Assembly: GCA_016213105.1 (NCBI GenBank)
Contig: JACRBN010000025.1
Coordinates: 124,001-188,000, forward strand
Direction of reading: 5' to 3'
Source of the DNA: Chloroflexota bacterium
GTDB taxonomy: Bacteria > Chloroflexota > Anaerolineae > Anaerolineales > Villigracilaceae
DNA length: 64,000 nt
In this document: one piece after another, positions 1-64,000 of the stretch
Layout of the letters: every line of letters starts with the position of its first letter
Numbering within the stretch: the first letter of the stretch is position 1
Program-made: the position numbers and the translations under genes
The notes under the pieces: generated by a model
What the model saw: only the letters and a program-made list of their open reading frames with translations
Database searches by the model: none
What the model was told of the DNA's origin: nothing

Positions 1-301
1 ACAGGAACGAGGCATCGATCACGTTGTGCACCTTCCGCCCCGTGCTGGAGAAGGTGTAACGCGCCTCCCAGTGGACGCTGCCCATGTGCTCATCCGCCTC
101 GACGCCGTCGAAGGTGATCGCGAGGTCGCGCCCGCGCAGGCAGAGCATCTTCCACATCATGCCGATCTGCTGTCCATGCAGGAAGCCGAACACGGGGTCC
201 GAGAAAAGCGCCTCTGCGTGATAAAGCGAGGCCATTCGGTCACCGTCCTTCGCCTGGAAGGCCGTGTAAAAATCATGGATCAATTTTTCGTTTGCATTCA
301 T
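1..301 (-). CDS. NTF2-like/SnoaL-type protein, 3' end cut by window
   Basis: The minus strand codes for about 100 residues from an ATG at 301, preceded by AGGAG with good spacing, and the frame runs off the left edge. The N-terminus (MNANEKLIHDFYTAFQAKD, then MASLYHAEALFSDPVFG) has the pattern of SnoaL/NTF2-fold proteins: an N-terminal helix with a FYxAF-type motif followed by a short strand with DPVF. Members are small alpha+beta cone proteins that act as isomerases, hydrolases or ligand binders. No substrate can be named from this fragment. The fold assignment is fairly safe; the function is unknown. Confidence 0.7.
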   Translation of the reverse strand, partial: MNANEKLIHDFYTAFQAKDGDRMASLYHAEALFSDPVFGFLHGQQIGMMWKMLCLRGRDLAITFDGVEADEHMGSVHWEARYTFSSTGRKVHNVIDASFL

Positions 302-320
302 CTCTAAATCTCCTGGGGGG

Positions 321-430
321 TGTCGTTGCGAGACTGCGAAGCAGTCGAAGCAACCTCCTAAAAACAGGCATACTTTTAATTCGTGAGGTCGCCGCCCTGT
401 GGATACGAGGCGGCTTCCCTCACAATGACA
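321..430. repeat. REP-like inverted repeat between genes (degenerate copy)
   Basis: The gap 302-511 carries a copy of the dispersed element seen again near 16964, 18205, 46534, 51248, 57861, 60400 and 61253. One end reads GTCGTTGCGAGACTGCGAAG and the other ends in CTCACAATGACA, roughly its inverted complement. No gene is visible in the gap. Confidence 0.65.
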
Positions 431-511
431 TGCTGTCCACTTTACAGGAAAACGTCTTCAGAATCAATCCACCGAAAGGTTGTTTATCCCTGCATAAGTT
501 TGACCGAGCGC

Positions 512-1720
512 TCAATCCACCAATCTCCAGAACAGGATGCCCGCCAGCAGGGCCATGACCGCGCCGAAGACAAACGGCGCACCCGCCCCAAAGCCTGTCC
601 ACGAGCCCACACCCTGCCAGAGCAGCCCCGCGATGACCGAGGCGGGCAGGGCTGTCAACCCGACGGCGGCATTGAAGAGTCCGTAGGCTGTGCCGCGCTG
701 GGCCTCGGGCACCAGGTCCGCCACCAGCGCCTTGGCCGCGCCCTCGGTGGCCGCGTAGTACAGGCCATATAGCCCGAACAGCGCCCACACCTGCCAGCCC
801 GTCTGTGACAGGCCAAAGCCGAGATACACCAGCCCGTAGGCGATCCACCCGCCGATGATCAACCTGCGACGCCCAACCTTGTCTGACCACGCGCCAAGCG
901 GCCCCGCAAAAATCGTGTACACCGCATTGAACGTCAACGCCATGCCCATCACCTGCAGCAGGTTCAGCCCGCGTTCCTGTCCGCGCAGCAGGATGAACGA
1001 ATCGGTGGAGTTGCCCAGCGTGAACAGGACGACCACCATCAAAAAGGATTTGAAACGCCCGTCCATCGTGCGGAGGGAGAGCGGCTGCGCCCCTGGACCC
1101 TGGGCTGATTTCGTTACCTCGACCGCGCCCAGCGCGAGGACGATCACCGCCAAAGCCGCAGGGAAGATGCTGATCAGCACGATCAACCTGAACGTCTCCG
1201 CCGAGAGGGTGGCCGCCCCCGATTGAGTCAGCCAAATGACCAGCGCTGCGGTACCCAATCCGAGGAAGGCGCCGAAGGTGTCGCCCGCGCGATGCAGGCC
1301 GAAGGCCAGTCCGCGCTGCTCCTTTTGGATCGAGTCGGCGATCAACGCGTCGCGCGGCGCGGTGCGCACGCCCTTGCCGATACGGTCCGCGAAGCGCACG
1401 CCCATCACCCAGCCCCACGTGTTCGCGAAGAACAGGAACGGCTTGGCAACGGTCGAGATGGCGTAGCCCGCCACGGTCAGCCATTTGCGCTGGCCGAGCT
1501 TGTCGGACCAGGCCCCCGAGAAAATCTTGGTCAGGCTGGCGGTGGTCTCGGCCAGACCGTCGATCAGGCCGATGACCGAGGTGCGCACCCCCAGCACATT
1601 GGCGAGGAAAAAGGGCATCAGGTTGGCCAGCATCTCAGAGGAGATGTCGGTGAGCAGGGACGTGATGGTAACGATCCAGACATTGCGCGGCAGGCGGCGC
1701 AGGCCATTCGGTTTTTGCAT
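512..1720 (-). CDS. MFS transporter, 12-TM type
   Basis: A 402-residue, very hydrophobic protein with about twelve membrane segments, the usual size for the major facilitator superfamily. MFS motif A (GxxSDKxGxRK) is seen twice: GAWSDKLGQRKW near residue 69 and GAWSDKVGRRRL near residue 275, as expected for the duplicated 6+6 fold. The loop DRIGKGVRTAPRDAL near residue 115 is typical of a bacterial MFS subfamily of unknown substrate. It would act in the cytoplasmic membrane as a proton-coupled transporter. The start follows AAGGAAC. The 5' flank contains a CTGAGCGGAG repeat, so it is probably transcribed alone. Substrate not predictable. Confidence 0.85.
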   Translation of the reverse strand: MQKPNGLRRLPRNVWIVTITSLLTDISSEMLANLMPFFLANVLGVRTSVIGLIDGLAETTASLTKIFSGAWSDKLGQRKWLTVAGYAISTVAKPFLFFANTWGWVMGVRFADRIGKGVRTAPRDALIADSIQKEQRGLAFGLHRAGDTFGAFLGLGTAALVIWLTQSGAATLSAETFRLIVLISIFPAALAVIVLALGAVEVTKSAQGPGAQPLSLRTMDGRFKSFLMVVVLFTLGNSTDSFILLRGQERGLNLLQVMGMALTFNAVYTIFAGPLGAWSDKVGRRRLIIGGWIAYGLVYLGFGLSQTGWQVWALFGLYGLYYAATEGAAKALVADLVPEAQRGTAYGLFNAAVGLTALPASVIAGLLWQGVGSWTGFGAGAPFVFGAVMALLAGILFWRLVD

Positions 1721-1734
1721 GATGTTCCTTGTTG

Positions 1735-1797
1735 TTCATCCTGAGCGGAGCCGTGCGTTTCTTGCGCGGCGCACTCGAAGGACGGGGGTTCCCGAAA
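1735..1797. repeat. CTGAGCGGAG/CTCGAAGGAC dispersed repeat
   Basis: The sequence TCATCCTGAGCGGAG ... ACTCGAAGGACG is an imperfect inverted repeat. Related copies lie at about 6510, 33961, 44331, 47254 and 56612. Confidence 0.5.
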
Positions 1798-1830
1798 AAT
1801 GACGGCCATCCATGCCCGTCACATTCAGGG

Positions 1831-2283
1831 TTAGTCTTTCTTTCCGAAGTACCCGAAGGCGATCAATACCGCCGAGACCGCCGCAATGGACAGGCCCACA
1901 CGCAGCAGGTCTTCCGCATCCTTGTAGTCCACCAGCTTTTGCAGGAACTTAACGCCCATGACCAGCACCACCATGCTGCTGAGTTTGGCCTTCAAGTCGT
2001 GTAAATTGTGCGCCAGCATCCATTCGGGCAGATCGATGTCCCCAATGAACAACTCATACAGGCTGACGGCAAAGATCAGGATGGCTGTGGCGATCAGGAA
2101 ACTGTCCACGATCTCGATGAATTCGATGGTGATGGCGGCGTCCGTGCCCAGGCTTGCGATCACCAGCATCACCGTATGAAAGGTTTTGAGCGTGCCCCAG
2201 GCAAAGGCGGCCAGCGCCGCCACCAGCAGGGAGACGATGCCGATGAAGGCGAGGTACCGTGATTTTTCGAGGATGGTTTTCAT
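1831..2283 (-). CDS. YqhA/UPF0114 family membrane protein
   Basis: A 150-residue inner-membrane protein with three or four hydrophobic segments (about residues 10-35, 50-75 and 108-145). The conserved stretch DLKAKLSSMVVLVMGVKFL near residue 93 and the ELFIGDIDLPEW segment are hallmarks of UPF0114 (E. coli YqhA). Length matches the family. Biochemical function is not established. The start has AAGGAG at good spacing. It stands alone between an MFS gene and a regulator, so context adds little. Confidence 0.85.
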   Translation of the reverse strand: MKTILEKSRYLAFIGIVSLLVAALAAFAWGTLKTFHTVMLVIASLGTDAAITIEFIEIVDSFLIATAILIFAVSLYELFIGDIDLPEWMLAHNLHDLKAKLSSMVVLVMGVKFLQKLVDYKDAEDLLRVGLSIAAVSAVLIAFGYFGKKD

Positions 2284-2373
2284 GCGGGAGGCTCCTTGGT
2301 TTTTTGTGGGGCGGGATGGGATCCCGCCAGACCGCGTTTGAAAAAACTGTCAGGCCGCAGGCCTGACCTGCTG

Positions 2374-3012
2374 TTATGGAAACAATCTGCGCGCCTTTAC
2401 CTCGGCCACCGCGTCGGGACGGTAGCGATACAGGCGCGCGGGACGTCCCTCGCCGCTGCGGCGGTGGTGCAGGGTCTCTTCGATGATGCCCGAACCCAGG
2501 ATGCGCCGGCGGAAGTTGCGCTTGTCCAGTTTCTCGCCCAGGATGATTTCATAGGTGTGCTGCAATTCGGAGAGCGTGAATTCGCTGGGCAGCAGTTGAA
2601 ACCCGACGGCGCTGTATTCGAGTTTGTAGCGCAGGCGGCGCAGGGCATAGGCCGTGATGTGGGTGTGGTCGTAGGCGAGCGGCGGCAAGTGATCCACGCG
2701 GAACCAGCGCATTTTGCCCGAGGCCTGGCGGGCGTTGGTGGGCACGAGCGCGAAATACACCACGCTCACCAGTCTCCAGCGCGGATCGCGGTCGGGGTCG
2801 CCGTAGGTATAGAGTTGTTCGAGATGGGCCTGGCGTTTGTCGATCTGCCCGGCGAAGGCGCGCGCCGCCGCGTTCTCCAGTGACTCGTGGGATTGCACCT
2901 GCGCATTGGGCAACTGCCAGGTCGCTCCCTCGGCGGGCGTCAACAGCACGTGCAGCGCATCCTCGCGCAGGCTGAACATGACCACGTGGACGTTGAGCAG
3001 GATATCGCGCAT
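2374..3012 (-). CDS. Nudix-domain plus winged-helix regulator (NrtR-like)
   Basis: 212 residues: an N-terminal Nudix fold (about 1-130) followed by a winged helix-turn-helix (about 135-212) with the family signature KLDKRNFRRRIL. In NrtR-type proteins the Nudix domain senses NAD-related or sugar-nucleotide ligands and the C-terminus binds operators. The segment where the Nudix box should be (about residues 35-57, PNAQVQSHESLENAAARAF) lacks the full GX5EX7REUXEEXGU pattern, so it is more likely a ligand sensor than a hydrolase. A perfect TATAAT ends 6 bases before the ATG, so the mRNA is probably leaderless. Target genes unknown; no NAD genes are adjacent. Confidence 0.8.
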   Translation of the reverse strand: MRDILLNVHVVMFSLREDALHVLLTPAEGATWQLPNAQVQSHESLENAAARAFAGQIDKRQAHLEQLYTYGDPDRDPRWRLVSVVYFALVPTNARQASGKMRWFRVDHLPPLAYDHTHITAYALRRLRYKLEYSAVGFQLLPSEFTLSELQHTYEIILGEKLDKRNFRRRILGSGIIEETLHHRRSGEGRPARLYRYRPDAVAEVKARRLFP

Positions 3013-3018
3013 GGGCTG

Positions 3019-3024
3019 ATTATA
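3019..3024 (-). promoter_or_regulatory. -10 box of a probable leaderless promoter (Nudix regulator)
   Basis: TATAAT on the minus strand with exactly 6 bases between it and the ATG at 3012. No Shine-Dalgarno sequence fits in that space and no clear -35 hexamer is seen. Confidence 0.65.
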
Positions 3025-3049
3025 CGATGAAGGCGGAAGTGGAAAAGAA

Positions 3050-3075
3050 AAGGACTGCCTGCAAAGACAGTCCTT
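3050..3075 (-). terminator. Rho-independent terminator after the 3097-5153 operon
   Basis: Stem AAGGACTG/CAGTCCTT with a 10-base loop, followed on the minus strand by TTTTCTTTTCC. It lies directly after the stop of the 3097 gene. Confidence 0.75.
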
Positions 3076-3096
3076 CTTTTCTCTTTCTTCTCTTTC

Positions 3097-3519
3097 CTAC
3101 TCGCCTTCGCCCCCCGCGGCCCCGGGTTGTTCCACCCGCAGCACCTCGCCATGCACGTTGATGACCACCTTGAAGCCCAGCATGCCCAGGTAGGCGCGCG
3201 CGTCTTCGGGGATGCCCGTCTCCATCATGGCGTCGAATTGCTTGTCCACGTTCTTGAGCTGCTGTTCGATCATGGCCTTGGTGAAGATGTCTTCCTGGCC
3301 GAGCATTTTGGCGGCCTGCGCGGAGATGAGGTCTTCGCTGCCTTTCATCAACTCGGCGATTTGAGCCAGCACGGCGCGGTCGATCTGTCCGGCAGGGATG
3401 TGACGGCGGAAGCCGGCGTCATCGACCACGTAGCAGGGCTCCTCGCCCACGTAGGCAGTCTCAGCGGCGCGGCCGTTTTCGTCAATGACCAGGCCGCCAA
3501 AGAGGGCTTTACGGATCAT
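3097..3519 (-). CDS. Conserved-looking hypothetical protein, operon partner of the LURP-one-like gene
   Basis: 140 residues, soluble, not recognised as a named family. The N-terminal half (MIRKALFGGLVIDENGR, then HIPAGQIDR) looks like a small beta domain. The middle (about 60-105) is helical and rich in charged residues and Met. The end is GGEGE. Its ATG overlaps the stop of the upstream gene by one base (TGATG), so the two are translationally coupled. A strong terminator follows. It probably works with the LURP-one-like protein, but no function can be given. Confidence 0.65.
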   Translation of the reverse strand: MIRKALFGGLVIDENGRAAETAYVGEEPCYVVDDAGFRRHIPAGQIDRAVLAQIAELMKGSEDLISAQAAKMLGQEDIFTKAMIEQQLKNVDKQFDAMMETGIPEDARAYLGMLGFKVVINVHGEVLRVEQPGAAGGEGE

Positions 3520-4100
3520 CAGCTGCTCTGCTTTCCTTCCACTGCGGCCAGCAGGATCGCGGCGGCGATGCCCAGGCGTGGATCAAGCTGTCGGGCGGTA
3601 TCCATGCTCAGGTCCAGGTCGAGTTCGTAGCGGAAGAGGTTGAAGCGCTGCTTCAAATCCGCCACGCGGGTTTGTCCGATGGTCATGTCATAGTTTTGCG
3701 GCAGGAGCGAGCCCAGCAGCAGGCGGCGCAGCAGCGCCAATCCCATGCTGTCTTCGAACAGCGCGCCGATGGGTTGATCCTGGGCGTTCAGCACCTCCCA
3801 CTCGTCGCGCAGGAGCGAGCTCCAGCCCTTGCGGCGCAGCACCCCGACCTTCTCGCCGGTGGAACTGTCGACCACGTCGTAGGCGGCGGAAAAGTCGATG
3901 ATCTGACGGGCCTTGACCATCAGCACTTCCTGCTGCTTGCTTTCGTCCGAGTACACGCGGATGTCCTCGCGCAGGCGGAACATCTTCTGCTCGCTGAACA
4001 TGACCAGTTTGCCGCCCGGCTCATAAAAGCGGAACTTGCCGGTCAGCGCAAAGACCTGGCGCTGAAGGACATAATTGCGGTATTCAAAAATCGGATTCAT
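3519..4100 (-). CDS. LURP-one-related (Tubby C2-fold) protein
   Basis: 193 residues. The pattern of beta-strands with FRFYEPGGKLVMFSEQKMF near residue 23 and VVDSSTGEKVGVLRRKGWSS near residue 76 matches the LURP-one-related/YxjI/scramblase-like superfamily, a 12-stranded Tubby-like barrel thought to bind lipid or membrane. Bacterial members have no settled function. The ATG follows AGGAGA and lies 9 bases after the L,D-transpeptidase gene, with the unknown gene 3097-3519 coupled downstream, so the three form an operon. A membrane or envelope role is inferred from that context. Confidence 0.7.
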   Translation of the reverse strand: MNPIFEYRNYVLQRQVFALTGKFRFYEPGGKLVMFSEQKMFRLREDIRVYSDESKQQEVLMVKARQIIDFSAAYDVVDSSTGEKVGVLRRKGWSSLLRDEWEVLNAQDQPIGALFEDSMGLALLRRLLLGSLLPQNYDMTIGQTRVADLKQRFNLFRYELDLDLSMDTARQLDPRLGIAAAILLAAVEGKQSS

Positions 4101-4109
4101 GGCATTCTC

Positions 4110-5153
4110 CTATTCTTCGGAATTGATGATGGTCACCCGGGTGCCCTCGCCGGGCAGGTGCAGATAATCGGTATCGGGTGGGACCTCGGGCCTGCTCCAG
4201 CGGTACAGGAATTTCGCCGCCTCGGAGGGCAGGTTGACGCAGCCGTGGCTGCGCGGCTTGCCGTAATCGTTGTGCCAGTACGTGCCGTGAAAGGCGTTGC
4301 CCTCGCCCGTGAAGAAGGTACACCACGGCACGCCGGGCAGGTCGTAGATGTTGGCTTCAGCGTCGCCCTGGTTGGTCATATGCACGGACGGACCCTTGTG
4401 ATAGGTGAGGAATTCCCCGGTGGGGGTGCGGGTGCCCCGCGCGCCGCTCGAACAGCGCGAGGAGAAAACCATCGTCTCGCCCTCGAAGGCGGTCACCATC
4501 TGTGTGCCCAGGTCCACGTGGATATACTTCTCGGCTTCGGGCACCCCGGGCGAGAGCAGCGACAGCTCATCGGCGGGGATCAGGCGCAGGTCGTGGGACG
4601 GAACGTAGAAGGAGGTGTGCAGGAGGGTATCGTGGATTTCGTACCAGATGCTTTTTTCCTCGCGCACCACTATGGCGCGCCTGACCCAGTGCGTGCTGCC
4701 GTAATACAGGCGATAGCCGCGCCTGGAATACATGGTCGGGTCGAGGCGCGGGTCGCTGACCGGCACGCTGATCTCGCCCACTTGTCCGTCCGCGGGGATG
4801 TCGAACTGCGGTTTCTGATAATGGGTCGCCACAGGCTGTACCCAGCCCGAGTAGGTGTAGCCCTCGTTGTCGATCTTGTACCAGGCCTTGTTGAAGGGAT
4901 TGCCCTCGTCCCCGTCCACCTCCTCGTTGACGGTCACGACCACATCCCTGCCGAGCAGTTTCAGCTTGCTGGCATTGAAGGAGGGCGCGTCGTACAGCGG
5001 GATGCCGCTGAAGGTGATGCGTCCGTTTTGCGGCGTGGATTGGGCCAGGGCGCGGTCGAGGCGCAATTCCGCCAGCACGGCGCCCAGCGCGCCCGCGCCG
5101 GCGAGTTTCAGGAAGTCACGTCGGGAAATGTCGGATATGGCTTTCATGTCCAT
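4110..5153 (-). CDS. L,D-transpeptidase (YkuD), Tat-exported, paralogue 1
   Basis: 347 residues. The N-terminus has a twin-arginine signal (SRRDFLKLAGAGALGAV, residues ~10-26). The C-terminal YkuD domain has HGTYWHNDYGKPRSHGCVNL at about 298-317, containing the first active-site His and the SHGC catalytic Cys motif. Such enzymes form 3-3 crosslinks in peptidoglycan or attach proteins to it, outside the membrane. Residues 40-200 probably hold SH3-like or substrate-binding repeats. First of four neighbouring paralogues (4110-8676). No clear Shine-Dalgarno; an in-frame ATG at 5147 is an alternative start. Confidence 0.9.
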   Translation of the reverse strand: MDMKAISDISRRDFLKLAGAGALGAVLAELRLDRALAQSTPQNGRITFSGIPLYDAPSFNASKLKLLGRDVVVTVNEEVDGDEGNPFNKAWYKIDNEGYTYSGWVQPVATHYQKPQFDIPADGQVGEISVPVSDPRLDPTMYSRRGYRLYYGSTHWVRRAIVVREEKSIWYEIHDTLLHTSFYVPSHDLRLIPADELSLLSPGVPEAEKYIHVDLGTQMVTAFEGETMVFSSRCSSGARGTRTPTGEFLTYHKGPSVHMTNQGDAEANIYDLPGVPWCTFFTGEGNAFHGTYWHNDYGKPRSHGCVNLPSEAAKFLYRWSRPEVPPDTDYLHLPGEGTRVTIINSEE

Positions 5154-5327
5154 GCAGTTTTACCATGAGCGGGGAGGGAACGGGGATGGTCTAATGGTGC
5201 TATTAACGAAAATACAACGCGTCCGTGAAAGCCTTGCGGTGGTTTGGACGACGCCATCTGCTCGCGAAAGCCGAACCTTCACAGGAGTTTTTCAGGCTCT
5301 ACCGTTATTACCGGGAAAGAGCCTCAC

Positions 5328-5440
5328 CACAAAGGGCACAAAGTACACAAAGGGGTAAAAAGCCTTGATTGCTCACGTTTTTCCTTTGTGACCGTTGTGT
5401 CCTTTGTGTTTGAAAAAGGTTTCCCGTTAATTACGGGAGA
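5328..5440. repeat. CACAAAGG inverted repeat element in the 5154-5451 gap
   Basis: The left arm CACAAAGGGCACAAAGTACA (5328-5347) and a right arm beginning at 5393 (CCTTTGTGACC...CCTTTGTG) are imperfect inverted copies. A second hairpin, TCCCGT/ACGGGA (about 5422-5438), precedes CCCCTTTTTC. No gene is seen in this gap. Confidence 0.55.
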
Positions 5441-5451
5441 CCCCTTTTTCA

Positions 5452-6489
5452 TTAATCCTGGATCAACAGGGGCGTGCCAGGCGACTTGTACGTGAATTCA
5501 TCCCTGGGGGGGACGTGCGGCGCGGTCCAGCGGAATAGCCACTTGGCGGCCTGCGGGGTCAGGTTGATGCAGCCGTGACTACGCGGATGCCCAAAGTCGT
5601 TGTGCCAGTAGGTGCCGTGCAGCGAGATGCCGCTTTCGGTGAAGTACATCACCCACGGCACGCCGGGCAGGTCGAAGCCGCTGGCGGTGATATCCCCGGC
5701 CGCCATGTGACGGGTGGCGCGTTTGTGATAGGTGGCGAACAATCCGCGCGGGGTGTAGTAGGTGCCGACGCGCAGCATGGCCCCGGTGGCAACGCGCGTC
5801 ATGAAGACGGGCGTCTCGTATTCATAGGCCACCAGGTATTGATCGTCGAGATGCACTTCGATGCGTTTTTTGTCGTCGGGGATGTCGGGGGATAACGTGG
5901 TCAATTCCGAGTCCGGGATCAGGCGCAGGTGTGCGCCCGGCACGTAGTAGTACACGTCCCATTTGTCGTCCAGGATCTCGTACCAGACCTGGCCATCCGC
6001 CGGGCTTTTGGCGGCGGACATGACCCAGTGCACGGTCTCGTAATAAATGCGATACCCGACCTCCGCCTGGGGGTCGGGACGGGTGAACGCGTCGGTGTAG
6101 GGCACCGTGACCTCGGCCAGCCTGCCCGTGGAAGGGATGCCCAGGGTGGGCTTATTGAGCAGGGTGCGCACGGGCTGGACGCTGCCCGAGTAGGCAAAGG
6201 CGCCCTCTCCCACCTTGTACCAGACGCGGTTGTATGCTTCGGGTTCCTCTTCGTTGACGGTGACGCCGGTGATCGGCAGGATCAGGTCGCGCCAGTACAT
6301 CTTCACGCGCTCACCCCCGCTGGAGGGACGGTCATAGGTCCACAGCACGGGGGAGGCCACACGCCCTGAGATATTGCTGAACGTGTCATCCAGCGCCTGG
6401 AGCGGAAGCCTGGGCATCATCATCCCCAGCAGGCCAAATCCGCTCAACTTGAGAAAATCACGGCGCGTCAACGCGCGAAGGTCTTTCAT
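5452..6489 (-). CDS. L,D-transpeptidase (YkuD), Tat-exported, paralogue 2
   Basis: 345 residues from the ATG at 6489, which is chosen over an in-frame start at 6531 because GAGAAAG precedes it and the longer form would begin inside a repeat. There is a Tat signal (TRRDFLKLSGFGLLGMMM) at the N-terminus. The YkuD domain contains HGTYWHNDFGHPRSHGCINL near the C-terminus with the catalytic His and SHGC Cys. It is closely similar in layout to the 4110 protein, including a VTVNEEEPEAYNRVWYKV block that matches VTVNEEVDGDEGNPFNKAWYK there, so the pair arose by duplication. Expected role: extracytoplasmic peptidoglycan crosslinking. Confidence 0.9.
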   Translation of the reverse strand: MKDLRALTRRDFLKLSGFGLLGMMMPRLPLQALDDTFSNISGRVASPVLWTYDRPSSGGERVKMYWRDLILPITGVTVNEEEPEAYNRVWYKVGEGAFAYSGSVQPVRTLLNKPTLGIPSTGRLAEVTVPYTDAFTRPDPQAEVGYRIYYETVHWVMSAAKSPADGQVWYEILDDKWDVYYYVPGAHLRLIPDSELTTLSPDIPDDKKRIEVHLDDQYLVAYEYETPVFMTRVATGAMLRVGTYYTPRGLFATYHKRATRHMAAGDITASGFDLPGVPWVMYFTESGISLHGTYWHNDFGHPRSHGCINLTPQAAKWLFRWTAPHVPPRDEFTYKSPGTPLLIQD

Positions 6490-6585
6490 GTTTTGCTTTC
6501 TCGTGTCACTCTGAGGGAGCGTTCTGTGCAATCGAAGAGTCTCGCGTGTTGACAGGGGGACTCCGCGCTCACGGTGACAGCATGA

Positions 6586-7800
6586 CTAATAATGCACGTG
6601 CACGACCGTGCCCTCGGAGGCCCAGTTGAACAGCCACTCGGCGTCGGAGGTGCGCAGGTTGACGCAGCCGTGGCTCATGGGCGTGCCGAAATTATTGTGC
6701 CAGTAGGTGCCGTGGATGCCGTACCCTCCGTGGAAGTACATCGTGTACGGAACGTTGGTCAGGTAGTAACCGGGACCCGACATGGTGGTCGAGCGCAGTT
6801 TGATCCAGATCTTAAAGGTACCCGTGACGGTGGGAGTCTGCCAGGTGCCGGTCGAGGCGAGAAACGAATTGACCACCGTGTCGCCTTCGTAGGCGTACAC
6901 GCGCTGCTGCGAGAGGTTCACGTCGATCCAGCGCCCGCCGAAGGATGTGCCTGGGTCATTGGCCAGGTCGGGCGCGTTGGTGGGCGCGACGTATTCCGAG
7001 GTGGGCGTATCCTCCACGATCACGGCTTCCATCACACCGGGCGTCTCGGTCACCTCGGGGGTGGCCGTGGATTCAGGCGTGGCGGTAAACTCGGACGTGG
7101 CAGTGGACTCGGGCGTGAAGGTTGGCTCGGGGGTGAAGGTGTCCACCGGCAGCGGGGGCAGGGTCGAAGTGGGGGAAATGGTGGGAACGTCCAGCGTGGA
7201 GGTCAGGGTCGGCTTGGCGATCTCCGCCTGCGCCCAGGCCTGGGGCTGGTCGGTCGGCGCGGCGGCCTGCGGCGCATTGCCCACGCTGAGGATCTGCGCC
7301 AGGGCGGGATTGTTGACTGCCGAGTACCCGGCCGCAATGACCACCATGCAAACCAGGATGAGCAGCAGCGGAATCAGCACGGGCAGCAGCTTGCGGCGCT
7401 TCGGTTCGTCTTCCCTGGGCTGCGGTTCATCCGCTTGTTTTTCCTCCTGCGGCTGAACCTGGGGCGGGGGCCTGTCCATCGACTTCCGCAGGCTGGCAAT
7501 TGGGTCGGCGTCCGCTTCCACGGGCGTGGGAGTGGGAACCTCCTGAAGGCGCTGCATGGCCCATTCCATGCCCTTGCGCGCGCGCGGACTCTCGGGGTTG
7601 GCGGCCAGCGCCTTCTTGATGTAATCCAGGCTGGCCTGCGGGCTGGCAACCGCCGCCAGGATGAGCCACGGATCCTCGGATTGCGGCGCAAACTGGGCGG
7701 CCTTCTCGGCCCACTGACGCGCCGCGGTGCGGTCCCCGTTGCGCAGTGCGGTGCGCGCCTGGTCTACGGCCTGACGGGATTTCATGAGATCATCGTTCAT
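6586..7800 (-). CDS. Membrane-anchored L,D-transpeptidase with N-terminal helical-repeat region, paralogue 3
   Basis: 404 residues. The start at 7800 is preferred because GAGGA lies 8 bases upstream; the ATG at 7809 has none. Residues ~1-75 are TPR-like helices in the cytoplasm. A transmembrane segment follows near 140-165 (LLPVLIPLLLILVCMVVIAA), then a long linker rich in TPTST/TPEST. The C-terminal YkuD domain has HGTYWHNNFGTPMSHGCVNL. It therefore differs from the two upstream paralogues in its anchor rather than its catalytic site. The linker may span the wall. No clear promoter; probably read with the neighbouring genes. Confidence 0.88.
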   Translation of the reverse strand: MNDDLMKSRQAVDQARTALRNGDRTAARQWAEKAAQFAPQSEDPWLILAAVASPQASLDYIKKALAANPESPRARKGMEWAMQRLQEVPTPTPVEADADPIASLRKSMDRPPPQVQPQEEKQADEPQPREDEPKRRKLLPVLIPLLLILVCMVVIAAGYSAVNNPALAQILSVGNAPQAAAPTDQPQAWAQAEIAKPTLTSTLDVPTISPTSTLPPLPVDTFTPEPTFTPESTATSEFTATPESTATPEVTETPGVMEAVIVEDTPTSEYVAPTNAPDLANDPGTSFGGRWIDVNLSQQRVYAYEGDTVVNSFLASTGTWQTPTVTGTFKIWIKLRSTTMSGPGYYLTNVPYTMYFHGGYGIHGTYWHNNFGTPMSHGCVNLRTSDAEWLFNWASEGTVVHVHY

Positions 7801-7821
7801 GGCGTTCATCCTCGAAAAAAG

Positions 7822-8676
7822 TTACCACTGAATGACAACCGGCGTTCCATACTCGGCCCAGTTGTAAAGTACTTCCGCTTCATAAGTTCCCAGCACGACA
7901 CAGCCATACGAGATCGGCCGTCCCAGGAAACCCTCCCATAGCACTCCGCCGTTCGAAAGGATCGGCAGGGCGTGGATGCCGTTCTCCGTTCCGCCCGCCC
8001 AGTAGATGCCCAGCCAGTACGGCATCCAGATATCCCAGGTGGAGCCGTAGGCGTTGGGGATCTTGCTCTGCACGGCGAAACTGCCGACCTTGGTGGCGTT
8101 GTTCATGCCCGTCGAGGCGACGAAGCTATACACCAGCGCCTCATTCTCATACACGTACATGTGCTGTTCGGAGATATCGACCAAAATATATTTGGTGCCG
8201 CTGTACGAGATGGGCGGCGCGGCCGGGTCGACGGGCGCGGCGTATTCGGGGGTGGGCGTGTCGGGCACAATCTCGGCCACCATCATCCCAGGCGTGGCGG
8301 TTGCCTCGGCCAGAATTTCGGGGATGACGATCTCCTGCGGGATTTCCTGCGGCAGGTCGGGCGGCACGAGGATGGAGGGCGGGACGGTTGGGGTGTAGAC
8401 GGGTTTTGCGATCACAGCCTGCGCCCAGAATTGCTCCACCACCTGAAGGGTCGCCGTGGCTGTTGGGTTGTTCAGCAGGCCCGAAGCCAGCGCTGGACTG
8501 CTGACCAGCGTCCAACCCGCCAGGAGGATGGCGAGCAGTCCCAGCAGCAGGATCAGCGGCCACAGGCCCCGGGTGCGCTTCCTGGGCGGCCCGGCCGTCG
8601 GGACAGTGTCAGGTTCCCGTTGGGGAACTTCCGTCTGGGAGTTGGCTTTGAGTCGTTCGAGCAGGTCGCGGTTCAT
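7822..8676 (-). CDS. Divergent membrane-anchored YkuD protein, paralogue 4
   Basis: 284 residues. The start at 8676 overlaps the amidase stop (ATGA), which fixes it and implies translational coupling. There is a membrane segment near residues 37-60 and a Pro-rich linker. The C-terminal YkuD domain is altered: the usual SHGC is ISYGCVVLG and the HGTYWHN block is replaced by GIHALP. The Cys and one His remain, so activity is possible, but the His before the Cys is now Tyr. It may have a changed substrate or be non-catalytic. It lies with the amidase at the promoter end of the cluster. Confidence 0.8.
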   Translation of the reverse strand: MNRDLLERLKANSQTEVPQREPDTVPTAGPPRKRTRGLWPLILLLGLLAILLAGWTLVSSPALASGLLNNPTATATLQVVEQFWAQAVIAKPVYTPTVPPSILVPPDLPQEIPQEIVIPEILAEATATPGMMVAEIVPDTPTPEYAAPVDPAAPPISYSGTKYILVDISEQHMYVYENEALVYSFVASTGMNNATKVGSFAVQSKIPNAYGSTWDIWMPYWLGIYWAGGTENGIHALPILSNGGVLWEGFLGRPISYGCVVLGTYEAEVLYNWAEYGTPVVIQW

Positions 8677-9479
8677 GGGGCAAAGGTAGGCATGGGGGTC
8701 GGCTCCACGTTTTCGTTGTTCACGAAGCACAGGATGCCCTGTACGATCCCATTGGCCACCAGGTCGGTGCGGTTGGTCAGGAGTTCACGGTCGAGATTCA
8801 GAAATCCTGTTTCGATAATGGCGGTGGTGGTATTGGGATCGATTTCCGAGAAGGCGTGATATTCGCGCATATCGCCTGTGATGCTGCCCGAGTGGAAGGT
8901 CATGCCGGTCGAATGCTGGTAACGATCCGTGAGGCAGGCGGTCAGGCGGGTGGCGCGGTTGAGGTCGTGCGTATCCAGCGAGGAGGCTACCTTGAAGCCC
9001 GTGGCTTCATCGTTGATGAACTCGCACGAGTCGTTGTGAATGGAAACGAGCGCCACGGCGCGATAGCCGTTCAGGCGCGTGTCGAACTCGTGGAGCAGGT
9101 CGACTTGAAAGCCGAGGTCGACCAGCTGTTTTTGGACCATGCTGGCGACCTTCATGTTGACGTCCGCCTCGGTGAGGGTCACGTTCCCTTCCGCGTCGCG
9201 GCAGACCGCGCCCGAGTCATTGCCCGAGTGTCCCGCCACGATGCCGATGCGCAATTGCGGCTGGGGCGTGTTGAGCGGCGAGACCACCTCTCCGCTTTGC
9301 GGGGTGAGGATCAGGCTGATCTGTTCCGAAAAATTCCACGTGAACAGGCTGGTGGGCGTCCAGGCGGTGAAGAGGGTGGCGAGCAGGATGGCGACGAATG
9401 CTGTCACTCCCAGGGCGTTGACCCTGGTCTTCGGCCGCTTGACGGGCTTGGGCGGTTCGGGTGAGGATAAGTTCTCCAT
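8673..9479 (-). CDS. N-acetylmuramoyl-L-alanine amidase (Amidase_3 type)
   Basis: 268 residues from the ATG at 9479. A membrane anchor lies near residues 22-45 and the amidase domain starts near 80. Zinc-site features are visible in order: GHSG (His), TEADVN (Glu), SIHNDS (His) and ETGFLN (catalytic Glu). Such enzymes cleave the bond between MurNAc and the stem peptide during cell separation or wall turnover. A Thr/Pro-rich tail follows. The -10-like TATTAT ends 5 bases before the ATG, so the mRNA is probably leaderless. Its stop overlaps the fourth YkuD gene, linking amidase and transpeptidase expression. Confidence 0.9.
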   Translation of the reverse strand: MENLSSPEPPKPVKRPKTRVNALGVTAFVAILLATLFTAWTPTSLFTWNFSEQISLILTPQSGEVVSPLNTPQPQLRIGIVAGHSGNDSGAVCRDAEGNVTLTEADVNMKVASMVQKQLVDLGFQVDLLHEFDTRLNGYRAVALVSIHNDSCEFINDEATGFKVASSLDTHDLNRATRLTACLTDRYQHSTGMTFHSGSITGDMREYHAFSEIDPNTTTAIIETGFLNLDRELLTNRTDLVANGIVQGILCFVNNENVEPTPMPTFAP

Positions 9480-9484
9480 TTCGT

Positions 9485-9490
9485 ATAATA
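9485..9490 (-). promoter_or_regulatory. -10 box of a probable leaderless promoter (amidase)
   Basis: TATTAT on the minus strand, 5 bases before the ATG at 9479. The start codon has no Shine-Dalgarno sequence. Confidence 0.5.
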
Positions 9491-9640
9491 GTACCTTAAT
9501 CGTCAAAAAATGCAAGAGTTTGAGTGCTGGTCCGAGCTTTGCGAAGATTTACTCCTGAATCATGGATGTCCGCGGGAGGTTTTTCGTTCCAGGCAAGGAA
9601 GGGGAATCATCCAAAAACATTGCCTGTCTGGATTTTTGCC

Positions 9641-9669
9641 TTGACGCTGCCCTTTTCCGAAAGTATGAT
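9641..9669 (+). promoter_or_regulatory. Sigma70-type promoter for the flavin reductase gene
   Basis: TTGACG (9641-9646), 17 bases, TATGAT (9664-9669). The expected transcription start, about 9676, is almost at the ATG at 9679. Confidence 0.8.
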
Positions 9670-9678
9670 AAAAATCCT

Positions 9679-10176
9679 ATGGAGACTCCCGTTATGACTC
9701 TTGACCCCGAGCAACTGCGCCTGGCCATGCGGGCGTGGAGTTCCGGCGTGACCGTGGTGACCGCGGCGCACGATGGCGAACAGCATGGCATGACCGTAAG
9801 TTCCTTTACCTCGGTATCCCTCGAACCCCCGTTGATCATCATTTCCCTGCATACGGAAAGCCGCACGCATCGACTCGTTCATGCGGCGGGCACCTTCGCG
9901 GTCAGCATCCTGTCCGCGGATCAGCGCGACATCTCGGACCGCTTCGCAGGGCGCGCCGCGGAAAACGAGGATCGCTTCCGCGGCCTGGAAACGGAAACCC
10001 TGGTGACGGGGGCACCTGTCCTGACGGGCGCCTTGGCTCGTCTCGATTGCCGCGTGGTGCAGGTCATTTCGGCGGGGATGAACACCATCTTCCTGGCCGA
10101 GGTGGTGGCGGCGCGCGGGGATGGCGAAGGTCAGCCGCTGGTGTACCATCATCGCGCGTATTGGAAACTCACGTAA
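9679..10176 (+). CDS. Flavin reductase-like (FMN-binding split-barrel) protein
   Basis: 165 residues. The motif SGVTVVTAAHDGEQHGMTVS, then SFTSVSLEPPLIIISL and the end YHHRAYWKL, are typical of the HpaC/RutF-like flavin reductase family, which reduce FMN or FAD with NAD(P)H to feed monooxygenases. Family length is 150-190. The first ATG after the promoter (9679) is used. A second ATG at 9694 has GGAG 9 bases before it and is a serious alternative; the difference is five residues. No partner monooxygenase is next to it, so the electron acceptor is unknown. Confidence 0.85.
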   Translation: METPVMTLDPEQLRLAMRAWSSGVTVVTAAHDGEQHGMTVSSFTSVSLEPPLIIISLHTESRTHRLVHAAGTFAVSILSADQRDISDRFAGRAAENEDRFRGLETETLVTGAPVLTGALARLDCRVVQVISAGMNTIFLAEVVAARGDGEGQPLVYHHRAYWKLT

Positions 10177-10224
10177 CGCAACCTGCCAAATTGCGCTGCG
10201 AAAATATATAGAAAGGGGCGGCCC

Positions 10225-10794
10225 ATGCAAGATCGATTGACCTCTGAAGAGCAGAGAATCCTGCTCCGTCTGGCGCGCGAGGCCATGGAAAACGCTGTGC
10301 GCGGACAGAAACTCCCGCCGCTGGACAGGTCCGCGTTGACGCCCTGCCTGCTGGAACCCGGCGCATCCTTCGTGACCCTGACCGTGAACGGCGACCTGCG
10401 GGGCTGTATCGGCGCACTCGAAGCGTACCAACCCCTCGTCGAGGATGTGCGTGAACACGCCGTCGCCGCGGCGTTGGAGGATCCCCGCTTCCCGCCCGTG
10501 ACGCCGCCCGAATTGGAGGGAATCCACATCGAGGTTTCGCGCCTGACCACCCCCGTTCCGCTCGAATACGCCACTCCCGTGGGGCTGCTTGCCAAACTCC
10601 GCCCGCACGTGGATGGGGTCATCCTGCGCGACGGGATGCGGCGCGCCACCTTCCTGCCGCAGGTCTGGGAGAAACTCCCCGACCGCGCCGACTTCCTCGA
10701 CAATCTGTGCGCCAAGATGGGCGCCGAGCGCGGCCTGTGGCGTAAAAAGCATCTCAACGTACAAATTTATCAAGTCGAAGAATTCCACGAGTAA
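10225..10794 (+). CDS. AMMECR1-domain protein
   Basis: 189 residues spanning a complete AMMECR1 domain. The invariant LRGCIG motif is near residue 53 and the DPRFPPVTPPEL segment near 89. Members occur in all domains of life; in many prokaryotes they accompany a MEMO1-like protein and a radical SAM enzyme (the AmmeMemoRadiSam set). Neither partner is in this window, so this is an orphan copy here. The reaction is not established. GAAAGGGG before the ATG acts as ribosome-binding site. The gene lies 48 bases after the flavin reductase and may be co-transcribed. Confidence 0.9.
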   Translation: MQDRLTSEEQRILLRLAREAMENAVRGQKLPPLDRSALTPCLLEPGASFVTLTVNGDLRGCIGALEAYQPLVEDVREHAVAAALEDPRFPPVTPPELEGIHIEVSRLTTPVPLEYATPVGLLAKLRPHVDGVILRDGMRRATFLPQVWEKLPDRADFLDNLCAKMGAERGLWRKKHLNVQIYQVEEFHE

Positions 10795-10796
10795 GG

Positions 10797-10802
10797 TAAA
10801 AT
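10797..10802 (+). promoter_or_regulatory. -10 box of a probable leaderless promoter (TPR protein)
   Basis: TAAAAT with 6 bases to the ATG at 10809. It overlaps the end of the intergenic gap. Confidence 0.55.
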
Positions 10803-10808
10803 CAAGGC

Positions 10809-12644
10809 ATGGCTGAAGATACCATGTTCCAGGAAGCGGTGGACGCGCTCAGGCAGGGCAACAGAGCCCGTGCCCGTGAATTGTTGACGATGCTGCTCAA
10901 CGCCGATCAGGGCAACGCCACCTACTGGACCTGGTTGAGCGCCGCGGTGGACAACAACAAGGAGCGCATCTACTGCCTGCAAACCGCCCTCAAGCTGGAC
11001 CCCGAAAATGCCACCGTCAAACGCGGCCTGATCCTGCTGGGCGCCCTGCCCCCCGACGAAACCATTCAGCCCTTTCCGCTCAACCGCCCGCGCGCCTGGG
11101 AGGAGAAACTGCTCCTCGCGCACGAGCAGCCCAAGCCCAAGGGCGTCAAGGCCATCACCTCGAACCCGGCCGCGCGCCTGGCCGTGATCGGCATCGCCAG
11201 CCTGGCGTTGATCGCGCTGGTCATCCTGGGCTTTACGATCCCGCGCAGTAACCGCGCCAACCAGGCGCCCACCTTCACGCCGGGACCCTCGCCCACGTTT
11301 ACCTTCACGGTCACGGTGATCGGCGGGGAGGCGGTTATCGAAGTCACACCGAGCGGACCGCCCCCGTTGTCGGCCCTGCTGGACGCCCCGTATACCCCCA
11401 CGCCTCCCTACGTCAACACGCCGCGCCCGCCCGAATCCATCGACCAGTATCGCGCGGCCCAGGCGGCCCTCAAGAATGGCGACATCGATGAATACGTCCG
11501 CGCCATGCAGGAGGTCATCCGCCTCGAACCGAATTCCGCCGACCTGTACTATCAGATCGGGGAAGTCTATCGCGCGGAGGGAAATGCCAAAGAGGCGCTG
11601 AGCGCCTACAACGAAGCTCTCAAGAAAAACGACAAGTTTGCCGCTGCCTACCTGGGCGTGGCGCGCGCCAACCTGCTGCGCGACCCGAACGCCGACGTAA
11701 CGGACTGGTACGATCTGGCGTTGCAGGCCGACCCGAATTACGGCGAAGTGTATCTCGACCGCGGCAATTACCACCTGTACCACAAGGAACCCGAGGCTGC
11801 CCTGGCCGACTTCGGCTCAGCCGAACAGCGCATGCCCGATTCCCCGCTGGTGTACTTTGGATATGCCCGCGCCTACCAGATGCTGGGCGATGACCTGACC
11901 GCGCTCGAATACGCGGAAAAAGTCCAAACGATGGACATCACGCTGCTGCCCAATTATCTGCTGCGCGCCCGTCTTTACATCGACCAGGAGCGTTACGCAG
12001 ATGCGGCGGCGGCGCTCGATACCTACGTTATCTATGACCCGCAGAACGGCGAGATCTACGCCCTGTTGGGAGAATCCGCCTACATGACCGGGGATTGTGA
12101 AAAAGCCATTCCGCTGCTCACCAAGGGCATCACGCTCGATCCGCGCCAGCAGCAAATCTATTTCTTCCGCGCCAAATGCCTGCTCGAAGACGGCGATTAC
12201 GTGGAAGCCCAGACCGATTTCGAGCGCGGCATCCCCTTCACGGGCGAGACCTTCGAGGTCAAGATCGGCCTGACCCGCGCCTATTATGGTCAGGAGAAAT
12301 TCGGCACCGCCTACCAGCAGGCCGAAGGGGCGATGGTGCTTGCGAAGACGGATGAAGATAAGGGCCTGGTGCTCTTCTGGCGCGCCCTCTCGCACGAAGG
12401 CCGCAATGCCTTCAAGGAAGCCAGGGACGACTGGCAGGCGCTCCTCAAACTGCCCGAGTCCGCCACGACCGAGGACATGCGCGCCACCGCCCAGGAGCAC
12501 CTGGAGAAGCTGGCCCAGATGACGCCCTCGCCCACCCTCAAGCCGACCAGCACCCCGACGCGGACGAAGACGCCCCTGCCGCCCACCAACACCAAAAAGG
12601 CGCCGACCCCCACGCCGACGCGCACCCGCACCCCAACCCCATAG
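10809..12644 (+). CDS. TPR-repeat membrane protein with Pro/Thr-rich tail
   Basis: 611 residues. The cytoplasmic N-terminus (~1-80) has TPR-like helices (ALRQGNRARARELLTMLL). One transmembrane helix lies near 118-142 (LAVIGIASLALIALVILGF), followed by a TPTFT-rich linker. The outer part (~215-570) has many tetratricopeptide repeats (YYQIGEVYRAEGNAKEALSA, YLDRGNYHLYHKEPEAALAD). The last ~40 residues are Thr/Pro/Lys repeats. It is probably a scaffold outside the membrane. The N-terminal repeat resembles that of the 6586 transpeptidase, hinting at a shared partner. Function otherwise unknown. Confidence 0.8.
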   Translation: MAEDTMFQEAVDALRQGNRARARELLTMLLNADQGNATYWTWLSAAVDNNKERIYCLQTALKLDPENATVKRGLILLGALPPDETIQPFPLNRPRAWEEKLLLAHEQPKPKGVKAITSNPAARLAVIGIASLALIALVILGFTIPRSNRANQAPTFTPGPSPTFTFTVTVIGGEAVIEVTPSGPPPLSALLDAPYTPTPPYVNTPRPPESIDQYRAAQAALKNGDIDEYVRAMQEVIRLEPNSADLYYQIGEVYRAEGNAKEALSAYNEALKKNDKFAAAYLGVARANLLRDPNADVTDWYDLALQADPNYGEVYLDRGNYHLYHKEPEAALADFGSAEQRMPDSPLVYFGYARAYQMLGDDLTALEYAEKVQTMDITLLPNYLLRARLYIDQERYADAAAALDTYVIYDPQNGEIYALLGESAYMTGDCEKAIPLLTKGITLDPRQQQIYFFRAKCLLEDGDYVEAQTDFERGIPFTGETFEVKIGLTRAYYGQEKFGTAYQQAEGAMVLAKTDEDKGLVLFWRALSHEGRNAFKEARDDWQALLKLPESATTEDMRATAQEHLEKLAQMTPSPTLKPTSTPTRTKTPLPPTNTKKAPTPTPTRTRTPTP

Positions 12645-12649
12645 TTCGC

Positions 12650-13168
12650 GTGAAATCCCAACTTATCATCTTTACGGGACTGCCGGGTACGGGCAAAAGC
12701 TCCGTGGCCGAGGCGGTCGCCCGTCGATTGCAGATTCCCATCTTTGCCAAGGATTGGCTGGAGGCTGTGCTGTTGAAGAACGGCTTCACGCCCAAAGCGG
12801 ATTCGAGAACGGGTTATCTTGGCTACGAAATGCTGAGCGTGCTTGCGCGCCGCCAGTTGATGTTCGGGCAGTCGGCCATTCTGGACAGCGTGGCCGGCGC
12901 GCAGTCGATCCGCGCCCAATGGCGGGAACTGGCGGCGGAATTCGACGCAGGCTGGAAGGTGATCGAATGTGTCTGCGCGGATGAGGAGCTTCACCGCCAA
13001 CGCCTGCTCACCCGCCAGCGCGGCATCCCGGGCTGGCACGAGTTGACCTGGCAGGATGTCGAAACGGTCAGGGGGTATTACGTCCCCTGGCAGGAGCCGC
13101 GCCTGGTGCTCGACATGTCCGCCTTGCTCGAAGACAACATCGCGCGGGCTTTGGAATATTTGAAATGA
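12650..13168 (+). CDS. P-loop kinase-like protein (AAA_33 type)
   Basis: 172 residues beginning at a GTG 5 bases after the TPR gene stop, so co-translated with it. Walker A is GLPGTGKS near residue 9. Downstream features (ILDSVAGAQSIRAQW near 78, ECVCADEELHRQRLLTRQR near 104) fit the small-kinase family that includes zeta-toxin-like and tRNA/sugar kinases. The substrate is unknown; Cys and Arg in the lid region are usual. It could phosphorylate a metabolite or an antibiotic. The 13169-13328 gap behind it has no gene but shows a CGCAAATTTGCG palindrome. Confidence 0.75.
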   Translation: MKSQLIIFTGLPGTGKSSVAEAVARRLQIPIFAKDWLEAVLLKNGFTPKADSRTGYLGYEMLSVLARRQLMFGQSAILDSVAGAQSIRAQWRELAAEFDAGWKVIECVCADEELHRQRLLTRQRGIPGWHELTWQDVETVRGYYVPWQEPRLVLDMSALLEDNIARALEYLK

Positions 13169-13328
13169 ACCGTCATTCAGGGGGCGCAAATTTGCGGAAC
13201 ACGCAACCATCCAAAAGCGGAGCTTCCGCGCTCCAGTCAAAAAGCAAACTACTTGCAAGGTTTTATAAATCCCATTCACGCGCGATGGGATACGACTTTC
13301 AATTTTTTGGAGTAGAATTCAACGCGGT

Positions 13329-13826
13329 ATGCCCATCCTTGACGCACACACCCTCGATTTCTTTAGCCGCAGCCCCGAGCAGACCCGCCGCGTGGGGATG
13401 CGCCTTGGCGCGGCATTGCGTCCCGGGGACGTGATCTGTTTGCAGGGTGACCTGGGCGCGGGCAAGACCACCTTTGTACAGGGCCTCGCGCAGGGTTGGG
13501 GGACGCTCGATGCGGTATCCAGTCCCACCTTTATCATCGTCAACTTATACCGCCGCGCGGATGGCGCGCAGCTTTTTCACATGGATGCCTACCGCCTCGA
13601 CTCGCTCTCTGAAGCCGAGGAGTTGGATATGGAGTCCATGCTGGCCCAGGGTCCGCTGTTGATCGAATGGCCCGAGCGCATTCAGGGTCTGATCCCGCCG
13701 AACCGCATCTGGCTTGAAATGGAATACCTGGCCGAGGAGCAGCGCAAGATGCGCTTCAAGTCGCAGGGCAAACGCTATGATGCCCTGTTGGATGATCTCC
13801 GCCAGACCTTGTTTGGAGGCGCTTAA
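13329..13826 (+). CDS. tsaE: tRNA threonylcarbamoyladenosine biosynthesis ATPase TsaE
   Basis: 165 residues. Walker A is GDLGAGKTTFVQGL near residue 39, followed by SSPTFIIVNLY, the HMDAYRL motif and LIEWPERI, all diagnostic of TsaE. With TsaB and TsaD it forms the complex that transfers threonylcarbamoyl to A37 of ANN-decoding tRNAs; TsaE supplies ATPase cycling. Its stop overlaps the tsaB start (TAATG). A TAGAAT -10-like box ends 10 bases before the ATG, so the leader would be only a few bases. tsaD is not in the window. Confidence 0.95.
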   Translation: MPILDAHTLDFFSRSPEQTRRVGMRLGAALRPGDVICLQGDLGAGKTTFVQGLAQGWGTLDAVSSPTFIIVNLYRRADGAQLFHMDAYRLDSLSEAEELDMESMLAQGPLLIEWPERIQGLIPPNRIWLEMEYLAEEQRKMRFKSQGKRYDALLDDLRQTLFGGA

Positions 13827-14494
13827 TGTTACTGGCCGTTGACACATCCACTGCCCAAATGGGCCTGGCCGCCTACGATGGGGCGCAGGTGCTGGCCGAG
13901 ATGACCTGGACCAACCGCAAATTTCACACCGTGGAACTGGCTCCGTCCATCGCTGGATTATTGGCCCGCTGCGGCCTGACGATGGAAGCGGTAAGCGCTC
14001 TGGGCGTGGCCATTGGCCCGGGCTCCTTCACGAGCCTGCGGGTGGGATTGTCCTTTGCCAAGGGACTGGCCCTGGCGCGCCGCCTGCCGCTGATCGGCAT
14101 CCCCACCCTGGATGTGGTCGCCGCGGCCCAGCCGCTCTCCGAACTGCCGCTGGTTGCCACCCTGCAAGCCGGGCGCGGACGCCTGGCCGTCGGCTGGTAT
14201 GCGGCGGTCGAAAACGGGTGGCAGGCTCAGGGTCCAGCCAGGGTGGAGACGGTCGATTCGCTCGCGGAACAGATCCAGGATCCGACCATCGTGTGCGGTG
14301 AGTTGAGCGCGGAGGAACGTCAGCGCCTGGCGCGCAAGCGCGTCAACGTGGTGCTGATGACGGCCGCGAACTCGGTGCGCCGTCCCGCCATCCTGGCCGA
14401 ACTGGCCTGGGCGCGCTGGCAGGCCGGGCAGACGGATGACCTCGCGTCGCTGGCGCCGATCTATTTGCATGTGGCCGAGCCTATTCCAGGATGA
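13826..14494 (+). CDS. tsaB: tRNA threonylcarbamoyladenosine biosynthesis protein TsaB
   Basis: 222 residues. The N-terminal ASKHA motif LLAVDTSTAQMGLAAYD and the GPGSFTSLRVGLSFAKGLAL block near residue 68 identify TsaB (YeaZ), the TsaD-binding scaffold of the t6A complex. Length fits the family. It is coupled to tsaE upstream and overlaps rimI downstream by ATGA. This tsaE-tsaB-rimI order is widespread in bacteria. Confidence 0.95.
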   Translation: MLLAVDTSTAQMGLAAYDGAQVLAEMTWTNRKFHTVELAPSIAGLLARCGLTMEAVSALGVAIGPGSFTSLRVGLSFAKGLALARRLPLIGIPTLDVVAAAQPLSELPLVATLQAGRGRLAVGWYAAVENGWQAQGPARVETVDSLAEQIQDPTIVCGELSAEERQRLARKRVNVVLMTAANSVRRPAILAELAWARWQAGQTDDLASLAPIYLHVAEPIPG

Positions 14495-14964
14495 ACCTTG
14501 AGATACGCCGCATGGTCGAGGCCGATGTGCCCGCCGTGCATGAGATCGATCTGCTGGCTTTTACGCTGCCCTGGCCCGAGCGTTCCTTCCGTTTCGAGGT
14601 GACCAGCAACCCCGTCTCGCGCTGCTGGGTGGCCGAAGTGGATGGCCGCGTGGCGGGCATGGCAGTGGTCTGGATGATCGTGGATGAAGCGCACGTCGCG
14701 ACGATTGCCACCCACCCCGACTTTCGGCGGCAGGGGATCGGCGGGAAACTGCTGACCCATGCCCTGCGGTCCGCGATGAGCGAAGGGGCGGTGCGGTCGC
14801 TGTTGGAGGTGCGCGCGAGCAACGAAGCCGCGCAGTCCATGTATCGCCGCTTTGGCTACGTGGAGGACGGACGCCGTCCCCGTTATTACAAGGACAACAA
14901 CGAGGACGCGCTCCTGATGTCGCTGGATATGGCCCATTTCACCTTTCGCGGAGACATGCAATGA
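14491..14964 (+). CDS. rimI: Ribosomal protein alanine N-acetyltransferase RimI-like (GNAT)
   Basis: 157 residues with the GNAT fold. The acetyl-CoA motif A is ATHPDFRRQGIGGKLLTHAL near residue 71, and the RASNEAAQSMYRRFGY block near residue 109 is the RimI signature. It would acetylate the N-terminus of ribosomal protein S18 using acetyl-CoA; some homologues act on other proteins. The placement directly after tsaB supports the RimI assignment. It overlaps both neighbours by four bases. Confidence 0.88.
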   Translation: MNLEIRRMVEADVPAVHEIDLLAFTLPWPERSFRFEVTSNPVSRCWVAEVDGRVAGMAVVWMIVDEAHVATIATHPDFRRQGIGGKLLTHALRSAMSEGAVRSLLEVRASNEAAQSMYRRFGYVEDGRRPRYYKDNNEDALLMSLDMAHFTFRGDMQ

Positions 14965-15599
14965 GCGTCGGGACGACCCTGGCGGGAATTGCCGTTGAAA
15001 TTACGGCCTGTGAAAGGTGCGCCCTGCAATCCGCGCGAAAACAGGCGGTGCCGGGCGAAGGGCCTGCGAATGCCGAGATCATGTTTATCGGTGACGGGCC
15101 CGGCTTTTACGAGAACGAGCAGGGACGTCCGTTTGTGGGCGCGGCGGGACAGTTCCTGTCGCAGTTGCTGGCGCAGGCCGAATTGCGCCGCTCGGAAGTG
15201 TGGATCGGGCACGTGGTGAAGTGCCGCCCGCCGGGCAACCGCGATCCGCTGCCCGCGGAATTAACTGCATGTGGCGAGTTCCTGGAACGGCAGATCGAGG
15301 CCGTCAACCCGAATGTCATCGTCACCCTGGGGCGCTGCTCGCTGGGCAGGTTCCTGCCCGGGGCGAGGATCGGCGCGGTACACGGACAGATGCGCAGGGT
15401 GGGAGAGCATTACGTGATTCCCATGTACCCTCCCGCCGATGCGTTGAAACAGTCTGTGCTGAAGTCGGTCATCCTGGCTGATTTCGTTAAACTGCCAGAT
15501 CTCTTGAAGGAAGCCCGCGCGGGGTTGGGCCGCAACATCTCCAAGCCAAAGGCGCAGGAGATAAGCAACGATAATCTCAAGCAGTTGAGTCTGTTCTAG
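14961..15599 (+). CDS. Family-4-like uracil-DNA glycosylase with altered motif 2
   Basis: 212 residues. Family features seen are the CERC pair near residue 17, GDGPGFYENEQGRPFVGAAG near residue 36, and further cysteines in VKCRPPGNRDPLPAELTAC, which together would bind a 4Fe-4S cluster. It should excise uracil from DNA in base excision repair. The second active-site motif, normally containing HPA (as in TYHPA), reads MYPPADAL, so the conserved His is a Pro (codon CCT). Activity may be changed or lost. It overlaps rimI by ATGA and ends the tsaE operon. Confidence 0.85.
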   Translation: MSVGTTLAGIAVEITACERCALQSARKQAVPGEGPANAEIMFIGDGPGFYENEQGRPFVGAAGQFLSQLLAQAELRRSEVWIGHVVKCRPPGNRDPLPAELTACGEFLERQIEAVNPNVIVTLGRCSLGRFLPGARIGAVHGQMRRVGEHYVIPMYPPADALKQSVLKSVILADFVKLPDLLKEARAGLGRNISKPKAQEISNDNLKQLSLF

Positions 15600-15637
15600 A
15601 TAACAGCGGCTGCAAAACAAGGAAGGAAAAACCTTTT

Positions 15638-16960
15638 ATGTCCACGAAAGACACTTTGATCCAACGATTGAGCGACAAGACCGGCAAGATTGCCATCCTG
15701 GGGCTTGGTTATGTCGGCCTGCCCCTGGCGGTCGTGTTCGGTCAGGCGGGGTTCCACGTCACCGGCGTGGACCCGGACAAGCGCAAGATCGACGCGCTGA
15801 TCAAGGGCGAGTCCTACATCCCCGACGTTTCCACGGAAGCTGTGACGAATTTGGTCAATTCGGGCATGTTTACCGCCACCACCGATTTCTCAGTGTTGAA
15901 GGATATGGACGCGGTCAGCATCTGCGTGCCGACCCCGCTGCGCAAGACGGGCGACCCCGACATGTCGTTCATTCTTTCCGCCACGGATGAGCTGGCGAAA
16001 TACATGCACGCAGGCATGGTGGTGGTGCTCGAGTCGACCACCTACCCGGGCACGACGCGCGAAGTCCTGCTGCCCAAGTTGGGCGATGAGCACGGCTTGA
16101 AGGTCGGCGAGGACTGGTTCCTGGCCTTCTCGCCCGAGCGGGTCGACCCGGGCCGCGAGGATTTCACCACGCTCAACACGCCCAAGGTGATGGGCGGCAT
16201 CACGCCCGCCTGCAGCGAAGTGGCCTCGGCCTGGTACGCGGGCGCCATCCAGCACATCCACTCGGTCTCCTCGGCGGAGGCCGCGGAAATGTCCAAGCTG
16301 CTGGAGAATACCTTCCGCATGATCAACATTGGACTGGTCAACGAACTGGCGATCATGTGCGAGCGCCTCAACGTGGACGTGTGGGAGGTGATCGAAGCCG
16401 CGGCCACCAAGCCGTTCGGCTTCATGAAGTTCACGCCCGGTCCCGGCCTGGGCGGACACTGTATCCCGATCGATCCGCTTTATCTCTCGTGGAAGATGAA
16501 GTCCTTCAATTACAATGCGCGCTTCATCGAGCTGGCCTCAGAGATCAACACCAACATGCCGCGCTACGTGGTCAGCCGCCTGATGGAAGGCATGAACGAT
16601 CGCGGCCAGCACATCAAGGGTTCCAAGATCCTCGTGCTGGGCGTGGCCTATAAACCTGACATCGATGACGTGCGAGAATCGCCCGCCATGGATGTGATCG
16701 GGCTGCTCAAACGCAAGGGCGCCATCGTGGAATATCACGACCCGTACATTCCCCATATCCACCACGAGTACGAAGGCTGGAAGATGGACAGCATCCAGGA
16801 CGTGATGCCTGCCGTCGCGGATGCGGATGCGGTGGTGATCGTGACCAATCACAAGGTCTACGATTATTCCGCCATCATCAAATCCGCCAGGTTCGTGTTC
16901 GACAGCCGCAATGCCACCGGCAAGCTGGGCAAGGAAAGCGAAAACGTAGAGAGATTATAA
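15638..16960 (+). CDS. UDP-N-acetyl sugar 6-dehydrogenase (WbpA/WecC-like)
   Basis: 440 residues. The Rossmann motif is GLGYVGLPLAVVFGQAGFHV near residue 23, and the catalytic block GGHCIPIDPLYLSWK near residue 272 contains the active Cys. The form of that block matches UDP-GlcNAc/UDP-ManNAc dehydrogenases rather than UDP-glucose dehydrogenase. It makes a UDP-N-acetylhexosaminuronic acid for surface polysaccharide, using NAD+. AAGGAAGG precedes the ATG. It starts a block of epimerase, flippase and glycosyltransferase genes. The exact sugar is inferred. Confidence 0.88.
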   Translation: MSTKDTLIQRLSDKTGKIAILGLGYVGLPLAVVFGQAGFHVTGVDPDKRKIDALIKGESYIPDVSTEAVTNLVNSGMFTATTDFSVLKDMDAVSICVPTPLRKTGDPDMSFILSATDELAKYMHAGMVVVLESTTYPGTTREVLLPKLGDEHGLKVGEDWFLAFSPERVDPGREDFTTLNTPKVMGGITPACSEVASAWYAGAIQHIHSVSSAEAAEMSKLLENTFRMINIGLVNELAIMCERLNVDVWEVIEAAATKPFGFMKFTPGPGLGGHCIPIDPLYLSWKMKSFNYNARFIELASEINTNMPRYVVSRLMEGMNDRGQHIKGSKILVLGVAYKPDIDDVRESPAMDVIGLLKRKGAIVEYHDPYIPHIHHEYEGWKMDSIQDVMPAVADADAVVIVTNHKVYDYSAIIKSARFVFDSRNATGKLGKESENVERL

Positions 16961-16963
16961 ATG

Positions 16964-17060
16964 TCGTTGCGAGGAGGGCGCAGCCCGACGAAGCAACCTC
17001 CTGCAATTATGGGGAGATTGCTTCGGGCGGGCAAAGTGCGCCCAAACGCCCTCGCAATGA
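16964..17060. repeat. REP-like inverted repeat (GTCGTTGCGAGG type)
   Basis: Starts GTCGTTGCGAGGAGGGCGCA and ends with its approximate inverse (CCTCGCAATGAC). It fills the gap between the dehydrogenase and epimerase genes. Confidence 0.8.
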
Positions 17061-17076
17061 CTGGGAAGGTGATAAC

Positions 17077-18048
17077 ATGGCACATTATCTGGTAACCGGG
17101 GCAGCGGGATTTATCGGCGCGCGCACCTCGGAGATGCTCCTCGGACAGGGGCATACCGTGGTCGGCATCGACAATATGAATGATGCGTACGATCCGCGCA
17201 TGAAGGATTATCGCCTGGGCAGGCTTCAGGCGCTGAACGGATTCACCTTTCACAAAGCGGACATCTCCGAGAAGTCATCCATCGATCTTTTCAGGAATGA
17301 AAAATTGGATGGCGTGATTCACCTGGCGGCGCGGGCGGGAGTCCGTTTCAGCGTGGAGAATCCCTGGGTGTTCCTCGAGTCGAACGTGATGGGCACGTTG
17401 AACATGCTGGAAGTCTGCCGCCAGTTCGGATGTAAAAAATTCATCATCGCGTCCACTTCCAGCATCTATGGGGAGAATCCGACCTACCCGACGCCCGAGA
17501 CGGCCTCCAGCAGTGAGCCGATGCAGCCCTACGCCGCCAGCAAGAAGGGCGCGGAGGCGCTGGCACATTCCTATCATCATCTCTACGACATCGATGTGAC
17601 CGTCGTGCGCTACTTCACGGTCTACGGCCCGGCCGGTCGCCCCGACCTGGCCATCTTCCGCTTCGTGAAATGGATCATCGAGGGCGAGCCCATCCGCATC
17701 AATGGCGACGGCAAGCAATCGCGCGGCTTCACCTACGTGGATGACATTGCGCGCGGCACCATCGCGGCGCTCAAGCCGCTGGGCTACGAGATCATCAACC
17801 TGGGCGGGCACGAGGTCATCACCATCAACGAGCTGGTCGAATTGATCGAGGAACTGACCGGCAAAAAGGCCAACGTGCAATACGGCCCGCCCAACCTGGC
17901 GGATATGTTCATGAACCAGGCGGATGTCACCAAGGCGCGCGAAATGCTCGGCTGGAATCCGCAGGTCAATTTGCGCCAGGGAATCAAGAACCTGATCGAC
18001 TGGTATTACGCCGAACGCGGCTGGGCGCACGAGGTGCAGTTGCTATAA
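17077..18048 (+). CDS. NAD-dependent sugar-nucleotide 4-epimerase (UDP-glucuronate epimerase-like)
   Basis: 323 residues, extended short-chain dehydrogenase. The N-terminal GAAGFIGAR motif is near residue 8. DNMNDAYDPRMKDYRL near residue 33 is typical of UDP-glucuronate 4-epimerases, and the YAASKKG catalytic Tyr/Lys is near residue 151. It inverts C4 of a UDP-hexuronic acid or UDP-hexose. It lies after a UDP-sugar dehydrogenase, so the likely substrate is that enzyme's product. GGAAGGTGAT precedes the ATG. A terminator follows at 18121. Confidence 0.85.
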   Translation: MAHYLVTGAAGFIGARTSEMLLGQGHTVVGIDNMNDAYDPRMKDYRLGRLQALNGFTFHKADISEKSSIDLFRNEKLDGVIHLAARAGVRFSVENPWVFLESNVMGTLNMLEVCRQFGCKKFIIASTSSIYGENPTYPTPETASSSEPMQPYAASKKGAEALAHSYHHLYDIDVTVVRYFTVYGPAGRPDLAIFRFVKWIIEGEPIRINGDGKQSRGFTYVDDIARGTIAALKPLGYEIINLGGHEVITINELVELIEELTGKKANVQYGPPNLADMFMNQADVTKAREMLGWNPQVNLRQGIKNLIDWYYAERGWAHEVQLL

Positions 18049-18112
18049 CCTGCGGAGTGCAGACTTCAGTCTGCATTTCTAACAGAGCCAGGCGGACTGA
18101 AGTCCGTGTTCC
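18047..18112. repeat. GACTTCAGTCTGC/GGACTGAAGTCC dispersed repeat
   Basis: Two inverted blocks, GCAGACTTCAGTCTGC (18058-18073) and GGACTGAAGTCC (about 18093-18104), typical of a short non-coding repeat. Confidence 0.5.
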
Positions 18113-18120
18113 AAATAAAG

Positions 18121-18148
18121 AGAGTCCGCCAAAAGTTTGGCGGACTCT
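18121..18148 (+). terminator. Terminator after the epimerase gene
   Basis: Perfect 11-bp stem (AGAGTCCGCCA/TGGCGGACTCT) with a 6-base loop, followed by TAATTTT. Confidence 0.75.
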
Positions 18149-18204
18149 TAATTTTGGCGGATTAATAAAACTAAGGGCTCATAAAAATATAACCTTCCTT
18201 TGCT

Positions 18205-18296
18205 GTGTCATTGCGGGCCATTTTGGGACGAAGTAATCCCCCTCAAAACATGGGATTGCTTCGTCGGGAAGTACACCCTCCTCGCAATGACGGAAG
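18205..18296. repeat. REP-like inverted repeat (GTCATTGCG type)
   Basis: Begins TGTCATTGCGGGCC and ends CCTCCTCGCAATGACGG, with GACGAAGTAATCC/GGATTGCTTCGTC-type inner arms. It occupies the 18049-18356 gap together with the terminator, another repeat and a promoter. Confidence 0.8.
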
Positions 18297-18343
18297 TTAT
18301 CCTTTTAGAGAGGGGAAAGTGCAAGTTGTGACCGTGGGTAATA

Positions 18344-18349
18344 TATAAT
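18344..18349 (+). promoter_or_regulatory. -10 box of a probable leaderless promoter (flippase)
   Basis: Perfect TATAAT with 7 bases to the GTG start at 18357. No Shine-Dalgarno sequence fits between them. Confidence 0.65.
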
Positions 18350-18356
18350 AGCGCCT

Positions 18357-19685
18357 GTGAATTCATTCCTCTCCAAGCTCAAAAGCGATCCGTTGATGAA
18401 CCGCGTGCTGCGTTCCAGCGCGCATTTGTTCACCAGCAACACCATCAGCCTGGGACTGAGCGTCGTGATGGGGGCGCTGGCCATCCGCCTGCTGGGCGCG
18501 GCGGGATTGGGCCTGATCACGGTCGTGATGGGCTACGCCTCCACGGTCAACAGCCTGCTGTCCTTCCGCATGAGCGAACTGGTAGTGCGTTATGGCGGGG
18601 AATATCTCGAAAAAGGCGAGAAACACAAAGCCGCGGCGCTGATCAAGGCCGCGGCCCTGACCGAGGCGCTGGTCTCCGTGCTGGCATTCCTGGTCGTGCT
18701 GGTCTCGGCGGGTTGGGCCTCGCAAGCCATCGCCAAGACGCCCGAGGCCGAATTATTGTTCATCGTCTTTGCCTTCGGCCTGCTGGCCAATTTCAACACG
18801 GAAACGTCCACGGGCATTTTGCAGGTGACGGGCAGGATCCGCTATCAGGGCACACTCAACCTGATCCAAAGCATCTTCTCGCTGGGCATTGTTGTGGCCG
18901 CTTTCTTTTTGCCGAACACGTTGTGGGTGGTCCTGTCAGCGTATCTGGCGGGCAAGGTCATCCTGGGGTTGGGACTCTTCGTGACAGCCCAATTCCAGTT
19001 GCGCCGCGAACTGGGCGCGGACTGGTGGCGCGCGCCGCTGATGCCCTTTGCGCAGTCGCGTGACCTGATCCGCTTTGCGATCAGTTCCAATATCAGCGCC
19101 ACCATCATCAAGGTCTTCCGCGAAAGTGAACCGCTCTGGGTGGGCTATTTTCTCTCGACGGAGGCGGTTGGCTATTACAAGGCCGCCTACACGCTGGTCA
19201 GTTTCCTTTCCGTGCCCGCCGACCCGCTCATCGCCGCCACCTATCCCGAGATCAATCGTCTCATCGTACAGAGGGCCTGGCCCTCCCTGCGGAGTTTTCT
19301 GCGGCGGATCACGTCGCTGGCTTTTGTCGTCAACGCCGCCGCCGCGCTGGGATTTATCTTTTTAGGTCAATTCGTTCTTACTCTTTACACGGGCCATGCA
19401 GAATTCGTCGCAGCCTACCCGACCCTGCTGGCGCTCTTCGTCGGCCTGGCCTTCAACTACACCCTCTTCTGGAATCGTCCGCTGCTGCTCTCGCTGGGCC
19501 TGCCCGATTTTCCGATCTGGACAACGCTGACGGTCGGCCTGGTCAAGGTGGCGCTGGCCTTCTGGCTGATTCCGCGCTACGGCATCCTGGCGGCGGGCGC
19601 GCTGCTCTCGTTCTATTACATCGCCTCGGTGGGCATCATGGCCTGGCGCGGCATAAGAGAAATAAAGATGAAAGAAGAAAGATGA
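18357..19685 (+). CDS. Polysaccharide flippase (Wzx/MATE-like)
   Basis: 442 residues with about twelve to fourteen membrane helices and the layout of the polysaccharide transporter family: an amphipathic N-terminus, HLFTSNTISLGLSVVMGAL as first helix, and VGYYKAAYTLVSF near residue 264. It moves lipid-linked oligosaccharides across the cytoplasmic membrane. The GTG start is fixed by TATAAT 7 bases upstream and by the absence of a better codon. Its end overlaps the glycosyltransferase start (ATGA), so the two are coupled. Confidence 0.85.
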   Translation: MNSFLSKLKSDPLMNRVLRSSAHLFTSNTISLGLSVVMGALAIRLLGAAGLGLITVVMGYASTVNSLLSFRMSELVVRYGGEYLEKGEKHKAAALIKAAALTEALVSVLAFLVVLVSAGWASQAIAKTPEAELLFIVFAFGLLANFNTETSTGILQVTGRIRYQGTLNLIQSIFSLGIVVAAFFLPNTLWVVLSAYLAGKVILGLGLFVTAQFQLRRELGADWWRAPLMPFAQSRDLIRFAISSNISATIIKVFRESEPLWVGYFLSTEAVGYYKAAYTLVSFLSVPADPLIAATYPEINRLIVQRAWPSLRSFLRRITSLAFVVNAAAALGFIFLGQFVLTLYTGHAEFVAAYPTLLALFVGLAFNYTLFWNRPLLLSLGLPDFPIWTTLTVGLVKVALAFWLIPRYGILAAGALLSFYYIASVGIMAWRGIREIKMKEER

Positions 19686-20806
19686 AGATTGCGCTGATCA
19701 CCAACTCCCGCATTCCCTCATTAACTGCCAATTCGATTCAGGCCATGAAGGTTGCGCAAGCCCTGATGCAATTGGGACACGACCTGCGGATGTTCGCCCC
19801 GCGCGAGACGGACGTTCCGACCCTTGAGCATCTCCGCGCGCATTATGGATTACACATCGCCCCGGACCTCAAGCTGCTTCCAACCATCAAACTGTTCAAA
19901 CGCCTCGACTTTGTTGTCCGCGCGCAGGATGCCGCCGAAAAATTTGGCGCGGAATTGATTTATACGTGGCTTCCACAGTCCGCCATGTTTGCCTTGATGC
20001 GAAATGACCCCGTTGTCCTCGAAATGCACGCGGATGTGGCGGGGAACGGCGCGTGGTGGTTACGGGAGTTTTGGAAAAGACCGGGCGGCAAGGTCATGAC
20101 GGTCACCACGTCCGCGTTGAGAAAGGCCCTGGAACGCTCGACCAGGCTTGGATTCCCGGATGAATCGGTCATCGTTGCGCCGAACGGCGTGGAGCTGGAA
20201 AAATATGACGGGCTGCCGAAGCCCGCCGAGGCGCGGCGTCAGTTGAATCTGCCCGAGGGGCCGACCGTCGGCTTCACGGGTCACATCTACCCCGGCCGCG
20301 GCGCAGACTTGTTGTTCGAGTTGGCGCGACTCTTGCCGCAGGTCAACTTCCTGTGGGTGGGCGGCACACCCGAACTGGTCGAGTTCTGGCGCGCCAGGTT
20401 GAGCGAGGCGCACATGACTAACGTGACCATGACGGGCTTCGTGGAGCATAAGCACATTCCGCTGCATCAGGCCGCCGCGGACGTGCTGCTCATGCCCTAC
20501 AGCCGCTCGATCTCCGCCAGCAGCGGACAGGACATCGCCGAGGTCATCAACCCGATGAAGATGTTCGAGTACATGGCCTCGGGGCGCGCGATTGTTTCGG
20601 CAGACCTGCCGTCCATCCGCGAGGTGTTGAATGAGGGAAGCGCGGTCTTTTGTGAACCAGGCGATGTTGGAAAATGGAAAATGGAAATCGCGTCCCTGCT
20701 GGCCGATGAACCGCGCAGGCAGACCTTGTCCGCCCAGGCCCACCTGGATGTGCAGGCGCTGACCTGGGAGAAGCGCGAGGAGTGGGTTTTGAAAAGTTTT
20801 CATTGA
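19682..20806 (+). CDS. Family 4-type glycosyltransferase (GT-B)
   Basis: 374 residues with the two-Rossmann GT-B layout. The N-terminal part has MKIALITNSRIPSLTANSIQ and VVLEMHADVAG. The C-terminal nucleotide-binding part has VGFTGHIYPGRGADLLFELA near residue 196, and the helix NPMKMFEYMASGRAIVSADL near residue 289 has the expected acidic donor-binding residue. It would add one sugar to the glycan exported by the adjacent flippase. Donor and acceptor are unknown. Confidence 0.85.
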   Translation: MKIALITNSRIPSLTANSIQAMKVAQALMQLGHDLRMFAPRETDVPTLEHLRAHYGLHIAPDLKLLPTIKLFKRLDFVVRAQDAAEKFGAELIYTWLPQSAMFALMRNDPVVLEMHADVAGNGAWWLREFWKRPGGKVMTVTTSALRKALERSTRLGFPDESVIVAPNGVELEKYDGLPKPAEARRQLNLPEGPTVGFTGHIYPGRGADLLFELARLLPQVNFLWVGGTPELVEFWRARLSEAHMTNVTMTGFVEHKHIPLHQAAADVLLMPYSRSISASSGQDIAEVINPMKMFEYMASGRAIVSADLPSIREVLNEGSAVFCEPGDVGKWKMEIASLLADEPRRQTLSAQAHLDVQALTWEKREEWVLKSFH

Positions 20807-20831
20807 CAATGAAAACTTTTTGCTGTATGAT
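20803..20831 (+). promoter_or_regulatory. Near-consensus sigma70 promoter of a leaderless mRNA
   Basis: TTGACA (20803-20808), exactly 17 bases, TATGAT (20826-20831), then 6 bases to the ATG at 20838. The -35 overlaps the stop codon of the glycosyltransferase. Confidence 0.88.
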
Positions 20832-20837
20832 TTCAGT

Positions 20838-22127
20838 ATGAATGAAAACTCCTGGAAATTCCGTTGGTCGAAAGACCAGGTTAAGAGTTTGCTGCTGGAG
20901 CAGTTCGATTCGTTTTGGGGGAAGGACACGGGGATTCCGCGCGACAAGCTGGCCGAGGTGGAGAAGGCCGCAGGACTGCCCCATGCCGTGATCGTCTCGG
21001 GGCTGCGGCGCGTGGGCAAATCCACGCTGCTGGCGCAGATGGCCCGCAAACTGGGAGCGGATACCTTTTACTACCTAAACTTCGAGGATGACCGGTTCCT
21101 GGGTTTCGAGGCGCAGGATGCAAACGATCTGTATCAACTGCTGGTCGAATTATTCGGCGAGCGGAAGGTCTTCATCCTGGATGAAATCCAAAATGTTTCT
21201 GGTTGGGAACGTTTCATCCGAAGTTTCATGGATATGGGGTTCAAGTTTTACATTACAGGCTCGAATGCCTCCCTCCTCAGCCGTGAATTGGGCACCCGAT
21301 TGACAGGCCGTTATGTGCCGATAGAGTTGTTCCCCTTTTCATTCAAAGAGTATTTGCAATTCAAAAACGAAGCCCTGCCCGATTTAAACCGAATGAAAAC
21401 GACAGATACCGCCCGATTGAATTCACTGCTCGATGAATACTTGCGGGCCGGCGGCATTCCCGATGCGGTCAAATATCCTGAACTGCCCCTGCTGCGCACG
21501 TTGTACGAAGACGTGCTGTACCGCGACATTGCCACCCGCTATCGCCTGGATGCGGTCACAGCGTTGAGGGAACTGGCCTATTACCTGATCAGCAACCCAG
21601 CCACCGCGGTTTCATTCAACAAACTGAAGGATCAATTCAAGCTGGGCAGCGTCAACACGATCAAGAATTACGTGGACTATATGCAAAACAGCTGGCTGAT
21701 CTTCACGTTGAACGTGTACGATTACTCGGTCAAGCGCCAGCAAATTGCGCCCAAGAAAACCTATTGCATCGACACGGGCCTAGCCTCGGCGGTGGGATTC
21801 AATTTTTCGCCCAACACGGGCAGGCTGCTGGAAAATCTTGTCTTCCTGGCCCTCCGACAAAAAACGGACGAGATCTATTATCTGCTCTCCCCCGAAGGCT
21901 ATGAAGTGGACTTCTACCTGCCCGAAACGCGCCAGTTGATTCAGGTGACCCAGTCCCTGGATAACCCATCCACGCGTGAACGCGAATTGCGCGCCCTGGC
22001 AGCCGCGGTCTCCAACGCAAAAGCGGAACGCGCCTTGATCCTGACCCACGCCAACGCCGACAAATTCCTGTTGGGCAATCAACCCGTGGAGGTTCGCTCC
22101 GTTGCCGAGTGGCTGCTCGAGCAGTAA
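20838..22127 (+). CDS. ATPase of the AAA_14/DUF4143 family
   Basis: 429 residues from the ATG that coincides with the predicted transcription start. Walker A is GLRRVGKSTLLAQM near residue 54, Walker B is KVFILDEIQNV near 111, then ITGSNASLLSRELGTRLTGR (sensor region). The DUF4143 domain covers about 205-390 and includes the VDFYL motif near residue 359. Such proteins are common, often mobile, and of unclear role; some act with antitoxin-like partners. None is next to it. Start codons upstream would lie inside the promoter, so 20838 is preferred. Confidence 0.88.
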   Translation: MNENSWKFRWSKDQVKSLLLEQFDSFWGKDTGIPRDKLAEVEKAAGLPHAVIVSGLRRVGKSTLLAQMARKLGADTFYYLNFEDDRFLGFEAQDANDLYQLLVELFGERKVFILDEIQNVSGWERFIRSFMDMGFKFYITGSNASLLSRELGTRLTGRYVPIELFPFSFKEYLQFKNEALPDLNRMKTTDTARLNSLLDEYLRAGGIPDAVKYPELPLLRTLYEDVLYRDIATRYRLDAVTALRELAYYLISNPATAVSFNKLKDQFKLGSVNTIKNYVDYMQNSWLIFTLNVYDYSVKRQQIAPKKTYCIDTGLASAVGFNFSPNTGRLLENLVFLALRQKTDEIYYLLSPEGYEVDFYLPETRQLIQVTQSLDNPSTRERELRALAAAVSNAKAERALILTHANADKFLLGNQPVEVRSVAEWLLEQ

Positions 22128-22189
22128 GGCCGCGAGGGGTGGGTGTTGGGGAAGTTAAGAGATATCTAGCATAACGCGGATGTGAACTT

Positions 22190-22279
22190 ACTGAGCGTCT
22201 CATTGATAAGTAAACTTTCTGAGCCAAAAGCAAGGCTAAAACCACCTTAAAAAGTTTAGCAAATTATGAGACGCTCAGT
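22190..22279. repeat. 90-bp element with 14-bp perfect terminal inverted repeats
   Basis: ACTGAGCGTCTCAT (22190-22203) is repeated inverted at 22266-22279. A second matching block, TAAACTTT, lies inside each arm. The element sits between the convergent ends of the ATPase and WD40 genes and is AT-richer than its surroundings. It may be a small non-autonomous mobile element or a bidirectional terminator. Confidence 0.7.
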
Positions 22280-22299
22280 AGTTTAGAGTAAGCTCGAAT

Positions 22300-24906
22300 T
22301 TATGGAATTGGAGTTGGTTCTGGATCGACTAACCACTCAGGACAGGTAGCACGATATGGTTCTTCAAAGAAATACCTATCCCATTCTGCGCGTGTCAGAT
22401 TACGTCCAACATATTGGCAGGCGCGAGTTGCAAGATCATTCAAATTCATCTGCCACAAGCGGACAGAGTTCTCTTTTCCAATCGTCACCAGCCATTGTTC
22501 ATCGGAGCTAAAAGCAAGCGCGAAGGTATCTCTTCCATAACCGTGCAACAAGAGCGGCGCACCTTTCAGGTTTTGCATATCCCATAAATAGAACGCTTCA
22601 TCAAAACTATTGGCAGCCAGCCACTTCCCACCGGGGCTAAAAACAAGAGTGCGAATCTCTCCCTTATTCATGTTGAGTAAGAGATTAGGTTTTGAAGTTG
22701 GGTACTGCATATCCCAAAGTGCTATGAAAAAAATTGGGTTGTATGGTGATTTATATTGTTGAGCATACCATTTTCCATCCGAGCTGAATGCCAGAAATTT
22801 ATAAGGGCTTTCAGTTTTTGGTAAAACGATTGGGCTGGCGGATAGATTTTGCATATTCCATAAGCGAGCGATTTCATCAGGATTCCATGTCGCCAGCCAC
22901 TTGTCATCTGGACTAAAAGATAAACTGGCAAAGCCCTCCACTGAAAGTGTAATTGGCGGAGAGTTTGGGCTTTGCGTATCCCACATCCGCACAAGTTCAT
23001 CGCCGCATGACCCAGCCAGCCATTTGCCATCCGGGCTGAAAGATAAATCATATACTGAATCCCAAAATAGGTGATCTGAGGATTCGTAACCCAAAAGAAC
23101 AGGCGGCTCAGAAAGTTTTTTCATATTCCATAATCGAATGGGGCCGTATGATGGCTTTGCCGCCAGCCAATTTGTATCAGGGCTGATTGCCATTGTGCCG
23201 TAATAGAACTGATCATTCTCACTCAAAATGATAGGATCGGCGGTCAGGTTTTGTGTTTTCCACAGGCGAATGCGAGTGCCGGTAGCCACCAACCAGTTAT
23301 TATCCTGACTAAATATTAGATTGGGCCATTTAGTTTCAAACCCGCTCAAAACAACGGGCATAGCCGATGGAGTCTGCATATCCCATACGCGGGCTGTTTG
23401 ATCTTCGCTGCCCATTGCCAGCCATTTTCCATTCGGACTGAATTTGACAATCCCTGCTGGTTCGCCATGGCCCGTCAAAGGCGTAGATTCTACAGATGGA
23501 TGGCTGACATTCCATAAGCGGGCGGTCATATCGTTGCTGCCCGTCGCCAACATTTTCCCGTCCGGGCTAAAAGCAAGAGAAACGATTGCCGCTGTATGAC
23601 CGCGTAAAATTTTTGGAGCGGCTGATGGGTCTTCCACATTCCACAGGAGCAGTTCGTTTCTATTATCCACCGTTGCAAGTTTTTTTCCATCGGGACTGAA
23701 AGTCAGGCTGTTTCCCCCAAACAGCAAATCCGAGCGTTTCGATTCGTTCTCGCCTAAAACAATGGAGTCGGCACTTAGGTTATTCATATCCCATAGACGA
23801 ATTTTGCGATCCCAGTCCCCACTTGCTGCCAGCCATTTGCCATCGGGGCTAAAGACTGGTTTCGGCACAAAGCTCAAACTCCCTTCTAAAATAATGCTGT
23901 CGCTAGTTGGACTTGTCATATTCCATAGATAAACTGTGTCACTACCTGTTGTGGCAAGCCATTTTCCATCCGGGCTGAGTGTCGGATTGCCACAAGAGCC
24001 TTTTAAGGCAAGTGGTTTTGCTGTAAGGTTTTGGATGTCCCGTAATATGCAGCCAAAACCTTCTCGGGCAACCAACCACCTACCATCCGAACTGATTGCC
24101 CCCCCGCTCAAGACAATTGGTTGGGCTGCCAGGTCTTGCATATCCCATAAAAACAACGCTGCATTGGCAGAGTCTGCTACAACCAGCCATCTTCCGTTAG
24201 GACTAAAAACCAGAGAAGTAACCCAACCCTGATTGCCCACTAAAGTGAGAGGTGACGCGGATAAATTTTTTACATCCCATAGTAATACAATTCTTTCACC
24301 TTCGGGATTACGGCATCCAGCCGCCAGCCATTTTCCATCAGGACTAAACGCTAACTTGGAAAATCCTGGAAACTCCCCCCACCTTAATATAATGGGCTTA
24401 TCTGAAAGATTATGCACATCCCACAAAAATATAGTGGCGTCATGGCCTGCAGTTGCCAGCCACCTCCCATCCGGGCTGAATGCCACATTATCAATAATGC
24501 CATATTGCCCCGTCAAAGGTAATCCGCCGATATTGCTAAGCGAATCATACAAAGATTGCAGTGTCCATGTAGGATATTGGTTGGAAGTGTCCACTCCATT
24601 CAAAGCCTTAAGTGATTCTACTGCCAGTAACACTTTGAGAGCCGCATTTTGTTCATCTACCACGCCAGACTGAGCCGCCAACTCACGGGAACGTGAAACT
24701 TTGATTTGCACCGTGGCTTGGCTGTTCAATACCTGCGCATCCAAACGGGCTGCTTGCTCAGTTGACAATTGATTGTTTACAGTAGCGGCATATTGCTCAC
24801 TCGACCGAGCATTACGAAATGCTTCGACTATCAAAATAAACATGAAGAAAATCAATAAGAACAACAGGAAACGGCTTTTACGTGAATTCGAAGTGTTTGT
24901 TTGCAT
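22300..24906 (-). CDS. Membrane-anchored WD40 repeat protein
   Basis: 868 residues from the ATG at 24906 (GGAAG upstream; a GTG at 24945 is an alternative). A membrane helix lies near residues 12-33 (FLLFLLIFFMFILIV), followed by a coiled-coil-like stretch (STEQAARLDAQVL) and then 16 recognisable WD40 repeats of the type FSPDGKWLA. The C-terminal RNLTRAEWDRYFFEEPYRAT block is the ending seen in large STAND-NTPase/WD40 proteins. No NTPase or effector domain is present, so it may be the sensor half of such a system. Base composition is visibly lower in GC than its neighbours, a sign of transfer. Confidence 0.85.
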   Translation of the reverse strand: MQTNTSNSRKSRFLLFLLIFFMFILIVEAFRNARSSEQYAATVNNQLSTEQAARLDAQVLNSQATVQIKVSRSRELAAQSGVVDEQNAALKVLLAVESLKALNGVDTSNQYPTWTLQSLYDSLSNIGGLPLTGQYGIIDNVAFSPDGRWLATAGHDATIFLWDVHNLSDKPIILRWGEFPGFSKLAFSPDGKWLAAGCRNPEGERIVLLWDVKNLSASPLTLVGNQGWVTSLVFSPNGRWLVVADSANAALFLWDMQDLAAQPIVLSGGAISSDGRWLVAREGFGCILRDIQNLTAKPLALKGSCGNPTLSPDGKWLATTGSDTVYLWNMTSPTSDSIILEGSLSFVPKPVFSPDGKWLAASGDWDRKIRLWDMNNLSADSIVLGENESKRSDLLFGGNSLTFSPDGKKLATVDNRNELLLWNVEDPSAAPKILRGHTAAIVSLAFSPDGKMLATGSNDMTARLWNVSHPSVESTPLTGHGEPAGIVKFSPNGKWLAMGSEDQTARVWDMQTPSAMPVVLSGFETKWPNLIFSQDNNWLVATGTRIRLWKTQNLTADPIILSENDQFYYGTMAISPDTNWLAAKPSYGPIRLWNMKKLSEPPVLLGYESSDHLFWDSVYDLSFSPDGKWLAGSCGDELVRMWDTQSPNSPPITLSVEGFASLSFSPDDKWLATWNPDEIARLWNMQNLSASPIVLPKTESPYKFLAFSSDGKWYAQQYKSPYNPIFFIALWDMQYPTSKPNLLLNMNKGEIRTLVFSPGGKWLAANSFDEAFYLWDMQNLKGAPLLLHGYGRDTFALAFSSDEQWLVTIGKENSVRLWQMNLNDLATRACQYVGRNLTRAEWDRYFFEEPYRATCPEWLVDPEPTPIP

Positions 24907-25243
24907 GAGCTTCCATTCTGTTGTGCTTTCACTTTCACTGATCACAACTGTTTGGCATTCGTTGATGAAGGCTTATCCACTTAATAAGTCCACCTGTTTG
25001 AGCGGGTGATTGCGCCGTCTTATACTTCACAGGAAATTAATCATCTATATTTTTACAGGATACTGTATAAAGCCTTTTATATTTCCACGAAAATTATACA
25101 TCTGATTTCATAGAAAGCAGGGGTGCCTTGCAGGCGGGGCGCTTGCGTTCGCTCTTGTGCGTGCTGCCCTTCAGCTCGTATTCGAAACAAGCCATTTTCT
25201 CAAGAAATAAACCACATTTAAAACACACACTATTCACCCATTT
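24907..25243. other. AT-rich gap, no convincing gene
   Basis: This stretch is AT-rich, except for a short GC-rich patch near 25128-25175. A 33-codon open frame (25094-25195, minus) exists but lacks support. Nothing else is recognised. Confidence 0.5.
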
Positions 25244-25528
25244 TCAGCGCACTTCAAGCCGCACGCTGATCTCATCGCCTTCCGAGAGTTTCTCGGCTTT
25301 GCGCACGCTGGCTTTGATGGGCACGAGGTACAGGCCGTCTTTGGGGAACAGGGATGTCTCGAACTCGGTGCGGCCGATGCGCACGTGGACGGGAATCACC
25401 CCCCAGCCATAGGTCACGAGATTGGAGATCGACTTGAGGTCGCGGCTTTGCAACTCCGGCACAGCCACAAAAAACCACGGCGCGGGACCCTTCCAGAATA
25501 TGATCGTACCGTTAAATTCGATGATCAT
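25244..25528 (-). CDS. DUF1905 domain protein
   Basis: 94 residues covering one DUF1905 domain: FNGTIIFWKGPAPWFFVAVP at the N-terminus, GWGVIPVHVRIGRTEFETSL in the middle and LVPIKASVRKAEKL near the end, ending in a strand (ISVRLEV). The family is small, beta-rich and of unknown function. TATACT ends 6 bases before the ATG with no Shine-Dalgarno, which suggests a leaderless message. Confidence 0.88.
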   Translation of the reverse strand: MIIEFNGTIIFWKGPAPWFFVAVPELQSRDLKSISNLVTYGWGVIPVHVRIGRTEFETSLFPKDGLYLVPIKASVRKAEKLSEGDEISVRLEVR

Positions 25529-25534
25529 AGGAAA

Positions 25535-25540
25535 AGTATA
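25535..25540 (-). promoter_or_regulatory. -10 box of a probable leaderless promoter (DUF1905 gene)
   Basis: TATACT on the minus strand, 6 bases before the ATG at 25528. Confidence 0.5.
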
Positions 25541-25577
25541 TCATTCCTGTTTCGATAAATTTTCGAGACACAAAAAG

Positions 25578-25604
25578 GCAGGTCACGCTTGAAGCGTGAC
25601 CTGC
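25578..25604 (-). terminator. Terminator after the aldo/keto reductase gene
   Basis: 13-bp inverted repeat GCAGGTCACGCTT/AAGCGTGACCTGC with CTTTTTG following on the minus strand. Confidence 0.8.
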
Positions 25605-25613
25605 TCATACCCT

Positions 25614-26597
25614 TTACCAAACCTGATGCACCAACCCGCGGACATAGCGGTCATAAATCCCGCGCACCCGGTCCATCGTCTCTTGGGAGAGTGGCGGCAG
25701 GTCGGCGGCGCTGAAGTTTTCCTCGGCCTGGGAGGGACGCTTCGCGCCGGGGATGGCGCAGGTGACGGCCTCGAACATCAGAATCCAGCGCAGGGCGAAT
25801 TGGGTCAGGCTCATGCCTGCCGGGCAGAGGGCCTTGAGTTCCTCGACCGCCTGCAGGCCGGTGGCGTAGTCCACGCCTGAGAAGGTTTCGCCGCGGTCGA
25901 AGGCTTCGCCGTGACGGTTGAAGGCGCGGTGGTCGTCCGCATCGAAGGCGGACTTCGCTCCCAGCTTGCCCGTCAGCAGACCCGAGGCTAGGGGCACGCG
26001 CGCCAGGATGCCGACCCGCTTCTTCAGAGCCTGCTCGAAGAACAGCTCCGCCGGGCGCAGACGGAACATGTTGAAGATGATTTGCACGCTCTGCACGTTG
26101 GGATATTCGATGGCCTTGAGCGCCTCCTCGACCTTTTCCACGCTGACGCCGTAATGGCGCAGCTTGCCTGCCTGCACCAGGTCATCCAGCACGCCGAAGG
26201 TCTCGGGCATGTAATAGACTTGCGTGGGTGGACAGTGCAGTTGCAGCAGGTCGAGCGCCTCGGTGTTTAGGTTCTTGAGGCTGCGCTCTACGAAGGCGGT
26301 CAGGTTTTCGCGGTTGTAGCCCTCCGCCGTGTGCGGATTCAGCCGCCGTCCGGCCTTGGTGGCAATGTGGATCTCCCCGCCATGTTCGCGGCGCAGTTGC
26401 GCCAGCAGGCGTTCGCTGCGCCCGTCGCCGTACACGTCGGCGGTGTCGAAGAAGTTGACGCCCAACTCCAGGGCGCGCCGCATGGCCGCCAGCGACTCGT
26501 CGTCGTTCACAGGCCCCCAGGTCCCGCCGATGGCCCAGGCCCCAAAACTCAAGGTGGATACTTTCCAGCCCGTACGTCCCAGTTCGCGATATTGCAT
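25614..26597 (-). CDS. Aldo/keto reductase
   Basis: 327 residues from the ATG at 26597, which has AGGAG at good spacing; an upstream start at 26639 is rejected for lack of one. Catalytic residues are seen in order: FFDTADVYGDGRSE (Asp and Tyr, near residue 46), IATKAG (Lys) and LLQLHCPP (His). The fold is a TIM barrel using NADPH to reduce aldehydes or ketones. Substrate unknown. It stands between a terminator and the ligase gene with no clear pathway context. Confidence 0.9.
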   Translation of the reverse strand: MQYRELGRTGWKVSTLSFGAWAIGGTWGPVNDDESLAAMRRALELGVNFFDTADVYGDGRSERLLAQLRREHGGEIHIATKAGRRLNPHTAEGYNRENLTAFVERSLKNLNTEALDLLQLHCPPTQVYYMPETFGVLDDLVQAGKLRHYGVSVEKVEEALKAIEYPNVQSVQIIFNMFRLRPAELFFEQALKKRVGILARVPLASGLLTGKLGAKSAFDADDHRAFNRHGEAFDRGETFSGVDYATGLQAVEELKALCPAGMSLTQFALRWILMFEAVTCAIPGAKRPSQAEENFSAADLPPLSQETMDRVRGIYDRYVRGLVHQVW

Positions 26598-26686
26598 AAA
26601 AATCTCCTGATGTTTTTGAAGTCGAACCATCTTCCCCACGATGGGGGAACAGCTTGGTCGAAATTATATTCCCATTTGCGGGGAGT

Positions 26687-28267
26687 CTATCTTCGCATCT
26701 TCCGCCGCGCCAGAAGCGCCAGCCGTTCGCGGATGATCTTGGAATTGTGGCGCACATCCGTGGGGAAGCGCTGGAGGAACAGGAAGGTCTGGATCATGGC
26801 GGCCTGCGGATGCGCAGAACCCAACTGGCGCAACTCCCGCTTGACCCGCTCCCGATCCGCGCGGCGCGCCGACGGTTTCAACTCCACCCACAGCACGGGG
26901 ACGCCGTCCACGCCCACCAGCGCCGTGCGATAGACCGACGGGTGCAGGTTGAAGATGCCCTCGATCTGTTCGGTGAACAGCGTGCCGTGGGGCGTCTGCA
27001 CGCGCTGTGCCTTGCGCCCGCAATACCACAGCAAGCCGTCCCCGTCAAAGTAGCCCACGTCGCCCATGCGATGAACGATCCCATCCGCCGCCTGGATTTT
27101 CGCCAGCCGATTGGCCTCCGCGCGCGCGACGTACTCCCTCGTCACAGCCCCGCCCTGGACAGTGATCTCGCCGACCTGATGGGCGGGCAGGATCAGCCCG
27201 TCGTCCCAGTGCGGGATGGCCTCTTCGCGGATGCCGATGACGCGCACCCGCGTCCCCTGCACGGGACGACCCAGGCAGACCCCCGCCCCCTGCGCGGACC
27301 TGGGCCTGGCTCCGTTAAACAGGTCGCGACTCTCCACGACGGCGATGGGCAGCGTCTCGGTGGCGCCGTACACCCCGAACAGGTCGGTCGCATCGACCAG
27401 CAGTTTGCGGAACTGCTCCTGCAAGGGGATCGGCGCGGGCGCGCCGGCCGTGATGACCCTCCGCAGGCTGGGAAGTTTAATATCGCGCGGCACGCCGTAG
27501 GCGGACAGACGGTCGAGCACCACCGGTGAGGCGAAGGTGTTGGTCACGCCAAAGCGCTGAATGGCCGCCAGCGTCCGCGCCGGGTCGATCTTGCCGGGCA
27601 CGGGAAAGTGGATGTCGGGGATGATGGAGGTCACGCCCAGCAGGGCATCAATCAGCGCGTAGAGCGGAAAGGCGGGCAGATCGATCTCGTCCGCGCGGAT
27701 GCCGAAGGTACGAACGAGCATCTCCAATTGGGCGCTGAAATTGGCGTGTGAGAACAGCACCCCCTTGGGCGCGCCTGTGCTTCCGCTGGTGTAGATGATT
27801 GCGGCGGGAGAGTCCGCGCTGGGAAGCGGAATGGGGTCCGTGTTCAGCGGGGCTTTGAGTAGCTGGGGAATGCTCAGGTTGAAACGGACAGAGGCTTTCC
27901 CCCAGCCCAGCAGCATCCGCAGGGCGTGTGTCAGCGGGTTGCCCAGGTAGATCTCGGGACGGGTCTCTGCGATGCACTGCCCGACCTGCTTCAAGCCGAT
28001 GGCCGGGTCAACGATGACGGGCACGATGCCCGTTCGCAGCAGGGCAAACGTCAGGGCGAAGAAATCCACGCTGGGCGGTGTCAACAGGGCGGCGCGCATG
28101 CCCGGGCGCAGGCCGCAGGCCCAAAGTCCACGGGCGCAGCGTCCGGCTTTTTCCGAAAGTTGCTGAAAGCTGACCGTCTCCCAGCGGTCGGGCTGGGACG
28201 AAAAAACAAAGGCAGGCTTTGCGGGGTGCCGCGCGGCCTGCTCATCGAGACGGGTGGCAAGTTCCAT
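26687..28267 (-). CDS. AMP-forming fatty acid ligase, OleC-like
   Basis: 526 residues from the ATG at 28267. Adenylating-enzyme motifs: IIYTSGSTGAPKGV near residue 157 (P-loop), YGATETLP near 310, and HRMGDVGYFDGDGLLWYCGR near 420. That last block and the ending FPTDVRHNSKIIRERLALL match OleC, the enzyme that closes beta-lactones in long-chain olefin synthesis, better than ordinary acyl-CoA ligases. OleA, OleB and OleD are not in the window. A GNAT gene lies 8 bases upstream. An acyl-AMP ligase of other purpose is possible. Confidence 0.8.
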   Translation of the reverse strand: MELATRLDEQAARHPAKPAFVFSSQPDRWETVSFQQLSEKAGRCARGLWACGLRPGMRAALLTPPSVDFFALTFALLRTGIVPVIVDPAIGLKQVGQCIAETRPEIYLGNPLTHALRMLLGWGKASVRFNLSIPQLLKAPLNTDPIPLPSADSPAAIIYTSGSTGAPKGVLFSHANFSAQLEMLVRTFGIRADEIDLPAFPLYALIDALLGVTSIIPDIHFPVPGKIDPARTLAAIQRFGVTNTFASPVVLDRLSAYGVPRDIKLPSLRRVITAGAPAPIPLQEQFRKLLVDATDLFGVYGATETLPIAVVESRDLFNGARPRSAQGAGVCLGRPVQGTRVRVIGIREEAIPHWDDGLILPAHQVGEITVQGGAVTREYVARAEANRLAKIQAADGIVHRMGDVGYFDGDGLLWYCGRKAQRVQTPHGTLFTEQIEGIFNLHPSVYRTALVGVDGVPVLWVELKPSARRADRERVKRELRQLGSAHPQAAMIQTFLFLQRFPTDVRHNSKIIRERLALLARRKMRR

Positions 28268-28275
28268 GAACGGAC

Positions 28276-28566
28276 TCAGCCCAAAAGGTCGCGATATTCG
28301 ACGTGACGGTTGATGTACCCATCCACGAACCAGCACAGGGATTTGACCTTGAGCCGATTTTCCCGCGCGTACTCCAGGCCCGTCTTGACCAGACGACCGC
28401 CCATCCCCTGGCCCTCCAGCGCGGGGGGCACACCCGTGTGCAGGAACAGGATCGAATCCCCATCCTTGCGATAATCGAGTACGGCCGTGTGTCCATCCAC
28501 GCTGATCTTGAAACGGCGCGCGTTCATGTCGTGAATCACATGAATATCCTGGTCGTTGTGCTGCAT
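28276..28566 (-). CDS. Small GNAT N-acetyltransferase (YjdJ/NATD1 type)
   Basis: 96 residues, the compact GNAT form. The acetyl-CoA loop is PPALEGQGMGGRLVKTGLEY near residue 47, then SLCWFVDGYINRHVEY, which matches the C-terminal CPFVxxYIxxHPEY-like motif of this family. It would acetylate a small molecule or protein. AAGGA precedes the ATG. The ligase gene follows after 8 bases, so the two are co-transcribed, but a shared pathway is not evident. Confidence 0.85.
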   Translation of the reverse strand: MQHNDQDIHVIHDMNARRFKISVDGHTAVLDYRKDGDSILFLHTGVPPALEGQGMGGRLVKTGLEYARENRLKVKSLCWFVDGYINRHVEYRDLLG

Positions 28567-28661
28567 CGAAGCATCCTTGTCTGAAATGTGTGGGCGGGAC
28601 AGGCAGATTTGAATCCAGTAAGCAGACTATTTATGTCTGAATTATTGTACCCGATAAAAGA

Positions 28662-28679
28662 GCAGGCCCGCAGGCCTGC
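28662..28679 (-). terminator. Terminator after the degV-family gene
   Basis: Stem GCAGGCC/GGCCTGC followed by TCTTTTA on the minus strand. Confidence 0.6.
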
Positions 28680-28686
28680 CCTGAAC

Positions 28687-29547
28687 TCACTTGATCGGGT
28701 AGAAGCATAACCCCGCCGTGCCCGGCCCGGTGTGGACCGCCAGGGCGGGCGAGAGTTCGGCAAGGAACGATTCGACCACAGTCACCCTGCCTTCCACCAT
28801 TTCCCTGAGTTTCTCGACCTCGCGCTGCGCCCCGGCGTGGACGTAGGCGATGCGCGCCCGCCCCGCTCCCACGGCGTCGCCCACCATATCCGCCATCATC
28901 TGATAGGCCTGGCTGCGGCTGTGGGCGCGTCCCAGCGGGACGATCACGCCGTCAGCCATACCGATCAGCGGCTTGATGTTGAGCAGGCTGCCGATCATTT
29001 GCTGGGCCTTGCCAATGCGCCCGCCCATGTAGAGGTACTTGAGCGTGTCGGCGGTCTGGATCATGCGCGTGATCGGGATCATGGCCCTGACCCTGGAGGT
29101 GATCTCGTCCAGGCGGGCGCCTGCCAGCGCCGCGCGGGCCGCTTCGATCACCATCCAACCCTGGCACAGGGATACGCTGCGGGTGTCGATCACTTCGATG
29201 CGTACCTCGGGCATTTGCTCTGCCAGCATGCTTTTCGCCACGCTGGCGGCCTGGTAGGCCCCGCTGCCCACCGAGGTCATGTGGATGCTGATGATCTCCC
29301 GCGCGCCCCGCTCCGCCAGGTGGTGATAGGCCTCGAAGTAGTCGCCCGGCCCGGGGCTGGCCGTCGTCGGCAGGCAGCGCGCCGTCATCAGCCAGCGCAG
29401 GAACTCCTCGCGCTGGATCGTCACCAGGTCGCGCAACACTTCCTGCCCACGGTGGATGTAATACGCCACGGTCTGAATGTTCAGGCCGTTCAGCATTTCC
29501 TCGGGAATGCTGGCGCACGAATCAGTCAGAACTGAGACAGTTGACAT
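28687..29547 (-). CDS. DegV family fatty-acid-binding protein
   Basis: 286 residues from the ATG at 29547 (AGGAG upstream; longer frames to 29799 have no start signal). VSVLTDSCASIPEEML at the N-terminus, TASPGPGDYFEAYHHLAERG near residue 81 and MGGRIGKAQQMIGSLLNIKP near residue 166 are DegV hallmarks. Proteins of this family (FakB) bind a fatty acid and present it to the kinase FakA for phosphorylation before phospholipid synthesis. No fakA-like gene is in the window. It diverges from kamA. Confidence 0.93.
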   Translation of the reverse strand: MSTVSVLTDSCASIPEEMLNGLNIQTVAYYIHRGQEVLRDLVTIQREEFLRWLMTARCLPTTASPGPGDYFEAYHHLAERGAREIISIHMTSVGSGAYQAASVAKSMLAEQMPEVRIEVIDTRSVSLCQGWMVIEAARAALAGARLDEITSRVRAMIPITRMIQTADTLKYLYMGGRIGKAQQMIGSLLNIKPLIGMADGVIVPLGRAHSRSQAYQMMADMVGDAVGAGRARIAYVHAGAQREVEKLREMVEGRVTVVESFLAELSPALAVHTGPGTAGLCFYPIK

Positions 29548-29797
29548 GGGTCTTCTCCTTGTTCCGATTCTATTGTACACAAAAACGGCCTGCCTGCGGG
29601 CCTCCCTGCCCCCAAAAGGACATTGACCCGCTTTTTGTTTGCTCTTACAATACAAAAAATGGTTTTTCCGAATTTCTCCCCCCTCTTTGCGGGATTTTTC
29701 CGCCCCGACCATGACCCTCCGTGTGGTTTCGTTTGCGCGCCTGTGCCCACCCCTTATTCGTTTCCCATTCGCCCCTAACCAACCAAACGGAGACCCC

Positions 29798-31135
29798 ATG
29801 CCTTCACCTTTTGTTTCAAAGCGCGCCCCGATCTACGCCGACGTTCCCGATGAAAAGTGGAACGACTGGCGCTGGCAGTTGAGCCACCGCCTGAACTCGG
29901 TCGAAGAGATCGAAAAAGTCATCTCCCTGACCGACTCCGAGCGCAAGGCGCTCCAGACGCAGGGCCTGTTCCGCGTGGACGTGACGCCCTACTTCATCTC
30001 CCTGATCGACCCGGACGATCCGGATGATCCCACCCGCAAGCAGATCATCCCGCGCTCCGAGGAGCAGAAAGCCTTTACCGCCATGATGGAAGATTCCCTG
30101 GCGGAGGATCGCCACTCGCCCGTGCCCGGGCTGGTGCATCGTTACCCCGACCGCGTCCTGATGCTGGTGACCACCCAGTGCGCCTCGTACTGCCGCTACT
30201 GCACGCGCTCGCGCATCGTCGGTGACCCGAGCCAGACCTTCTCGCAGGCCGAGTTCGACATGCAGATCGAGTACCTCAAACGCACGCCGCAGGTGCGCGA
30301 CGTGCTGCTCTCGGGCGGCGATCCGCTCGTGCTGGCCCCCAAGATCCTCGAACAGATCCTCAGCCGCTTGCGGGAGATTCCGCACATCGAGATCGTGCGC
30401 ATCGGCTCGCGCGTGCCGGTCTTCATGCCCATGCGCATCACCCAGGAACTGTGCGACATGCTCGCCAAGTATCACCCGTTGTGGTTGAATATCCACGTCA
30501 ACCATCCCAACGAGATCAGCCTGGAACTGGAGCAGGCCTGCGACCGTCTGACTCGTGCAGGCATTCCGCTTGGCAACCAGTCGGTGCTGCTGGCGGGCGT
30601 GAACGACAACGTCCACATCCAGCGCAAGCTGGTGCACGACCTGGTGCGCATCCGTGTGCGCCCGTACTACCTGTACCAGTGCGACCTGGTCGAGGGCGCG
30701 GGCCACTTCCGCACCCCGGTGGCCAAGGGTATCGAGATCATGGAAGGCCTGCGCGGCCACACCTCGGGTTACGCCGTGCCGCAATACATCGTGGATGCGC
30801 CCGGCGGCGGCGGGAAGATCCCGCTGATGCCGAATTACCTGTTGAGCATGTCCGATCATAAGGTGATCCTGCGCAACTTCGAAGGCTACGTCACCACCTA
30901 CGAGGAGCCGACCGACTACCTCCCGTCCGACGCGGCCAAATTCAAGGGCCTCAAGCGCCCCGAGCCGGGCCAGACCGGCATCCTCGGCCTGCTGGATGGG
31001 GAGGATTTGTTCATCAAGCCGCAGGGCTTCGATGAAGTACACGACCGTCAGGGCATTCAGCACCGCCTGAAGGATGAAAATAAATGGAAACCGCTCGGAA
31101 TCGGCTCCGGACAAACCGATTCAAGCGAACAATAA
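29798..31135 (+). CDS. kamA: Lysine 2,3-aminomutase family radical SAM enzyme
   Basis: 445 residues from the ATG at 29798 (CGGAG upstream). The radical SAM cluster motif CASYCRYC has cysteines at 128, 132 and 135, and the PLP lysine lies in VDAPGGGGKIPLMP near residue 344. The enzyme converts L-lysine to L-beta-lysine with SAM, PLP and a 4Fe-4S cluster; beta-lysine serves in lysine fermentation or as N-acetyl-beta-lysine osmolyte. No ablB acetyltransferase or beta-lysine mutase genes are adjacent, so the role is open. Relatives such as glutamate 2,3-aminomutase cannot be excluded. Confidence 0.9.
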   Translation: MPSPFVSKRAPIYADVPDEKWNDWRWQLSHRLNSVEEIEKVISLTDSERKALQTQGLFRVDVTPYFISLIDPDDPDDPTRKQIIPRSEEQKAFTAMMEDSLAEDRHSPVPGLVHRYPDRVLMLVTTQCASYCRYCTRSRIVGDPSQTFSQAEFDMQIEYLKRTPQVRDVLLSGGDPLVLAPKILEQILSRLREIPHIEIVRIGSRVPVFMPMRITQELCDMLAKYHPLWLNIHVNHPNEISLELEQACDRLTRAGIPLGNQSVLLAGVNDNVHIQRKLVHDLVRIRVRPYYLYQCDLVEGAGHFRTPVAKGIEIMEGLRGHTSGYAVPQYIVDAPGGGGKIPLMPNYLLSMSDHKVILRNFEGYVTTYEEPTDYLPSDAAKFKGLKRPEPGQTGILGLLDGEDLFIKPQGFDEVHDRQGIQHRLKDENKWKPLGIGSGQTDSSEQ

Positions 31136-31147
31136 CCAGGAGAGAAT

Positions 31148-31771
31148 ATGACGAAAACCCATAAGTTGCTATCCCTGCTGGCGGCCGCCGCCTTTCTGCT
31201 GGCCGCCTGCGCTCCGCAAGCCGTTGCGCCTGCCACCGTGGACCCGGACGAGATCGTCAAACAGGTCATGACCGCCGTGCAGGGCACGGTCTCGGTCGGG
31301 CAGACGCAGACCGTCGTCGCCCAGCCGACCGCGACGCTGACCTTCACCCCCGTGCCGCCGACCAACACCCCCCTGCTGCCGACGGCCACGCCCTTCGTGC
31401 TCGCCACGCCCACCAAGGTTGTTTCGGGTGGCGGCGGCGGTGGCGGAACCACCTATTCCTATTCCTGCGATCCCGACATCGGCAAGCGCCCGCGCGATAA
31501 CGCCGTCTTCAAGCCGGGTGACAGCTTCGATGTCAAGTGGACCATCGTCAACACCGGCACCACCACCTGGGAAGCCGGCTACGATCTGGTCTACTTCAGG
31601 GGCCCGCAGATGACCGGCGCCACCTACTTCGAACTGCCCCGCATGAAACCGGGCGACCAGTGGTCCATCGTCATGGACGCGGCTGCGCCGATGGAGCGCG
31701 GCAATTACGTGATGACCTGGAAACTGCAAGGCGGTTTCTGTTATCCATACGTTGCGATCACCGTGGAGTAA
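31148..31771 (+). CDS. Lipoprotein with NBR1-type Ig-like domain, copy 1
   Basis: 207 residues. A signal peptide ends in lipobox LAAC (Cys near residue 19). A Thr/Pro linker and a Gly-rich patch are followed by an Ig-like domain (about 105-207) with KPGDSFDVKWTIVNTGTTTW, the pattern of the NBR1 central domain found in many Chloroflexota surface proteins. It is tethered to the outer face of the membrane. Two similar genes follow, all on the plus strand and close together. Ligand unknown. The ATG has CAGGAGA upstream. Confidence 0.85.
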   Translation: MTKTHKLLSLLAAAAFLLAACAPQAVAPATVDPDEIVKQVMTAVQGTVSVGQTQTVVAQPTATLTFTPVPPTNTPLLPTATPFVLATPTKVVSGGGGGGGTTYSYSCDPDIGKRPRDNAVFKPGDSFDVKWTIVNTGTTTWEAGYDLVYFRGPQMTGATYFELPRMKPGDQWSIVMDAAAPMERGNYVMTWKLQGGFCYPYVAITVE

Positions 31772-31805
31772 TTCCGTCCACGAGGATCGTTGAAAGGATC
31801 ATGCT

Positions 31806-32609
31806 GTGAAACCCCATAAGCGAACCTGGCTGTTTGTGATCTTTGCGCTGTTCGTATCCTCCTGCGCACCGGCCTTTTCGCTGGCCCCTGCGCCCACACT
31901 TGATCCGCTCTCGATGCAAACAGCCATTGCGCAGACGGCGGCCGCGGCTTCCGCCCAGACAGCCGCCGTCGCGCAGGGCCCCCAGTCCGCGGCGCCCACG
32001 CCCGCTTTGCTGGAAGGCCCCACCCTCAGCCCCGAGATGTTTGGCACGGCTGTGGCGCTCACCGCTGCGGCCGCCCGGGCCGGGACGCAAGCCCTGATCC
32101 CCGATACGCTGACGCCCTCGGTGACGCTGCCTCCGTCCCAGACGCCCTCGATTACGCCCACCGTAACCAACACGTTTGTGTTGACTCTTCCGCCGCGCAT
32201 CGTCAGCCCAACGGGCAATCCCACCCGTCGGGGAGGCGGCGGCGGTGGGAATGACGGCGGGGACCTGACCAGCCCGTATAGCTGCAAGGTGGTGGGCGTC
32301 GTACCCAAGAATAAATCCAACCTGCCGGTGAACACCGAGTTCGAGATCAGTTGGGTGGTGAAGAACAAGGGCGAAAACTGGCCCCACAAAAGCCTGAGCA
32401 TTACCTACGTGGAAGGCACCCTTGTCCGCATGACGAATCCGAACGATCTGGATCTCCCGAAGTGGGAGATCAGCGGCGGGGATGAAGTGAATTTGCCTCC
32501 CATCCACATGCGTACGCCGTTCGAACCTGGCGTATACTCGACCTGGTGGCGGTTGTTTGTGGATAATGTCCCGGTCTGCAACCTGACATTGACCGTCATC
32601 GCGAGATAG
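31806..32609 (+). CDS. Lipoprotein with NBR1-type Ig-like domain, copy 2
   Basis: 267 residues. The signal peptide ends VSSCAP with the lipidated Cys near residue 18. The Ala/Thr/Gln-rich middle contains AQTAAAASAQTAAVAQ, then a TPSVT linker, a Gly patch (RRGGGGGGND) and an Ig-like domain from about 160 (NTEFEISWVVKNKGENW). Its domain order matches the flanking genes, so it came from tandem duplication. Surface-exposed; function unknown. Confidence 0.83.
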   Translation: MKPHKRTWLFVIFALFVSSCAPAFSLAPAPTLDPLSMQTAIAQTAAAASAQTAAVAQGPQSAAPTPALLEGPTLSPEMFGTAVALTAAAARAGTQALIPDTLTPSVTLPPSQTPSITPTVTNTFVLTLPPRIVSPTGNPTRRGGGGGGNDGGDLTSPYSCKVVGVVPKNKSNLPVNTEFEISWVVKNKGENWPHKSLSITYVEGTLVRMTNPNDLDLPKWEISGGDEVNLPPIHMRTPFEPGVYSTWWRLFVDNVPVCNLTLTVIAR

Positions 32610-32652
32610 CCGAAGCTTTCAGGCAGCAGATGTTCAAAGAAAGGGATGACCC

Positions 32653-33495
32653 ATGAGCAAGTTGAAACGACTCGGATTGTTCTTGATGGCCGCGATCTTC
32701 GGGTTTTCCTGCGCCCCTGTCTTTGCACCGTCGCTGGCCCCCACCCTTGACCCGTTCGCGCTGAACACTGCCATCGCGTTGACCGCGGGCGCGGCCGGCT
32801 CCCAAACGGCGGCCGTGGCCCAGCCTGTGGGTCAGGAAACGATCCAGGCCACGCCAATCCTGGTCGATGGCGGAGCGACCCTCGATCCCAATGCGTTCAG
32901 CACCTCGGTGGCGCAGACGGCTGAGATGGCGGCCACCCAAACGGCTGAATTGATTCCGCCCACGTTGACTCCGAGCGTCACGCCCCTTCCGACCGAGACC
33001 CCCTCGACCACTCCCTCCCCAACTCAGACCTTTGTTCTCATTATCCCAACCGGTACGTCGACCCCATTCCAGATCGATATTCCGAAAGCAACCGCCACCC
33101 AGAAGAAGAAGGGCGGCGGTGGAGGTGGGGGAGGTGGCGGCGGAGGTGGAGGGGGCGGCCAGCAAAAGGTGTTCTCCTGCAATGTCGTAGGCGTCAAACC
33201 GCCGCTGGAAACGGTCGTCAAACCCGGCCTGATCTTCAACGTGTTTTGGACCGTGAAAAACACGGGCGACACCTGGGATGCGCAAAGTATCGACCTCGTG
33301 CCCGTCACAGGGAACATTCCCCATTCGTTGGAAGGATATGACCTGGTTAATGCGGTCAGCGGGGGCACGATCTTCACTCTGCCTGGCGTGACAATGACGG
33401 CTCCCACCGCCGCCGGGCGGTATGGAGCGCACTGGCAGTTGCGCCGCGGCAGAGTCGGCTTCTGTGACCTGTACATGACCATCGTCGTGAAGTAA
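32653..33495 (+). CDS. Lipoprotein with NBR1-type Ig-like domain and 16-Gly run, copy 3
   Basis: 280 residues. Lipobox GFSC near residue 18, Thr/Pro linker with TPSVTPLPTETP, a run of 16 consecutive glycines after KKK near residue 157, then an Ig-like domain (LIFNVFWTVKNTGDTWDAQS). The Gly codons are a mixture of GGC, GGT, GGA and GGG, so the run is not a simple codon slip. It is the third tandem paralogue. A strong terminator (33526-33558) ends the unit. Confidence 0.83.
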   Translation: MSKLKRLGLFLMAAIFGFSCAPVFAPSLAPTLDPFALNTAIALTAGAAGSQTAAVAQPVGQETIQATPILVDGGATLDPNAFSTSVAQTAEMAATQTAELIPPTLTPSVTPLPTETPSTTPSPTQTFVLIIPTGTSTPFQIDIPKATATQKKKGGGGGGGGGGGGGGGGQQKVFSCNVVGVKPPLETVVKPGLIFNVFWTVKNTGDTWDAQSIDLVPVTGNIPHSLEGYDLVNAVSGGTIFTLPGVTMTAPTAAGRYGAHWQLRRGRVGFCDLYMTIVVK

Positions 33496-33525
33496 GTCCC
33501 CAAAAACTGGAATTCCATCAACCAA

Positions 33526-33558
33526 AACCTCCCTGTGATTTTCGGTCACAGGGAGGTT
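33526..33558 (+). terminator. Strong terminator between convergent genes
   Basis: 13-bp perfect stem (AACCTCCCTGTGA/TCACAGGGAGGTT) with a T-run on the plus strand and A-run upstream, so it can work in both directions. Confidence 0.88.
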
Positions 33559-33576
33559 TTTATTCAGGCGGGAGGA

Positions 33577-33864
33577 TCAGGAAGCGGGCGGCAGGGGTTC
33601 GTTGCTGACAGGCGCAGCCGCGGCTTCGGGTTTCTTGCGCAGGGTGAAGAAGCCCACGCCGACCGGGATCAGGATCATGATCAGCGACACACAGACGAGC
33701 GCAATGCCGACCGCCGGCGGGATGCCGCCGCCCTGGCCGTTCAGGTCAAACGTGCCGGCGCCGGCGGCGCTGACGGCGCCGAACAGACACACAAACAGAC
33801 CCGGGCAGCCGCACAAAAGGACGGCGGCCACGGTGGCGATGATGCCAGTATTCTTGTTATTCAT
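33577..33864 (-). CDS. Small membrane protein, two hydrophobic segments
   Basis: 95 residues from the ATG at 33864, which has AAGGAG 9 bases upstream; a longer frame to 33966 has no start signal. Segments near 8-30 (AAVLLCGCPGLFVCLFGAV) and 52-75 (ALVCVSLIMILIPVGVGFF) are hydrophobic. The C-terminus is Ala/Pro-rich. The Cys-rich first segment is unusual. No family was recognised. The terminator at 33526 serves it too. Confidence 0.65.
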   Translation of the reverse strand: MNNKNTGIIATVAAVLLCGCPGLFVCLFGAVSAAGAGTFDLNGQGGGIPPAVGIALVCVSLIMILIPVGVGFFTLRKKPEAAAAPVSNEPLPPAS

Positions 33865-34019
33865 AATTTCATGCTCCTTGTTAATTTGGTTGGAATTAGT
33901 ATACAGAAAATAAAAATGGGACGCAAGAAAATCCTGCGCCCCATTTGTCCTACCTTGTTGTGTCATTCTGAGTGAGCACGTTCTTTGCGAACGAAGAGTC
34001 TCGCCACTGTGATAGTGGA

Positions 34020-36638
34020 TTAGCCGCGCAGTTTTGCGCCCAGTTCCTGTTCGAGACGCTTGACGATCTTGTTGCGGATCGCGGCGGCTTCGGCGTCGGT
34101 CAGGGTCTTGTCGGCGGCCTGATAAGTCAGGTTGTAGGCCAGCGACTTCTTGCCTGTGCCAATCTTCTCGTCGCGGTACACGTCAAACAGGCTGACCGCG
34201 CTGACGCCCTTGCCGCCCGTCTGCTTGATCAGCGCTTCGACGCGCGCGGCGGGCACCGACTCGTCCACGATGACGGCGATGTCTTCGAAGACGGGCGGAA
34301 ACTCGGCCACGGGCACGATTCCGTAAGCGGGGCTGGCGGCGCGTAGCGCGTCGAGGTCGAAGTCGGCCACCAGGACGGGCTTGTCCCCGACCTCGTATTT
34401 TTCCTTGACCAGCGGATGCAGCTCGCCGAACACGCCGATCACCTGCCCGTTGACCTTGACCTCGGCGGCCTTGCCCGGATGCAGGTAGCTGACGGAGTCG
34501 GTTGGGACGTAGGAAACGTCTATGTAACGGAGCCCAGCCAACAGCAGTTCGATGCGGCCCTTGAGGTCGAAGAAGTCCATCGCGGGCGAGTCCTTCACAT
34601 CCCAGGCGGAGGCCAGGCGGCGGCCCGTCATCACAATGGCCAGCTTGCGCGGCTCGTTGGGAACATCGTTTTTACGCGGCTCGAAGATGGGGCCGACCTC
34701 GAACAGCGACAGCGACTCGGCGCGCGCGTTCTTCTCGACGATCTCCAGAACCGACGCGACCAGGCTGCGGCGCAAAGTGGTGCGCTCGGGCGTGATCGGG
34801 TTGGCAATGCGGGTGTAGTCATCGAAGCTAACCAGACGGCCTTCACGTTCGGGCGAGGTCATGCGATAGGTGACGACTTCCTGGATGCCCAAGCTGACGA
34901 GGATGTCGCGCGCGCGTTCCTCCCACTCGTGGATGGGGTTGCCGACCTGCGGCGGGAGTGGGTCGGAGATGCGCGTCTCGGGGATGCGGTCATAGCCGTA
35001 GCTGCGGGCCACCTCTTCGAGCACGTCCGCCACACCGATGACGCCTTCGCCGATATCGAGGCGATGCGGCGGGGTCTTAACCGTGACGATCTCGCCGTAA
35101 ATGCTGCATTCGAATTCGAGATGACCGAGCAGCTCAGCGATCTTCTGTGCGGAGAGTTCGATACCCAGCAAGCGCTTGACTTCCTTCGGCGTGATGTCGA
35201 CCACCGCTTCCTTGGGCGGCAGCGGATAGTTGTCCACCAGGCCCGGGGCGATGGCGCCACCTGACCATTCGGCCATCAGTTGCAGGCCGCGGCGCACACC
35301 CATCTCCGCCAGGGCGGGATGTACTCCGCGCGAGAAGCGGAACGAGGCCTCGGACGGCAGGTTGTGCTGCTTGGCCGTGCGGCGGATGTTGATGAAGTTC
35401 CAGGCCGCGCCTTCGAGCAGGATGTTGGTGGTGTTGACGCTGCGTGTGCTGGCCTTGCCTGTTGTCACCTCGCCTGCCTTGGCCTCCACGCCTGTTGCAT
35501 CCAGCACTTCCTTGGACGCATCATAAACTTCGCTTTCCGCGCCGCCCATCACGCCCGCCAGCGAGAGCGAACCTTTTTCGTCGCAGACCAGTACGTTCGA
35601 AGCAGTCAGTGTGCGGGTGTTGCCATCCAGGGTGGTGAGCTTCTCGCCATCCGCCGCGTTGCGGGTGATGATCTTGATATCGTGGCGCAAATTGTCAATT
35701 TGCGCTACCCGCTCCACCAGCACATCGTAATCGAAGGCGTGCAGTGGCTCGCCCAGTTCAAGCATGGCGTAGTTGGTGGCGTCCACGATGTTGTTGATCG
35801 GACGGACACCTGCCAGCCGCAGCCTGCGCTGGACCTGGTACGGGCTGGGCTGGATGGTCACGTTGCGGATCAGTCCCAGCACGAAGCGCGGATTCAGCTC
35901 GGGGTTGGTGATCTCGATTGAGACCTTGCCCTCGATGGACTCGCCCGAGGTCGCGTATTGGATGGTCGGCTTCTTGAGCGGGCGGCCGGTCATGGCCGAG
36001 AGTTCGCGCGCGAGGCCGATCACGTTGGCGTTGCGCGCCATGTTGGGCAGGATGCTGATGTCGAGCACGGCGTCGCCCATGTAATCGACCAGCGACATGC
36101 CCGCAGGCGCATCGTCCGCCAGCAGGATGATGCCATCGTGCTCCTCGGAGATGCCCAGTTCCTTCTCGGAGCAGACCATCGAGTAGGATTCCACGCCGCG
36201 GATCTTCGTGCGCTTGAGCGTGGTCAGCACAAGGCCTTCGGCGTGACCGTCGTACAGGGTCGAGCCTTCCTTGGCCCAGGCCACCTTGAGCGGCTTGTCC
36301 AATTTGCCCATACCCTTCAGGTGGAAGATGTTGGGCGCACCCGTCAGCACGGTGTGCTGCTCGCTGCCATCGTACAGGTCGCACAGCGTGAGCCGATCCG
36401 CGTTGGGATGCGGCATCACCTCGCGGATTTCGGCCACGACCAGCTTGTCCTTTTGCCACGAGATACCCGTGGTCTTGAACTCGTGTTTTTCGCCCTTGCT
36501 GTAATCGGGCATGGCGAGACCCACGTAATGGATCTCGTCCACTTCCATACCCGCCAGGGTCAGCTTGCGGGCGATGTCTTCGACGCTCAGGTCACTGACG
36601 TCAATGAAGTCTTTTAGCCAGGAAATCGGTAGTTTCAT
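34020..36638 (-). CDS. pheT: Phenylalanine-tRNA ligase beta subunit
   Basis: 872 residues, a little longer than the usual ~800. In order: tRNA-binding domain (VVAEIREVMPHPNADRLTLC near 70), the B3/B4 editing domain (~210-430), the B5 domain, the catalytic-like core, and the C-terminal FDX-ACB anticodon-binding domain (VPVAEFPPVFEDIAVIVDES near 773). It pairs with PheS to charge tRNA-Phe. Near residue 313 the segment AQIDNLR is encoded by a perfect-arm palindrome (35686-35704) also found in the T-box leader, apparently an in-frame insertion. Co-transcribed with pheS, 9 bases apart. Confidence 0.96.
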   Translation of the reverse strand: MKLPISWLKDFIDVSDLSVEDIARKLTLAGMEVDEIHYVGLAMPDYSKGEKHEFKTTGISWQKDKLVVAEIREVMPHPNADRLTLCDLYDGSEQHTVLTGAPNIFHLKGMGKLDKPLKVAWAKEGSTLYDGHAEGLVLTTLKRTKIRGVESYSMVCSEKELGISEEHDGIILLADDAPAGMSLVDYMGDAVLDISILPNMARNANVIGLARELSAMTGRPLKKPTIQYATSGESIEGKVSIEITNPELNPRFVLGLIRNVTIQPSPYQVQRRLRLAGVRPINNIVDATNYAMLELGEPLHAFDYDVLVERVAQIDNLRHDIKIITRNAADGEKLTTLDGNTRTLTASNVLVCDEKGSLSLAGVMGGAESEVYDASKEVLDATGVEAKAGEVTTGKASTRSVNTTNILLEGAAWNFINIRRTAKQHNLPSEASFRFSRGVHPALAEMGVRRGLQLMAEWSGGAIAPGLVDNYPLPPKEAVVDITPKEVKRLLGIELSAQKIAELLGHLEFECSIYGEIVTVKTPPHRLDIGEGVIGVADVLEEVARSYGYDRIPETRISDPLPPQVGNPIHEWEERARDILVSLGIQEVVTYRMTSPEREGRLVSFDDYTRIANPITPERTTLRRSLVASVLEIVEKNARAESLSLFEVGPIFEPRKNDVPNEPRKLAIVMTGRRLASAWDVKDSPAMDFFDLKGRIELLLAGLRYIDVSYVPTDSVSYLHPGKAAEVKVNGQVIGVFGELHPLVKEKYEVGDKPVLVADFDLDALRAASPAYGIVPVAEFPPVFEDIAVIVDESVPAARVEALIKQTGGKGVSAVSLFDVYRDEKIGTGKKSLAYNLTYQAADKTLTDAEAAAIRNKIVKRLEQELGAKLRG
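35686..35704. repeat. 19-bp palindrome inside pheT
   Basis: CGCAAATTG, one base, CAATTTGCG. The same arms occur at 38230-38248 in the T-box leader; only the central base differs. Confidence 0.75.
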
Positions 36639-36647
36639 TCTGGCCTC

Positions 36648-37706
36648 CTAGAATTGAGAGAGGAAACGAACATCGTTTCCCCAGAAATAGCGGATGTCGT
36701 TGATCTTATAGCGCAGCATCAACTGGCGCTCGGGGCCCATGCCCCAGGCGAAGCCCGAGTAGATCGTCGGGTCATAGCCGCCGTTTTGCAGGACGACGGG
36801 ATGCACCATGCCACAGCCAAGGATTTCCAGCCAGCCCGAGTTCTTGCAGACCTGGCAGCCCTTGCCGCCGCACACGAAACATTCCGCGTCCACTTCGGCG
36901 GACGGTTCCGTGAACGGGAAGTACGAAGCGCGGAAGCGCGTGCGCGCGCCCTGTCCGAACATGCGCTGGGCGAAGTCGGCGATGGTGCCCTTCAAGTCCG
37001 CGAAGGTGATGCCCTTGCCGACCACGAGGCCTTCCACCTGATTGAACTGCATCTCCGAGCGGGTGGTCACCTGCTCGTAGCGGAAGCACATCCCAGGCAG
37101 GGCGATGCGAATCGCAGGCGGGTCGGATGGATTCGTCGCGGCGTACTCGCGCATCGCGCGGATCTGGCCCGGGGACGTGTGTGTCCGCATCAGGATCGGG
37201 TTGTCGCCGCGCTCACCCGCCTCGACGTAGAACGAATCCTGCATCTCGCGCGCGGGGTGGTGCGGCGGGAAGTTCAGCATCTGGAAGTTCATCTCGTCGG
37301 TCTCGACCTCGCGCGAGGTGTAGACCTGGAAGCCCATGTCGGCCAGGATGGCCAGCACGCGGCGCAGTTGCTGCGTGGACGGGTGCAGATGGCCGACGTT
37401 GACCGTCCGCCCGGGCAGCGTGACGTCGAGCTGCTCCTCTTCGAGTGCCTTGGCCAACGCTGCGGCCTTGACCGCCTCGGTCCGCTCGGCCAGGGCCGCT
37501 TCGAGCGCCACCTTGACCTTGTTGGCGGCCTGCCCGACGACGGGCCTCTCCTCCTTGGACAGTTTGCCCAGTTCCGCGAAGACCTGCATCAGTGGGGAAC
37601 TGCGGCCCACGTGGGCCACGCGCCACGCGTCCAGCGCCGCCTGATCCTTGACGGATTCAAGCGACTCGAGCGCGGCTTTTTCGATTGCGTTCAACTTATC
37701 CTGCAT
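36648..37706 (-). CDS. pheS: Phenylalanine-tRNA ligase alpha subunit
   Basis: 352 residues. An N-terminal coiled-coil arm (~1-90) is followed by class II synthetase motifs: MNFQMLNFPPHHPAREMQDS (motif 1/2 region), FRYEQVTTRSEMQFNQVEGL and GFAWGMGPERQLMLRY (motif 3). A CFVCGGKGCQVCKNSGWLE insert could bind a metal. Catalyses Phe-AMP formation and transfer to tRNA-Phe with PheT. TGGAGG precedes the start. Expression should follow the T-box leader upstream (38083-38386). Confidence 0.96.
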   Translation of the reverse strand: MQDKLNAIEKAALESLESVKDQAALDAWRVAHVGRSSPLMQVFAELGKLSKEERPVVGQAANKVKVALEAALAERTEAVKAAALAKALEEEQLDVTLPGRTVNVGHLHPSTQQLRRVLAILADMGFQVYTSREVETDEMNFQMLNFPPHHPAREMQDSFYVEAGERGDNPILMRTHTSPGQIRAMREYAATNPSDPPAIRIALPGMCFRYEQVTTRSEMQFNQVEGLVVGKGITFADLKGTIADFAQRMFGQGARTRFRASYFPFTEPSAEVDAECFVCGGKGCQVCKNSGWLEILGCGMVHPVVLQNGGYDPTIYSGFAWGMGPERQLMLRYKINDIRYFWGNDVRFLSQF

Positions 37707-37721
37707 TCTTCCTCCAAAAAA

Positions 37722-38060
37722 TTATTTCAAAACCAGATAGGTTAATCCAAACAAAAGGATCGAGGCAAACAAGCGGCCGATGTGATGCGACGGGTTGAGC
37801 CTGCCGTACAACTGAAATCCGTTGTTGATCGCCAGGGCATGGATGCCGACCAAACCAAGGAGTAGCAGCCAAAACGCGCTGGCCAGCCCGAACAGGGTCA
37901 TCACGCCTGCGGCAATCACAATGCCACCGCTCAGGATCAGGCTCCAGGCGGCCCAGAGCTGGATCTTCTTTGCCTGCAACTGACCAAAACCCGCAAAAGA
38001 GGTCAGGCCGCCGTAGGCCATGCACAGGATTGCGGCCACCCAAAGAAATAACGGGTTCAT
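37722..38060 (-). CDS. Unknown four-helix membrane protein between T-box and pheS
   Basis: 112 residues from the ATG at 38060 (GGAGG upstream). Four hydrophobic segments are visible: FLWVAAILCMAYGGLTSFAG, LWAAWSLILSGGIVIAAGVM, AFWLLLLGLVGIHALAI and LFASILLFGLTYLVL. No family recognised. It is the first gene behind the T-box terminator and 15 bases before pheS, so its expression should respond to uncharged tRNA-Phe. Its role beside a synthetase is unexplained. Confidence 0.75.
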   Translation of the reverse strand: MNPLFLWVAAILCMAYGGLTSFAGFGQLQAKKIQLWAAWSLILSGGIVIAAGVMTLFGLASAFWLLLLGLVGIHALAINNGFQLYGRLNPSHHIGRLFASILLFGLTYLVLK

Positions 38061-38082
38061 ATCTGCCTCCTGAAAACAAAAA

Positions 38083-38386
38083 CCTCCCGTCCACACTGGG
38101 ACGGGAGGGAGATTCCCGCGGTACCACCCAAATTAGTCACACTCGCTGTTCAAGGCTCGTGACTCACTTCGTGCCGACCATCATCGGCCTCCCTTGTAAC
38201 GCTGGGACTGCGGTTCAAACTACTTGTTGCGCAAATTGGCAATTTGCGTTACGTTCACCTGAACGGCTCGGGAGGGAACTTCGGTCGGTTTCGGTCGAGC
38301 GCGGGTTTCAGCGTGTCCTGCGCCTCTCTGGCGGCATCTACCGACGTACTTTCCTCTGTCATTGCTTTTTATAGGCTCGCCTGTTG
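38083..38386 (-). promoter_or_regulatory. T-box riboswitch leader for the pheST operon
   Basis: The T-box sequence GGTGGTACCGCG (38117-38128) that pairs with the tRNA acceptor end is followed by a terminator (stem 38083-38092/38099-38108, then TTTTTGTTTTC). Upstream are stem-I-like blocks (AATGACAGAGGAAAGTA, then AGAGAGGCG and CTGAAACCCG). GAAGTTCCC places a plausible UUC (Phe) specifier at 38276-38278. Uncharged tRNA-Phe would stabilise the antiterminator and turn the operon on. A palindromic repeat (38230-38248) sits between specifier and T-box. Confidence 0.9.
38230..38248. repeat. 19-bp palindrome inside the T-box leader
   Basis: CGCAAATTG/CAATTTGCG with one central base, the same element as at 35686-35704. 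A decayed relative lies near 10176-10199. Confidence 0.75.
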
Positions 38387-38392
38387 GGTTGA

Positions 38393-38420
38393 ATTATCCG
38401 CAAAAACGGCGGAATGTCAA
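38393..38420 (-). promoter_or_regulatory. Promoter of the T-box leader
   Basis: TTGACA (38415-38420) and GATAAT (38393-38398) with a 16-base spacer on the minus strand. The -35 hexamer overlaps the stop codon of the HEPN gene. Confidence 0.85.
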
Positions 38421-38809
38421 GGCGAAAAATTCTTCGATGTCAGGTAAGCCCGGGCTGCTTCAAGAAACTCCTGCGCCTGATGGATCATGTGAACCACCAC
38501 ATCCACCTCGATGGACGGAACAAAACTGTAATCGCCAATTTGGCGTTGATCGAATGCGGTGAGCAGCCAGCGGTGGAATTTCGGGTCGAGTTCCCGCGTC
38601 TTTGCAAAATGTTGGCCGTATGCCGCCAGTACGTTGCCGTGCTTGCCGAACTGGAATCCCATTTCGTTTAACAGGGCTTCTGCTACGTAGAACATCGCAT
38701 AGTAGGCACGGCCCGCGGCAATTTCCGCCTTGTCGTTGGTCAACAGAATTTCAGCTGCTTCGATGGTATCCACCGCGCGGTCGAATAATTGCTGCGTCGT
38801 TTCCTTCAT
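38417..38809 (-). CDS. HEPN-domain protein of an MNT/HEPN pair
   Basis: 130 residues from the ATG at 38809, which overlaps the partner gene stop by four bases. The all-helical domain has AAGRAYYAMFYVAEALL near residue 33 and FDQRQIGDYSF near residue 86, the pattern of the HEPN family. In characterised pairs the HEPN protein is an RNase-type toxin and the MNT nucleotidyltransferase neutralises it by adding nucleotides. Whether this pair is active is not visible; the clear RX4-6H motif of HepT toxins is not obvious here. Confidence 0.8.
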   Translation of the reverse strand: MKETTQQLFDRAVDTIEAAEILLTNDKAEIAAGRAYYAMFYVAEALLNEMGFQFGKHGNVLAAYGQHFAKTRELDPKFHRWLLTAFDQRQIGDYSFVPSIEVDVVVHMIHQAQEFLEAARAYLTSKNFSP

Positions 38810-39126
38810 GCGGGGATGCCTTCTGCGCGGACATTCGTCAGCAGGGGCAGGTCGCCTTTGAGCCATTGATCTTCCCTCATGATGGTGCGGCTGAGCGTGA
38901 TGTCATACTCCAGGGACAGGTCGCTTGCCAGTTGGCTTGTCCGCACCAATTCATCCCAATAACTTTGGTAGTCATCGAGCACGATCATGACGTCCAGGTC
39001 GGAGTTCGCATTGTAGTCTCCACGCGCATAGGAACCGAACAGGTATACGGCCTTCAACCTTGCGCCGTAGATCTGGGCAAGGCCTTTTTTGAATTCAGCC
39101 AGAAGGTGTCGTATCGGGTCGGGCAT
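38806..39126 (-). CDS. MNT-type nucleotidyltransferase, partner of HEPN
   Basis: 106 residues from the ATG at 39126 (GGAGAG upstream; an ATG at 39147 lacks one). The catalytic motif GSYARGDYNANSDLDVMIVL near residue 36 has the GSx10DxD form of minimal nucleotidyltransferases. The enzyme uses ATP or another NTP to modify its partner. A TATAAT on the minus strand at 39146-39151 is a likely -10. The overlap with the HEPN gene supports a toxin-antitoxin or stress module. Confidence 0.85.
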   Translation of the reverse strand: MPDPIRHLLAEFKKGLAQIYGARLKAVYLFGSYARGDYNANSDLDVMIVLDDYQSYWDELVRTSQLASDLSLEYDITLSRTIMREDQWLKGDLPLLTNVRAEGIPA

Positions 39127-39164
39127 TTCGGACTCTCCTGCCCCCATTATAGGTCAAAATTGTG

Positions 39165-40088
39165 TCAAAGCGAAGCGCGCATTCCTTTTACGAGGGCAAT
39201 CCCAAACAAAACAAATCCCAGCGGGGTGGTGATGAGGTAGAGAATCCAGTTGGTCTGCCATTGCAGGCGCAGCGCCTCGGCTGTGGCGTAGACGATGATG
39301 GCGGTCAGCGGCAGGGCGGAGAAGGCCAGGTAATTCAATGGGTGGAAGCGTCCATGCAGGGCGGTGGTGAGCGGTTCACGCGTTTCCCATTGCGGGTTGC
39401 GGCGCAGGCCGAAATAGACCAGTCCCAGCAGGAGGGGCAGGAGCAACAGTGCGATGGGGGTGACGGGAACGGTGACGAAGGCGAAATATAAAACGAAGAC
39501 GGCGGCGATGATGCCCGTGACCCAGCGGTTGGGCGCGAACGGCTCGGACGCGCTCCAGTTCGCTAATGCGTAGGCAAGTGTGACCAGGGCGGAGATCGTC
39601 AGTGTGAAGGTGGAGAATTCGCCCAGGGTCGCCACTCCGCCGTCGGGTTCGAGCCACCAGCAGATGGCCCATAGCCCGTATCCCGCCCCGATGGCGGCGA
39701 ACAGGCCCAGTGTCCGCAGGGAGGGTGGGGAGGTCAATGCCCGTCGCACGGCGTACCATCCCATCCACACGCTGATCAGCGCATGCCAGGCCAATCCTGT
39801 AAATGAAATCGAAAGCGGCAGGGACTCGTACGTGGTCTGCACGATCAGGCCTTCGGTCAACCAGCCGAAAGCAGAGGCCGCCAGGAAGAGCGGCCAGCGG
39901 TCGGCGATCTTGAATTTGGAGACGAGCGAGAGGAAGACGAAGGCCGCCAGCGAGTAGGCGATCCAGGCGCTGATCCAGTTTTGGAGCGAGTCATCGGGGC
40001 GGATGCGCGCCCAGAAGAGGTGCTCGGAAAAGTAGACGAAGATGTAGCCTGTGGCCAGCACGAGGAGGATGTTCTTGAAGATGCGCAT
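39165..40088 (-). CDS. Polytopic membrane protein of unknown function
   Basis: 307 residues, about nine membrane helices (ILLVLATGYIFVYFSEHLFW first, LYLITTPLGFVLFGIAL last). Trp and aromatic residues cluster at helix ends. No family could be named; homologues may exist in related Chloroflexota. It ends with KGMRASL, a short basic tail. It lies 52 bases after a PAP2-type phosphatase gene and may be co-transcribed with it, which would fit a lipid-related role, but this is only a suggestion. Confidence 0.65.
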   Translation of the reverse strand: MRIFKNILLVLATGYIFVYFSEHLFWARIRPDDSLQNWISAWIAYSLAAFVFLSLVSKFKIADRWPLFLAASAFGWLTEGLIVQTTYESLPLSISFTGLAWHALISVWMGWYAVRRALTSPPSLRTLGLFAAIGAGYGLWAICWWLEPDGGVATLGEFSTFTLTISALVTLAYALANWSASEPFAPNRWVTGIIAAVFVLYFAFVTVPVTPIALLLLPLLLGLVYFGLRRNPQWETREPLTTALHGRFHPLNYLAFSALPLTAIIVYATAEALRLQWQTNWILYLITTPLGFVLFGIALVKGMRASL

Positions 40089-40140
40089 ATCTTCAATACA
40101 GCCAGGAGACGCAAAAAGTTGCCGCCCTGTTTCTTGCGGA

Positions 40141-40701
40141 TTAGAAGATTGCCCCGAGGATGCTGGAGGTGAGGCTCAAAATCCAGGGGGTGAACTGCAT
40201 CCCGATCAGCCCCACGAGCACGCCCAGGATCGCGCCCGCCACGATGTCGGACAGGTAATGCACGCCCATGGCGACCCGCGCCAGCGCGACCAGCGGTGCC
40301 CAGATCCACAGGAGGAGGGCCAGCCAGAGGGGACCCAGCGCGGCGGCGATGGTGGCGATCAAAAAGGCGCGCGCGGCATGACCCGATGGGAAGGAGTGCG
40401 GATCGGTGTTGCGGTAGATACCGCCCCATTCGCCCTCGGGCCGCCGGCGGCGGACGATGAACTTGATGGCCAGCACGAAGATCGCCAGGATGGCGATGCC
40501 CGTGAATTCGAGCACCGACCAATCCTTCCAAAACGGCTGGCGGACGGCGAACCACAGCAGGATGAGCGCCAATCCCCAGAACCACGAGTCGCCCGAGTGC
40601 GCGAAGAAGATGGCAAATGAACGCAGGCGGCCGGGTTTTTCGGCCACGCGCATTTGATCGGAGAGTCGGGCGTCGAGTTCGAGGATGGATTTGAAGGTCA
40701 T
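40141..40701 (-). CDS. PAP2-family phosphatase (undecaprenyl-diphosphatase-like)
   Basis: 186 residues with five or six helices. The three PAP2 motifs are present: KFIVRRRRP near residue 79 (KX6RP-like), PSGHAARAF near 104 (PSGH) and ARVAMGVHYLSDIVAG near 142 (SRX5HX3D-like). It hydrolyses lipid pyrophosphates or phosphates, such as undecaprenyl pyrophosphate, at the outer face of the membrane. AGGAG precedes the ATG. The terminator at 40719 separates it from the upstream gene. Confidence 0.9.
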   Translation of the reverse strand: MTFKSILELDARLSDQMRVAEKPGRLRSFAIFFAHSGDSWFWGLALILLWFAVRQPFWKDWSVLEFTGIAILAIFVLAIKFIVRRRRPEGEWGGIYRNTDPHSFPSGHAARAFLIATIAAALGPLWLALLLWIWAPLVALARVAMGVHYLSDIVAGAILGVLVGLIGMQFTPWILSLTSSILGAIF

Positions 40702-40718
40702 GCTGGCTCCTAAAAAAT

Positions 40719-40749
40719 AAATGTGTCACTCCGGGTGAGTGACACATTT
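40719..40749 (-). terminator. Terminator after the nucleotidyltransferase gene
   Basis: 13-bp stem (AAATGTGTCACTC/GAGTGACACATTT) followed by ATTTTTTAG on the minus strand. Confidence 0.85.
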
Positions 40750-40793
40750 TAATGCAATTTCGCGGTTCTTTTACGCGGCGGCGGATTTAAGGA

Positions 40794-41873
40794 TCAGTCT
40801 GCCGCGGACGTTTTCTTCTTGGGCCTGGCGACGCTCTTTTCCTTGGGCGTGGGTTTGGACTTGGGCGTCTTCGCCGCAGGCTTCTTCACCGATTTGACGC
40901 GCACGGGCGTCTCGACCTCGACAGGCGGGGTCTCGGCCTGGGCGGCGGGTTTCTTCACAGACTTGACGCGCCCGGGTTCCTTCTTTGCGCCTGTCCGCGC
41001 CCTGGGTTTGGCCTCGTCCTTTTTCACGGCGGGCTTGCGGGTTCTGCGGACGGGTTTCGGGGCTGACTCACCCGCTTCTTCGAGCCTGGCGGCGGATTCA
41101 GCCTCGACGCGGGCAGACATGTCTTCGCGCAGCAGTTCGAGCTGGTGCGGCTTGTCCACATCCATGCAGGGTTCGGCGTGCTCCCAGACAATTGGGCGGC
41201 CGGTAATGCCGATGCGTTTGGTGATGCGTTCCACTGCATCTGCCAGGGTGAGGTTGCCCGTGAGGAGCATGAAGAGCGTGCCGAAGCCGATGGTGGCCGC
41301 TTGCCGCAGGGGACTCTTGCGGTTGCCAATCAACTGCTCCCACATGTCGAGATGTTCGGTGGCCATGCGCACGTGCGAAACGTTGATGTCGGCGCCGCAG
41401 ATCTGCATATCCTTGAGTTTGGTGTAGGTGCGGCGGGAATTGGGGAAGCGCGTCTCCATCACATCGCGCGGGCAGACGCCGTAGTAAATATCATCCTGGG
41501 TCTGCATACAGGTCTCGACCAGCCAGTCCACGTGCTCGCTGCGCAGGGCGGGGATGTCGGATGAGACGATCAGCACGTATTCAGCCAGTTCGTTGAGTTC
41601 CAGCACCTTGTTCACACCCGCGACAATGTTCGAAAGCATGCGCCCCTGGTTGGACAGGTAGTACAGCGGTTTCTTGCAGGTCAGGCCGCTCTTGGCCGTC
41701 AGGCCAATGACGATGACATTGTCCACGTTCCTGGCCTCGCTCAGCGCGTCGAGCACCCATTGGATCATGGGCTTGCCCGCGATGTCGAGCAACGCCTTGG
41801 AATTGCCCTGGGCGTACGTGTAGAGTGGATCGTTCGGTTGAGGAATTCCTCCCGCGGTTACGATTGCATCCAT
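40794..41873 (-). CDS. MobA-like NTP transferase with basic Lys/Pro-rich tail
   Basis: 359 residues. The N-terminal nucleotidyltransferase fold opens with MDAIVTAGG and has KALLDIAGKPMIQWVLDAL near residue 25 (the KxxxxxxxKP type motif), SSDIPAL near residue 104 and a late acidic DVDKP (residue ~240) that can bind metal. From about 275 the tail is built of KPAAK and VKSVKKP repeats, nucleic-acid-binding-like. It may transfer a nucleotide to a cofactor or lipid precursor. It lies 57 bases after the 41930 gene; the pair is likely an operon with unknown purpose. Confidence 0.75.
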   Translation of the reverse strand: MDAIVTAGGIPQPNDPLYTYAQGNSKALLDIAGKPMIQWVLDALSEARNVDNVIVIGLTAKSGLTCKKPLYYLSNQGRMLSNIVAGVNKVLELNELAEYVLIVSSDIPALRSEHVDWLVETCMQTQDDIYYGVCPRDVMETRFPNSRRTYTKLKDMQICGADINVSHVRMATEHLDMWEQLIGNRKSPLRQAATIGFGTLFMLLTGNLTLADAVERITKRIGITGRPIVWEHAEPCMDVDKPHQLELLREDMSARVEAESAARLEEAGESAPKPVRRTRKPAVKKDEAKPRARTGAKKEPGRVKSVKKPAAQAETPPVEVETPVRVKSVKKPAAKTPKSKPTPKEKSVARPKKKTSAAD

Positions 41874-41929
41874 TGATGATTCTCCTCGGTCGATTTATGC
41901 CAAAAAATCCGTGCAATAGTGTCAGTGTA

Positions 41930-42835
41930 TTAATTCAATTCCTGCAAACTCGGCTGGAAGCCAAGCTTGTCAATCATCTCGGTATATTCGGCGCTGGTGA
42001 GCGCGCGTCCCTTGCCTGAGACGGCAATCAAGGCCGCTTCCATCATGTTCGTGCCGAAGGAGCGCCCCTCCAGCACGGGTGTGGTGGTCAACAGGTATTT
42101 CACGCCGCATTTGCGGAAGAGTTCCACGTCCTCGGGGGTGGTGGTGTTGGTGACGACGATCTTGCCGCGCATGTCATCGGGCATATAGCGCTTGATGTAG
42201 TGGCAGTCGCCCGCGATCACGGTCGCCCACTGGAATATGTCCGTGTGCTTGGGCTTGCGTTCCTCCTGCTTTTCGCCGGTGGGGTACACCCATTCGAACG
42301 GCAGACGCCCGGCCAGCGGCATGAACAGGGCCGCCATCCACTTGAGCTGTTTGTCTGTGCGCAGCGGGATCGGAATGCCCAGTGAGAACATCAAATCGCC
42401 GAACACACACTCGTAGCCGTTGTCGAGGAAGGAGCGCGTCATGCCCCAGCGGTCGGCGCCGGTCATGATAAAGGCCTTGCGTCCGCGCTGGTCGATGTAA
42501 TCCTTGACGTGTTGATCCAAAAACTCCGCGGATTTGCGTTCAAGCGTGATCTTCAGGCCGGTGCCATCCACGACAGGTGTTTTCTTGATGAAACGCACCA
42601 TGGGCAGGACCGAATAAAGCGGGTACCACTTTTCATCCACCATCAAGCCCAGGTCCCCGCCGCCCACGCCGAAGGCGTCCACGGTGCCGTCGAGTTCCTT
42701 GTATTTCAGGGCGGCAGCTTCCATATCGCCATCGGTGCCGATGCGTTCGATGCTGACCTTTTCACCGAGCAGGGTCACTTCCACAGATTTGTTGCGCTTG
42801 GACGACCCAATGCTGATGCTGACTGCTCGTTTCAT
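41930..42835 (-). CDS. Protein of the family annotated as quinate 5-dehydrogenase
   Basis: 301 residues from the ATG at 42835, preceded by GGAGG. The opening RAVSISIGSSKRNKSVEVTL and the segments GTDGDMEAA and VDAFGVGGGDLGLM are recalled from proteins named quinate 5-dehydrogenase in Firmicutes and Chloroflexota. I see no convincing Rossmann GxGxxG site, so that name may be wrong. The C-terminal half (KIVVTNTTTPEDVELFRKCG) could be a nucleotide or sugar site. Its tight link with a nucleotidyltransferase gene suggests a shared biosynthetic step. Confidence 0.55.
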   Translation of the reverse strand: MKRAVSISIGSSKRNKSVEVTLLGEKVSIERIGTDGDMEAAALKYKELDGTVDAFGVGGGDLGLMVDEKWYPLYSVLPMVRFIKKTPVVDGTGLKITLERKSAEFLDQHVKDYIDQRGRKAFIMTGADRWGMTRSFLDNGYECVFGDLMFSLGIPIPLRTDKQLKWMAALFMPLAGRLPFEWVYPTGEKQEERKPKHTDIFQWATVIAGDCHYIKRYMPDDMRGKIVVTNTTTPEDVELFRKCGVKYLLTTTPVLEGRSFGTNMMEAALIAVSGKGRALTSAEYTEMIDKLGFQPSLQELN

Positions 42836-43321
42836 AGATAAGACCTCCGAGGGAGAGATGCTGTCAGTATACACCAAATCAAAAAGCGGAGACAACCGTC
42901 AAGTTATCGTATGCACCCAAAGATTTTCAGAAAAAGAGAACCTCAGGCAGGATGGTTGAGAACCAATCAAACCAAACTGCCATAACACCCGAGTGCGGTA
43001 TAGAACCTGTCCACTTCAAAGCCGGGAACATCGCCCTCGGTTTGGCAAGAGTGCTCCGCTCACCAGCATCCACATAAAATGTAAAGGGTGCGTTTCAAAT
43101 GAGTCGAGAGAAAGCCGTATCGCGTGTTCCGTTTGAAGGCTTACGGAACAAGAAACGCGTTACAAATTGCAAGGTTCAACTGAAATGAAACGCACCCGTA
43201 TGATGTGTCATGATATGGGTTCCCTGGATTGGCTTTTTGTTCTGCAAAACAAAGGCACCACGCCTTGCGCTCATTACCGCTTTTTTCATCCTCTCCACTT
43301 AGCGGCAACTAAAGTGCATCC
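42836..43321. other. 486-bp gap with repeats, no gene seen
   Basis: It holds the 17-base repeat CACCCGAGTGCGGTATA (42986-43002), also found at 44300-44315 and 51077-51093, and the 112-bp inverted-repeat element at 43086-43197. No credible open frame was found. Confidence 0.55.
43086..43197. repeat. 112-bp element with 12-bp perfect terminal inverted repeats
   Basis: GGGTGCGTTTCA (43086-43097) and its exact inverse (43186-43197). A nested hairpin (GTTCCGT/ACGGAAC) lies inside. It has MITE-like or structured-RNA geometry. Confidence 0.65.
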
Positions 43322-44209
43322 TCAGTCCAATATCCCGATCCCAGCCAGCTTCTCGATCACACCCACCACGGCGGAGTTGTCCAACTCGCCCATGCCGAGC
43401 TCGATCATCTGCTCGTAGAAGCGGGCGTTTTCCTGTGCGGATGAAACGGGGATGTCGTACTCGCGCGCGGTTTCGAGGATGATGCGCAAATCCTTGAGCT
43501 GCATGTGGGCCTTGAAGCCCGGGCTGCGGTTGCCGTCGAACAGGCGCGGCGGCTTGACGTCCAGCGTCCAGCACTGGGCCGCGCCCGCCTTGATCGCATC
43601 CACCACCTTGCGTGGATCCACGCCCGCCTTCTTCGCGAAGACCAGCAGTTCGCCCATCGCCACCATCTGCGCCGCGACCATGATCTGGTTGGCGGCCTTG
43701 GCCACCTGTCCCGCGCCCGCATCGCCGACGTGGGTGATGGTTTTGCCCATCGCCTGGAAGACCGGCAGCACCTTCTCCAGCGCGGACGCTTCGCCGCCGA
43801 CCATGATGGTCAGCGTGGCGTTGCGTGCGCCGATGTCGCCGCCCGAGACGGGCGCATCCAACGCCTGCACGTCGACCTTCGCCAGCTCCGCTGCGATATG
43901 ACGGGCCACGGCCGGCTTGATGGTGGAATTGTCGACCATCACCAGCCTGGGGTGCGCGCCCGCGAGGATGCCGTTTTCGCCCAGAGCCACCCGCTCCACG
44001 TCGGGGGAATCGGGCAGGTTGGTGAAGACCACGTCCACCTGCGCGGCGACCTCGGCGGGAGAGTTGGCGGCGGTGGCCCCTTCGGCGATGAGTTCATCCA
44101 CGGCAGCGCGGGAGCGGTTGTGGACGATAACGGGAAATCCCGCCTTGAGGATGTTGCGGGCGATGGACTTGCCCATCAGCCCGAGACCAATATATCCGAC
44201 TTTGAGCAT
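43322..44209 (-). CDS. Beta-hydroxyacid dehydrogenase, tartronate semialdehyde reductase-like (GarR)
   Basis: 295 residues. NAD(P) motif GLGLMGKSIARNIL near residue 8, substrate motif DAPVSGGDIGA near residue 118, and the catalytic Lys in GAGQVAKAANQIM near residue 167 are all present. The family reduces 2-hydroxy-3-oxopropionate, succinic semialdehyde or 3-hydroxyisobutyrate relatives. Exact substrate cannot be read. It stands alone; downstream (minus) is the 42836-43321 repeat gap. Confidence 0.85.
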   Translation of the reverse strand: MLKVGYIGLGLMGKSIARNILKAGFPVIVHNRSRAAVDELIAEGATAANSPAEVAAQVDVVFTNLPDSPDVERVALGENGILAGAHPRLVMVDNSTIKPAVARHIAAELAKVDVQALDAPVSGGDIGARNATLTIMVGGEASALEKVLPVFQAMGKTITHVGDAGAGQVAKAANQIMVAAQMVAMGELLVFAKKAGVDPRKVVDAIKAGAAQCWTLDVKPPRLFDGNRSPGFKAHMQLKDLRIILETAREYDIPVSSAQENARFYEQMIELGMGELDNSAVVGVIEKLAGIGILD

Positions 44210-44253
44210 GGAGTGACTCCTTTGGGAAAGTTGAGCGAATTATATAATACCCA

Positions 44254-44315
44254 CGGGTGAAAATTGCGTTTTCCTCCCTCTAAAAGAGCGCAATTTTCAC
44301 CCGAGTGCGGTATAA
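44254..44315. repeat. Inverted repeat with 15-bp arms carrying the CACCCGAGTGCGGTATA repeat
   Basis: CGGGTGAAAATTGCG (44254-44268) pairs with 44289-44303. The 24 bases 44292-44315 are the exact inverse of 51077-51100 at the end of herA. Confidence 0.75.
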
Positions 44316-44330
44316 CGCGGCCACCCCCGC

Positions 44331-44430
44331 GTTGAGCGGAGTGAGCCGATAGGCGAACACAGTCGAAACACCGAGATGCCCTTCGACTGCGGCTTCGCAA
44401 CTTGCGCTCCGCCTCCGCTCAGGGCGAAGA
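44331..44430. repeat. GAGCGGAGTGAGCC / CTTCGACTGCGG dispersed repeats
   Basis: Two copies of the CTGAGCGGAG/CTTCGACT family facing each other (TTGAGCGGAGTGAGC and CCTCCGCTCAGGGCGAAG), filling the rest of the 44210-44484 gap. Confidence 0.5.
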
Positions 44431-44437
44431 TAAAAAA

Positions 44438-44464
44438 AGCCTGCCTCTTTCGCAGAGGCAGGCT
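44438..44464 (-). terminator. Terminator after the SIMPL gene
   Basis: 11-bp stem AGCCTGCCTCT/AGAGGCAGGCT with a 5-base loop and TTTTTTTATC on the minus strand. Confidence 0.9.
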
Positions 44465-44484
44465 CAAGGGTCGGAGAAATCAGG

Positions 44485-45201
44485 TTACTTGATTTCGTAG
44501 GTCATGCTGACGGTGACGGTCAGGGTCAACTGGCCGGGCTGGATCGGCACCGAAACGTCCGCGGCCATCGCGCCGCCGCCGCCCTTGCCGCCCGCGTAAG
44601 CCACGGGGCTGGGGATGCTGTCGTAAAAGCCGATGTTCTGCACAGCGCCGAGCGTCACGCCCGCCACGTCGGCCAATTCCTGGGCCTGCGTTTGGGCGCT
44701 CTTGACCGCCTCGTCGCGGGCCTGCTTGAGGGCCTCGGTCTTGTCGGCCACGTCGAACTGGATGCTGTTGACGGTGTTCACGCCAGCAGCAATCACGCTG
44801 TCGAGCAGATCGCCCAGATTGGACAGGTCGCGGATTGTCACGTAGACGGTATTATCGACCACGTAGGTGGTGCCCGTCACCAGCCCTTCGGGGCTGTACT
44901 GGGTGGACGGCCAGATGCTGAAGTTGGTGGTGCGTATGTCGTTCTCATCGATGCCGAGTTGCTTGAGGGCCTCGATCACCCGCTGGGTCTGGGCATTGTT
45001 GCTCGAAACGGCCTCCGAAGCGCTCGGATCCTCCGAGTGTACGCCCAGATAAATGTAGGCAATGTCGGGGGTCAAGCTCACGGTGCCAACGCCGTTCACG
45101 TTCATGGTGCGCGGCGCAGGCTGGCCGGCAGCCGTGCCGCAGGCGCTCAACAGGGTGGCGAGCACGAGCATGGCTGCGATCAGGAAATGGAATTTTTTCA
45201 T
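44485..45201 (-). CDS. SIMPL-domain (DUF541) lipoprotein
   Basis: 238 residues from the ATG at 45201 (AAGGAG upstream). Lipobox LLSACG puts the Cys near residue 21. The SIMPL domain follows: RTMNVNGVGTVSLTPDIAYI near residue 32, an SSNNAQTQRVIEALKQLGI helix, and EALKQARDEAVKSAQTQAQE near residue 153. Family members are periplasmic or surface proteins of unclear role. A short Gly/Ala patch precedes the last strand. It diverges from nurA. Confidence 0.9.
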   Translation of the reverse strand: MKKFHFLIAAMLVLATLLSACGTAAGQPAPRTMNVNGVGTVSLTPDIAYIYLGVHSEDPSASEAVSSNNAQTQRVIEALKQLGIDENDIRTTNFSIWPSTQYSPEGLVTGTTYVVDNTVYVTIRDLSNLGDLLDSVIAAGVNTVNSIQFDVADKTEALKQARDEAVKSAQTQAQELADVAGVTLGAVQNIGFYDSIPSPVAYAGGKGGGGAMAADVSVPIQPGQLTLTVTVSMTYEIK

Positions 45202-45326
45202 GGGATACTCCTTTGAAGTTGTGTTCATGCCTCGATGACGCTGCCCGCGCCAAAAAGTTCCCGTTTGCTGCTTGTGTTTTCATCTGTTTGTCGGTAAAAT
45301 TTTGTACAAATGTTCTAAAGGATGAC

Positions 45327-46532
45327 ATGCCAATAGACTACCAGCAAATCTACACCCAGATCAAAGCCATCGGCCAGGGCGCCAGGGAACGGCAAAAGAA
45401 AAAGGAGGAAAGACAGGCCCAGGCGCGCGAATTGCTGTCTGTCTACGCGTCCCGGTTGGATGAGCTGCGGAACAAGGTGGATTCCGCCAAAGCGGTGGAT
45501 GCCAACATCCGCTGCGCGCTGCCGTTGAATGAGCCGCTCACCTTTGCCGGGCCCGCGCCTGACTCCGTTAAAGAAGCCACCCTCACCCACAGGGTCGCTA
45601 CGCTGATCGCCGCCGACGGGTCGCAGATCAACCCCGACCGCCACGCCGCGGTGCAATTCGGTCTGATCAACGTCGGCGCGATCATCCTGAAACTGAACTC
45701 GGGGGAGGCGCCCACAATCGCCACTGACAGCGAACTGCTCTACGGCGACGACCTGCTGCCCAACGGCATCCCCCTGTCCGACGGCATGGTGGCCCTGCGC
45801 CGCGACCTGAAGGAACGCTCCGCCCTGGACGAACTCTCGCAGGGCATGGCGGGCGAGGTGGTCACCTTCACCGACGGCCCCATCGAATTGTGGGGCGCAC
45901 AGGGCGAGGATGCCCGCTCCTATTTCGAGTTTTTGGAAAAATACAAGACCCTGCTTTCGCGCCTGCAATCGCGCGGAGTCATCACCGCGGGCTACGTGGA
46001 CAAGCCCGCCGCCGACCTGGTAATCCGTTTGCTCGAAATCGCCTCGGCGGACCAGGAACAGATGCAGAAAATCCGCGACTTCCATCCCCTGCGCGGCGTG
46101 AGCGACCGCTGGCTGTTCGGCGCCAGGGAGGAGTCGCTCCTGCCACCCGGTCATCGCTCGGCGGTCTTCAAGATCCAATCCAGCGCGGAGAAGAATTACA
46201 AGGGCGTACTCGAATTGCACTTCTTCTATCTCAACGTCGGTGCGGAGGGACATCCCTGGCCCGTGCGCGTCGAGGTCCCCAAATGGGTGGTGGACGAGCC
46301 TGCCAGCCTGGACCTGCTCCACGCGGTGCTGGTCGAACAGTGCCGCATGATGGGCAGCCGACCGTACCCGTACCTGCTGCACCGTGCGCACGAGACGGCC
46401 GTCGTCAAAATGGAAGAGAAACAGCAGATCGAACAGATGCTTTCGATGGAATTGCGCCGCAACAACGAAGAGACCGACGAAGGTTCGTACAAACAGTCCG
46501 CGAAGGGATTGCAGGGCAGAACAAGAATGTGA
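45327..46532 (+). CDS. nurA: NurA-domain 5'-3' nuclease
   Basis: 401 residues from the ATG at 45327 (AAAGGA upstream; a TAAAAT lies at 45295-45300). The NurA signature is present: IAADGSQINPDRH near residue 94 (catalytic Asp), FTDGPIELW near residue 180 (second Asp) and VITAGYVDKPAADLVIR near residue 218. An N-terminal coiled-coil stretch (RQKKKEERQAQARE) is typical. In archaea and several bacteria NurA works with the HerA helicase to resect DNA ends. Here the HAS-barrel gene and herA lie downstream, supporting the assignment. Confidence 0.9.
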   Translation: MPIDYQQIYTQIKAIGQGARERQKKKEERQAQARELLSVYASRLDELRNKVDSAKAVDANIRCALPLNEPLTFAGPAPDSVKEATLTHRVATLIAADGSQINPDRHAAVQFGLINVGAIILKLNSGEAPTIATDSELLYGDDLLPNGIPLSDGMVALRRDLKERSALDELSQGMAGEVVTFTDGPIELWGAQGEDARSYFEFLEKYKTLLSRLQSRGVITAGYVDKPAADLVIRLLEIASADQEQMQKIRDFHPLRGVSDRWLFGAREESLLPPGHRSAVFKIQSSAEKNYKGVLELHFFYLNVGAEGHPWPVRVEVPKWVVDEPASLDLLHAVLVEQCRMMGSRPYPYLLHRAHETAVVKMEEKQQIEQMLSMELRRNNEETDEGSYKQSAKGLQGRTRM

Positions 46533-46533
46533 T

Positions 46534-46655
46534 GTCGTTGCGAGGGTTGAGACGCAATAGCGTTGAAATCCCGAAGCAACCTCCCGATTCTGGGAAATCC
46601 TAAAATGACGTGTATGAGATTGCTTCGGCGGAAGAACACCGCCTCGCAATGACGG
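46534..46655. repeat. REP-like inverted repeat
   Basis: Starts TGTCGTTGCGAGGGTTGAGA and ends GCCTCGCAATGACGG. It lies between nurA and the HAS-barrel gene. Confidence 0.78.
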
Positions 46656-46665
46656 AGATAACCTC

Positions 46666-47262
46666 ATGACCCAAATCGAAATCGGACGATTACTGCGCGC
46701 AGGCACGACGGGCTTCATTGCGGGCTGCCGCGTCTCGCAATTGGACGCGCCCGCGTTTGGCGCCCTGGTGCGTGCGCCCCTGACCGACACGTATCAGGTC
46801 TACGGTCTGATCTACGACATCCACATCGACGATGATGGGCTGGTGCGCCAGTTGGTCACCGCGGATAACGTCAGCGAAGAGGTGCTGCGCGACAACCGCG
46901 AGCGCCGCATCGTGCCGGTCGAGATGTCCGTGCTGGCTGTCGGCTATGAGCAGGATGGGAAGGTATTCCACCTCCTTCCGCCGCGCCCGCCGCTCAGCCT
47001 GGATGTGATCTACGCCTGCGAACCCGATGAAGTCAAACGCTTCGTCACGGCGGGACGCTTCGGCTACTTCCGCCACATCCTGCGCGCCAGCGACCTGCCC
47101 ATCGGCGAACTGCTGGCCGCGCACCTCCAGCAGGTGCGTGAGCAGGTCAACGACCCGAAGTGGGCCGAGGCCGCCACCCATGAATTGATCTCGCTCCTGC
47201 GCGACGACTATCCCACCCTGATGAGCGTGTTGGGCGCGTTGGGCGAAGTGATTTCATCCTGA
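46666..47262 (+). CDS. HAS-barrel domain protein of the nurA-herA set
   Basis: 198 residues. Opening EIGRLLRAGTTGFIAGCRVS and the beta-rich segment FGALVRAPLTDTYQVYGLIY fit the HerA/ATP-synthase barrel domain found as a separate gene beside nurA and herA in cyanobacteria and Chloroflexota. The C-terminal half is helical. It probably bridges NurA and HerA or adapts the complex. The last codons and the TGA stop lie inside a dispersed repeat (TTCATCCTGAGCGGAG). GGAG precedes the start. Confidence 0.7.
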   Translation: MTQIEIGRLLRAGTTGFIAGCRVSQLDAPAFGALVRAPLTDTYQVYGLIYDIHIDDDGLVRQLVTADNVSEEVLRDNRERRIVPVEMSVLAVGYEQDGKVFHLLPPRPPLSLDVIYACEPDEVKRFVTAGRFGYFRHILRASDLPIGELLAAHLQQVREQVNDPKWAEAATHELISLLRDDYPTLMSVLGALGEVISS

Positions 47263-47465
47263 GCGGAGCGAGGCGTGGTGGTCGAGTAGGTCGGCACTCT
47301 TCCGACCGTATCGAGACCCAGCCGAGCGCAGTCGAAGGATGGCTGGTGCGCTTCTTGTTGGTCGTCTGTTAGTATCCACCTTTTGTATTCCTGGCACTTT
47401 AAATTCCTACTGACATCTGCCCTTCGACTACGCCGCTATCGCGGCTCCGCTCAGGGCGAACACAT
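47254..47465. repeat. CTGAGCGGAG/CTTCGACT repeats
   Basis: Two copies, TCATCCTGAGCGGAGCG ... AGTCGAAGGATGG and CCCTTCGACTACGCC ... GCTCCGCTCAGGGCG, flank about 70 bases without features. The first copy supplies the stop codon of the HAS-barrel gene. Confidence 0.6.
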
Positions 47466-47477
47466 TCTGGAGATTGC

Positions 47478-48905
47478 TTGAAGAATAGACTCCCTCTTTT
47501 GCTGATCGGACTTGGCATCCTGCTCGCCGCCGTATCGCTGCTGGCCGACTTTATCGGCTTGGGCGATCATGGCGGGATTCCAGCCGTGCAAATCCTCGGC
47601 GCGGAGGCGGGAGTCGTGCTGGCGCTGGCGGGGCTGGGGCTGAGAATCCGCCAACAGAACCAGGAGCAACTGTCGGCGGGGGGGCCGCGGGGAGTCTTTG
47701 CCTGGGCGCTGAAGCCCATCCTCACCTGGGTCGTGCTCGGGTTCGTCATCGCTTATTTGCTGTGCTTCGTCGCGCCCGCCCTTTACAACTCCGACCTCAA
47801 GTTCCACTACTTCACCGATTACATCCGCGAGCGCGAGAAGATCGGATTCGACACGCGCCTGATCCTCGAACACATCGGCCACTGGTACACGGGCGACCAG
47901 ACGCCCAAGTATCTCTTCCCGCCGTTGACTACGATCCTGTTCACGCCGCTGCTGCTGTTGCGCTTTCCGTATACCTACTACGTCTCGACGGTCGTGACGC
48001 TGGTCAGCTTTGCGGCGCTCAACCTGTTCCTGCCGCTGGCGATGCTCAAGAGGGAGGATCGTCCGCTGCTGTTCTTCGTGCTGGGCGTTTCCGTTTTTTC
48101 GTACGGCCTGCAATTCGAACTCGAAACGGGACAGTTCTACACGCTGGCCATGCTGTTGAGCGTGGCAGCGCTTTACATTTTTCACAGGCAGCCCGCCTGG
48201 CGCATCTTCGCCTACATTTTGTTTTGCGTTTCAGTGCAGCTCAAGGTCTTCCCCGCCATCTTCGTCTTTCTGTTTGTGGATGACTGGCGCGATTGGAGGG
48301 CCAACCTGAAACGCTTCGCCGCGCTCGGGCTGGCGAATTTCCTGCTGCTGTTCCTGTTGGGCTTTTCCTATTTTCAGTTATTCGTCACGCGCCTGTTGGG
48401 CAGCCTGGGCAACCTCGAAGTGCGCTACAACCACTCCATCACGGTCTACATCCACAACCTGGCGGGGACGAATGCGTGGGTCGGCGCGAACGCGGACCTG
48501 CTCAAGGCCGCGCTGTTTGCCTGGTTCCTGCTGTGCTTCGCCGCGGTCCTGTTCCTGGCCTGGAAGCGCAACATGCGCGGTTTGGATACGACCCTGCTGA
48601 TGGTCAGCCTGATCGGCGGCCTGATCCTGCCCACCATCAGTCACGACTACAACCTGCCGCTGCTGGCCCTGCCCTTCCTGCTCTGGACCTCGAGCCTGCG
48701 CCTGCCCGAGCGGCCGTGGACCCGGCTGCTGGCCATCCTGCTGCTCACGACCGCCTCCTTCGCCTTCGCCGTGACCCTGTTCCCATCCAATGCGCGGCCC
48801 GCCGCCCTGGAGAATTCCCTGCCCGCGCTGATGATGATCCTGACAGCAGTGACGGGGTTGGGATTTATGCAAAGACGGTATGAACTGGAGTCCAAAGTCT
48901 CCTGA
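47478..48905 (+). CDS. GT87/DUF2029 membrane glycosyltransferase
   Basis: 475 residues with about ten membrane helices. The TTG start is supported by GGAG 7 bases upstream. The loop with DTRLILEHIGHWYTGDQTPK, then KYLFPPLTTILFTPL, is typical of the GT-C-fold DUF2029 family (mannosyl- or arabinosyltransferases using polyprenyl-phosphate sugars), where an acidic residue in the first outer loop is catalytic. It would extend glycolipids or wall glycans. It interrupts the nurA-herA set. Confidence 0.8.
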   Translation: MKNRLPLLLIGLGILLAAVSLLADFIGLGDHGGIPAVQILGAEAGVVLALAGLGLRIRQQNQEQLSAGGPRGVFAWALKPILTWVVLGFVIAYLLCFVAPALYNSDLKFHYFTDYIREREKIGFDTRLILEHIGHWYTGDQTPKYLFPPLTTILFTPLLLLRFPYTYYVSTVVTLVSFAALNLFLPLAMLKREDRPLLFFVLGVSVFSYGLQFELETGQFYTLAMLLSVAALYIFHRQPAWRIFAYILFCVSVQLKVFPAIFVFLFVDDWRDWRANLKRFAALGLANFLLLFLLGFSYFQLFVTRLLGSLGNLEVRYNHSITVYIHNLAGTNAWVGANADLLKAALFAWFLLCFAAVLFLAWKRNMRGLDTTLLMVSLIGGLILPTISHDYNLPLLALPFLLWTSSLRLPERPWTRLLAILLLTTASFAFAVTLFPSNARPAALENSLPALMMILTAVTGLGFMQRRYELESKVS

Positions 48906-48942
48906 CTTTGGACTCCCAACGACGGGAGTCGTTGGTCTCCAT
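48889..48942. repeat. GGAGTCCAAAGTCTCC-type inverted repeat
   Basis: Nested inverted blocks (GGAGTCCAAAGTC / GACTTTGGACTCC, then CAACGACGGGAGTCGTTG). It overlaps the end of the GT87 gene. Relatives lie at 54914-54970 and about 55730. Confidence 0.65.
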
Positions 48943-48960
48943 TTTCAAAACGAGGTTCCC

Positions 48961-49311
48961 ATGCCCGCCTTTTTCATCCTGCTCTTCCGCTTCTTCCGCA
49001 GCCTGTGGCACGGAATGAAGGACAAGGAATTCCGCGCCCTGTTCCAATGGGTGCTGGCCATCCTGCTGCTGGGTACCTGGTTCTATGCCAAGTACGAGCA
49101 TTGGCGCGCCCTGGACGCCTTCTATTTCACCATCACCACGCTGACCACGGTGGGCTACGGGGATTTCTCCCCCAAGACCGACGCGGGCAAGATATTCACG
49201 ATCTTCTACATCTTCGTCGGGCTGGGATTGATCTCCTCGTTCGTTATTTTGCTGGGTGAAAAAGCGAATCTGATCAAGCTGTCTGGCAACAAGGATAAGA
49301 AGGAAGAGTAA
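48961..49311 (+). CDS. Two-helix potassium channel
   Basis: 116 residues from the ATG at 48961 (CGAGG upstream). Two membrane helices frame a pore loop with the K+ selectivity filter TTLTTVGYGDFSPKT near residue 60. No voltage sensor or RCK domain is attached; the C-terminus is short and basic (KLSGNKDKKEE). It should form a tetrameric K+ channel in the cytoplasmic membrane. Gating is unknown. Confidence 0.93.
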   Translation: MPAFFILLFRFFRSLWHGMKDKEFRALFQWVLAILLLGTWFYAKYEHWRALDAFYFTITTLTTVGYGDFSPKTDAGKIFTIFYIFVGLGLISSFVILLGEKANLIKLSGNKDKKEE

Positions 49312-49370
49312 TTTTCCGCGCAAGTAAGGCAGTTCCATAGACTTGCTTTACCGAATAACAAGAGGTTCTC

Positions 49371-51095
49371 ATGCAAATACAACGGAAACAAATCGGTTAT
49401 CTCGTCGGCGGTGGACTCAAGGAAAACTTCCGCGTGCGGCTGACCGTCTCGCCGCAGGAAATCCAGGAGGGCGCGTTCGTCGTGCTCCAGAGCGGGGACT
49501 GGAACTATTACGGCATCGTGACCGACATCCAGCTCGGGGCCACCGATCCGCGCTTCGCGGATGAGCAGATGGAGGGCCGCTTCCCTGCGCACATCTCCAA
49601 AGCCCTGCACGGACAGACGCTGTACGCCAACCTCGAAGTGCTGCCCAACCTGATGCTCGAGATCGGCCCCGACGAAAGCACGCCCGAGTACAAGACCTGG
49701 CGCGGCATGATCGACGCGGGCCTGAAAGACGAGCCGCGCATCCTGCCGGTCAAGAACGTGCCGCCGCATCACGCCATTGTTTCGCTGGCGGACGAGGCCG
49801 ACATCGCGGAGATCTTCGGCGCGGCGGGCGAGAAGGGCAACTTCGTCATTGGCTACACCCGCGAGCAGAATCATCCCGTGTGCATCGACCTGGACAAGTT
49901 CGTCCAGCGCTCCTCGGGCGTATTCGGCGCGACGGGCACGGGCAAGTCCTTCCTCACGCGTCTGGTGCTGGCGGGACTGATGCACTACAACAAGGCCTCG
50001 GTGCTGGTGCTGGACATGCATAACGAGTATGGCTTCGACGACGTGGCCTCCGACACGAAGAATCCCGTGACGGGACTGAAGACCAAGTTCAAGTCGAAGG
50101 TGCGCGTGGTCGGCCTGGGATCAGGCTCCACCATCCGTGGGCAGACTCCCGACTTCAACCTGGAGATCGCCACCAGCGACATCTCCACCGCGGACATCGA
50201 GACCCTCAGCCGCGAGTTGAATCTGAAAGATACCACGCCCACCACGTTGAACGCGCTGTACATGTCGTTCCGCGAGCGCTGGTTTGCGGAGTTCAGGGGC
50301 ATGAACCGTGAAACCGTGACGATTGAGGATGAAAGAGGAAAGAGGAAAGAGGTGCCCGCCGAGGGCAGCGTGGCCAAATGGGCGGACGATAACGGCGTCA
50401 ACGTGATGGCGGCCGAGGCCCTGCACGACAAACTGCGCCGCCTGTTCGGCAAATCCTACATCGTCGAAAATCTCGCTGCGGACAGCGTGAAGAACATCAT
50501 CGACTCGCTCGAAAACGGACAGCACGTGATCCTGTCGTACGGCGAGCACGAAAGCGACCTGGATTATTTGCTGGTCTCGAACCTGCTGACGCGCAAGATC
50601 CGCAATGCCTGGGAACACAAGACCAACGAGTTCCGCACGCACGGCAGATCCGAGCCGCGTCCGCTGGTGATCGTGGTGGAGGAGGCGCATAAACTGCTCA
50701 ACCGCGAGATGGCTGCGCAGACGACCTTCGCCACCATCGCGCGCGAACTGCGCAAGTACTACGTCACCCTGCTGATCGTTGACCAGCGTCCGTCGCAGAT
50801 TTACGACGAGGTCATGTCACAGTTGGGCACGCGCATCTCGGGCTGGCTGGGCGACGAGGATGACATCCACGCCGTGCTCTCGGGCCTGGCGGGACGCGAC
50901 GCCCTGCGCGGCATGCTGGCGCGCTTGCAGCCCAAGGAGGAAGTGCTGCTGCTCGGCTGGGGTGTGCCCATGCCGTTACCCATCCGCTCGCGCCGCTATG
51001 ACGAGAAGTTCTGGAAGGAATTGCTGGGCGGCGGAACAAAACGCAGCCAGGAGCAGAATTTGAAGGAATTGGGATTTTATACCGCACTCGGGTGA
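49371..51095 (+). CDS. herA: HerA-type ATPase/DNA translocase
   Basis: 574 residues. A HAS-barrel covers ~1-165. The ATPase core has Walker A GATGTGKSFLTRLVLAG near residue 186 and Walker B VIVVEEAHKLL near residue 435, followed by arginine-finger-like residues in ATIARELRKYYVTLLIVDQR. It forms a hexameric pump that drives DNA end processing with NurA. The C-terminal FYTALG and the TGA stop are encoded by a 24-base dispersed repeat (51077-51100), so the original end has been replaced or extended. Confidence 0.92.
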   Translation: MQIQRKQIGYLVGGGLKENFRVRLTVSPQEIQEGAFVVLQSGDWNYYGIVTDIQLGATDPRFADEQMEGRFPAHISKALHGQTLYANLEVLPNLMLEIGPDESTPEYKTWRGMIDAGLKDEPRILPVKNVPPHHAIVSLADEADIAEIFGAAGEKGNFVIGYTREQNHPVCIDLDKFVQRSSGVFGATGTGKSFLTRLVLAGLMHYNKASVLVLDMHNEYGFDDVASDTKNPVTGLKTKFKSKVRVVGLGSGSTIRGQTPDFNLEIATSDISTADIETLSRELNLKDTTPTTLNALYMSFRERWFAEFRGMNRETVTIEDERGKRKEVPAEGSVAKWADDNGVNVMAAEALHDKLRRLFGKSYIVENLAADSVKNIIDSLENGQHVILSYGEHESDLDYLLVSNLLTRKIRNAWEHKTNEFRTHGRSEPRPLVIVVEEAHKLLNREMAAQTTFATIARELRKYYVTLLIVDQRPSQIYDEVMSQLGTRISGWLGDEDDIHAVLSGLAGRDALRGMLARLQPKEEVLLLGWGVPMPLPIRSRRYDEKFWKELLGGGTKRSQEQNLKELGFYTALG

Positions 51096-51100
51096 AAATT
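51077..51100. repeat. 24-base repeat overlapping the herA stop codon
   Basis: Exact inverse of 44292-44315. A 17-base part also occurs at 42986-43002. Confidence 0.85.
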
Positions 51101-51212
51101 ATGGCCGGTTTCAGACACATTGCTGCGAAGAAAAAACTCGGCGGCAACCGTGTTACCGGCAAAAATCGACCCTTCACAAGGCTGGCTGAATGGTTGTACT
51201 TGATGCAAAAAA

Positions 51213-51240
51213 AACGGCCTCCGAGGATTCGGAGGCCGTT
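51213..51240 (-). terminator. Terminator after serC
   Basis: 11-bp stem AACGGCCTCCG/CGGAGGCCGTT followed by TTTTTTTGC on the minus strand. Confidence 0.9.
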
Positions 51241-51247
51241 CCAATTC

Positions 51248-51290
51248 GCAGGAGATTGCTTCGGCCCATGTTCGGCCTCGCAATGACGAG
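51248..51290. repeat. Half of a REP-like element
   Basis: GGAGATTGCTTCGGCCCATG followed by GGCCTCGCAATGACG. Only the right half of the full element. Confidence 0.7.
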
Positions 51291-51296
51291 CGGAAA

Positions 51297-52382
51297 CTAT
51301 CCGTGCTTCTTCTGGAACTCAGCCATGAAGTCGACCAGCGCCTGCGCGCCTTCCACGGTCATGGCGTTGTAGATCGAGGCGCGCATGCCGCCGACGGAGC
51401 GATGGCCCTTGAGGCCGATCAGGCCCGCGCCCTTGGCTTCCTTGGCGAAGGCATCTTCGAGTTCCTCGCTCGGCAGGCGGAAGGGGATGTTCATGAGCGA
51501 GCGCGCATCGGCCAGGGCGTGGCCGCGATAGAAGCCGCCGCTGTTGTCGATGGCGCCGTAGACCAGGCCGGCCTTCTGGCGGTTAATCTTTTCGATACCC
51601 GCCAGGCCACCCATCTTCTTGACCCACTGGAAGACCAGTCCGACCATGTAGATCGACCAGCAGGGCGGGGTGTTATGCAGGGAACCGCTGGCAGCCAGGG
51701 TCTTGTAGTCGAGCATGACAGGCAGGTTCTCGGGGGTGCGCTCGATCATGTCGTCGCGCATGATGGCCACGACCACGCCCGAGGGGCCGGCGTTCTTCTG
51801 CGCGCCCGCATACAGCATGGCGTACTTGGAGACGTCGATGGGGTGGCTGACGAAGTCTGAGGAGCAGTCGCAGACCAGCGGGACGCCGGCGGGCGGGGTC
51901 GGCTCGGTGAAGAATTCCACGCCGTGGATGGTCTCGTTGGAGGTGAAGTGCAGGTAGGCAGCCTTCGGGTCGAGATCCAGGCTGGTGGGCAGGCCCTTGA
52001 AGCCTTCGGCCTCGGTGTTGGCGGCGGCGCGGGCGGCGCCCAGCTTCTTGGCTTCCTTGATGGCGGTCTTGCTCCAGGTGCCGGTCACGATGTAGTCGGC
52101 GGAGGCGCCCGCGGGGCGCAGGTTCATCGGCAGCATGGCGAATTGCAGCGACGCGCCGCCTTGCAGGAACAGAACCTTGTAGTTGGCGGGGATGCCGAGC
52201 AGTTCGCGCAGGTCGGCTTCGGCGGTATTGATGACGGCTTCGAATTCCTTGGAGCGGTGGCTGATCTCCATCACGGACATGCCCGTGCCTTTGAAGTCCA
52301 GCATTTCGGCCTGAGCCTTTTCGAGTACTTCGAGCGGAAGGGCGGCGGGGCCGGGGTTGAAGTTGAACACACGATGGGTCAT
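51297..52382 (-). CDS. serC: Phosphoserine aminotransferase
   Basis: 361 residues, the family length. NFNPGPAALPLEVLEKAQAE opens the protein, GASLQFAMLPMNL lies near residue 75 and the PLP lysine is in YAGAQKNAGPSG near residue 196. It converts 3-phosphohydroxypyruvate and glutamate to phosphoserine. It is transcribed divergently from serA with a shared promoter region (52453-52547). Confidence 0.96.
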   Translation of the reverse strand: MTHRVFNFNPGPAALPLEVLEKAQAEMLDFKGTGMSVMEISHRSKEFEAVINTAEADLRELLGIPANYKVLFLQGGASLQFAMLPMNLRPAGASADYIVTGTWSKTAIKEAKKLGAARAAANTEAEGFKGLPTSLDLDPKAAYLHFTSNETIHGVEFFTEPTPPAGVPLVCDCSSDFVSHPIDVSKYAMLYAGAQKNAGPSGVVVAIMRDDMIERTPENLPVMLDYKTLAASGSLHNTPPCWSIYMVGLVFQWVKKMGGLAGIEKINRQKAGLVYGAIDNSGGFYRGHALADARSLMNIPFRLPSEELEDAFAKEAKGAGLIGLKGHRSVGGMRASIYNAMTVEGAQALVDFMAEFQKKHG

Positions 52383-52452
52383 TGGGGTTTTACTCCTGTG
52401 GTGGTTGGGTAAAAATAGCCAGTTTTTGGCACAATACTCCGACTTTCAAGTC

Positions 52453-52482
52453 ATTATAGCCCTTTGTCAGACAAATTATCAA
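52453..52482 (-). promoter_or_regulatory. serC promoter
   Basis: TTGATA (52477-52482), 18 bases, TATAAT (52453-52458) on the minus strand. Confidence 0.7.
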
Positions 52483-52517
52483 GAACAATTGGCACGTTTT
52501 CAGCCTGATGTATGTCG

Positions 52518-52547
52518 TTGACAAAGGATTTCCCGATTTGTTAGAAT
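52518..52547 (+). promoter_or_regulatory. serA promoter
   Basis: TTGACA (52518-52523), 18 bases, TAGAAT (52542-52547). A leader of about 87 bases follows. Confidence 0.75.
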
Positions 52548-52573
52548 ACTCTCGTGACCTACTTTACGTCTCA

Positions 52574-52625
52574 AACAGGAACCAGCCGATTTGTCGGACA
52601 GGTTCCTGTTATTAATTTCCCCGAC
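52574..52625 (+). promoter_or_regulatory. Hairpin in the serA 5' leader, possible attenuator
   Basis: AACAGGAACC (52574-52583) pairs with GGTTCCTGTT (52601-52610), with an inner CCGA/TCGG. The GTCGG of the inner stem can instead pair with CCGAC at 52621-52625 next to the ribosome-binding site AAGGAG. A regulatory role is inferred only. Confidence 0.4.
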
Positions 52626-52640
52626 TAAGGAGAATTTCCC

Positions 52641-53540
52641 ATGAAAGTCCTGATTTGTGACAAGACCGAAAAAGAATACATCGAACAGATGCGCGCCGCG
52701 GGCCTGACCGTGGATGTGCGCGATGACATCACCCCCGAGGAACTCCCGAATGTGCTGCCCGCCTACGAGGGCATGGTCGTCCGCTCCCGCACCAAGGTGC
52801 GCCAGCCGTTGATCGATGTCTGCCCCAACCTGAAGGTCATTGTGCGCGGCGGCGTCGGCCTTGACACCATCGACCACGAGTATGCCAAGTCCAAGGGCAT
52901 CGCCGTGATGAACACCCCGCTCGCCAGTTCCGCTTCGGTGGCGGAACTCGCCATCGGCTACATGTTCGCCCTGGCCCGCTCCATGTACAAGGCGACCGCC
53001 TCCATGAAGGCCGAAAAATGGGACAAGAAGTCCTTCGAAGGCGATGAGATCGGCGGCAAGACCCTCGGCCTGATCGGCGTCGGCAACATCGGCAAGGAAA
53101 CCGCCAAGCGCGCCAATGCCCTCGGCATGACCGTCGTGGCCTACGATCCCTACGTCAAGGATGTCGACGGCATCCAGATGGTCACGCTCGATGAACTGCT
53201 GGCCCAGGCCGACTACATCAGCCTGCACCTGCCCAAGACCAAGGAATCCGCGGACATGATCGGCGCGGAACAGTTCGCCAAGATGAAGAACGGCGTGCGC
53301 ATCGTCAACTGCGCGCGCGGCGGCATCATCAACGAAGACGCGCTCTACGAAGCGCTGACCAGCGGCAAGGTCGCGGGCGCCGCCCTCGACGTCTTCGCTG
53401 CCGAACCGCCCACGGACTGGAAACTGCTCAAGCTCGACAACGTCATTGGCTCGCCGCACATCGGCGCCGCCACCAAGGAAGCCCAGGCCCGCGTCGGCGC
53501 GGAAGTGGCCGCCAAGCTGATCGCGTTCGCCCAGAAATAG
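52641..53540 (+). CDS. serA: D-3-phosphoglycerate dehydrogenase, short form
   Basis: 299 residues. NAD-binding motif GLIGVGNIGKETAKR near residue 148, with catalytic Arg in NCARGGIINEDALYE near residue 225, and Glu and His in the following region (GSPHIGAATKEAQ). It oxidises 3-phosphoglycerate, the first step of serine synthesis. It lacks the C-terminal ACT domain, so serine feedback through that route is not expected. AAGGAG precedes the ATG. A DUF1015 gene follows on the same strand. Confidence 0.93.
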   Translation: MKVLICDKTEKEYIEQMRAAGLTVDVRDDITPEELPNVLPAYEGMVVRSRTKVRQPLIDVCPNLKVIVRGGVGLDTIDHEYAKSKGIAVMNTPLASSASVAELAIGYMFALARSMYKATASMKAEKWDKKSFEGDEIGGKTLGLIGVGNIGKETAKRANALGMTVVAYDPYVKDVDGIQMVTLDELLAQADYISLHLPKTKESADMIGAEQFAKMKNGVRIVNCARGGIINEDALYEALTSGKVAGAALDVFAAEPPTDWKLLKLDNVIGSPHIGAATKEAQARVGAEVAAKLIAFAQK

Positions 53541-53549
53541 ACCCATCAC

Positions 53550-53577
53550 GTAGGGGCGACGCATGCGTCGCCCCTAC
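53550..53577. repeat. 28-bp perfect palindrome
   Basis: GTAGGGGCGACGCA followed directly by its exact inverse, in the serA-DUF1015 gap. A dispersed repeat type; it could also form a cruciform. Confidence 0.8.
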
Positions 53578-53596
53578 TGATTCTGCGAGGTAATCC

Positions 53597-54913
53597 ATGA
53601 AAATCATTAGTGATATTGGCATCCAAGTCCCCCAGGTCTACCTCCCCAAGCCAGGCACGGATCTCAAGAAGTGGGCCGTGATCGCCTGCGACCAGTTCAC
53701 CTCCGAGCCTGAGTATTGGGACAAGGTGGAAACCACTGTCGGCGACGCGCCCTCCACGCTCAACCTGACCTTCCCCGAGGTCTACCTCGAAAAGTCTGGC
53801 GGCGAGGAACGCATCCAGAACATCCAGGCCACGATGAAGAAGTACCTGGATGCGGGCGTCTTCGAAGCGCGCGATGGCTTCATCTACGTGGAGCGCAGCG
53901 TGGCAGGCAGAACCCGCAAGGGCATCGTGCTGGCCCTCGACCTGGAACGCTACGATTACACCAAGGGTTCCTCCAGCCTGATCCGCGCCACCGAGGGAAC
54001 CATCGTCGACCGCCTGCCCCCGCGCATGAAGATCCGCGAAGGCGCGGCGCTGGAGTTCCCGCACATCCTGGTGCTGATCGATGACCCGAACCGCACCGTG
54101 ATCGAGCCGCTGATGGCGGCCAAGTCCCAGCTCGAAAAAATCTACGACTTCGATCTGATGCTCGACAGCGGCCACCTGGCGGGCTATTCCGTGAGCGGCG
54201 ACTTCGAGAACCAGGTGGTCGAGGCCCTGCGCGGCCTGGCCAAACCCGAGACCTTTGCCGCCAAGTACGGCATTGGCGCGGACAAGCCCGTGCTGCTTTT
54301 CGCGATGGGCGACGGCAATCACTCGCTCGCCACGGCCAAGGCCATCTGGGAAAAGATCAAGTCGCAGGTCGGCATGGATCATCCCGCCCGCTATGCGCTG
54401 GTCGAGATCGAAAATGTCCACGACGAGGGGCTGGAGTTTGAGCCGATCCATCGTGTGCTGTTCGGTTTGAAGAAAGACCTGTACGCGGCGCTCGAGTCCG
54501 CCTTCGGCGCGAACTACTCGTACACCCCTGTCGCGAGCGCGGAGGAAATGGTCAAGGCGGTCGACAACTCCAATGGTCAGAAACAGGCAATCGGTCTGGT
54601 TGGGGATGGCAAAGAGTTTGGCGTGGTCGAGATCGCCAATCCCTCTTCCAACCTGCCGGTCGGCACCATCCAGGCCTTCCTCGATCCGTTCGTCAAAGAG
54701 GGCGGCGCGGAGAAGATCGACTACGTTCACGGCAAGGACGTGACCGTGCGCCTGGGCAGCCAGCCCGACAACGCGGGCATCTACCTGCCTGGCATGTTCA
54801 AGTCCGACCTGTTCAAGACGGTCATCCTCGACGGCGCCCTGCCGCGCAAGACCTTCTCGATGGGCGAGGCGCGCGAAAAACGCTTCTACATGGAAGCGCG
54901 CAAGATCGCCTGA
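53597..54913 (+). CDS. DUF1015 family protein, candidate serine-pathway enzyme
   Basis: 438 residues, full DUF1015 length. Conserved segments are QVYLPKPGTDLKKWAVIACD at the N-terminus, an RIQNIQATMKKYLDAGVF region, and MGDGNHSLATAKAIWE near residue 236. The GDGNH motif resembles the DGHHR motif of ParB-fold serine kinases (SerK, SbnI), which make phosphoserine from serine. Position next to serA and serC supports a link to serine metabolism, but kinase activity is inference. GAGG precedes the ATG and a terminator follows. Confidence 0.85.
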   Translation: MKIISDIGIQVPQVYLPKPGTDLKKWAVIACDQFTSEPEYWDKVETTVGDAPSTLNLTFPEVYLEKSGGEERIQNIQATMKKYLDAGVFEARDGFIYVERSVAGRTRKGIVLALDLERYDYTKGSSSLIRATEGTIVDRLPPRMKIREGAALEFPHILVLIDDPNRTVIEPLMAAKSQLEKIYDFDLMLDSGHLAGYSVSGDFENQVVEALRGLAKPETFAAKYGIGADKPVLLFAMGDGNHSLATAKAIWEKIKSQVGMDHPARYALVEIENVHDEGLEFEPIHRVLFGLKKDLYAALESAFGANYSYTPVASAEEMVKAVDNSNGQKQAIGLVGDGKEFGVVEIANPSSNLPVGTIQAFLDPFVKEGGAEKIDYVHGKDVTVRLGSQPDNAGIYLPGMFKSDLFKTVILDGALPRKTFSMGEAREKRFYMEARKIA

Positions 54914-54970
54914 TTGGAGTCAAAAGTCTCCTGACTTTTGATTTCCAACACCTGGAGACGTTGGACTCCA
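54914..54970. repeat. GGAGTCAAAAGTCTCC-type inverted repeat
   Basis: Related to 48889-48942, with AGTCTCCTGACTTTTGA and GGAGACGTTGGACTCC blocks. A further piece lies at about 55730-55757. Confidence 0.55.
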
Positions 54971-54980
54971 AATTCAAAGA

Positions 54981-55005
54981 AAGAGCCAGCTATTCGCTGG
55001 CTCTT
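54981..55005 (+). terminator. Bidirectional terminator between the convergent genes
   Basis: 10-bp stem AAGAGCCAGC/GCTGGCTCTT. On plus it is followed by ATTATTTTG, on minus by TCTTTG. The stop codon of the pseudouridine synthase lies inside it. Confidence 0.8.
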
Positions 55006-55643
55006 ATTATTTTGAGGGCATCCTTGAAATCATAAGGATAGGGCGCAGTGAAAGTCACCTGTTCATTGGTTTCAGGATGCGTAAAAGTTAAGGAATAAGC
55101 GTGCAGCGCAGGACGGGCGATCAGGTCCGTTTCGGGCGCGGAGTAGAGCACATCACCCAGCAGCGGATAGCCCAAGGCGTAGGCGTGGACGCGGATCTGG
55201 TGCGTGCGCCCCGTCATCGGCATGGCCTCCAACAGGACGTTGGCCTGGCCCCGTTTAAGCACCTTGAGTCTCGTCTCGGAGCGCAGCCCGTTGCGGTTGT
55301 CGACCATCGTGCGGTGCTTGTGACCGACGTTGGCGCGCAGGGGAAATTTGGTGGTCTTCTCGTCCCAGGGCGGAGTGCCGACCGTGATGGCGTGATAGAC
55401 CTTTTCGATGGTGTGCTTCTCGAATTGAATATTCAGCGAGCGGTGGGCCTCCGCGGTTTTGGCGAAGACCATCACGCCGCTGGTGAATTTGTCGAGACGG
55501 TGGACAACGAAAATTTTGCCAAGTTCTTCTTCGAGCAATTTGACAAGATACGGCGCGTCTGGTTGCCATCCATCGGGGAGCACGGGCAATCCCGCGGGTT
55601 TGTTGAGGATCATAATGTGGTCGTCGGAGTGAATGATTTGCAT
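54990..55643 (-). CDS. RluA-family 23S/tRNA pseudouridine synthase
   Basis: 217 residues, catalytic domain only (no S4 domain). The active-site motif HRLDKFTSGV near residue 47 has the catalytic Asp, followed by YHAITVGTPP and TGRTHQIRVHAYALGYPLLG near residue 144. It isomerises uridine to pseudouridine in RNA; the target site cannot be told. TAAAAT ends 6 bases before the ATG at 55643, so the mRNA is probably leaderless. Confidence 0.9.
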   Translation of the reverse strand: MQIIHSDDHIMILNKPAGLPVLPDGWQPDAPYLVKLLEEELGKIFVVHRLDKFTSGVMVFAKTAEAHRSLNIQFEKHTIEKVYHAITVGTPPWDEKTTKFPLRANVGHKHRTMVDNRNGLRSETRLKVLKRGQANVLLEAMPMTGRTHQIRVHAYALGYPLLGDVLYSAPETDLIARPALHAYSLTFTHPETNEQVTFTAPYPYDFKDALKIIRASE

Positions 55644-55649
55644 AAGGGT

Positions 55650-55655
55650 ATTTTA
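55650..55655 (-). promoter_or_regulatory. -10 box of a probable leaderless promoter (RluA-type gene)
   Basis: TAAAAT on the minus strand, 6 bases before the ATG at 55643. Confidence 0.55.
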
Positions 55656-55765
55656 CTTGGTAATGAGGTTGGGCGGGATACCCTACGGGCACGATGTGGC
55701 ATCCTGCCATACTTTGGCGTTGAATTCGCCCCCAACGTCGGGAGACGTTGGACTCCGATTTCCCC

Positions 55766-55796
55766 TTGACATTAACGTAACGTTAGGGTTTATATT
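55766..55796 (+). promoter_or_regulatory. MerR-type promoter with 19-bp spacer
   Basis: TTGACA (55766-55771) and TATATT (55791-55796) separated by 19 bases that contain TAACGTAACGTTA, the dyad expected for a MerR-family activator. The ATG at 55803 follows 6 bases later. Confidence 0.88.
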
Positions 55797-55802
55797 CGGG
55801 GC

Positions 55803-56546
55803 ATGTTCACTGTAAAGCAACTTTCCAAAATGGCAGGCGTCACCCCGCGCACTTTGCATCATTACGATGACATTGGTCTGCTCAAGCCGTCCCGCATTGG
55901 CGATAACGGTTATCGCTACTACGAGGAGGAGGCCGTGCTTCGGCTGCAACAGATCCTGTTCTATCGCGAACTGGATTTGCCGCTGGATGACATTAAAAAG
56001 ATTCTGGGACGCCAGGATTTTGATGTGATGGGCGCATTGCACAGCCACAAGGAAGCGTTGCAAAAACAGGCTGCGCGCATCGAGCGCCTGATCCAAACTG
56101 TGGACAATACCATCGTCTATTTGAAAGGAGAAACAAGAATGAGCGAAAAAGGACTTTTCGAAGGGTTTTCCGAGGAACAGCAGGAGAAGTATGCCCTCGA
56201 AGCTGAACAGATGTACGACCCCGAGACCGTGCGCGAATCCAACCGCAAGTGGAAGGGCTACTCCGCCGCCAAGAAGGAAGCCATCCTGGCCGAAGGCAAG
56301 GCTGTTTACCAGGACATGATCGCGGTCATGCCCAGGGGCGCGGCCTCCCCCGCGGCCCAGGCCATCGTCGAACGCTGGCGCAAGCACATGGACTACTTCT
56401 GGACGCCGAACCTCGACCAGTTGCAAGGCATCGCGAACGGCTATGTGGAAGATCCTCGCTTCAAGGCCAACTTCGACAAGATGCACCCGCAGCTGGCGGA
56501 GTTCATGCGCGATGCGGTCAAGATATATGTGAAGGGGAAGAAGTAA
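55803..56546 (+). CDS. MerR-family regulator with TipAS-type drug-binding domain
   Basis: 247 residues. The N-terminal MerR winged helix covers ~1-70 (MFTVKQLSKMAGVTPRTLHH, then LKPSRIGDNGYRYYEEE), a dimer coiled coil ~75-108, and a TipAS domain ~120-245 (EGFSEEQQEKYALEAEQMYD). TipA-type proteins bind thiopeptide-like or other amphipathic compounds and activate their own promoter. The promoter just upstream has the 19-base spacer such regulators remodel, so autoregulation is likely. Target genes other than itself are not evident. Confidence 0.93.
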   Translation: MFTVKQLSKMAGVTPRTLHHYDDIGLLKPSRIGDNGYRYYEEEAVLRLQQILFYRELDLPLDDIKKILGRQDFDVMGALHSHKEALQKQAARIERLIQTVDNTIVYLKGETRMSEKGLFEGFSEEQQEKYALEAEQMYDPETVRESNRKWKGYSAAKKEAILAEGKAVYQDMIAVMPRGAASPAAQAIVERWRKHMDYFWTPNLDQLQGIANGYVEDPRFKANFDKMHPQLAEFMRDAVKIYVKGKK

Positions 56547-56565
56547 AAAGAAAGAGGAAAGAAGA

Positions 56566-56592
56566 AAGAGCCAGAGATTGCCTCTGGCTCTT
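56566..56592 (+). terminator. Terminator after the tipA-like gene
   Basis: 11-bp stem AAGAGCCAGAG/CTCTGGCTCTT followed by GTTTTTG. Confidence 0.85.
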
Positions 56593-56611
56593 GTTTTTGT
56601 AGGGCAATTGC

Positions 56612-56775
56612 TTGAGCGCTTCGACTTCCATTTCGCTCAGCGCGAAACTCCGTCCTGAGCGGAGGACTGAGCGTTCTTTGCGAAGTCCGCAGTCGAAGGA
56701 CAGGTTAATGAAAAAATTTGGGCTTTCGCTTGCACCTGGATGCTTCGACTTCCACTTCGCTCAGCGCGAAGCCGA
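56612..56775. repeat. CTTCGACTTCCATTTCGCTCAG-type repeats
   Basis: Two direct copies of CGACTTCCA(T/C)TTCGCTCAGCG (at about 56620 and 56747) flank a CTGAGCGGAGGACTGAGCG copy. They fill the 56593-56779 gap. Confidence 0.6.
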
Positions 56776-56779
56776 TAGA

Positions 56780-57838
56780 TTACAACAGCTTCTCGCTGAC
56801 CAGCAACTCCGCGTTGTAGATCGAGCCACCTGCCGCGCCACGGATGGTGTTGTGCGACAAGACCACGAACTTGATGTGCAGCAGCGGGTCGGGGCGGACG
56901 CGGCCGACCACGGTGGACATGCCCTTGCCCGTGAAGCGGTCGAGGCGCGGCTGGGGCCTGTCCGCTTCGGAGCGCACCAGGATGACGGGATCAGGCGTGG
57001 AGGGGAGTCCCGCGGCGAGGGGATGGGCGCGGTAGGCGCTCAGGGCAGCGATGATTTCCTGGGGGCTGGCGGGCGCGTCCAGTTCCACGCTGGCGCAGAC
57101 GGTGTGACCGTCCACCACGGCCACGCGATTGGTATGCGCCGAGAATTTCACATCCGCCAGTTGGATGCCTTGCGGGGTGAAACTTCCCAGCATCTTGCGC
57201 GGTTCCCATTCAACCTTCTCCTCTTCGCCGCCGATGTTGGGGATGACGTTGTCGATGATGTCGAGCGACGGTACGCCAGGGTAGCCCGCGCCCGAAAGCG
57301 CCTGCAGCGAAACGACAAAGGCACGCTTCAGCCCGAACGAATCCTGAATGGCATTGAGCGCCACGGTCAGGCCCGTGCTGGTGCAGTTGGGGTTGGTCAG
57401 GATGGCGCCGCTCCAGCCGCGATGGAGGCGTTGCTGTTTGATCAGCCCGATGTGGTCGGCGTTGACCTCGGGCAGCAGCAGCGGCACATCCTCGGCGCGG
57501 CGGTAGGAGGAAGCGTTGGAGCAGACCGCTATGCCTGCCTGCGCAAACTGCGGCTCCAGGTCTTTGGCCTGGTCGGCGGGCAAAGCGGAAAAGACAATCC
57601 GCGCGTCGCGAATCGTGTCGGGCAGGCACGAGACGAGCGTCATCTCGCGCGCCCAGTCGGGCATGGGATCGTTCAGCACCCAGCGGCAGGCCTCGGCATA
57701 CTTCTTGCCCTCGGAACGATCCGAGGCAGCCAGGGCCACGACCTTGAACCAGGGATGATTATCGAGCAGGGAGACGAAACGCTGGCCGACACTGCCTGTC
57801 GCACCGAGGACAGCCACGGGAATGATGGGTTGGGACAT
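56780..57838 (-). CDS. asd: Aspartate-semialdehyde dehydrogenase (archaeal/fungal type)
   Basis: 352 residues. NADP motif VLGATGSVGQRFVSLL near residue 10 and the catalytic Cys152 in TNPNCTSTG. The SNASSYRRAEDVPLLLPEVN block near residue 107 is typical of the archaeal/fungal-type enzyme. It makes aspartate semialdehyde, the branch point to lysine/DAP, threonine and methionine. AAGGAG precedes the ATG. The aspartokinase gene lies 121 bases upstream on the same strand across a REP-like repeat, so both may share the attenuator. Confidence 0.95.
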   Translation of the reverse strand: MSQPIIPVAVLGATGSVGQRFVSLLDNHPWFKVVALAASDRSEGKKYAEACRWVLNDPMPDWAREMTLVSCLPDTIRDARIVFSALPADQAKDLEPQFAQAGIAVCSNASSYRRAEDVPLLLPEVNADHIGLIKQQRLHRGWSGAILTNPNCTSTGLTVALNAIQDSFGLKRAFVVSLQALSGAGYPGVPSLDIIDNVIPNIGGEEEKVEWEPRKMLGSFTPQGIQLADVKFSAHTNRVAVVDGHTVCASVELDAPASPQEIIAALSAYRAHPLAAGLPSTPDPVILVRSEADRPQPRLDRFTGKGMSTVVGRVRPDPLLHIKFVVLSHNTIRGAAGGSIYNAELLVSEKLL

Positions 57839-57860
57839 GATGAATACTCCTTTTTTTTAT

Positions 57861-57957
57861 GTCATTGCGAGGAGCGCTCTTGCTCTTTGCGACGAAGCAA
57901 TCTCCTCTTGCAACTTGAGATTGCTTCGTCGGGCTCCGCCCTCCTCGCAATGACGGA
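57861..57957. repeat. REP-like inverted repeat, best full-length copy
   Basis: TGTCATTGCGAGGAGCGCTC at one end and CCTCCTCGCAATGACGG at the other, with GACGAAGCAATCTCC and its inverse GAGATTGCTTCGTC inside. It fills the asd-aspartokinase gap. Confidence 0.88.
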
Positions 57958-57959
57958 TG

Positions 57960-59390
57960 CTACTTAACGATCATCTCATGCAGCGCCTTCACGGCGCGCT
58001 CGGTGTCGGCAGAGTCGATCACGATGCTGATCGAGACCTCGGACGAACCCTGGGCAATGGCCAGCACGTTGACGTTGTGCGCGCCCAACTGGCTGAAGAC
58101 GTGGCCCGAAACGCCAGGCGTGTGGCGCATCCCTGCGCCGACCACGGTCAGGATGGCGACCTCGTCGGTCATCCACACGCGGTCGATGTCGCCGTCCTCC
58201 AGTTCCTCGGCGAAGACATTTTCCAGCGCGCCGACGATGCTGTCCGCCATGTCGAAGGGCACGGCAAAGCAGATGGACTGCTCGGACGAAGCCTGCGTGA
58301 TGAGCGGGACGCTGGTGCCTGTGGACGCCACTGCGCCGAAGGTGCGCGCCGCCACGCCTGGGACTCCCAACATGCCGCGCCCCTCGATGGTGACCAGCCG
58401 CTGTTGGCGGATGGCCGTCACCGCGCGGACAACGTCCCCGCTGTGGGCGGCGCGATGTCCGTTGCCGTTGTTGGCCACCAGGCGCGTGCCAGGGTGGGAC
58501 GGGTTGAACGTGTTGCAGATGCGCAGACCAATGCCCGCATCCACCACAGGGCGGATGGTCTTGGGGTGCAGCACCTTCGCGCCGTAATAGGCCAGCTCCG
58601 CCACCTCGCTGTAGGTGACCTCAGCCAGCGTGCGCGCATTGGGGACAAGGCGTGGATCGGCGGTCATCACGCCGTCCACGTCGGTCCAAATCCACACGTC
58701 ATCGGCGGGCAGCACCGCGCCAAGGATAGCCGCGGAGTAGTCCGAGCCGCCGCGCCCGAGGGTGGTGATGGCGCCCTTCTCCGTCGCGCCGATGAAGCCT
58801 GTCACCACAGGGACGAGGCCCTGGTCGAGCAGCGGACTGAGCACGCGCCGCGTCCGCTCGGTCGTCTGCGCAAAATCGGGATGGGCGTGCTGGAAACGGT
58901 CATTGGTCAGGATCAACTCCGTGGCCTCGACGTATTTCGACGGCACGCCCGCGCTTTCGATGGCCGCCGACAGAAGCCTGACGCTCATGCGTTCGCCCAA
59001 GGAAGCGACCGCATCCAACGCGCGCGGAGAGGCCTCCCCCAGCACACTGATGGCGCGGCACAACTCGACGAACGAGTCGATCAACGCGCCGATCTCGGTG
59101 TTGACCTGCGCGCGGCGGGCGGAATCCGCGACCAGCTTGTCGGCCAGGTCAGCGTGGCTTTGACGGAGCCAGGCCGCGGCGCTGCGCAGAATGGTCAGGT
59201 CACCCTGGGCGGCGTGCGTGGCTGAATTCAGCAGGCGGTCGGTCGCGCCCGAGATGGCCGAGGTCACCACCACCACGCGTCCCCAATCGGCGCGGGTATC
59301 CTTGACGATCTGGACTGCGTTCGGCATGCCCACGCCCACGGAAGTCCCGCCAAATTTCATGACCAATGTTTTGGATGAGTTCTGTGACAT
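57960..59390 (-). CDS. Aspartate kinase, monofunctional
   Basis: 476 residues from the ATG at 59390 (AGGAG upstream). Kinase motifs: MKFGGTSVG at residue 11, TLGRGGSDYSA near 230 and WTDVDGVMTADPRLV near 253. Two ACT-type regulatory domains cover ~330-476. No homoserine dehydrogenase domain is fused. It makes aspartyl phosphate, the first step to threonine, methionine and lysine. The upstream Met/Thr-rich leader peptide and terminator indicate control by threonine and methionine supply. Confidence 0.95.
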   Translation of the reverse strand: MSQNSSKTLVMKFGGTSVGVGMPNAVQIVKDTRADWGRVVVVTSAISGATDRLLNSATHAAQGDLTILRSAAAWLRQSHADLADKLVADSARRAQVNTEIGALIDSFVELCRAISVLGEASPRALDAVASLGERMSVRLLSAAIESAGVPSKYVEATELILTNDRFQHAHPDFAQTTERTRRVLSPLLDQGLVPVVTGFIGATEKGAITTLGRGGSDYSAAILGAVLPADDVWIWTDVDGVMTADPRLVPNARTLAEVTYSEVAELAYYGAKVLHPKTIRPVVDAGIGLRICNTFNPSHPGTRLVANNGNGHRAAHSGDVVRAVTAIRQQRLVTIEGRGMLGVPGVAARTFGAVASTGTSVPLITQASSEQSICFAVPFDMADSIVGALENVFAEELEDGDIDRVWMTDEVAILTVVGAGMRHTPGVSGHVFSQLGAHNVNVLAIAQGSSEVSISIVIDSADTERAVKALHEMIVK

Positions 59391-59414
59391 AGTGCGCTCC
59401 TGGAAGAAAATAAA

Positions 59415-59443
59415 AACGCCCTGCGCGTAGCGCGCAGGGCGTT
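59415..59443 (-). terminator. Attenuator terminator before the aspartokinase gene
   Basis: Perfect 13-bp stem (AACGCCCTGCGCG on one arm) with a 3-base loop, followed on the minus strand by TTTATTTTC. It lies between the leader peptide stop (59467) and the aspartokinase ATG. Bases 59430-59439 of its 5' arm can pair instead with 59490-59499 inside the leader-peptide codons. Confidence 0.9.
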
Positions 59444-59466
59444 TGTGTGGACTTGTGCCGACTATC

Positions 59467-59550
59467 TCAGGCTTGACCAACCAAACGAACCCTACGCGCG
59501 GGGCGGAGGGTAGTCATGGTCATGGTCATGCCGAAGGTCGGGTGAGACAT
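59467..59550 (-). CDS. Met/Thr-rich leader peptide of the aspartokinase attenuator
   Basis: 27 codons: MSHPTFGMTMTMTTLRPARR and seven more residues, then TGA. The run MTMTMTT places three Met and four Thr codons in sequence, as in the thr leader peptides of enteric bacteria. The ATG lies where transcription should begin (TATAAC at 59559-59564), so the leader is probably translated leaderless. Downstream codons for Ala-Arg-Arg contain GCGCGTAGGG, which can pair with the terminator's 5' arm. A stalled ribosome at the Met/Thr codons would leave that sequence free and allow read-through. Confidence 0.75.
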   Translation of the reverse strand: MSHPTFGMTMTMTTLRPARRVRLVGQA

Positions 59551-59558
59551 TGCGCGCA

Positions 59559-59587
59559 GTTATATCACTGGGATACGGATGCGTCAA
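59559..59587 (-). promoter_or_regulatory. Promoter of the aspartokinase attenuator
   Basis: TTGACG (59582-59587), 17 bases, TATAAC (59559-59564) on the minus strand. The predicted start is within 2-3 bases of the leader peptide ATG. Confidence 0.82.
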
Positions 59588-59591
59588 GCTG

Positions 59592-60377
59592 TCAACTGCT
59601 CGCTCCGCTGTAGCGTTTGACGCCCGCCTTCCAGACCAGCGAAGCGATCCACGCGCTGACGATGCTGACGGCCACGAAGAGCAGGATGCGCTCCACGGGC
59701 AGTTCGCCGCGCAGGGCCTGCAGCGGGATGGTGGTGGCGATGGCGATGGGGATGATGTAGGTGACGATGATGCGCAGCCAGACAGGATAAACGGTCACAG
59801 GGTAGCGGCCCGCGTCGAGCAGGGCCTGCAGAATGGTGACGTTGTTATCGAATTTGGTGAACCAGAAGGTCAGGGCGATCAGCACGATCCACAGGCTGTA
59901 GATGACGACCGCTCCCGAAATGGTCAGCAGCAGGAAGGTCAGGATGCTGGGCAGGGTGGCCACGTCACCCGCCGTGTTGATGCCGACCACGATCAGGATG
60001 ACCGCCAGCACCAAATCCCAGATGCGCCAGACGGTGATGCGCGAGAAGGTGACCAGGAACATGCTGGGCGCGGGCTGAAGCAGGGTGTAATCCAGCGAAC
60101 CGTCGCGGATGCTTTCGTTGAAGCGTTGGGTGTTGGGCCAGATCAAGGCGATCATCAGGGTGTTGATCAAGCGGAAAACGCCCAGCAGGGCGATCAACTC
60201 GCCGATGCCCCAACCGCCCAGCGAAGTCGTATTGCTGAAGATGATGTTCAGCCCAAGCAGTTCCCAGCCGAGCCACATCAGGTTGAGCAGGATGTTGACC
60301 ACCGTGTCGGCGCGATAAGCCAGCGACATCTGCACGTTGACCTTGAAGAAGGTGGAAATTAATTTTAAGAAGTGCAT
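59592..60377 (-). CDS. ABC-2 type permease subunit, COG3694-like
   Basis: 261 residues, six membrane helices. Opening ISTFFKVNVQMSLAYRADT, then NESIRDGSLDYTLLQPAPSM near residue 87, is the permease signature shared by this ABC-2 subfamily. The C-terminus ends WKAGVKRYSGAS, matching the last residues of its partner (WSRGVKKYSAVGA). Partner genes lie directly upstream (permease and ATPase), so it is half of a heterodimeric exporter. Substrate unknown. GGAGG precedes the ATG. Confidence 0.88.
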   Translation of the reverse strand: MHFLKLISTFFKVNVQMSLAYRADTVVNILLNLMWLGWELLGLNIIFSNTTSLGGWGIGELIALLGVFRLINTLMIALIWPNTQRFNESIRDGSLDYTLLQPAPSMFLVTFSRITVWRIWDLVLAVILIVVGINTAGDVATLPSILTFLLLTISGAVVIYSLWIVLIALTFWFTKFDNNVTILQALLDAGRYPVTVYPVWLRIIVTYIIPIAIATTIPLQALRGELPVERILLFVAVSIVSAWIASLVWKAGVKRYSGASS

Positions 60378-60399
60378 GGTTTCCTCCGATGCATACCAG

Positions 60400-60436
60400 G
60401 AGGTTGCTTCGCGAAGACCGCTCGCAACGACATCAT
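60400..60436. repeat. Half of a REP-like element
   Basis: AGGAGGTTGCTTCGCGAAGA ... CTCGCAACGACATC. Right half only. Confidence 0.6.
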
Positions 60437-60441
60437 AAAAC

Positions 60442-61239
60442 TTACGCTCCCACGGCGGAGTATTTCTTCACGCCTCTGCTCCACACGAAATTGAAGAAGA
60501 GGATGGACAGCCCCAGCCATACGAACCCGACCACGAAGCCCTGGATGATCTGAGGCGTGGTCAGCTTGCCCAGGATCAACTGGACGGGGTAATACATGAA
60601 CAACTGGAAAGGCAGGAACTGGGCAATATCCTGGACGAGTTTTGGCATGAGCGTGAGCGGCACGAACTGTCCCGAGAACAACAGGATCAACGCATAATAA
60701 AACTCGTGGATCGAGTACACGCGCGTCGTCCAGAAGGCCACCGAGGTGATGGCCGCCGAGAGCAGGAAGCCGACGATGAATCCCAGCAGCATGGCGGGGA
60801 TGGCGAGCAGGACTCCCTGCCATGTGACTCCGCTGAAATCGGGTTTGAAGATGAGGGTCAGGATCAGCCAGACGGGCGTGAAGCCGATCAGGATCAGAGC
60901 CTTGAAGGCCAGATTGTTGACCAGGGTGTTGGTCAGCATCGGGTGGATCGGACGGATGAGTTCGCTCGAAAGCGCGCCGTCCTGGATCTTGTAGGCGAAG
61001 TTATGGATGACGATATTGCTGGTGAGTTGGTCGGCCACCAGCAGAACCAGGTAGTAGTTGACGAAGTCGCCCGCAGTGAAGCCGTTCACGCTGCCCTTGC
61101 TGTTGGCGATGCTCGTCCACACGGCCAGGTAAATGATGGGCGAGACCAGCCAGTACAACAGGTACATGATCAGGTTGGCGCGGTATTGCCACTGCTCGGC
61201 CCAGTTGACCTGCCAAAGTCGCTTGAAGATGTTCAACAT
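60442..61239 (-). CDS. ABC-2 type permease subunit, COG4587-like
   Basis: 265 residues, six helices. QVNWAEQWQYRANLIMYLLY opens it and DGALSSELIRPIHPMLTNTL near residue 86 is the pair signature to DGSLDYTLLQPAPSM in the partner. It forms the membrane channel together with the 59592 protein, driven by the 61334 ATPase. AAGGAG precedes the ATG. Confidence 0.88.
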   Translation of the reverse strand: MLNIFKRLWQVNWAEQWQYRANLIMYLLYWLVSPIIYLAVWTSIANSKGSVNGFTAGDFVNYYLVLLVADQLTSNIVIHNFAYKIQDGALSSELIRPIHPMLTNTLVNNLAFKALILIGFTPVWLILTLIFKPDFSGVTWQGVLLAIPAMLLGFIVGFLLSAAITSVAFWTTRVYSIHEFYYALILLFSGQFVPLTLMPKLVQDIAQFLPFQLFMYYPVQLILGKLTTPQIIQGFVVGFVWLGLSILFFNFVWSRGVKKYSAVGA

Positions 61240-61252
61240 ATAAAACTCCTTA

Positions 61253-61335
61253 CGTCATTGCGAGGAGGGTGCTCTTCCCGACGAAGCAATCTCATGTTAG
61301 TGGGAGTTTGCTTCTCGAAGACTCACAACGACATC
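61253..61335. repeat. REP-like inverted repeat
   Basis: ACGTCATTGCGAGGAGGGTG ... GACGAAGCAATCTC, and on the right GACTCACAACGACATC. It occupies the gap between permease and ATPase genes and reaches the ATPase stop codon at 61334. Confidence 0.75.
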
Positions 61336-62314
61336 ATTGATTGAACGCCTGCTCGATGACCGACTCGATGGATGGGTCGGCGATGGTGATGTCGTGGATG
61401 GGGAGCGTGGACAGCATCTCGGAGGTGGCGCGGGTGACATCCTCGGCGCGCACCTGGATGTAGCGTTTCCCGGTATCCTCTTCGTTCTGGACCTCGGTGC
61501 CGTAGCGGCTCAAATCGTGCGTGGCCGCGTCGGCCAGCATGACGCCGATCAGCTTGAAGGGCGCGATCTTGCGCGAGAGGTCGGTCAGCCCGCCGTCATA
61601 TTTGAGCTGGCCGTGATCGATGATGATGACCCGCTCGCACAGGGCGGTGACGTCGGCCATGTAGTGACTCGTCAGCAGGATCGTCGCACCCGTCAGGCGG
61701 TTGTACTCGCGCAGGAACTCGCGGATGCGCGCCTGGCCCGTGATGTCCAGGCCGATGGTCGGCTCGTCGAGGAAGAGCACCTTCGGGCGGTGCAGCAGTC
61801 CCGCCGCGATCTCGCACTTCATGCGCTCGCCCAGCGACAGGTTGCGGACGGGTTTCTTCATCAACGGCTCGAGTTCGAGCAGCTCATTGAGTTCCTTGTA
61901 GGTCTTTTTATATTCGTCGTCGGGGATGCGGTAGATGGCCTGGTTGAGCAGGAACGAGTCGGCGGCGGGGATGTCCCATGACAGGCGGTTGCGCTGGCCC
62001 ATCACCAGGGTCATCGCGCGCAGGTACTCGGGCTTGCGCTCCCAGGGCGTGAAGCCCAGCACGCTGGCCCGTCCGCCTGTGGGATGCAGCAGCCCCGAAA
62101 GCATCTTGAGCGTGGTGGTCTTGCCCGCGCCGTTCGGCCCGAGAAAGCCGACCACCTCGCCCGGCTCGATCCGAAAGCTGACCCTTTCGACGGCCTTCAC
62201 GTCCTTGTATTTGCGTTTGAAGAAACTGCGCACCGCAGCGCCAAATCCGCCTTCGCGTTCGGGCACCTGGTACGTTTTGCTGAGCTGGTCAACGAGAATG
62301 GTATCCGGGGACAT
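61334..62314 (-). CDS. ABC transporter ATPase, COG4586-like
   Basis: 326 residues. Walker A GPNGAGKTTTLKMLSGLL near residue 58, signature LSLGERMKCEIAAGLLH near 157, Walker B VLFLDEPTIGLD near 178, and the H-loop in LLTSHYMADV. The N-terminus (TYQVPEREGGFGAAVRSFF) and its C-terminal extension are typical of the ATPase paired with ABC-2 permeases of this type. It powers the exporter of the two genes downstream. Substrate unknown. Confidence 0.92.
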   Translation of the reverse strand: MSPDTILVDQLSKTYQVPEREGGFGAAVRSFFKRKYKDVKAVERVSFRIEPGEVVGFLGPNGAGKTTTLKMLSGLLHPTGGRASVLGFTPWERKPEYLRAMTLVMGQRNRLSWDIPAADSFLLNQAIYRIPDDEYKKTYKELNELLELEPLMKKPVRNLSLGERMKCEIAAGLLHRPKVLFLDEPTIGLDITGQARIREFLREYNRLTGATILLTSHYMADVTALCERVIIIDHGQLKYDGGLTDLSRKIAPFKLIGVMLADAATHDLSRYGTEVQNEEDTGKRYIQVRAEDVTRATSEMLSTLPIHDITIADPSIESVIEQAFNQ

Positions 62315-62493
62315 AAGGGTATCTCTCCTGGGTGGGAGGGGATTGTATCATTTTCAGAACAAAAGTGCTAGTTTTCAAATGAAGGGGGCAGCTTTCCACC
62401 TATGAAAATCCCGTTCTTTCGTGATAGATTTGACCAGGCACATTTTATCGGTCGAGACGGCACGTTTCTTTAGAGGTATGAAAGGAGCTTAAC

Positions 62494-64000
62494 ATGAAGA
62501 ATAAAGCCGTGTGGCTGGTCATCCTGCTGTTCGTGGCAGGCGGAATTTTCCCGGCGTCACCCGCACAGGCCCAGGCTTGTGAGTACTGGGTCGCGCCGGC
62601 GCCAGCGGGGAACAACAGCAATCCAGGCTCATTTGCGCAGCCGTGGGCCACACTCGATTACGCTTCCGCGCAGGTATTTGCAGCGGGCGGAACCAACTGT
62701 ACGGTCTGGTTCAAGGACGGGGTCTATACGGGGCAATTCGACCCGCAGGAACGTTTCTCCACCCCCATCACGTTCAAGGCGGTCAACGCATACAAGGCCA
62801 TCCTGCAAAACAACGGCGTGACGCTCGAGCTCTCCGGCGCGCGCAACATGATCTTCGAGGGCTTCGAGTTTCGCCACACGGGCACGGGCGCGTCTCCCCT
62901 GCTCGTCTCGGTGGAGCGCAGCGGGGACAAGTGGTCCGAGTACATCACCTTCCGCAACAACATCTTCCACGACTCCTATAACAACGACCTGCTCAAGATC
63001 CTCAACGGCGCGCGCTTCATCACGGTCGAGAACAACGTTTTTTACAACCAGGGCGCCGGGGAGCAGCACATGGACGTGAACAGCGTCACGGACGTCACCA
63101 TCCAGGACAATATTTTCTTCAACGACTTCGCGGGCACCGGACGGAGCAACCCGGGCAACACCAAACACTTCATCGTCATCAAGGACAGCAACGAGAACGA
63201 AGACGGCCTGATGGGCAGCGAACGGATCACCGTCCGCCGCAACATCTTTCTTAACTGGCAGGGCGGCATCGAAGCCTTCATCCAGGTGGGCAACGACGGG
63301 AAATCCTATTTCGAAGCCAAAACCGTGCGGGTGGAAAACAACCTGATGATCGGCAACTCCCCCATCGAAACGGGAGCCGTTTTCGGCGTCGCGGGCGCCA
63401 GGGACGTCACCTTCGCCAGCAACACCGTCGTCGGCGACATGCCCTCCTCCGATTACGCCTTACGCATCGTGACCAAGGGCTCCAATCCCAATAACCTGAA
63501 CATCTTCTTTTACAACAACATCTGGTCCGACCCGACCAGGACGATGGGCGACGGTAAATTCTCCGAAGGGTCGCCTGCCGAGACGAGCAACCTGGTTCTC
63601 GACAATAATCTGTACTGGAATGGGGGCGCGGCCATCCCGCCCGGGGATTTGATCAGCCCCCTGGTGGCGGACCTGCAGCGGGTGGTCGCCAACCCCGGGC
63701 TGAACACCAACCAGGCCGCCATCCTTCTGCCGCGCTGGAACGGAAACTCCTTCCTGAGCGGCAACACCGCCATCCGCCAGGAGTTCGAGCGCCTGGTGGG
63801 ACTGTATGGGTTCATCCCATCGAACAGCCCGGCCCTCGACCAGGCCGACCTGCTGCACGCTCCCGCCGACGACATCCTGGGACATTTCCGCGGCCCGCAG
63901 GCGGATCTCGGCGCCTACGAACGGAACTACAGCGGCGCGCCGACCTTCGACGATGTGCCCTACTCGCACTGGGCCTGGAAGTATATCGAAGCGATGTACA
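62494..64000 (+). CDS. Secreted right-handed beta-helix protein with SLH-like C-terminus (cut by window)
   Basis: 502 residues before the window end. The ATG at 62494 follows AAAGGAG. Signal peptide: KNKAVWLVILLFVAGGIFPA, with probable cleavage after AQA. Residues ~35-440 have the repeating FRNNIF, VENNVF, IQDNIFF and VRRNIF pattern of parallel beta-helix (pectate-lyase-like) domains. Near the end, TFDDVPYSHWAWKYIEAMY is the start of an S-layer homology domain, which would anchor the protein to the cell wall. Substrate is probably a polysaccharide but cannot be read. It continues past the window. Confidence 0.85.
   Translation, partial: MKNKAVWLVILLFVAGGIFPASPAQAQACEYWVAPAPAGNNSNPGSFAQPWATLDYASAQVFAAGGTNCTVWFKDGVYTGQFDPQERFSTPITFKAVNAYKAILQNNGVTLELSGARNMIFEGFEFRHTGTGASPLLVSVERSGDKWSEYITFRNNIFHDSYNNDLLKILNGARFITVENNVFYNQGAGEQHMDVNSVTDVTIQDNIFFNDFAGTGRSNPGNTKHFIVIKDSNENEDGLMGSERITVRRNIFLNWQGGIEAFIQVGNDGKSYFEAKTVRVENNLMIGNSPIETGAVFGVAGARDVTFASNTVVGDMPSSDYALRIVTKGSNPNNLNIFFYNNIWSDPTRTMGDGKFSEGSPAETSNLVLDNNLYWNGGAAIPPGDLISPLVADLQRVVANPGLNTNQAAILLPRWNGNSFLSGNTAIRQEFERLVGLYGFIPSNSPALDQADLLHAPADDILGHFRGPQADLGAYERNYSGAPTFDDVPYSHWAWKYIEAMY

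Follow-up and report, generated by a model that had tools for sequence, protein, structure and literature searches.

A candidate leaderless leader-peptide attenuator with methionine and threonine codons upstream of lysC-asd in Anaerolineales

What is an intrinsic terminator doing directly in front of an aspartokinase gene? The question is raised by the 64,000-nucleotide stretch of a Chloroflexota draft genome (5.4 Mb, 28 contigs) analysed here, which we call the window. In it, lysC (57960-59390; all features of the locus are on the minus strand) encodes an aspartokinase with AA_kinase and ACT domains and lies directly 3' of the terminator, with an AGGAG site; asd, for aspartate-semialdehyde dehydrogenase (56780-57838), is the second gene of the presumed operon. 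Judged by the aspartokinase, the nearest named relative is a groundwater Chloroflexi MAG (93% identity). In the enterobacterial thr operon, a Thr-rich leader peptide, competing hairpins and an intrinsic terminator precede the aspartokinase gene. A sequence-only reading of the window had proposed attenuation responding to methionine and threonine, perhaps extending to asd; the gene order supports this extension, asd being downstream of lysC in 62 of 67 related loci. We consider it very probable (roughly 0.9) that a ribosome-mediated attenuator of the trp/thr type controls lysC-asd, with a leader translated from the 5' end of its transcript without a Shine-Dalgarno sequence. The features expected of such an attenuator are present: a short open reading frame with runs of end-product codons lies upstream of a biosynthetic operon, an intrinsic terminator separates it from the first gene, and mutually exclusive antiterminator and protector pairings are placed so that stalling would free the strand we call region 2.

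Promoter, leader and competing helices upstream of lysC

Related lysC loci were compared, the best 80 of 131 being kept; apart from that of the groundwater MAG, the remaining 79 come mostly from Chloroflexi, Anaerolineales or Anaerolineae records. A promoter search blind to leader content found TTGAC, a 16-18-nt spacer, a TA-type -10 box and an ATG closely following it in most loci. The full layout (TTGAC, TA-type -10 box, ATG, Thr block usually with Met, terminator) is present in 67 of the 80 and in the window; these 68 kept loci were required to have a promoter score of at least 8.9 and a terminator. L111 and L112, whose score prints as 8.9, were dropped by rounding though their leaders are Thr-rich, L051 and L062 have little upstream sequence, and L059 has a Met/Thr block for which no good promoter was found. 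The promoter search found no such leader in L074, L089, L092, L098, L099, L105, L106 and L108. The more distant loci L109-L112 keep Thr-rich leaders and have different terminators. In L062:1-250 the lysC leader is missing, a possible natural disruption; by motif, what lies upstream resembles the end of a presumably transposase-like gene.

The -35 box TTGACG (59582-59587) and the -10 box TATAAC (59559-59564), separated by 17 nt, form the promoter that the sequence-only reading had described. A generic promoter scan does not list this promoter because it requires the -10 box to end in T. TTGAC occurs in all 68 kept loci, the promoter score being a selection criterion, and the spacer is 17 nt in 63. 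Transcription is predicted to start at an A, the eighth nucleotide after the -10 box (59551 in the window); this nucleotide is an A in 66 of the 68 loci, preceded by C at the sixth (58/68) and seventh (65/68) positions. The leader ATG of the window (59550) lies 8 nt past the -10 box, leaving a predicted 5' untranslated region of about 1 nt. The frame had been described as beginning at the transcription start itself; with the ATG 1 nt away, it is predicted to be near-leaderless, strictly speaking. Over the 68 loci, the ATG follows the -10 box at 7-14 nt (57 loci have 10 or 11), which, with the A at the eighth nucleotide taken as the start, corresponds to untranslated regions of 0-7 nt. A Shine-Dalgarno-like 4-mer is found within the 20 nt before the leader ATG in none of the 68 loci. 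The presence of such a site at all 68 lysC starts is partly by construction, those starts having been chosen with a preference for it, which does not apply to the zero count of the leaders.

The leader frame, of 27 codons (59467-59550; MSHPTFGMTMTMTTLRPARRVRLVGQA), contains the predicted control codons MTMTMTT at 59509-59529, as had been noted. Region 1 (ACCCT, 59507-59511) overlaps the last Thr codon and can pair with region 2 (GCGCGTAGGGT, 59489-59499, also within the leader frame), forming a protector hairpin. Region 3 (59430-59440) is the 5' arm of the terminator and can pair either with region 2, as antiterminator, or with region 4. The terminator hairpin of regions 3 and 4 (59414-59444) is followed by a T-rich tail and consists of 13 perfect pairs, in agreement with the earlier count, or 14 as a terminator scan counts them. 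The proposed 10-bp alternative pairing, 59499-59490 with 59439-59430 and one G-U pair, is likewise correct, and 59489-59440 extends it to 11 bp with a second G-U. A 165-nt stretch of the window covering this region folds with a z-score of -6.2, and none of 200 shuffles was as good. Between the leader stop and the terminator, many relatives appear, by eye, to have a small hairpin (AACCGAA...GGTT, alignment columns 118-138), perhaps a pause site, which has no counterpart in the window (about 59468-59450).

In the alignment of the 68 loci, standard pairs are formed at 96.9% in the terminator, 91.0% in the antiterminator and 85.3% in the hairpin of regions 1 and 2, with two-sided changes at 7 of 10, 5 of 9 and 4 of 7 pairs, respectively; slid controls for the three helices are 25-60% paired. 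The covariation score of each helix exceeds all 500 shuffles. The count of two-sided pairs does so in the terminator only, 32 of 500 shuffles being as high for the antiterminator and 67 of 500 for the hairpin of regions 1 and 2; the latter does not rise above shuffles on two of five measures (67 and 245 of 500 as high). Corrected for the lysC tree, changes at three pairs between regions 2 and 3 average 0.5, 1.7 and 0.9 concordant and 0.0 discordant, and at one pair between regions 1 and 2 they average 0.5 concordant and 0.2 discordant. No pair is significant in this tree-corrected test, which is underpowered at so few independent changes per pair. Since the corrected changes are few, nearly all concordant and not significant, covariation alone is given little weight. 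Stronger evidence for the alternative pairing, as far as sequences can tell, is the matching of each leader to its own terminator arm: the score of the best duplex averages 22.7 with the locus' own terminator, 18.9 when terminators are swapped between loci, 13.8 with the arm of the aminotransferase family described below and 13.6 with shuffled sequence. At most 5 of 100 dinucleotide shuffles form as good a duplex in 58 of the 68 loci, and 10 loci fail this test.

A looser detector (promoter, leaderless frame and terminator), applied in the same way to every set, was positive in 69 of 80 lysC loci, 23 of 30 aminotransferase loci and 2 of 81 hom, leuA or trpE loci; L092 is counted positive here, presumably elsewhere in its 1,500 nt. 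No leaderless attenuator precedes hom, leuA or trpE in 79 of those 81 loci, the two matches preceding leuA paralogs. From 55 lysC leaders we built a covariance model. At E<=1e-10 it matched 37 sites in 36 of 150 relatives, all of them next to lysC by coordinates; many of these are training sequences, the searched genomes including those from which the model was built. At E<=0.01, 22 of 400 genomes of the phylum had a match; 18 belong to the window's family, the group on which the model was trained. Inspection of 13 weak or distant matches identified four aminotransferase leaders, one lysC leader and eight seemingly other terminators. For other Chloroflexota families, 31 genomes with a lysC match were sampled and one (match starting at residue 77) was left out; a leader with terminator was seen upstream of lysC in none of the remaining 30.

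Codons of the leader and predicted response to ribosome position

The run of seven Thr/Met residues in the window leader exceeds the longest run in 20,000 random peptides of lysC composition (five) and in 3,148 other small ATG frames of the 67 related loci (four). Runs of at least three occur in 66 of 68 leaders, compared with 372 of the 20,000 random peptides and 22 of the 3,148 small frames, a control that leaves out frames nested in leaders. Over 1,805 leader residues, Thr makes up 19.6% and Met 7.9%; in the lysC aspartokinases the values are 7.6% and 1.8%. Leaders were aligned on the final TT run, at its last Thr, making Thr at positions 0 and -1 partly a matter of construction. The nine codons ending there contain at least three Thr in 64 of 68 loci and at least one Met in 63, and the relatives were found to keep the terminator, the Met/Thr codons and the alternative pairing, the combination on which the proposed Met/Thr attenuation had been staked. 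Five leaders are without Met in this block; L041, where the anchor falls ahead of the Met codons, and L094 have Met elsewhere in codons 2-20, a range in which 65 of 68 leaders have Met.

At position -2, Thr occurs in 55 of 68 loci, encoded by ACT, ACC and ACA. The diversity there is 0.19 and 0.24 for the first two bases and 0.68 for the third; at position -1 the third base has 0.44, and first and second bases at the two positions range over 0.09-0.24. Judged from these codons, Thr is under selection at the level of the amino acid, the third base varying while the residue is kept. Between the ATG and the end of the Thr block lie 8 to 23 codons; in spite of this variation, all 68 loci have ATG and Thr run in the same frame. 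ACC and ACT account for 312 of 354 leader Thr codons, compared with 1,133 of 2,452 in lysC. Under standard wobble rules both are read by one tRNA-Thr species, to which the preference points.

Folding was calculated at equilibrium, ignoring kinetics, for the transcript truncated after region 3, with a ribosome stepped along the leader one codon at a time. The mean probability that region 3 is held by upstream sequence is 0.71-0.77 with the A site at -6 to -3 and 0.77-0.79 at -3 to 0, and falls to 0.69 at +1, 0.44 at +2 and 0.20 both at +4 and at the stop codon. A stall on the Met/Thr block is therefore predicted by this model to give antitermination, an effect lost by +2 to +4. In the window, the probability is 0.98-0.99 on the block, 0.00 at the stop codon and 0.01 without a ribosome. 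Over all loci the ribosome-free mean is 0.41, with 20 of 68 antiterminated, which is a mixed state. Footprints of 12, 15 and 18 nt give a similar switch, shifted by about one codon, and scrambling the stretch between block and terminator flattens it to 0.34-0.50. When the predicted edge of the switch is used instead of the anchor (66 of 68 loci have a clear edge), Thr and Met account for 43% and 18% of the 524 codons ahead of it, and for 3% and 2% of the 612 behind it.

According to the proposed mechanism, a shortage of charged tRNA-Thr, and probably of tRNA-Met too, would stall the ribosome on the ATG/ACN block, where it covers region 1; region 2 would then pair with region 3, no terminator would form, and the polymerase would read into lysC-asd. 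With both charged tRNAs in ample supply, the ribosome would reach the stop codon and cover region 2, leaving regions 3 and 4 to terminate transcription. Without a ribosome, regions 1 and 2 would pair and the terminator would be favoured, a prediction that is clear in the window and less so on average.

A second leader and the pathway context

Among the weaker matches of the covariance model, a second predicted leaderless leader, MSRQLIVDTTTNTTRANRLRGVGGCQMNG, was found before a class I/II aminotransferase gene in the window's genome (L153/L160/L276; G000:C19, about 196,900-196,720, minus strand), with similar ones in relatives. The aminotransferase has matches at E<=1e-60 in 37 of 101 relatives. 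It scores above the Pfam cut-off for Aminotran_1_2 but above that of none of the 25 NCBIfam models listed, the one relative of known structure at E<=1e-15 being an aspartate aminotransferase. From its sequence, we regard it as a putative aspartate-aminotransferase-like enzyme. Its leaders (21 of 30 loci, promoter score >7.5) contain 15.6% Thr, 10.0% Asn and 1.2% Met in 649 residues. In 20 loci with a predicted edge, Thr and Asn make up 30% and 19% of the codons before it and 5% and 3% after it; Met accounts for only 2% before the edge, with Asn in its place. By an ungapped measure, 7 of 20 loci pass the shuffle test for the antiterminator, the pairing often being bulged by eye.

In four genomes examined, an M20/DapE-like gene and then lysC come after the aminotransferase gene, with asd next in three and a homocysteine S-methyltransferase gene in the fourth. 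Leaders of such joint operons, SATNNTNNMTTR (L188) and NTTTNMRNTTTR (L189), read Asn, Met and Thr. Between aminotransferase and lysC, the frames of L271, L272 and L274 (938, 1026 and 943 aa) have a C-terminal M20/DapE-like domain; for at least the N-terminal half, no Pfam family matched at E<=1e-8. The two elements before leuA paralogs, at L249:1200-1600 (plus strand) and in L247 (same place, reverse strand), combine a leaderless short frame with a terminator, and their leaders contain SKRMP and VKRLP. The gene in L249 resembles isopropylmalate and homocitrate synthases, with model scores all below cut-off, and two LysX matches lie within 10 kb of it; the element is possibly a Lys/Arg attenuator.

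DapB is absent from 57 of 61 genomes, including the window's (DapB_C was found in four). Lysine thus need not be a product of the pathway, which fits a leader without Lys codons, and Thr, Met and Ile may be the main end products supplied by the aspartokinase. LysX, from the LysW route, is present in 41 of the 61 genomes, again including the window's; members of the LysX family can also serve arginine. A SAM riboswitch lies downstream of lysC-asd in four of eight loci scanned (L049:5657-5783, L063:3127-3242, L058:2683-2805 and L052:2938-3055). In L049 it is followed by a gene for O-acetylhomoserine aminocarboxypropyltransferase, and similar proteins occur in the other three, so that methionine genes adjoin the lysC-asd operon.

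Alternative explanations and known systems

The terminator could be an ordinary one, closing an upstream ABC-transporter operon, with a chance reading frame and with lysC transcribed from elsewhere. In the window, a same-strand ABC-2 permease gene does end just upstream of the leader, at 59592. Only one of the relatives that carry the element (67, of which 58 have at least 800 nt of upstream sequence) has this gene near lysC, so the terminator does not belong to that operon; as part of a permease operon it is ruled out, the upstream gene not being conserved. Promoter, frame and terminator, on the other hand, are conserved together, and the gap from terminator to lysC in the window leaves little space for another promoter. 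We find this explanation as a whole hardly credible. Somewhat less remote, though still quite improbable, is a switch driven by a ligand-binding RNA, by a protein or by a general slowing of leader translation. Competing structures could indeed be biased by a ligand or a protein, and leaderless initiation is itself regulated under stress. Against such a driver, no Rfam family reaches its gathering cut-off at the site, Thr is conserved as an amino acid with free third bases, and different codons occur before a different gene of the same pathway.

A more serious competitor, in our view unlikely, is a sensor of threonine only, in which the Met codons are passengers, arising by expansion of an ATGACC repeat or serving as spare internal starts for a leaderless message. 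Thr is indeed the residue found in every kept leader and nearest to region 1, five of 68 blocks do without Met, some lineages have nearly pure Thr runs such as MTTTTTTT, and ATG ACC repeats could expand as hexamers. Met is nevertheless in the block of 63 of 68 leaders and drops from 18% to 2% across the switching edge, and the aminotransferase leaders, with 2% before the edge, have Asn instead. Stalls at -6 to -3, where Met is commonest, are also predicted to be antiterminating (0.71-0.77). The presumed effectors of the Met/Thr attenuator are deduced from codons alone, Met being less universal than Thr.

The window element resembles the enterobacterial thrL (Rfam RF00506, Thr_leader) in having a Thr-rich leader, competing hairpins and a terminator before aspartokinase. 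The Rfam model aligns with it end to end at 25.3 bits, below the gathering cut-off of 55, and gives no match at E<=1 in eight relatives. The second codon besides Thr is Met in the window and Ile in thrL; furthermore, the window has no Shine-Dalgarno sequence and encodes a single-function aspartokinase with asd, unlike thrABC. The one Rfam family at gathering level within the window is a T-box leader elsewhere (RF00230, 98.8 bits; 38094-38371, minus strand), upstream of a gene starting at 37706 that, from its sequence, we take to be pheS. Mycobacterial polycysteine leaderless short frames are reportedly amino-acid-responsive attenuators, according to the title of a 2020 paper by Canestrari and colleagues; they are leaderless like the window's leader, but read cysteine. 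Mycobacterial cys operons are described as lacking a conserved terminator hairpin in the quoted part of Seliverstov 2005 (PMC1262725).

Leaderless leader peptides of Streptomyces lividans are named in the quoted text of PMC8079986 as leuL1, leuL2, trpL1, trpL2, ilvL, metL and thrL. Like the present one, they lie at the 5' end of the transcript, contain amino-acid-specific codons and, for some, are followed by terminator-like structures; metL, which precedes metNIQ, holds several Met and Thr (PMC8079986, same text). They differ in phylum and in genes, thrL preceding thrS and metL a transporter; for these two the excerpt calls termination unclear, and its list of eight, as quoted, has no lysC-asd case (PMC8079986). 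Histidine leader peptides in Firmicutes are likewise attenuators outside Proteobacteria and Actinobacteria, but concern histidine genes, and the quoted passages make no mention of a leaderless start (PMC2965389, PMC9413887). In 2010, according to PMC2965389, leader-peptide attenuation had not been shown outside Proteobacteria and Actinobacteria, that paper's Firmicutes case apart. A 2016 survey of leader genes called the Chloroflexi signal insignificant for lack of genomes (PMC4833913). Predictions of leaderless genes are reported for 4 of 12 Chloroflexi genomes, with a mean of 4.7% (PMC3160421). In the literature searched, which covers few of the subscription journals, we found no report of leader-peptide attenuation in Chloroflexi, Chloroflexota or Anaerolineae. 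Ribosome-mediated attenuation and leaderless leader peptides are already known from Proteobacteria and Actinobacteria, and the novelty expected of the leaderless leader has to be narrowed accordingly, the Actinobacterial examples being on record in the quoted text (PMC8079986). As far as our searches reach, what is new is the phylum, the joint reading of Met and Thr on aspartokinase, and the partner reading Asn and Thr.

More broadly, we put at about even odds that the aspartate family of Anaerolineales is governed by a set of leaderless attenuators, each reading the end products of its own operon: Asn and Thr for the aminotransferase, Met and Thr for lysC-asd, and Asn, Met and Thr for the joint operon (L188, L189). 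Lysine would be missing from this code because most of the genomes have no DapB and so probably no diaminopimelate route, and since initiation would be leaderless, the set would respond as well to how leaderless initiation fares under stress. A well-conserved Chloroflexota case without a Shine-Dalgarno sequence suggests that attenuation can run from a 5'-terminal start codon in a large, mostly uncultured group, and would offer a natural replicate for asking if attenuation had a single origin or many. The paired elements would also provide a guess, readable from codons, at which end products control which enzyme, the aminotransferase included.
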